The notes under the pieces are model-generated. The model was not told where the DNA came from and did no database searches. It saw nothing but the letters and a program-made list of their open reading frames with translations. Positions 1 through 21,814 of a stretch of 21,814 bases of DNA are shown here, piece after piece; position 1 is the first letter of the stretch; each line of letters starts with the position of its first letter. Position numbers and translations under genes: made by a program. Origin of the DNA: a virus; IMG/VR virus record IMGVR_UViG_3300001450_000380, positions 1 through 21,814 of that record. One strand, given 5' to 3'.

Positions 1-1
1 C

Positions 2-40
2 AAACTAGAAAACAAAAACAGCAACCCTCTTAACGGATAA
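2..40 (+). CDS. C-terminal tail of an upstream gene (partial)
   Basis: Frame 2 is open from the window edge for 12 codons, ending KLENKNSNPLNG and a TAA that shares its last base with the ATG of the next gene (TAATG). That junction recurs elsewhere in this window (at 3443 and, on the minus strand, at 13333), which favours this frame. Frame 1 is also open for 10 codons before a TAA at 31-33, so the frame is not certain. Too little remains to name a product. Because it directly precedes the spanins it could be a holin, which is otherwise missing, but that is only positional inference. Confidence 0.4.
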   Translation, partial: KLENKNSNPLNG

Positions 41-435
41 TGCAACAGATACTTGTTGGCATTATTTTGGTCCTTGGTTTTGCTACCTACTACTTTTACA
101 GCCAAAATCAAATACTTCAAACTAATAACGCAGTTTTAGAGGGTGCAGTAGCTACCCAAGAAGAAGCAATAAAGTCTATTCAAGCAGACTTTGAATTACA
201 AACACAACAACTTCAAGACCTTAATGTTAAGAGTCAAAAAGCACAAAGAGAACTGAGTAGATATACGCAGTTTATACAGAACTATGAGTTAGCCTCAAAG
301 ATATTGGCTGACCCAGTTGAAATGGAAAGGAAAATAAATAATGGTACAAAACACATTATGGAAAACATCGAGCAAATCAGTGGCACTATTGATGGTCTTG
401 ATAATGGCTTGCAGTTGCAGCCTACTTCCAACTAA
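40..435 (+). CDS. i-spanin (Rz-like inner-membrane lysis protein)
   Basis: This 131-aa protein has one N-terminal membrane segment (about residues 4-20, ILVGIILVLGFATYYFY) and then a long Gln/Glu/Lys-rich helical region (about 22-115) with coiled-coil spacing. This is the layout of Rz-type i-spanins, which sit in the inner membrane, span the periplasm and, with an outer-membrane partner, fuse the two membranes at the last step of lysis. Support comes mainly from context: a lipoprotein gene begins inside its 3' end in another frame, the classic Rz/Rz1 arrangement, and an endolysin follows. The start overlaps the preceding stop by one base. Sequence identity of spanins is poorly conserved, so the call rests on architecture. 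Confidence 0.8.
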   Translation: MQQILVGIILVLGFATYYFYSQNQILQTNNAVLEGAVATQEEAIKSIQADFELQTQQLQDLNVKSQKAQRELSRYTQFIQNYELASKILADPVEMERKINNGTKHIMENIEQISGTIDGLDNGLQLQPTSN

Positions 436-721
436 ACAAATACAAGTAACTGCCAAGCCTATTGAGCGCAAGATAGTTCAACCTATCATGCCAAGAGAAA
501 TAGATCTTAGAGAGTTGCAGTGGATAGCTGTTACACCCGATAACTGGGAAGAGCAACTTTCTAGGATAGAAAAACAAGAGGGGGAGTTAGTATTTCTTGC
601 TATGACCATACCTGATTACGAAGTTATGTCTTATAACATGCAAGAAATTAAACGCTATATTACTGAATTAAAAGACGTTGTCGTATATTATAGAAAAGTA
701 ACAACTAAAGATAATGAGTAA
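341..721 (+). CDS. o-spanin (Rz1-like outer-membrane lipoprotein)
   Basis: This 126-aa product starts within the i-spanin gene, in another frame, after a good ribosome site (AAGGA, 9 bases before the ATG). Residues 1-26 form a lipoprotein signal: charged N-part (K8, K12), hydrophobic core VALLMVLIMA, and a lipobox IMAC with C24 as the likely lipidated cysteine; C26 is an alternative. The rest is a soluble periplasmic domain of about 100 residues, longer than the roughly 40-residue mature Rz1 of lambda and not strongly proline-rich. It should pair with the i-spanin to disrupt the outer membrane. About 95 bp overlap the i-spanin gene, and the stop overlaps the nuclease start by 8 bp. An internal ATG at codon 18 would destroy the signal and is unlikely. 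Confidence 0.8.
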   Translation: MVQNTLWKTSSKSVALLMVLIMACSCSLLPTKQIQVTAKPIERKIVQPIMPREIDLRELQWIAVTPDNWEEQLSRIEKQEGELVFLAMTIPDYEVMSYNMQEIKRYITELKDVVVYYRKVTTKDNE

Positions 722-1109
722 AAAACCAGAACCATATGTATACAAAGCAACCATTGAAAGAGTGGTTGATGGCGATACCATTGATGTTACCCTTGACTTA
801 GGATTTGATGTTCGTTTGCATAAACAACGCTGCAGGTTGGCAGGCATAGACACACCTGAGTCAAGGACCCGAAATTTAGCAGAAAAAGCACTCGGCAAAA
901 AAGCGTCAACAAGATTATCAGAATTATGCGTAGGCTCATTTTTAATACAATCGCTAGGTAAAGGTAAATATGGCAGAATACTTGCAATCCCTTTTACAGA
1001 AGATGGTAAAGATGTTTGCCAAATTCTTATTAAAGAAGGACACGCAGTTGAATACTGGGGTGGAACCAAAAAAGCAAAAGTCAGAGATGACGGAACATGG
1101 GGAGAATAA
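714..1109 (+). CDS. Staphylococcal-nuclease-like endonuclease (SNase/TNase fold)
   Basis: This 131-aa protein carries the full active-site pattern of thermonuclease. VDGDT gives metal ligands D19 and D21. RLAGIDTPE contains the catalytic Arg (R41), the metal ligand D46-T47 and the general base E49. GKYGRILA contains the second catalytic Arg (R88). The expected activity is Ca2+-dependent cleavage of DNA and RNA. No signal peptide is visible, so it should act in the cytoplasm or travel by another route. It sits between the o-spanin (8-bp overlap) and the endolysin (1-bp gap), so it is very likely co-translated with the lysis proteins. It could degrade host DNA late in infection or thin out released DNA; which of these cannot be told from sequence. 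Confidence 0.95.
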   Translation: MSKKPEPYVYKATIERVVDGDTIDVTLDLGFDVRLHKQRCRLAGIDTPESRTRNLAEKALGKKASTRLSELCVGSFLIQSLGKGKYGRILAIPFTEDGKDVCQILIKEGHAVEYWGGTKKAKVRDDGTWGE

Positions 1110-1110
1110 T

Positions 1111-1557
1111 ATGAATATTTCAGATGATGGATTTAACATTATAAAAAAATTTGAAGGTTGTGAATTAGAGGCTTACAAATGCGCAGCAGGAGTTTGGACA
1201 ATAGGCTATGGTCATACCAAAGATGTGCAAGAAGGCGATAAATGGACTGAAGAAAAATCAGAGTTTATGTTATGGCGCGAGCTAGAAGATGAGTATGAGC
1301 ATTATGTTAACAGCCTGGTAACAGTTCCTCTAAACCAATGTCAGTTCGATGCTTTGGTTTCTTGGGTGTATAACTTAGGGCCAAACAATCTTAAAAGCAG
1401 TTCAATGCTTAGAGTTTTAAACGAAGGTAAATACGATGAAGTGCCTGCGCAAATGAAGAGATGGAATAAAGCAAACGGCAAAGTTTTGGCTGGTCTTACA
1501 AGAAGAAGAGAAGCAGAAGGTTTAATGTTTGAAGGCGAGCCTTGGGATCATATATAA
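1111..1557 (+). CDS. Endolysin, GH24 (T4-type) lysozyme/muramidase
   Basis: This 148-aa enzyme cleaves peptidoglycan between MurNAc and GlcNAc. The catalytic triad follows the known E-x8-(D/C)-x5-T pattern with E15, C24 and T30, the Cys variant replacing the Asp20 of T4 lysozyme. The WTIGYGHT stretch and the later VSWVYNLGP and LAGLTRRREAE segments match the family. The start at 1111 is chosen because GGGGAG lies just upstream and the protein then begins at the usual family N-terminus (MNISDDGFNIIKKFEG); the frame is open further upstream from 970 but overlaps the nuclease. There is no signal peptide or SAR anchor, so export should need a holin, which is not seen here. Confidence 0.97.
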   Translation: MNISDDGFNIIKKFEGCELEAYKCAAGVWTIGYGHTKDVQEGDKWTEEKSEFMLWRELEDEYEHYVNSLVTVPLNQCQFDALVSWVYNLGPNNLKSSSMLRVLNEGKYDEVPAQMKRWNKANGKVLAGLTRRREAEGLMFEGEPWDHI

Positions 1558-1558
1558 A

Positions 1559-3445
1559 ATGCCCTTAACAAAACTTACATTTCAACCCGGTATCAACAAA
1601 GAGATGACTGACCTTATGGACAAAGGCGGCTGGGCTGATGGTAATTTAGTTAGGTTTAGAAAAGGTTTACCAGAAAAGATAGGTGGTTGGACTAAAAATA
1701 GTCTTAATACTTTTTTAGGAGCATGTCGAGCTATGCTTGGTTGGGTGTCTTTATCATCTACTAAGTTTTTAGGCATGGGAACTAACTTAAAATACTATGT
1801 CAAAGAGGGTGCTAACTTTAATGATATTACTCCAATTAGATTAACCACTAGCGCAGGAGACGTAACCTTTGCTAAAGTAGGAAATGGAGATGCTACTATC
1901 ACTGTGAGTGATACTGCACATGGTGCTGTACAAAATGATTTTGTAACTTTTTCAGGTGCAGCTTCTCTTGGCGGTAATATTAACTCTGCGGTATTAAATC
2001 AAGAATATCAAATAGCAACAATTGTAAATGCTAATTCGTATACGATTGAAGCCAAAAATACTAGTGGCGATACAGTATTGGCTGCGGCTGGAGACAGCGG
2101 TAATGGCGGTGGATCTACAGTAGGCGCTTATCAAATCAACACTGGCCTTAATGTTTATGTACCATCAACTGGTTGGGGTGTAAGCACATGGGGATCTAGC
2201 ACATGGGGTTCTGCTGCAGCGGCAAGCTTTGCTAATCAATTAAGATTGTGGTCTCATGATGCTTTTGGTGAAGATTTAATTATCAATCCTAGAGCCGGCG
2301 GTGTTTTTTACTGGGATACATCAAGCGGAACATCAGCCAGAGCAGTAAATATTACATCTTTGTCAGGAGCTAATCTTGCTCCAACCAAAGGCTTGCAAAC
2401 AATTGTTAGTGACATTGATCGGCATGTTATTGTTTTGGGCGCAGATCCTATTGTAGGAAGCGCAAGAACAGGAAGCATAGATCCTTTGCTTATAGCTTTT
2501 AGTAGTCAAGAAAGTTTAACAGAATGGAATCCTACAGCCACCAATACAGCTGGAGATATAAGACTGTCTTCAGGCTCACAGATAGTTGGCGGCCTAAGAG
2601 CAAGACAAGAAATACTTATTTGGACAGATACTTCTTTATACTCCATGCAATTTATTGGTGCTCCATTTACATTTGGCGTTAACTTAATCAATGAGAATGT
2701 AGGCATGATGTCACCTAATGCTGCTGTTAATGCACCAGATGGTGTTTACTGGATGGCTCGTGATGGCTTTTATAAATACGCAGGAGCTGTTCAAAGAGTT
2801 AATTGTAGTGTGCTTAACTATGTCTTAGATGATTTAAACGTAACTCAATCTTTTAAAATATTTGCTTTCAGCAATAAAGAATTTAATGAAATAGGATGGT
2901 TCTATTGTTCTGGAAGCAGTGACGATATAGATAGATATATCACATACAATTATTTAGAAAACGTTTGGAGCATAGGAGAGTTGTCAAGAACAGCTTGGTT
3001 AGACGAAGGGATCTTTGAAAATCCATTAGCAACAGAAGGATCAGCAAACAGCAGTATCTTATACAACCACGAGACTGGCTCAGATGCAGACGGTGTACCA
3101 ATGGACAATGTCTTTATTGAGTCTGGTGATATTGATATTGATGAAGGCGAACAATTTGGTTTTGTTAGTAGAATTATTCCTGACGTTAAGTTTTTTGGTT
3201 CTACTCCTACAAGTGGCCAAATAAATTATGTTTTAAAATCAAGAAATTATCCGGGCGAAAGTTTAACAACGAATTCAACCAGTGATGTTACGAGTTCTAC
3301 CACACAAAATTTTGTAAGAACAAGAGCTCGTCAATTAGTATTTAGAGTCCAGTCTGATGATGATGCAGATACAGGAGTAAGAACTGGATTTAAGTGGAGA
3401 CTAGGAGCCAATAGATTTGATATAAGAACTGATGGCAGAAGATAA
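1559..3445 (+). CDS. Virion tail-hub/head-tail stabilisation protein candidate (P22 gp10 / T7 gp12-like)
   Basis: This 628-aa protein starts at the ATG at 1559, two bases after the endolysin. The frame is open from 1529, but only inside the lysozyme gene. Its N-terminus, with KLTFQPGIN followed by GGWADGNLVRFRKGLPEKIGG, is a signature I associate with structural proteins of podoviruses annotated as packaged-DNA stabilisation or tail tubular/nozzle proteins. Residues about 105-195 (VTFAKVG to the Gly-rich GNGGGS) look like an inserted Ig-like beta domain, followed by a Trp-Gly repeat (STWGSSTWGS). The remainder is beta-rich, fitting a propeller. The role would be closing the portal and forming the tail tube. 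Placement at the head of the virion block supports this. The family is recalled from pattern, not searched. Confidence 0.65.
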   Translation: MPLTKLTFQPGINKEMTDLMDKGGWADGNLVRFRKGLPEKIGGWTKNSLNTFLGACRAMLGWVSLSSTKFLGMGTNLKYYVKEGANFNDITPIRLTTSAGDVTFAKVGNGDATITVSDTAHGAVQNDFVTFSGAASLGGNINSAVLNQEYQIATIVNANSYTIEAKNTSGDTVLAAAGDSGNGGGSTVGAYQINTGLNVYVPSTGWGVSTWGSSTWGSAAAASFANQLRLWSHDAFGEDLIINPRAGGVFYWDTSSGTSARAVNITSLSGANLAPTKGLQTIVSDIDRHVIVLGADPIVGSARTGSIDPLLIAFSSQESLTEWNPTATNTAGDIRLSSGSQIVGGLRARQEILIWTDTSLYSMQFIGAPFTFGVNLINENVGMMSPNAAVNAPDGVYWMARDGFYKYAGAVQRVNCSVLNYVLDDLNVTQSFKIFAFSNKEFNEIGWFYCSGSSDDIDRYITYNYLENVWSIGELSRTAWLDEGIFENPLATEGSANSSILYNHETGSDADGVPMDNVFIESGDIDIDEGEQFGFVSRIIPDVKFFGSTPTSGQINYVLKSRNYPGESLTTNSTSDVTSSTTQNFVRTRARQLVFRVQSDDDADTGVRTGFKWRLGANRFDIRTDGRR

Positions 3446-3771
3446 TGGCAAAGCTTCTTGATAGCAGGTTACCATTAGCGTTAAACGAAGTTGATGCAAG
3501 TTTATTCAATAGATTAGTTAGAATACTAGAAATTAATCTAGGAAAGTTTGATCCAAATTCAACACCACAGTTTAACGATAGTGAAATAAATACTCTTGCT
3601 TTTAACGCTGGAGATGTTATTTGGAATACATCTATTGGTGTGCTTCAGGTTTATGTTGGCAACAAATGGATAGATCTACACACGCCTGTAGACCCTCATG
3701 GGTTTGAAGCTAACGCACAACTAGGAGCTATTAGTATTAAAACAAATGGTGATATCACATTGACTTTATGA
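3445..3771 (+). CDS. Small virion-associated protein candidate, unknown function
   Basis: This 108-aa protein is translationally coupled to the gene before it by TAATG. It has no signal peptide or membrane segment. The first 40 residues look helical; a middle segment (DVIWNTSIGVLQVYVGNKWIDL, cut here as DVIWNTSIGVLQVYVGNKW) resembles the short beta repeats seen in phage tail-fibre or adhesin-type proteins. It ends in a beta-rich stretch, GAISIKTNGDITLTL. Being in the middle of a tightly packed structural operon, it is probably a virion component, but I do not recognise the family and assign no mechanism. Confidence 0.7.
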   Translation: MAKLLDSRLPLALNEVDASLFNRLVRILEINLGKFDPNSTPQFNDSEINTLAFNAGDVIWNTSIGVLQVYVGNKWIDLHTPVDPHGFEANAQLGAISIKTNGDITLTL

Positions 3772-3783
3772 TAAATTAAGCAC

Positions 3784-5028
3784 ATGCAAGATAAAAGCAA
3801 CCTTAGAAAAATTTACGAAGCAATCAGAGGTGGAGTTGGTTCTCCCATGTCAGGTCTTGGTCCAACACAAGAATACATGCGTGACATACTTAAACCAGAA
3901 GGCTTTGATGAGCCTAAAATAGCAGCTGGCAAGAGCATTAGAGAAATGTTTGAGATAGAGTTTCAGCGTGCTAGAAGAAAAGGCGATGATGTTTTTGAAT
4001 TTATGGGCAAACCTTACCACACAAAAACCAAAGAAGAGGTTGAAGGTTTTGCAACAGGAGATGCTGTTGGCCTATTGCCTGGTGGAGGTATACCACCTAT
4101 GAATATTAATATTCCTGATATAAATACTGGTAAAGTTATTGACTTTGATGATCCATTTGATAAGGATGCTCAAGATGAAGCAGAAGAAGATCTAGAAGAA
4201 GTTAATAAAAAAGAAGAAGAGGATAAAGAAAAAAAATCTGACATGGAAAAAATAGGAGAAATGCTAACTCTTGTTGCAGAAGCTAATGATTTCTCTCCAC
4301 TTGTAAGAGGCCAAATAATTAAAGGATCTCAAGCAAGCATACCTCAATTGCAAAGATATAACGGAGGAGGTTTAGCAAACCTTGGTCTTAATTTAGATTT
4401 TGATATTAACGATTATCTAGAAAATATTTTAGGCGTAGATACAGGAGAAGGCACAGAAGAAGACATGGCCACTGCTCTTGCTAGAGCATATGGCGCACCC
4501 TCAGAGGGCATAGGATCTTATGCTAGATCAATGGGTTACAGAGATACAAAACCTGGCGCTGGTATTAGCATTGATGCTAAAGATGTAACACCAGATGTTT
4601 ATAGATTCTACCCATCTGAAGTATCTAAAATTTATTCACAAGCTAAAGGAACACCTTTCTCACCATTGGTAGCGCCTCCAAGAGAAGCTACGTTTATAGA
4701 TGATCTACAGCCTAGGCGTATAGCCAGTCAATTGTATGCTAAAAATGGTACCTATGTTCAAGGCTATGCTGATGGCACGGGCGAGATGGGCGTTGAAGAC
4801 TTCCCAGAAAGAGACGAATTAGTAACAGGTCCCGGTGGTGAAAGAGGCGATAAGATACCAGCTATGTTAAGTGATGGTGAGTTTGTAACTAACTCAGCAG
4901 CTGTTAGAGGCATGGGTATTGCAGCAGGAGCTAATCCTAACGATGAATACGAACAAAGATTATTTGGCGCTCGTGAAATGTACAAGATGCAAAAGTATGG
5001 AGAACAAATAGCCAAACAACTTGTATGA
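3784..5028 (+). CDS. Virion protein with GDxIPAMLSDGEFV motif
   Basis: This 414-aa protein has no strong ribosome site before its ATG (12-base gap after the previous stop). Residues about 120-160 are very acidic/lysine-rich (repeated E, D, K) and likely coiled coil. A Gly-rich NGGGLANLG motif lies near residue 200. Near the C-terminus, about residues 355-368, is GDKIPAMLSDGEFV followed by AVRGMG. That motif recurs, from my knowledge of phage proteins, in structural and tape-measure-like proteins, where its function is not settled. The stop overlaps the next start (ATGA), so the GNAT-like gene is co-translated. I infer a virion or assembly role. Confidence 0.75.
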   Translation: MQDKSNLRKIYEAIRGGVGSPMSGLGPTQEYMRDILKPEGFDEPKIAAGKSIREMFEIEFQRARRKGDDVFEFMGKPYHTKTKEEVEGFATGDAVGLLPGGGIPPMNINIPDINTGKVIDFDDPFDKDAQDEAEEDLEEVNKKEEEDKEKKSDMEKIGEMLTLVAEANDFSPLVRGQIIKGSQASIPQLQRYNGGGLANLGLNLDFDINDYLENILGVDTGEGTEEDMATALARAYGAPSEGIGSYARSMGYRDTKPGAGISIDAKDVTPDVYRFYPSEVSKIYSQAKGTPFSPLVAPPREATFIDDLQPRRIASQLYAKNGTYVQGYADGTGEMGVEDFPERDELVTGPGGERGDKIPAMLSDGEFVTNSAAVRGMGIAAGANPNDEYEQRLFGAREMYKMQKYGEQIAKQLV

Positions 5029-5498
5029 ATCTAACCTTAGAAAAGGTAGAACCTATATCAGAAAATGGCAAACACATAGCTGATTTTCTATCAGAACACT
5101 TTTGGAAAGAACATTCCCTATCAGACAAAGGATCTCCTGAAATAGATTGGAGTAGAGCTTCAGCTCACATAAATCATTTCCTGTTTAACGGTATTGTGTA
5201 TAATGTAATGGATGGTGATACAATCATTGGTAGTATTGCTGCAGGCCCTGATGACTATTGGTGGTCAGCAGAACAATACATAGGCGATGGATGGTTTTAT
5301 GTTTTACCTGAATACAGAAATTTAAAAAACCAAATCCCGCCATCACATCTTTTAATAGATGCAGTAATAGATTATGCTAAAGAACAAGACAAGCCTTTAA
5401 TTCTTGGCATTTTTAATCTAGAGGGTGTAGAAAGAGCTAAGAAACTTTTTGATAAGAAAGGCTTTCACCAAATAGGTGGTATGTATTATAGGAAATAA
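5025..5498 (+). CDS. GNAT-family acetyltransferase-like protein
   Basis: This 157-aa protein has the GNAT order: a beta hairpin (YNVMDGDTIIGSIAAG), the central strand with WFYVLPEYRN, a following helix (LLIDAVIDYAKEQ), then LILGIFN and a C-terminal KKLFDKKGFHQIGGMYYRK typical of the last strands. Such proteins would move an acyl group from acyl-CoA to an amine. The acetyl-CoA pyrophosphate loop, normally R/Q-x-x-G-x-G/A after the VxPEYR strand, is not intact: the sequence reads RNLKNQIPPSHLL. It may therefore be a divergent or inactive enzyme. It is coupled to the preceding virion gene by ATGA, as GNAT-like genes often are in phage structural operons. Target unknown. Confidence 0.75.
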   Translation: MNLTLEKVEPISENGKHIADFLSEHFWKEHSLSDKGSPEIDWSRASAHINHFLFNGIVYNVMDGDTIIGSIAAGPDDYWWSAEQYIGDGWFYVLPEYRNLKNQIPPSHLLIDAVIDYAKEQDKPLILGIFNLEGVERAKKLFDKKGFHQIGGMYYRK

Positions 5499-5505
5499 AT
5501 AAAAG

Positions 5506-6861
5506 ATGTGTCTAAGTAAAACTAAATCAGCACCTCCAGCAGAGGTTATAACAACACCTCAAACAGGTTATAGTTTTGTTTCTCCATACATGGAGGATTA
5601 CTCACGCAGATTATTATCATCTTACTTTGGCGCACCCGGTGAATACGAAGGTCTTATATCTAGGCCTAGAGATATTCCCATTGAGCAAACTGCTGGGCTC
5701 ACCCCTTTACAAATACAAGCCCGACAGCAAGCCGGAAGACTTGGTGAGTATCAACCTTATGTAAATGAAGCTGGTCGACTCTTCGGTAGACAGGAAAGAG
5801 CTTTAGATGAAGCTTATGGATATTTACCGGGTGCTCGTGATGCTGTTACTGGTGGCCTTGGTGCATTACAACGAGCAGAACAAACAGCCATGGGCACTAC
5901 AGGAATGTACGATCCATCAATGGCTCAAAACTTTTTTAATCCATACGAAGATCAAGTTGTTCAACAAACACTAGAAGACATAGGCAGACAATCAGCTCAA
6001 GCAGACATAGGTCTTAGGGATCAGGCTGTATCAGCCGGCGCATTTGGTGGGTCTAGAGGAAGAATTACCCAAGAGGAACTTGCCCGACAAACTGGACGTG
6101 GAGCAGCAGAAGCTGTTTCTGGCATCAGAAGCGCTGGTTTTGGCCAAGCTCAAAATCAAGCACAACAAGCATTCGAACAACAGCGTGGCGCTCAACAAGG
6201 ACTTGCATCTATGCAAGCAGGTATTGGCGGCCAGCAAGCACAACTAGGCCAGGCTCTTGGTGGGCTTGGACAATTAAGCGCAGGACTTGGCGGCCAGTTC
6301 GGACAGATTGGTGGTGGACTAGCGGGACTAGGTCAACAATCCCAACAACAGCTAGGCACTCAAGTAAATATGTTAAACCAACTTGGTCAACAAGGCCAAG
6401 CTACTCAGCAAGCAGCACTATCAAGACAGTTTGCTGGAGCAAATCAGCTTGCTCAAGAACCATTACAAAGATTGCTCACAGGCCAACAGCTTCTAGCTGG
6501 ATCTCCAATGGGAGGTATCTCTGGAGGTACTGGCACAAGCGCATATCAACGTGGTGTCTATCAGCAACCCACAGCATTAGGACAAGCAGTCGGTGCCGCA
6601 GGAACTATTGCTACTGGACTAGGCTCTTTAGGATACACACCTTTTTCTGATGTAGATTTAAAAGAAAACATTAAAAAAATTGGTGAATTAGAGCCAGGTG
6701 TTGGCTGGTACACATGGGATTGGAACGACAAAGGTAAAGCACTAGGCGCAGAAAGTGAGCCAGCTGAAGGTGTACTAGCTCAAGAAGTTCTAGAAGTTAA
6801 ACCAGATGCAGTTATTGTTCAAAATGGCTACTACGCTGTAGATTACAGCAAGGTGATGTAA
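5506..6861 (+). CDS. Gln/Gly-rich virion protein with short S74-like C-terminal chaperone domain
   Basis: This 451-aa protein begins MCLSKTKSAPP and has an ordered N-terminal part (1-150). A long helical, Gln/Gly/Ala-rich part (about 150-345) contains many GLGQ, GQQ and AQQA repeats. Residues about 379-451 look like a peptidase S74 (endosialidase-type intramolecular chaperone) domain: FSDVDLKENI has the Ser (S381) and Lys (K386) spacing of the autocleavage dyad, followed by GVLAQEVLEVKPDAV and YYAVDYSKV. In known members this domain assists trimer folding and cuts itself off just before the Ser. Here the protein stops right after VDYSKVM, so the usual long C-terminal helix is absent. The stop shares a base with the next ATG. 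Tail fibre or internal protein are both possible. Confidence 0.75.
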   Translation: MCLSKTKSAPPAEVITTPQTGYSFVSPYMEDYSRRLLSSYFGAPGEYEGLISRPRDIPIEQTAGLTPLQIQARQQAGRLGEYQPYVNEAGRLFGRQERALDEAYGYLPGARDAVTGGLGALQRAEQTAMGTTGMYDPSMAQNFFNPYEDQVVQQTLEDIGRQSAQADIGLRDQAVSAGAFGGSRGRITQEELARQTGRGAAEAVSGIRSAGFGQAQNQAQQAFEQQRGAQQGLASMQAGIGGQQAQLGQALGGLGQLSAGLGGQFGQIGGGLAGLGQQSQQQLGTQVNMLNQLGQQGQATQQAALSRQFAGANQLAQEPLQRLLTGQQLLAGSPMGGISGGTGTSAYQRGVYQQPTALGQAVGAAGTIATGLGSLGYTPFSDVDLKENIKKIGELEPGVGWYTWDWNDKGKALGAESEPAEGVLAQEVLEVKPDAVIVQNGYYAVDYSKVM

Positions 6862-8900
6862 TGCCGGGAATAATGTCAGGCCTTGAGCCAGTAAGATTAA
6901 AAGACGGTGGCTTCCCGGATCTAACAGGCGATGGCAAAGTAACACAAGCTGACATACTTAAAGGCCGAGGTGTACCTGGCCTAGCAAACGGTGGAGACCC
7001 TAGGTTTATGAGCCGAGAAGGTTTCTTCAGCATGAGAGATGACCCTGAAAGACTTAACGCACGAGATATTACTGATCTTATCTTTGATCCAAACGATCCA
7101 TTAGATTATGCAGCAGCAGGTATAGCAGCTACAGGTGTTGGATTACCAGCTGCTGCAGCCATGAAGACAGCGAACACTGGAAGAAAAGTTCTTGGTGGCA
7201 TTGGGGCAACACTTGCTACTACACCTCTTGTTAGGGAAGGCATAGAGTTTATGCAAAGTCCAGTTGAATACACTAAAGGAATTTTAGATCTTGTAACATC
7301 AGCACCAGAGGCAGCTGGTTCAATGGGTGAAATAGCGCAAGCGTTAAAAGCAGATCCAAAAGGAACAGCTTCTATTATTTATGAAACTGTTTCTAAAACA
7401 TCTGGCTACCCTGTTGAAAGAGCAGACGGTGGTATTATGAGAATGGTAGACGGTGGCATACTACCAGCTAGTGCAAAGACTCCGACTGGTAAAAAGAAAA
7501 AAGCTGTTATGACTGTGATGGATATGATGGATGAGATAGCAGAAAAGCTTCCTACAAAAACTAAAAAGAAAACAAAGAAAGAAAAAGATGCAGATGTAGA
7601 AGCAGAAAGAGAGATTATAGAAAATGCTTCTAGACAAAGAGAAGCAGAAGTTATAGCACAGCAAGCTAGGTTAGAAAGGGCTAGAGCCAATAGAGCCAAT
7701 CAACCAACAACACCTCAACCAGTAAGACCTGAAGCACCTCAGCCAATAAGAACTCAAACCCCTGTTAGAACAGATGCGCCTGAGGTTGGGCCTCCAAGAC
7801 CTGCACCAAGCCAAGGAGCTAATGTTAATAAAGCAGCAGATGATGCTTTTAAAGGATCAGGCACAGGAGCTCCGGGTAGAGCACAAAGACTTTTAGAAGG
7901 AAGCGGAAGAATTTTAGGAAAAGGTGGTAAGCTTTTAGGAAATGTAGGATTGTATGGTCTTGCTGGATATGGAGGCATGGAAATTGCAAAAAGAATGTTT
8001 GGCAGTGATGACAAAGAAAACAATGTTACAACGATACCTGAGCCAGATGGTTCTACAATAGCTAACGTTTCTACTGGTAGCAATACTAATGCTTTATTAC
8101 CAGAAAATGATCCTGCTCAACAAGATCCAAACACTTTACCTAAACCTGGAACAACAACAACTACAACAAAAACTTCTTCCTCAACCAAAACAGGAGGATC
8201 AAGTTCTTCTGCACCAGCACCTGCACCATCTCCATCTCCTTCAGGAGATAAATTTGATCCAAAAGATATTGCATCATCTGACAGGTTTGCAGAAATTATG
8301 AAATACAATTTAATTACTGACAAAGGATTTAATGTAGATGACAAAGGTAATTTCGTTGGTCAAAAACCTACGTTTATTGATTACTTAAAAACTTTACCAA
8401 GCACTTACATGGATAAGGTTGGAAGAGATGAAGACTATGCTAAAAAAATGATGGCAGGTTTCTTAAACATGATGAGACCTGTTGAGGGATATGTTCCTGT
8501 TAATCCTGCTGTTGCTTTTGGCGATGCATATTTTGGTGAAGAAACAAGACAAGCTGATATGGAATCTGCTATGGCTAAAACTTTAAGATTCTTAGATAAA
8601 AATCCAGAACAAAAGGCAGCATACATGCAAACATTAAGAGCTTCTTCAGGTGTAGATCCATATAAAGACATTGATCCTAAAAAAAATAGAGAAGCTTTTG
8701 ATGATTTATTTTTAAATAGATTAAGAGATTATAGAATTACTACAGATTCTCAAGCTAATGCTGATGATTTTTATTTATATGATCCAGTAGAGGGGGAAAC
8801 ATTTACTAGTACCTCTCTTCTTTCTTATCAAAATTCAAACCCTGCTCTTGTACCAGTTATAGTTTCAAGATTGCAATTGTTAAAAAGGAATCCGGGCTAG
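6861..8900 (+). CDS. Large virion-associated protein with dockerin-like Ca-binding loop and low-complexity linker
   Basis: This 679-aa protein starts at the ATG sharing a base with the preceding stop, with AAGGTG six bases upstream. Residues 20-31 (DLTGDGKVTQAD) fit an EF-hand/dockerin calcium loop with ligands at D20, T22, D24, T28 and D31. Two Gly/Ala-rich hydrophobic stretches follow (about 83-130), then a Lys/Glu-rich helical section (about 210-275). A Pro-rich section lies at about 280-320, another Gly-rich patch at about 345-370, a Thr/Ser/Pro/Ala linker at about 431-463, and a folded C-terminal domain at about 465-679. Short DGG/NGG motifs recur at about residues 15, 44, 193 and 201. 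Position between structural genes suggests an internal virion or assembly protein. I know of no assigned mechanism. Confidence 0.7.
   Translation: MPGIMSGLEPVRLKDGGFPDLTGDGKVTQADILKGRGVPGLANGGDPRFMSREGFFSMRDDPERLNARDITDLIFDPNDPLDYAAAGIAATGVGLPAAAAMKTANTGRKVLGGIGATLATTPLVREGIEFMQSPVEYTKGILDLVTSAPEAAGSMGEIAQALKADPKGTASIIYETVSKTSGYPVERADGGIMRMVDGGILPASAKTPTGKKKKAVMTVMDMMDEIAEKLPTKTKKKTKKEKDADVEAEREIIENASRQREAEVIAQQARLERARANRANQPTTPQPVRPEAPQPIRTQTPVRTDAPEVGPPRPAPSQGANVNKAADDAFKGSGTGAPGRAQRLLEGSGRILGKGGKLLGNVGLYGLAGYGGMEIAKRMFGSDDKENNVTTIPEPDGSTIANVSTGSNTNALLPENDPAQQDPNTLPKPGTTTTTTKTSSSTKTGGSSSSAPAPAPSPSPSGDKFDPKDIASSDRFAEIMKYNLITDKGFNVDDKGNFVGQKPTFIDYLKTLPSTYMDKVGRDEDYAKKMMAGFLNMMRPVEGYVPVNPAVAFGDAYFGEETRQADMESAMAKTLRFLDKNPEQKAAYMQTLRASSGVDPYKDIDPKKNREAFDDLFLNRLRDYRITTDSQANADDFYLYDPVEGETFTSTSLLSYQNSNPALVPVIVSRLQLLKRNPG
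8151..8247 (+). repeat. Low-complexity Thr/Ser/Pro/Ala linker region
   Basis: ACA/ACT triplets followed by TCT/TCA, CCA and GCA triplets encode runs of Thr, Ser and alternating Pro-Ala/Pro-Ser within the 679-aa virion protein (about residues 431-463). It reads as a flexible tether between the N-terminal part and the C-terminal domain. The single-stranded DNA binding protein at 16708-17220 carries a very similar linker before its acidic tail. Confidence 0.7.
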
Positions 8901-8906
8901 TGTGCT

Positions 8907-11900
8907 ATGCCAACAGTAACATTTAAAGATGGCACGAGTGTATTCGTTCAAGATACAAAACCTGAAACATTAAAAAAAACAGAGCTAGATTACTTAGCAA
9001 ACCAAAGAAAAAATACAGTGCCATTAGAAGAGATAGCTAGTGGTGTTCAGCGTGGCATTATTGGTATAGCAGAAGGATTAACCACCATACCCACTACAGT
9101 ATACGATCATCTTAATGATACTGATGTAACCAACACTGTTATTAAACATTTTGAAAAAGCCAAGCCTGAAGTTAAAACAGGCCTTGGTGTAGGAGCTCAG
9201 TATGTTACGCAGTTTGGTTTGCCCGGACTAGGAGCAGCAGGAATTGTTAGTAACTTTGGCAGAGCAAACAAACTAAAGGGAGCGTTAGCTGCTGGTGTTG
9301 TAGATGGAGCAGTTAACACTGATGATGTAGAAAGTTTGACTGATGTTTTTTTTGATAGTGAATCAGATCAAGATAGGCTAGCTAGACTAAGAGGATCTGA
9401 AGCTGCTTATGAAAGACTAAAAGAAAGATTTGTTATTGCTGGAGAAGGAGCTGCTATTACTAGATTTGCTCCACCCATAATTAAAGGAGGCTTGGAAGGA
9501 GTTGGCAGGGTTGCTGAAACAGCTGTTTCTTTGCCAGTCATAAGAGATGTCGCAAGAACTGTTGCTCAAGCCGCTCAATGGACTAAAGGTAAGTTAGTTC
9601 CTGCAAAAATAAAAGATACAATAAATAATTCTAACAGAGGTATTTATAATTTTTTAAAAAGAAACTTTACCAAAGAAGGTGCATTACCGAGTCAAGCAGT
9701 GTATCAAGCACAACAAGCAGTAGCTGATAGGACAGAGGGATTGCTTGACCAAGTAGACATGGCGCATTCTCAAATAGGACAATTCTTTGAAGATGGTGTT
9801 AAAAGAGGAAAGATAAGTACAGGCCAGCAAGAATCCATAGCAAGATCTGTTAATGAATTTTTATTTCCTCTTACAAAAGTTGAGTTTGAATTACCAAATG
9901 CAACAGCATCTGAGCAAAGAAAACTAGCAAAGCAAATACAAAACAAAGCAATGAAAAATTTATTAGGATTTGAAGAGTTGCTTGATTATAAATCTTATAA
10001 CTTTATAGATGAAGCTGGAGATGTTTTTGAGGGGCTTAAACTTCCTGATATATTAAATGGATCTAGAAAACTAATCGATGGTTTAACTGAAGAACTACAA
10101 CAGCTTTCTAAAACTAATGAGTCTGGTTTTTCTAGCTTACTGTTACCAGAAAATTTAGCTACTGCTCTTGAAGAAAACATTGGTATGTATGGATCAAGAG
10201 TTTACAAAAGATATGTCGATGGAGCTTTTGATATTGATCCAACTTTTCAAGACAATGCAATCAAAGCAATACAAAGAGAATTTAATGGCATAAGTAAAAA
10301 TGAAGCTTACGATGCTTTTCAAACACTGGCACAAAATTCTAAAAACATTGATGATTTTGATGAGCTTGTTAACACAGAAATATATACAAACAACATAAGC
10401 AAGGGTTTACTAAAAGGAAGAACATTAAATAAACTTCCAGAAGTAAGACAAGCACTAGGACAAATAACTGGTTACTTACAATCAGGATCTAAAAATATAC
10501 TTGCAGAAACTAAAGCACAAAATTATTTAACAGTTAAAAAACTTTCAACAATTATTGGAAAGAACAAAGCCTATCAACAAATACTAAAAGAAAATAATAA
10601 AGAAGGTGCAATGAAGTTTCTGTTAAATCCAGAAGCTGGAGGAGGCGGAGTAAACCCAAACTTTGGAAAAGCTAGATCAGAATTTGCAAGCGACTCTGCT
10701 TTTCAAAAAGCAAAAACAAATATGGAATACATTGGCGGCAAAGAAAATGATGTTGCCACTGGTATTGCATTTACAATGCCTGGCCCTAGAGGCAACCCAA
10801 TACCAATGAAACAATTTGGAGAAGGCACTGGCGCATTAAAAGGTTACTACGGAAGAAAGGATGTTGTTGATGCAATTACAGGAGCATCAAGTGATGTATT
10901 AAATATATCAGACTCTGTAGGAAAATTATTTCAAAGAGGTTTATATCAAGGATCAGACCCTAATTTTTTTGATTATGCAAAAGGCGCATATGGAATTTTT
11001 TTAGGAACTAAGTCAGCTGTGCAGTATGGTAAAACAGTTGCATCTCCAGGCACGCAATTAAGAAACATAACAAACACTCCTATGTTCTCAGCTGCTAATG
11101 GTAATCTAGGAACAACAGGAAGAATAACAGATGCTGTTCAATATTCTTTTGCAGGATTATTTGATCCAGCTACTAAGACATTACTTAAACAACCTATTGA
11201 TGAAATGACAGAGCTAGGAATTATTTTAAGAGGGAAAGGAGCTACTGGCCTTGCTGAAGTAAAAGATTTATCGAAAAGTTCTTTTGATATATTAAAGTCT
11301 ACAAAAAAAATACCCGGAGTTCGTTTCGCTGAAAAGGTTTACGGTATGACTGATGATGCGGCAAGGGTTCACAATTATATTATGGAGCAAGGCAAACTAA
11401 CCAGAGCTCTAAACAATTCTTTTAAAGCGGGATATAAAGAACTAACCATGCCTGTAACAGCAGGAAGAAATATGTCTGAGTTTGCTGAGTTTGTTGACGG
11501 TGCCGGCAACATAAATTTAAAAACAGCAAACTTAACTGACGAACAATTAAAAAGATTTATTAATGCAGAGTCTGCTGAGATAGCAAAAAATACTGTGCCA
11601 AACTATGGAAGAGTTCCAAGCGCAATCAAAAATGTTGTTAGGTCTTCTCCATTTGGTAACTTTGTATCCTTTCCATCTGAGGTTATAAGAAATATTGTAA
11701 ACATTACAGATAGAGGATTAAAAGAAATTGCTAGCACAAATCCAGAAATACAAAAAATAGGAGCAAGAAGATTAGCTGGTGCGTTTATGGTAACAGCTGT
11801 TGCACCAAAAGCATTAGAACAACTTGGTTCTAATCTTACAGGAGTTAGTCAAGAACAAATTGATGCATACAGAAGACAAGGAACTCCTTGGGATAAAACA

Positions 11901-12956
11901 GCTACATTAGTACCAATATCATCTGACATGAATGGATACGTTGACAGATTTCTAAACTATAGTTATTTGAATCCATATGATTTGTTAAACAGAATACCTA
12001 GAGCAGCATTAATGTCATATGCAGAGGGAACAGATAATGAAGAACAAACAAGAACCAAAGTTGCAAACGCAACTGGAGAATTTTTTAAAGAGTTTGGTTT
12101 AATGTTTGCTGAACCATCAATTGTTACTAATGCTTTACTAGAAATTAATAGCGGAAGAACAGCAACTGGAAGAGAAATATTTGACCCAGACGATCCAGCA
12201 GGAGTTAAAACAGCAAAAGGATTTATTCATTTGATTGATACAGCATTACCTACTGTCAGTCCATATGGAGTTCAGTATCAAGTGGGAACAAATAATCCAC
12301 TGGATGTTTCTTTAAAACAAAAAGACACTACTCAAATTGTTAAAAGTATTATTGGTGGAGATCCAATGGGGCAAGAATTAATATCATCAAAAGGTGGGCC
12401 AATTGATGTTAAAGAAACAATGGTGCAAGCTTTTACTGGATTAAAACAAGTTAAACCTCAAATGAAAAAAACCATAGGTTTTAAAGCTTATGAAGCAAGA
12501 GATGAAATAGCAGCTATTAGTGCTAACTTTAATGATTTGCTACGATCAAAAACTCCTGTAGAAGCAGAACAATTTATTAAAGGTTATATAGAAACCAACG
12601 CTGATAGGTTTGAATCTTTGAGAGATTTATATAGATCTATTAAAGACGCTAGAATATTAGGAGTTGGTGAAAGAGATATACTCGATGCTCTTACACAAGC
12701 AAAAGTTTCATCCCCAGATTTAATTATGAAAAATTTCTTTGAGCCGTTAGAGTTAAATACAGAGCTAGCAGATGAAGCATATTTAGGTTCAAGCCAAAAA
12801 GCTCCTCTTCCTGTTCCAACCAGAGAGATACAATCTTTGGAAAGAGAAATGCAATACCAACCTGTTGAGGGTCAGTTTAATAGGCCTATTAATAGATTAA
12901 ATGCTGCAGAAGTTTTAAGAGAAGAAGAGATGAAAAAAATACTAGGCACACCCTAG
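8907..12956 (+). CDS. Very large internal virion / DNA-ejection protein candidate (1349 aa)
   Basis: This is the longest gene in the window. The length is close to T7 gp16 (about 1,300 aa), the core protein that leaves the head during DNA entry. I see no lytic transglycosylase motif and no signal peptide. An N-terminal region (about 1-50) precedes a Gly-rich hydrophobic patch (about 90-130: GLGVGAQYV, GLPGLGAAGIV). Long helical regions rich in Lys, Glu and Gln follow (about 220-600). A segment near residue 715 (SPGTQLRNITNTPMFSAANG) and another near 1010-1060 (YRRQGTPWDKTATLVPIS) resemble large proteins of marine phages. It is the last gene of the rightward virion operon and its TAG lies in the CTAG shared with the convergent resolvase gene. 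Codons are strikingly AT-rich (Arg almost always AGA). Confidence 0.65.
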   Translation: MPTVTFKDGTSVFVQDTKPETLKKTELDYLANQRKNTVPLEEIASGVQRGIIGIAEGLTTIPTTVYDHLNDTDVTNTVIKHFEKAKPEVKTGLGVGAQYVTQFGLPGLGAAGIVSNFGRANKLKGALAAGVVDGAVNTDDVESLTDVFFDSESDQDRLARLRGSEAAYERLKERFVIAGEGAAITRFAPPIIKGGLEGVGRVAETAVSLPVIRDVARTVAQAAQWTKGKLVPAKIKDTINNSNRGIYNFLKRNFTKEGALPSQAVYQAQQAVADRTEGLLDQVDMAHSQIGQFFEDGVKRGKISTGQQESIARSVNEFLFPLTKVEFELPNATASEQRKLAKQIQNKAMKNLLGFEELLDYKSYNFIDEAGDVFEGLKLPDILNGSRKLIDGLTEELQQLSKTNESGFSSLLLPENLATALEENIGMYGSRVYKRYVDGAFDIDPTFQDNAIKAIQREFNGISKNEAYDAFQTLAQNSKNIDDFDELVNTEIYTNNISKGLLKGRTLNKLPEVRQALGQITGYLQSGSKNILAETKAQNYLTVKKLSTIIGKNKAYQQILKENNKEGAMKFLLNPEAGGGGVNPNFGKARSEFASDSAFQKAKTNMEYIGGKENDVATGIAFTMPGPRGNPIPMKQFGEGTGALKGYYGRKDVVDAITGASSDVLNISDSVGKLFQRGLYQGSDPNFFDYAKGAYGIFLGTKSAVQYGKTVASPGTQLRNITNTPMFSAANGNLGTTGRITDAVQYSFAGLFDPATKTLLKQPIDEMTELGIILRGKGATGLAEVKDLSKSSFDILKSTKKIPGVRFAEKVYGMTDDAARVHNYIMEQGKLTRALNNSFKAGYKELTMPVTAGRNMSEFAEFVDGAGNINLKTANLTDEQLKRFINAESAEIAKNTVPNYGRVPSAIKNVVRSSPFGNFVSFPSEVIRNIVNITDRGLKEIASTNPEIQKIGARRLAGAFMVTAVAPKALEQLGSNLTGVSQEQIDAYRRQGTPWDKTATLVPISSDMNGYVDRFLNYSYLNPYDLLNRIPRAALMSYAEGTDNEEQTRTKVANATGEFFKEFGLMFAEPSIVTNALLEINSGRTATGREIFDPDDPAGVKTAKGFIHLIDTALPTVSPYGVQYQVGTNNPLDVSLKQKDTTQIVKSIIGGDPMGQELISSKGGPIDVKETMVQAFTGLKQVKPQMKKTIGFKAYEARDEIAAISANFNDLLRSKTPVEAEQFIKGYIETNADRFESLRDLYRSIKDARILGVGERDILDALTQAKVSSPDLIMKNFFEPLELNTELADEAYLGSSQKAPLPVPTREIQSLEREMQYQPVEGQFNRPINRLNAAEVLREEEMKKILGTP

Positions 12957-13333
12957 AATATATCAATCACCAGCTCACATCTTGGATCGTCTTTGTCTAC
13001 TCCACCAAACTTATAGACCACTTCTTTTACTTGTTTGAAGTCATCGTCTTGTATGATCCCGGCTTTAACCAAAGCATCACAAGCAAACTTATCTATGACT
13101 GAACATGGATTACTTATGTCAAGTCTTCTGTTGCTTCTAGCATAGTAGGTGTATGTTAATCTAACTGGCTCAATAAATTTAGGTAAGTCTTGTATCTTTT
13201 CTACAAGATCTTCTGAGTATATTTTTTTTGCTGTAGATAAAACTCTGTAGTGTGCGTTCCTGTAGTTGTTTAAGTTCAGAATAAATTTTTTTTTCTTTGA
13301 ATAGTAAACATCCAAAGGTAGTTTGATTTGCAT
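12953..13333 (-). CDS. RusA-like Holliday junction resolvase
   Basis: This 126-aa protein matches the RusA family: RRLDISN (D72), then IDKFACDALVKAGIIQDDD (D81, K82, D86, D96-98) and a C-terminal strand with PRCELVIDIF. RusA enzymes cut four-way DNA junctions using a cluster of acidic residues that bind Mg2+. Here the usual DxDN is DISN, a substitution I have seen described in phage RusA-like proteins. It should resolve recombination or replication intermediates before packaging. The ATG overlaps the exonuclease stop (TAATG). Its TAG lies in the same CTAG as the stop of the convergent virion gene. It is the last gene of the leftward operon. Confidence 0.88.
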   Translation of the reverse strand: MQIKLPLDVYYSKKKKFILNLNNYRNAHYRVLSTAKKIYSEDLVEKIQDLPKFIEPVRLTYTYYARSNRRLDISNPCSVIDKFACDALVKAGIIQDDDFKQVKEVVYKFGGVDKDDPRCELVIDIF

Positions 13334-14424
13334 TAAGTTGATGGCCTGGTTTCAATCCATGGCCTAATTTGTGTAATAGATGCACCATTAAATAAATTTT
13401 TAACTTTATCGCAAGTCTCCAAGATCTCTTGTGGAAACCCACTGTTTACAACTTCAATTAATTCTTTGCTAGAAAAAAAGTTTTTGCCCGGCGTGTTAAG
13501 GTTCTCGGCCACGTTAACAAATCTAATCTTGTCCTTCTCATACAAAACCATATCGTCATCCTTTTCCATGACATGAGCTGGTATCAACTCAGGTATAAAG
13601 TTATGTCTTGAACAACCCTTGGTTTGTCTGTCCTCGCTAATCTTTCTATCGTGCTGAGTGCAATGCCAGTGAGCATCTCCTTTCTCAATGTCAACCTTAG
13701 CAAACCTACAAGATCTGCAATGTATTTTAGGTGGCAATGCTCTACTTAGGTAACAGGCTTGTTGGCCTGGTGTCATATAACTTTTGATTCGGTAATCTGT
13801 TTCTGGTATGTAGTTATCTGGTGGGATCTCTGCTAGTAAAATACTTTTTGCTTTCTCTATCAAAGAATCAAAAGCATTACTATCATACTGAATTATTTCA
13901 GTATATAAGTCTGAGTTATTTTTGTTATAAACAATTGCAATGCATTGAGTAAACTTAAACAAGCCCATGTATAAATGTAACTGGGCAGCATACTCTTCTG
14001 ACCACTCACAATAACTACCAAGCTTTACTAGGTTGTTGAAGCGATTGTCGTTGGCTGTCTTGAACTCTAGCAAGAATGGATCTTTGGTATCAATCCCCGG
14101 AAAGTTTTGCCCTACGCCATCGATGTGTCCTTTGACGTGGCCTCCCAGTGCCTCTGTCTCAAACTGTTTGCCATTAGAAGCAAGATCAAATATCTGAGCA
14201 CCGGGAATCTTTCTAAGTTTCTTAATAAGATCATCTTCAACTACGTTGCCTAGATCAAGAAGCCTTAAAACTCTAGCAGGCATATCATCAGGCATAAGCC
14301 AGCGATAACGCATCCATAACAAACGTTGATTCGGATTACCTATCTGACTCATGCCTAAGTAAAATCTTTGACGCTTCTTTTGTTGCAGTTCAACATCGTC
14401 TAGTAAATGATTTATATCTTTCAT
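13333..14424 (-). CDS. PD-(D/E)XK (RecB/Cas4-like) exonuclease with C-terminal Cys cluster
   Basis: This 363-aa protein has the nuclease core in order: GMSQIGNPNQRLLW (about 24-37, equivalent to the N-terminal RecB-motif helix), GHIDGV (D102), LLEFKT (E120-x-K122) and AAQLHLYM (Q148-x3-Y152). This is the set used by lambda-exonuclease/RecB/Cas4-type enzymes to degrade DNA ends with Mg2+. A C-terminal cluster C236-x2-C239-x15-C255-x15-C271 probably binds zinc or possibly an Fe-S cluster. Unlike Cas4, no Cys is present in the N-terminal motif (GNPNQR), which argues against the Cas4-type cluster. It should produce single strands for the Sak4-type annealing ATPase. The start overlaps the helicase stop by ATGA. 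Confidence 0.88.
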   Translation of the reverse strand: MKDINHLLDDVELQQKKRQRFYLGMSQIGNPNQRLLWMRYRWLMPDDMPARVLRLLDLGNVVEDDLIKKLRKIPGAQIFDLASNGKQFETEALGGHVKGHIDGVGQNFPGIDTKDPFLLEFKTANDNRFNNLVKLGSYCEWSEEYAAQLHLYMGLFKFTQCIAIVYNKNNSDLYTEIIQYDSNAFDSLIEKAKSILLAEIPPDNYIPETDYRIKSYMTPGQQACYLSRALPPKIHCRSCRFAKVDIEKGDAHWHCTQHDRKISEDRQTKGCSRHNFIPELIPAHVMEKDDDMVLYEKDKIRFVNVAENLNTPGKNFFSSKELIEVVNSGFPQEILETCDKVKNLFNGASITQIRPWIETRPST

Positions 14425-16085
14425 AGATCTATATCTTCGTTTTGTTTAGTTTTAATTCCAACAACGTTCTCATACTTACCTTGCTTTTGCACAATGATTT
14501 CAGAGATTGTATCAAATGCACCACTGTTAATTAATTCAGCGGCCATCCACGGTTGACTTGGTGATCCCCACTTGGTAGTGATCTTCTTCCACTTACGCAC
14601 CGCCATGTTGTGTGCAGTGGGATGGCCAAACATTAGTGGCATCTTCTTAGGAAAGAACTCATCCTTAACTGTAAAGACTACTTGACAATACTCACTGCCA
14701 TTTTTGGACTTAACCACTGAGGCAAAGATATCTGTGATAGGTTTGTTTTTAGGAGGCGATGCTTTCTTTTCATCTGATAAGACAGCCTGTCTCTCAGCCT
14801 TGGTACGCCTTGCTACTTCTCTTTCCTTCTTGGTCCAGAGAACCTTTGATTGTGTTGACTCAAACACTTGGCCGCACTCAATGCATTCTTTAGCAGAGGG
14901 TGAGTTGATAGCATTACAGCTTGCACAAATCTTAGGCTTGTATCTTCCGGGAAGACTTTCGTCAGGCTCTACCTCATCTAGACAGCCATGCCTAGCTACG
15001 TTCTCACCGTAGTCAAGCAGCAAACAATTGTCTTTGTCATCATGCAATCGCATCCCACGACCACACATCTGCACATACAAGCCAATGCTTTGTGTTGGCC
15101 TTAGTAAAGCTATGCAATCTGTTCTTGGAGCGTCCCAACCTTCAGTCAGCACACCAACGTTGCACAGCGCATGGATCTTGCCATCTTCAAAGTCTCGCAG
15201 TATTTGATCTCGCTTATCGTTAGGTGTCTCACCTGTAATAAGTTCAGCTTTAATATTGTATTGCTGTAAGTACTGAGTCATCTTGGTTGCATGTAGCACT
15301 GACACGCAAAAGAAAACAGAAGCTGTTCTGCCTTTGGTGTAAGCGTTATCTATCCAGTCGTTAATAACTTCAATGATGGTTTCATCTACCATGGCTATGT
15401 CTTCTAATTCTTTTTCCCGGAAGTCTCCATTCTTAAACTTCAAACTAACTTTGCTAGCATCAATGATGGCATTGTCGTTGACAGCAAAGGCAGACAATCG
15501 GCACAGATAACCTGCTTGTATTAACTCTGGTATCGATACACTGTAGGCAAGACCTTTAAAGAAATGATCCTTACGCTTGCCATAGATATAACCCTGACCC
15601 ATGCGATAGGGCGTAGCAGTACAACCCATAACTTTCATGGCCTGGCGTTCTGATAGGGTGTCAATGATTTTCTTGTATCGAGTCAAAGAACTAGGTGGCA
15701 CGTTGTGTGCTTCATCAATAATCATGTAGTCAAACTTGCCAACCTTTTCTAATCTCTTGGGCGAGGCCAAGGTATCGCGACTGGCAACAAGAATTTGTGC
15801 ATTGTGTTGAAAGCGTTTCATACCAGCAGCGAGTACACCCACCGGGGCATCTGGCCACACAGACTTTAGTTTGTTTTCAGCTTGGGCAACCAACTCTTTT
15901 CTATGAGCCATGATAAGAAACCTGGCCTTGGGGTTTTTGTTAAAGACTTCTTTAATGAAGTGTGAAAATATAATGGTTTTACCAGCGGCTGTTGGTAAAG
16001 CAATAAGCGTTGGATCTTCAGGCCTAGTATCAAACCAAGAGTGAAGAGCATCTATAGCGTTGCGTTGGTAGTATCTAAGCTTCAA
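14421..16085 (-). CDS. Superfamily 2 DEAH-box helicase with zinc ribbon
   Basis: This 554-aa protein has PTAAGKT (31-37, Walker A), DEAH (124-127), TATPYR (156-161), a second RecA-like domain with TEGWDAP (314-320) and motif VI QMCGRGMR (339-346). A zinc ribbon follows with CASC (387-390) and CIEC (401-404), then a basic stretch (KKEREVARRTKAERQ) and a separate C-terminal domain of about 110 residues. Phage SF2 helicases of this kind unwind branched or R-loop DNA during replication and recombination, as T4 UvsW does. The start is TTG: there is no in-frame ATG until codon 150, and the N-terminus MKLRYYQRNAID is the usual one for the family. AAAGAG lies five bases upstream, and the TTG overlaps the previous stop (TTGA). 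Confidence 0.93.
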   Translation of the reverse strand: MKLRYYQRNAIDALHSWFDTRPEDPTLIALPTAAGKTIIFSHFIKEVFNKNPKARFLIMAHRKELVAQAENKLKSVWPDAPVGVLAAGMKRFQHNAQILVASRDTLASPKRLEKVGKFDYMIIDEAHNVPPSSLTRYKKIIDTLSERQAMKVMGCTATPYRMGQGYIYGKRKDHFFKGLAYSVSIPELIQAGYLCRLSAFAVNDNAIIDASKVSLKFKNGDFREKELEDIAMVDETIIEVINDWIDNAYTKGRTASVFFCVSVLHATKMTQYLQQYNIKAELITGETPNDKRDQILRDFEDGKIHALCNVGVLTEGWDAPRTDCIALLRPTQSIGLYVQMCGRGMRLHDDKDNCLLLDYGENVARHGCLDEVEPDESLPGRYKPKICASCNAINSPSAKECIECGQVFESTQSKVLWTKKEREVARRTKAERQAVLSDEKKASPPKNKPITDIFASVVKSKNGSEYCQVVFTVKDEFFPKKMPLMFGHPTAHNMAVRKWKKITTKWGSPSQPWMAAELINSGAFDTISEIIVQKQGKYENVVGIKTKQNEDIDL

Positions 16086-16375
16086 TGAATCTCTTTCTTT
16101 TGATCACGGGGTTGTATCAAAAGCTGCATTAACTCTTCATGCTCATAAGATTCGATGTTATCCATTACTACCGTGGATAGTAATTGCATAGCATCATAAG
16201 GTGTGTGTGAAAATTTAAAAGATAATTCAACACAGAATCTTGCAAGAGTAACTACAGCTGCTTTGGTATCTAGATCTTGTCTAGACCAATCATCAATGCA
16301 CATATGTAAATCATGCATCACTTGTTCACAAGTTTTTTTATCTAAAGAATCTAATAAATTTTCTTTTTCTATCAT
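16082..16375 (-). CDS. Small hypothetical protein in the recombination operon (97 aa)
   Basis: I choose the ATG at 16375 because GGAAAG lies five bases before it; an earlier in-frame ATG at 16390 (102 aa) has no ribosome site. The product is predicted mostly helical, with a hydrophobic central part (AAVVTLARFCVELSFKF) too polar to be a membrane anchor, and three Cys. It ends with a TGA overlapping the helicase TTG, so translation of helicase is likely coupled to it. I do not recognise the family. Near the start it shares E(S/N)LL(N/D)SLDK with the small protein just upstream. Confidence 0.65.
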   Translation of the reverse strand: MIEKENLLDSLDKKTCEQVMHDLHMCIDDWSRQDLDTKAAVVTLARFCVELSFKFSHTPYDAMQLLSTVVMDNIESYEHEELMQLLIQPRDQKKEIH

Positions 16376-16526
16376 TTTTTCTTTCCACATTTAATAAAGT
16401 TAGTTTAGCATCTTTCACTTTCTGGTCGATGTCAGTTGGCAAACTATCAAATGTTTTGTCCAAAGAATTTAACAAAGATTCTATTACATTAATGAGGTTG
16501 TTGGCCTCTCTTTTGTCTATTAGCAT
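16338..16526 (-). CDS. Small hypothetical helical protein (62 aa)
   Basis: The ATG at 16526 has an excellent ribosome site (TTGGAG, seven bases before). The protein is charged and helical with a basic C-terminus (ERKNDRKRKFIRFFR), which could bind nucleic acid. It overlaps the start of the next small gene by 38 bp. I recognise no family. It is the first clear gene after the leader/stem-loop at 16572-16633, so its expression would depend on read-through of that element or on an internal start. Confidence 0.6.
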   Translation of the reverse strand: MLIDKREANNLINVIESLLNSLDKTFDSLPTDIDQKVKDAKLTLLNVERKNDRKRKFIRFFR

Positions 16527-16689
16527 TTCTTTTCTCCAAAAAAGATGGGAATATTGTTCCCGGTTTAGTTATAATAAAAAGGCGAGGAGTAACCAAAGCA
16601 AAGTCCAGGTCATTCATAGCTTTAGTTACTCGCTCGAGGATTCTACCAACAACATCACTCTCTCCTTTTAATAGGTCGACCTGTTTCAA
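16489..16689 (-). CDS. Doubtful small ORF (TTG start, 66 aa)
   Basis: A frame open from a TTG at 16689 would encode GESDVVGRILERVTKAMNDL and a hydrophobic ALVTPRLFIITKPG stretch. No ribosome site precedes the TTG. The only good one nearby (AAGGAG at 16662-16667) serves an ATG in another frame. Codons such as CGC, CTC and CGA are uncommon in the neighbouring small genes, and a strong stem-loop occupies its middle. In the third frame, the 18 codons just before read NDFYHDIETGRPIKRRE, which looks protein-like, so a frameshifted remnant of a small gene is another explanation. Confidence 0.2.
   Translation of the reverse strand: MKQVDLLKGESDVVGRILERVTKAMNDLDFALVTPRLFIITKPGTIFPSFLEKRNANRQKRGQQPH
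16572..16633 (-). terminator. Stem-loop plus T-run: candidate intrinsic terminator/attenuator
   Basis: On the minus strand, GAGTAACTAAAGC (16631-16619) and GCTTTGGTTACTC (16599-16587) pair over 13 positions with a single G-U wobble, around a 19-base loop. An outer GCGAG/CTCGC pairing is an alternative base. Just after it comes CC and then TTTTTATTAT (16580-16571). The stem is GC-poor for a terminator, so it may be partial. It lies between the single-stranded binding protein gene and the small genes leading to helicase, where it could lower downstream expression. Confidence 0.5.
16626..16655 (-). CDS. Candidate leader peptide (9 codons)
   Basis: On the minus strand AAGGAG is followed, after six bases of optimal spacing, by an ATG and nine sense codons (MLLVESSSE) and a TAA. 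The stop codon lies inside the first arm of the stem-loop 16587-16631. A ribosome finishing here would cover that arm. This is the layout of translation-controlled attenuators, but nothing else proves that the peptide is made. Confidence 0.35.
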   Translation of the reverse strand: MLLVESSSE

Positions 16690-16707
16690 TGTCGTGGTAG
16701 AAATCGT

Positions 16708-17220
16708 TTACTTATCCCAGTCAAAAGGATCTTCTTCAGCATCACCGCTAGGTGCTGGTGCTGGTGCTGGGGAAGGGGAAGACGTTGCAGACGAACCACC
16801 AGCTAAAAACTTAGCGATCACATTCTTATCTTCCCACTTCGTACCATCACCCTTGTCTCTGCCTTCTTCAATACGAAGGTTGGCATTGAAAGGGACACTC
16901 ATCATGCTTTCAAGATCCTCCAAACCGAAAGCTTCCATATCAGGATCCATGCTCATGGCTTTTCTCCAGTTACGAAGCTTCCCTTTAGAGACGTTTAGTC
17001 CGTTGCCTTCAAGCATAAAGTTTTCCCAAACTTTCCTACCTGAATACTTCGGTCCCACAACTTCATAAGTTACACTCAGCATCTTATGACCTGTGGCTTT
17101 ACTGTTTTTACTTTCCCATGATGCTCCTACCATTTCGTAGTCTCCAGCAGGCATAGGCCCAATTGAACCGCTGTCATCTTCGACATCAGTTAAGTTTAGA
17201 TTAAATAAATCATCCGACAT
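16708..17220 (-). CDS. DUF669-like single-stranded DNA binding protein
   Basis: This 170-aa protein has the pattern GDYEMVGASWESKNSKATGH, VTYEVVGPKYSGRKVWENF and SKGKLRNWRKAM that I associate with the DUF669 phage family, proposed to be SSB-like. A Ser/Pro/Ala linker (about 142-158) leads to an acidic tail, EEDPFDWDK, like the acidic tip through which bacterial SSBs recruit partners. It would coat single strands during replication and annealing. The gene directly follows the Sak4-type ATPase (11-bp overlap), a pairing common in phages. Its ribosome site AAGGAG lies seven to eight bases before the ATG. The exact family was not searched. Confidence 0.82.
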   Translation of the reverse strand: MSDDLFNLNLTDVEDDSGSIGPMPAGDYEMVGASWESKNSKATGHKMLSVTYEVVGPKYSGRKVWENFMLEGNGLNVSKGKLRNWRKAMSMDPDMEAFGLEDLESMMSVPFNANLRIEEGRDKGDGTKWEDKNVIAKFLAGGSSATSSPSPAPAPAPSGDAEEDPFDWDK

Positions 17221-17983
17221 TTTTCTTCTCCTTCATTTTAGATTTTAAAGATTCTTTGAAAGCAGTCATGAATGCAGTGAAGTCAAGATCTAATGGGGCA
17301 TTGCCCAAGTCAACTCGACTCTTAGCATCGAAGGCTGCGGTGAATTTATGAAATAACTTTCGCTTGCCATATGACACTGCTCTGGTCTTTTCATTAAACC
17401 CCTGGCCACTAGTACGAGTTGATACCTCGTAGTTAGCAAACAGGTTGAAGTCTACCCATTCCCGGATCATCGATGATACCTTCTTGTGTAGACTCATTTC
17501 CCAACGATCATAGGGCTCACGCTCAGGATCATTGAAAGTTCTAATCGCTACATGGGAGAGCAAGATAACATTCATCTTTTTCTCTAGTAACAAATCAAAC
17601 ATTTTAAGTATCCGCCTATATAACTCAGCGGACTCTGTGTACCCTTTACCAAAACCTAGTGACTCAATGGACTTAACTGAATGCATGTCGCAAACTTTTT
17701 GTTGCACAAGTTTCTCAGCCCAGTCAGTGGTATCAAACACCACAGTTTTGTAATCATGTTTCTCTTCATAAAGAGTTTGTAATTGTTTAACAATGTCATC
17801 GTATGACTTGCACAATGGAAAGGAAGATACATCTAAAAAGTTAGTTCCTTCCTCTGTCTTAATAAATACAGGCCTAGGTGCATTAGATGCAAAGGTGGTT
17901 TTACCTATCCCATCAGTTCCTGCTACATTTATTTTTATTGCTGGCACTTTGATGCCTGTTTCAATGGTATTCAATAGACTCAC
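17210..17983 (-). CDS. Sak4-type RecA-like ATPase (AAA_24), single-strand annealing/recombination
   Basis: This 257-aa ATPase has Walker A GTDGIGKT (22-29), a Walker B strand TVVFDTTDW (80-88) and the strand NVILLSHVAIR (138-148), the order of the compact RecA/Rad51-like Sak4 family of phage recombinases (PF13479). These proteins help anneal single strands, usually with a cognate SSB, here the next gene. The start is GTG at 17983, chosen because AGGAG lies six bases upstream and the family N-terminus begins there. It overlaps the previous stop as GTGA. The C-terminus is basic (KSKMKEKKNVG). Host DNA repair could also be a target, but operon context points to phage recombination. Confidence 0.88.
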   Translation of the reverse strand: MSLLNTIETGIKVPAIKINVAGTDGIGKTTFASNAPRPVFIKTEEGTNFLDVSSFPLCKSYDDIVKQLQTLYEEKHDYKTVVFDTTDWAEKLVQQKVCDMHSVKSIESLGFGKGYTESAELYRRILKMFDLLLEKKMNVILLSHVAIRTFNDPEREPYDRWEMSLHKKVSSMIREWVDFNLFANYEVSTRTSGQGFNEKTRAVSYGKRKLFHKFTAAFDAKSRVDLGNAPLDLDFTAFMTAFKESLKSKMKEKKNVG

Positions 17984-18186
17984 CTTGGTCTCCTAATATA
18001 ATGGTTAACGTTAAGATCTTCTTGAGAACCAACGTGTTCTTCCCATATGTCTGACAATGCACTTGGTAAGTACATGCTGTTGATGTCTTTCATTTTGCTG
18101 CAGAACTGCTCAAAGCTACTGCAAGTGCTAATAACAAATTCTGAATCAGACTGGACGTCTATTAAAAAATCTCCTATCTTACTCAT
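17980..18186 (-). CDS. Small hypothetical protein (68 aa)
   Basis: The start has a strong ribosome site (AAGGAG, six bases before the ATG at 18186). The product is acidic in its middle (DIWEEHVGSQEDLN) with a basic end (IRRPR) and three Cys/Met-rich turns; no membrane segment or known motif is visible. It overlaps the gene before by 8 bp and the ATPase start by GTGA, so it is part of the same transcript and probably translationally coupled. Function unknown. Confidence 0.65.
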   Translation of the reverse strand: MSKIGDFLIDVQSDSEFVISTCSSFEQFCSKMKDINSMYLPSALSDIWEEHVGSQEDLNVNHYIRRPR

Positions 18187-18631
18187 CGCTTACTCCTTTT
18201 AATGGATCAATGAATGTGACATAAGGTCTTTCATTGATCTTGGTTGTCAATCCTTTCTCGATGTAGTCCCAAGCCTTTGGATCTTCGTCCTGAAGTTTCT
18301 TGGTTGCACGAGAATCTTCCACATACTGTTTAGTAAACGGAAAGTTTTGTAGTTCTTTTGATAAATCATTTAAGTAGTCTTGGTCCCATGACTTGGTAAC
18401 CTTGTATTGCACTCTTAAATCTTTCGGTATCAAACCTTTAAGCTGCACCCTTTTAGATCCACCAGAGTTTGATAATAGTTTAGTGACTTCAAAAACTTCA
18501 GGACATTGAGCAATGGCCTCGTCTAAAAGTTTTGATTCTTCACGCAGTTTTGACTGGCTTGATAGGTTTGCTTTTTTTAACTTTAGCAAATCTACTAGGC
18601 CATAAGCTTCATAGTTAGTTTTATCTTCCAT
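18179..18631 (-). CDS. Conserved-looking phage protein, first gene of the recombination operon (150 aa)
   Basis: The N-terminus (about residues 8-45) is a charged helix beginning YGLVDLLKLKKANLSSQ, followed by a beta-type part (SKRVQLKGLIPKDLRVQYKV) and a helical C-terminal half with WDQDYLNDLSKEL. The overall plan (N-terminal coiled coil, then a nucleotide-analogue-like core ending in RPYVTFIDP) resembles small proteins that often sit beside Sak4 ATPases in phage genomes, but I cannot name the family with confidence. Ribosome site GGAG lies seven bases before the ATG. It begins about 24 bases after the predicted transcription start of the strong leftward promoter. Confidence 0.7.
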   Translation of the reverse strand: MEDKTNYEAYGLVDLLKLKKANLSSQSKLREESKLLDEAIAQCPEVFEVTKLLSNSGGSKRVQLKGLIPKDLRVQYKVTKSWDQDYLNDLSKELQNFPFTKQYVEDSRATKKLQDEDPKAWDYIEKGLTTKINERPYVTFIDPLKGVSDE

Positions 18632-18661
18632 ATGTTGTCTCCAATAACAAATACAAATACC

Positions 18662-18689
18662 ATCATAATGATTATGAAAACTTTGTCAA
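18662..18689 (-). promoter_or_regulatory. Leftward sigma70-type promoter of the recombination operon
   Basis: On the minus strand TTGACA (18689-18684, perfect -35) and TATGAT (18667-18662, 5 of 6 matches to the -10) are separated by 16 bases. A transcript would start near 18655, about 24 bases before the ATG at 18631, with GGAG in between. It is the best promoter match I see in the window. Confidence 0.75.
18663..18677. promoter_or_regulatory. 15-bp perfect palindrome, candidate operator
   Basis: TCATAATGATTATGA is a perfect inverted repeat (7+1+7). It overlaps five of six bases of the leftward -10 and extends into the spacer, so a bound dimer would block the promoter. The HTH gene 136 bases away is the natural candidate repressor. 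Confidence 0.55.
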
Positions 18690-18697
18690 CAATCTTC

Positions 18698-18726
18698 TTT
18701 ACTTTTTGTATCATGTCCCTTATCAT
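18698..18726 (+). promoter_or_regulatory. Candidate rightward promoter for the HTH/primase genes
   Basis: TTTACT (18698-18703, 4 of 6) and TATCAT (18721-18726, 5 of 6) are spaced by 17 bases; transcription would start near 18733, immediately before the leader stem. A second possible -10 (TATCAT at 18709-18714, with TCAACA at 18686-18691) overlaps the leftward -35. Only moderate matches, supported by the need for a promoter here. Confidence 0.35.
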
Positions 18727-18733
18727 TGACTTC

Positions 18734-18808
18734 GATGCGCTTCAGTTCGTCTACACCCCAAGATGTTGACGTCCTCCTTTTTTTAGAAGCGCATCACCTA
18801 ACAAGGAG
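18734..18808 (+). promoter_or_regulatory. Structured leader RNA upstream of the HTH gene
   Basis: GATGCGCTTC (18734-18743) and GAAGCGCATC (18786-18795) are perfect 10-base complements, with an inner hairpin GTCTACA/TGTTGAC (18749-18755 / 18764-18770, one mismatch). Inside the loop, CTCCTT (18774-18779) is complementary to the ribosome site AAGGAG (18803-18808). Pairing of CTCCTT with AAGGAG would trap the right arm, so the two folds exclude each other without a pseudoknot. Confidence 0.4.
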
Positions 18809-18812
18809 AGAA

Positions 18813-19007
18813 ATGGAACTAAAAGATTACATAGAGAAACGTGGCGAAGAGAGTCTTGCAAAAGAACTCAAAGTATCAGTATCAACAATTAGATCTTGGA
18901 GATACAGCACAAGACAACCGTCTGTAAACCAGGCCAAGAAATTAATCAAGATGACCGGGCATGCTCTTGATTGGGAAAGTATTTATGGTGAAATAGAAAA
19001 GAGTTAG
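18813..19007 (+). CDS. Small Cro/YdaS-like HTH DNA-binding regulator
   Basis: This 64-aa protein has a helix-turn-helix core SLAKELKVSVSTIRSWRYST (about residues 14-33), followed by a helix with AKKLIKMTGHALDWESIYG, as in Cro/YdaS-type phage repressors. The ATG at 18813 is preferred because AAGGAG precedes it by four bases; the frame is open back to 18726 (including an ATG at 18735), but those starts lack a ribosome site. It is the first gene of the rightward arm, next to the divergent promoters, so it probably controls them, with the 15-bp palindrome as the likely site. It is transcribed together with the primase gene, only two bases away. Confidence 0.82.
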   Translation: MELKDYIEKRGEESLAKELKVSVSTIRSWRYSTRQPSVNQAKKLIKMTGHALDWESIYGEIEKS

Positions 19008-19009
19008 TC

Positions 19010-21007
19010 TTGGAATTACATTTAAATACAAAGGGAGAGGATATCCTTGGCAACAAGAGAAAGGAGATGTTGGTTTCTTTTTACGAAAACAACTTTCATT
19101 TAATACCTTGTGGGTCCAAGACAGACGTCATACCAGATTACTTTAAAACTAGACATCCTTATGAAGAAGATGATGTCTTGCTCAAGCGTTGGGCTAAGAC
19201 ACCAAGAGTTAAATGGGCAGACTACATTCAAAAGCAAGCACACTTAAAAGAAATCAAGCAATGGTATTTACAGTTTCAGAACTGTAATTGGGCAGCTGTC
19301 ACAGGGATTAACTTTGTGGTGCTCGATGCAGACACACAAGAGGCCTGTGAATTTTGTGAATCAGGACAGATCACAAGAACAACACTGAAACAAAAAACAC
19401 CAAGAGGTGGCTATCATTATTTTTATGCTATCAATCCTGAACTAAAAATAAGAAACACCACAGGCAGACTTGATGTCAGAGGAGAGGGTGGCTATGTCAT
19501 GGTCTCACCTTCGGACCACTACATGTTTGAAAGCGTGGACGGTGTTCTGCCAAACGACATGGAAGACTTGCCCATACTAACAAGTCAAGACATGAATGTG
19601 ATCTATGACTTTAATAATGTAGGCAAATCAAACTCAGAATTGAAGACACCGCTATCAATGAATGGTGTTGGCAGTGGCATGAGAAATGACACGCTTGCAA
19701 GATTGGTAGGCAAGTGGATCCTCGAAGGTTGGGGTATGCGTGAGGTTATTATTAAAGCTTTGGATTGGAATCAAACCAACAACCCACCCATGAGCGTGCA
19801 AGAAGTATTGCAAACTGTAAACAGCATTTCAACTGGACACTTAAAAAGAAACCCAGAGGATGTGGCTGGTATCACGGAGTGGAAGACAAGTCAATGGCAG
19901 ATACAACTAACAGACGAACTCAAAGAGATCATGGATCAAGAAGATCCTATCGAACAACAAAAGAAAGAAGACAAACCAGACAGAGATCCACTTGGACTCA
20001 AAACATTTGGCGATCCTTTTTGGGATGGCATGGACTCAGATCGCATCGAACAGTTTTGGGGCGATGCATTTGTCTTTGAACAATCAAGGGTCTTGCTCTT
20101 GGGTAAACCAAAGATTGGTAAGTCACATTGGTTAGGTGCATTTGCTGCTGCGGCCACAACAGGCACAGAGTTCATGGGCAAACAATTCAATAGACCTTTA
20201 AAGGTTATGTGGTTACAGGCAGAGATCATTCATGAGTTCTTAAAGAAAAGAATCGACATGTACTATCAACCTTTCATTCATGACAGAGAGATCTTGGATA
20301 TTGGTAAGTCAAATCTTATAGCCTCTGGAAGATTAAGAAAGAACATCATGAGAGACAAAGACATAGATGAGATAGCCACAAGTATTGACTATCATAAACC
20401 TGACATTGTCATGATCGATCCAATCATCAACTTCTTTAGTGGAGAAGAAAACTCTAACTCAGAGATCCACGAGATGTTATCGCGTGTCGATAAACTAATA
20501 GAACTCTTTGGTGTTGCTGTCATCATTGCTCATCACACTGGTAAAGAAAGAGCAGACGATCTTTCGTTTATGTCAGCGCGTGGTGGTAGTGCCTTTGCTG
20601 GATGGATGGATTCAGGGGTCAAGCTGTCTGGTAAGAAACCTAACATCGATATCTTTTACGAGGCAAGGAATGCAAGAGAACCAGATCAGCACTTGGCCTA
20701 CTTTGATTTTGATCGTGGCTTCTTCAGAATGGTAGATGCATCAGACTCACCAGACGAAGTAGAGATAGCAAGGGTGGTAGCAGCTGGAATGGATAGGCGC
20801 AAGTTTTATACAAGGCAAGAACTAGAACTGTTAGCAAGACAAGCATTGAAGAAAAGCGACATGGCTTCTGGAGAGAGAGCCGCAAGGTACGCAGTGTCAC
20901 ATGTGCAGAAGTATCTAGCAGAGAGAGTCAAGACTCACAGTGTGCCAGGTAAGAATGCATGGTATTACTTAGCAGATAACGAGATGAAGAGGCCTTGGGA
21001 TGAATAA
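19010..21007 (+). CDS. Primase-polymerase / RepA-like helicase fusion
   Basis: This 665-aa protein joins an archaeo-eukaryotic-type prim-pol domain (about 20-200) to a PriCT-like helical domain (about 215-280) and a RecA-fold helicase/ATPase (about 330-590). Prim-pol residues are visible as FVVLDADT (D106, D108), GYHYFY (H136) and LDVRGEGG (D155). The ATPase has Walker A GKPKIGKS (365-372), Walker B IVMIDP (D470) and IIAHHTGK. It would make primers and unwind DNA at the phage origin. The start is uncertain: TTG at 19010 has only a weak AAGAG six bases upstream, while the ATG at 19067 has GGAG with no spacing. The last 8 bases overlap the next gene. Confidence 0.9.
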   Translation: MELHLNTKGEDILGNKRKEMLVSFYENNFHLIPCGSKTDVIPDYFKTRHPYEEDDVLLKRWAKTPRVKWADYIQKQAHLKEIKQWYLQFQNCNWAAVTGINFVVLDADTQEACEFCESGQITRTTLKQKTPRGGYHYFYAINPELKIRNTTGRLDVRGEGGYVMVSPSDHYMFESVDGVLPNDMEDLPILTSQDMNVIYDFNNVGKSNSELKTPLSMNGVGSGMRNDTLARLVGKWILEGWGMREVIIKALDWNQTNNPPMSVQEVLQTVNSISTGHLKRNPEDVAGITEWKTSQWQIQLTDELKEIMDQEDPIEQQKKEDKPDRDPLGLKTFGDPFWDGMDSDRIEQFWGDAFVFEQSRVLLLGKPKIGKSHWLGAFAAAATTGTEFMGKQFNRPLKVMWLQAEIIHEFLKKRIDMYYQPFIHDREILDIGKSNLIASGRLRKNIMRDKDIDEIATSIDYHKPDIVMIDPIINFFSGEENSNSEIHEMLSRVDKLIELFGVAVIIAHHTGKERADDLSFMSARGGSAFAGWMDSGVKLSGKKPNIDIFYEARNAREPDQHLAYFDFDRGFFRMVDASDSPDEVEIARVVAAGMDRRKFYTRQELELLARQALKKSDMASGERAARYAVSHVQKYLAERVKTHSVPGKNAWYYLADNEMKRPWDE

Positions 21008-21814
21008 TCCTTACAAGATAGAAGGTCCAGCTCTGATTAGTTTCAGTGGTGGTCGAACATCAGGCTTCATGCTATGGAATATTATCCAAGCCCATGGTGG
21101 CACACTGCCTGAAGATATATACGTTACCTTTGCCAACACAGGCAAGGAAGCCCCGGAGACACTCGACTTTGTGCATGAGATAGGGCAGAAGTGGGGCGTG
21201 AAGATACATTGGCTAGAGTTGTACTTTGGTGAAGAGCGCCCAGTCTATCGCACCAAAGAAGTTACTTATGAAACAGCAAGCAGAAATGGTGAACCCTTTG
21301 AAGCTTTGTTGGATCGCAGACAATACCTACCCAACCCTGTTACTAGATTTTGTACAAGCGAACTAAAGATCAAAGTTATGTCAAGGTTCATGCGTAAGTT
21401 ACGAGGCCATAAGAATTGGTACAACGTTATTGGCTTACGCTATGACGAACCAAGAAGAGTGGCAAGTGCACTCAAGCAATATGAAGCATGGACAAATATA
21501 ACCCCCATGAATGATGCCAAACATACAGTTAAAGATGTGACAGATTTTTGGGAGCAGCAAAACTTTGATTTAAATTTAACAAACTTTGGCGGTAAAACTT
21601 TGGCTGGTAACTGTGATCTCTGCTTTCTTAAAGGCAAGGATACAAAGGTTAAGCTACTGCAAGAAAGACCAGAGATGGCAGACTGGTGGATCAAACAAGA
21701 ACAGAAGTTTGGCGATCATGCTGGTGCTACCTTTAGAAAGGATGGCCCCACTTACATTGACTTGCTAGATATTAGTAAAGAATCTGGATACAAGGAGCAA
21801 GATCTGTTTGATGA
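21000..21814 (+). CDS. PAPS-reductase-like PP-loop protein (3' end cut by window)
   Basis: A frame from the ATG at 21000 stays open for 271 codons to the window edge. SFSGGRTSG (SGG, 16-18; S21) is the PP-loop that binds ATP in PAPS reductase and adenine-nucleotide alpha-hydrolases. Later motifs are RFCTSELK (C118), GLRYDEPRR, TDFWEQQNFDL and GNCDLCFLK (C205, C208), a layout found in many phage proteins annotated as PAPS reductase. The three cysteines could carry an Fe-S cluster. Whether it reduces sulfate, activates another substrate, or modifies DNA or tRNA is not shown. DndC, from phosphorothioate modification, is a related family, but no Dnd partner is visible. The start overlaps the primase by 8 bp. 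Confidence 0.85.
   Translation, partial: MNNPYKIEGPALISFSGGRTSGFMLWNIIQAHGGTLPEDIYVTFANTGKEAPETLDFVHEIGQKWGVKIHWLELYFGEERPVYRTKEVTYETASRNGEPFEALLDRRQYLPNPVTRFCTSELKIKVMSRFMRKLRGHKNWYNVIGLRYDEPRRVASALKQYEAWTNITPMNDAKHTVKDVTDFWEQQNFDLNLTNFGGKTLAGNCDLCFLKGKDTKVKLLQERPEMADWWIKQEQKFGDHAGATFRKDGPTYIDLLDISKESGYKEQDLFD

Follow-up and report, generated by a model that had tools for sequence, protein, structure and literature searches.

To our knowledge, structured RNA elements are uncommon 3′ of the genes of bacteria and phages, and little is understood about them. The sib element of phage lambda int, a terminator-overlapping RNase III site, destabilises the int mRNA. The structure described here, formed by two hairpins that we call H0 and H1 and located behind an ssb gene, resembles sib in its place, immediately 3′ of a gene for phage recombination within a polycistronic message, and in its presumed action on the gene upstream. 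Unlike sib, H0-H1 consists of two hairpins without a conserved U-tract and may have the opposite effect. The L17 downstream element (RF01708; PMC2864571) is also a conserved structured RNA placed 3′ of the gene of a nucleic-acid-binding protein, for which feedback has been proposed, but it belongs to a cellular ribosomal gene and has another sequence and structure; H0-H1 matched no family of Rfam 15 at the gathering score, the best sub-threshold hit having an E value of 2.5. The operator of gene 32 in T4 and RB69 (PMC535899) is, like H0-H1, a structured part of the mRNA for a phage Ssb, and it keeps its structure while the sequence diverges. However, that operator sits at the translational initiation region, that is, 5′ of or at the start of the gene, whereas the first pair of H0-H1 is found 3–8 nt after the ssb stop codon and the element is only a putative target of SSB. 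The stem-loops of the Clostridium cip-cel operon, which act by selective processing and stabilisation (PMC4423207), likewise stand behind a highly needed operon gene, and a skew in transcript abundance would be expected in both cases; they are not one homologous RNA family, whereas H0-H1 is a single family with strong covariation, found in phages. The STAXI motif (PMC2864571) is a structured element often found near genes of single-stranded-DNA-binding proteins, but it is made of tandem pseudoknots with UUCG loops, whereas H0-H1 is made of two simple hairpins and has no UUCG loops.

The window, by which we mean the whole stretch of DNA analysed, is viral DNA of 21,814 nucleotides (positions 1–21,814 of IMG/VR record IMGVR_UViG_3300001450_000380). 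The genes of the operon that matter here are the following:

16708–17220, minus strand: ssb-like gene (DUF669) with the acidic C-terminal tip DPFDWDK
16338–16526, minus strand: small conserved gene of 62 aa, next in the operon, with homologues in 249 loci
14421–16085, minus strand: DEAD/DEAH helicase
13333–14424: Cas4-like exonuclease, after the helicase
12953–13333: RusA resolvase, after the Cas4-like exonuclease

The putative identity of the ssb gene rests on a Pfam DUF669 match (1e-9), weak matches to two PHROG SSB families (1.5e-4 and 2.2e-4) and the acidic tail. The 62-aa gene had no PHROG match below 0.1; it is one of two small conserved genes between ssb and the helicase (16338–16526 and 16082–16390), neither with a PHROG match of note. 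When compared with phage isolates, megablast found no close relative of the window and tblastn with ssb gave a 25% match only, and the ssb search of bacterial and archaeal genome contigs returned no relative. The large virion protein of 1349 aa gave weak matches to marine phages, including pelagiphage HTVC027P.

Relatives were obtained as several hundred loci from ssb searches of IMG/VR contigs; these loci are often near-duplicates, and the counts given here are of distinct sequences and not of independent events. We grouped them by the content found 3′ of the ssb stop codon. A first group (L086, L091, L147, L151 and L206, among others) carries an intact small gene of 68–72 aa, gene B, that begins at the ssb stop (TAAATG), and in L034-type phages another small gene, gene A, comes first and gene B second. 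The window clade has a gene B whose C-terminus is replaced and in which both ATGs read ACG in the window and L169, the start being ATA in L015 and TTG in L160. In the AAG clade (L113, L118, L123, L127, L204 and L210) the gene B start has changed from ATG to AAG and the ancestral frame is disrupted by indels or stops. The far clade (L341, L348, L353, L356, L362, L368, L375 and others), with an ssb about 55–58% identical to that of the near groups, has no gene B. The last group (L053, L058 and L157) has gene A only, and the H0-H1 element is absent from it. In the ssb tree the far clade stands apart from the rest, and the AAG clade is placed beside the phages with intact gene B. Gene B is under purifying selection where it is intact (pN/pS 0.57), and shows none in the window clade (pN/pS 1.36, from small numbers). 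Gene B can be dispensed with, several lineages having a dead copy or another gene in its place, and the 66-aa frame of the window is a dead or dying copy of it. The sequence-only reading had remarked on an unusually long span between ssb and the next gene; the gap to the ATG at 16526 is indeed 181 nt, and it is long because a small gene died there. A DNA pattern search of viral contigs returned mostly known loci, a new relative with intact gene B (L101) and chance matches.

Phages L058, L053, L062, L079 and L157, which have no H0-H1 element, carry a different ORF of 65–71 aa in the first 205 nt after ssb. This ORF contains a 12-bp internal hairpin (GACATCAAGGGC/GCCCTTGGTGTT, GACATCAAGAGT/GCTCTTGGTGTC, ACATCAAGGGTG/CACCCTTGATGT), apparently with compensatory changes too, which is perhaps a functional replacement of H0-H1.

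The space behind ssb holds these features in the window:

16639–16705, minus strand: hairpin H0, GATT-CTACCACGACAT/ATGTTGT-GGTAG-AATC, 16 consensus pairs, from RNAalifold on 17 relatives and the window fold
16489–16689, minus strand: 66-aa frame, remnant of gene B
16678–16683, minus strand: CAGGTC in the H0 loop, candidate kissing partner of GACCTG
16658–16665, minus strand: purine motif GGAGAGAG in the H0 loop
16627–16656, minus strand: micro-ORF (ATG, nine codons, TAA), not conserved
16583–16636, minus strand: hairpin H1, the stem noticed earlier lengthened by CGAG/CTCG, with 14 pairs in the consensus and 17 in the window
16606–16611, minus strand: GACCTG in the H1 loop, candidate kissing partner of CAGGTC
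16576–16580, minus strand: T-run (T5) 3′ of H1, window clade only
16547–16561, minus strand: hairpin H2 (GGGAA/TTCCC), conserved in its terminator-like position, with arms that differ by lineage

The core of H1 (GAGTAACTAAAGC/GCTTTGGTTACTC, 16631–16587) has 13 bp, with one G-U and a 19-nt loop, and extends through CGAG/CTCG over a 1-nt bulge to 17 bp (16636–16583), after which comes CCTTTTTATT. It is the sole hairpin of at least 13 bp, with at most one wobble and a loop of at most 25 nt, in the 21.8 kb. Because 12 dinucleotide shuffles also gave three such stems in total, H1 alone is not compelling. Just upstream of it, H0 is an equally long hairpin that had been overlooked. The 131-nt element folds with −43.3 kcal/mol (z −5.8); tiling of that strand gave 334 tiles, none of which reaches this energy (lowest −41.5). 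Among the tiles, the most negative folding z (−4.6, 20 shuffles) belongs to a 131-nt tile within the ssb coding sequence (17134–17004, minus strand).

The strongest case for H0-H1 comes from covariation. Run blind on an alignment of 17 distinct near relatives that was based on sequence, with no prior structure, RNAalifold returned exactly H0 and H1. Bases pair in 94.3% of the cells, and both sides have changed at 18 of the 30 pairs (12 of 16 in H0 alone). There are 46 double-change cells, as against 10.9 in shuffles (0 of 500), and sliding the partner by 1–3 columns lowers pairing to 34–54% and leaves at most 8 double-change cells. When only relatives with a dead gene B or none were considered, in an alignment fitted to the covariance model, 94.6% of the cells were paired and 55 carried double changes, versus 19.5 in shuffles (0 of 500). 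Compensatory changes in the arms of H1, by which the stem was to be checked, do occur: CGAG/CTCG has become CAAG/CTTG in L015 and L167 of the window clade, and CGTG/CACG in L151 and L147. In H0, and also within that clade, TCACC/GGTGA of L171 is replaced by CTACC/GGTAG in the window. In the L233 contig we observed an apparent chimera within H1, with a 5′ arm like that of L204 and a 3′ arm like that of L118, two AAG-clade variants, which is either a recombinant phage or an assembly artefact.

The far clade, folded independently, again gave H0 and H1, with inner pairs of its own. When a covariance model was built from the 17 near sequences, none of them from the far clade, it matched far-clade loci directly behind ssb with E values of about 1e-3 to 1e-7 (0.45 Mb searched), and unrelated control loci gave no match up to E 1. 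Weaker extra matches fell on the complementary strand at the same palindromic site, plus one at E 0.68. In longer contigs the element was found as a single copy in 14 out of 15 and was missing from the gene-A-only contig; its position is directly behind ssb, or behind ssb and a small gene in L034-type phages. Column types with G-U outnumber those with A-C by 20 to 4, indicating that the folded strand is the ssb-sense RNA. Covariation and fixed linkage to one gene, the two marks of conserved cis-acting structured RNAs as a general class, are both present, and H0-H1 is almost certainly a conserved RNA structure. What we regard as established is that the element is structured, that it folds as RNA of ssb sense, that it keeps one position after ssb and that it does not depend on any reading frame.

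Other readings of the site were discarded. A two-arm operator in double-stranded DNA is disfavoured by loops that vary from 3 to 19 nt while the arms co-vary, and by the excess of G-U over A-C on the ssb strand. A frameshift from ssb into the next frame, which is open there in some clades, was rejected, the frames differing by clade and mostly stopping early. A CsrA-type GGA loop was dropped on finding that the far clade alters GGAGAGAG to AAGAGAG, CAGAGAG or GAGAGAG.

What might such an element do? We propose, with a probability of roughly 0.45, that H0-H1 acts in cis at the 3′ side of the ssb message, protecting or processing the ssb mRNA with respect to the downstream genes. On a polycistronic message running from ssb to rusA, the two long stems would form a boundary that blocks 3′-to-5′ decay, is cut by an RNase III-type enzyme, or both. 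The ssb mRNA would then persist longer than the stretch that codes for helicase, exonuclease and resolvase, and a leaky terminator-like H2 would further lower downstream transcription. The gene 3′ of the element varies, being the 62-aa gene in many phages, an inserted gene in L385 and neither of these in the AAG clade, where a homologue of the 102-aa gene follows, as judged by eye. Since the element stays with ssb while the following gene changes, an action on the ssb message is favoured. Moreover, SSB is needed in large quantities and the enzymes encoded after it in small ones, and two long stems placed between them fit a decay barrier or a processing site that sets their ratios. In Clostridium operons, 3′ stem-loops behind highly expressed genes set stoichiometry (PMC4423207), and RNase III cuts can leave stabilising hairpins at 3′ ends, for instance after ahpC (PMC5371410). 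Several observations speak against the boundary. In phages with intact gene B, a translating ribosome would unfold H0 and H1, a poor fit with a pure decay barrier, and relatives of the L058 and L157 type manage without the element, although they carry a different hairpin within a different small gene.

The purine loop, which is conserved, and a potential contact between the loops also speak against a simple barrier and suggest that something binds the element specifically. The main rival to the boundary is an operator bound by SSB. By analogy with T4 and RB69, whose Ssb proteins are autogenous translational repressors acting on structured mRNA targets of divergent sequence (PMC535899), the phage SSB might bind H0-H1 in its own 3′ region and reduce how much SSB, or how much of the next gene products, is made. 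The physical tie of the element to ssb, in one copy per contig, is consistent with this, as is the GAGAGA of the H0-loop purine motif, which is kept in nearly all relatives even where no start codon lies downstream. The loops could also kiss: CAGGTC and GACCTG pair in 94% of the cells, one pair being compensatory (in L151 and L148), and H0 and H1 are possibly joined in many members. This contact is a lead only, because it is absent from L034 and the far clade. Against an SSB operator stand the absence of the kiss from the far clade and the location of the T4 operator at the translational initiation region of gene 32, whereas H0-H1 is 3′ of ssb, and we consider it unlikely. A wider proposal appears to us somewhat unlikely: H0-H1 would represent a new RNA family of phages, a 3′ operator of ssb with two kissing hairpins that binds SSB, or is released to act in trans, and adjusts the recombination operon, and the small gene would have arisen or been kept on it as a passenger and then died repeatedly while the RNA stayed.

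Alternatively, H1 and H2 could be a pair of partial intrinsic terminators that end some transcripts and lower the downstream genes with no sensing, as known for internal terminators after highly expressed genes (PMC9045158). H2 is followed by T6 (16543–16538), which abuts the GGAG of the 62-aa gene, and a small hairpin with a U-tract abutting this Shine-Dalgarno (SD) sequence is retained in nearly every lineage that has the 62-aa gene in place. Its arms are rebuilt from one lineage to another (TGAAGTGT/ACACTTCA, TGAGACC/GGTCTCA, TGAAATCC/GGGTTTCA, TGAGGTGT/ACACCTCA, CCAGAGGTGTT/AACACCTCTGG). A simple search for a stem and U-tract of the intrinsic-terminator type found it in 15 of 16 representative sequences, L206 being missed solely through its long loop. 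The spacer to the U-tract is 1–7 nt; in the window H2 is weak, with 5 bp and a 3-nt spacer. H2 with its U-tract is a better terminator candidate than H1, which has its T5 in the window clade and no U-tract outside it. H0 never has one, and the AAG clade has neither the 62-aa gene nor H2. With the U-tract of H1 limited to one clade and H0 without any, termination may explain H2, not H0-H1, and as an account of the whole element we find the terminator pair quite unlikely.

Two further features were seen around H2. At 16526–16545, the U-run and A-run that flank the GGAG of the 62-aa gene can alternatively pair and leave the SD in a loop (CUUUUUU-GGAG-AAAAG), similarly to what is found in relatives. 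In some far-clade phages a new small gene, at about 100–230 nt after the ssb stop in L385, is inserted exactly between H2/U-tract/SD and the 62-aa gene, and uses the SD of the latter.

A trans-acting function, in which H0-H1, with or without H2, would come off the ssb message and act on phage or host targets as a small RNA, is in our opinion highly unlikely. The compact, position-fixed structure, the exposed GAGAGA loop and the terminator-like hairpin behind it would suit a small RNA, but the AAG clade is without that hairpin, and the region is translated in phages with gene B.

The sequence-only reading had taken H1 as a translation-controlled attenuator, in which a ribosome stopping at the TAA of the micro-ORF would block the stem and let transcription continue. 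All the parts that it listed are in place on the minus strand: after AAGGAG and a spacer of 6 nt come an ATG (16656–16654), nine codons and a TAA (16629–16627) inside the 5′ arm of a 13-bp, one-wobble stem with a T-run behind it, the whole between ssb and the recombination genes. The conservation and location of the stem were borne out by the comparison, but those of the micro-ORF and the T-run were not. Of 49 distinct relatives, 8 keep the start and stop of the micro-ORF, namely the window and 7 sequences close to it, all near-identical members of the window clade, and the other 41, which keep the stem, lack them; even within the window clade, the frame stops earlier in L165 and L160 has no micro-ORF. 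As a regulator the micro-ORF fails on this count. The T-run, as part of a terminator, is limited to the same clade, and in several relatives the 66-aa frame encodes a full-length gene B protein that runs through the stem, which the sequence-only reading had named as a refutation. Among 18 gene-less sequences of the far clade, no ATG was found between the purine motif and H1. The micro-ORF ATG lies within the 3′ arm of H0 and is explained as part of it, so that it would be buried in a stem. Several lineages do have an ATG, a codon and a stop just 5′ of H1, yet 17–18 nt from the purine motif, an arrangement for which the pairing of CATC with GATG in H0 can account. The distant L034 also has a frame (ATG, six codons, TAG) ending in the H1 arm, but no SD stands at a suitable distance from it. 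The micro-ORF is thus a by-product of dead gene B and the H0 arm and, with micro-ORF and T-run confined to the window clade, a translation-controlled attenuator is not supported and we find it hardly credible; one could have been gained in that clade alone.

Finally, the idea that the stem merely reflects coding constraint on the small protein (ERVxKA…LATPRL), for which the intact gene B of several lineages and its pN/pS of about 0.57 could be cited, is refuted by the gene-less far clade, the same hairpins and compensatory changes being found where gene B is dead or absent and the pairing of H1 being restored in L015 and L167 by an Arg-to-Cys change in the conserved TPRL of the protein itself.

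The present case also carries a caution: what looks like an attenuator, with its short frame, SD-like motif and stem, can be misleading when the motif and the start codon belong to another hairpin. H0-H1 is tied to ssb across a broad set of uncultured marine phages and is not in Rfam, and it is an RNA structure that outlives the protein gene overlapping it. If H0-H1 sets the amount of SSB relative to helicase, exonuclease and resolvase, it would be a natural dosage device for phage recombination.
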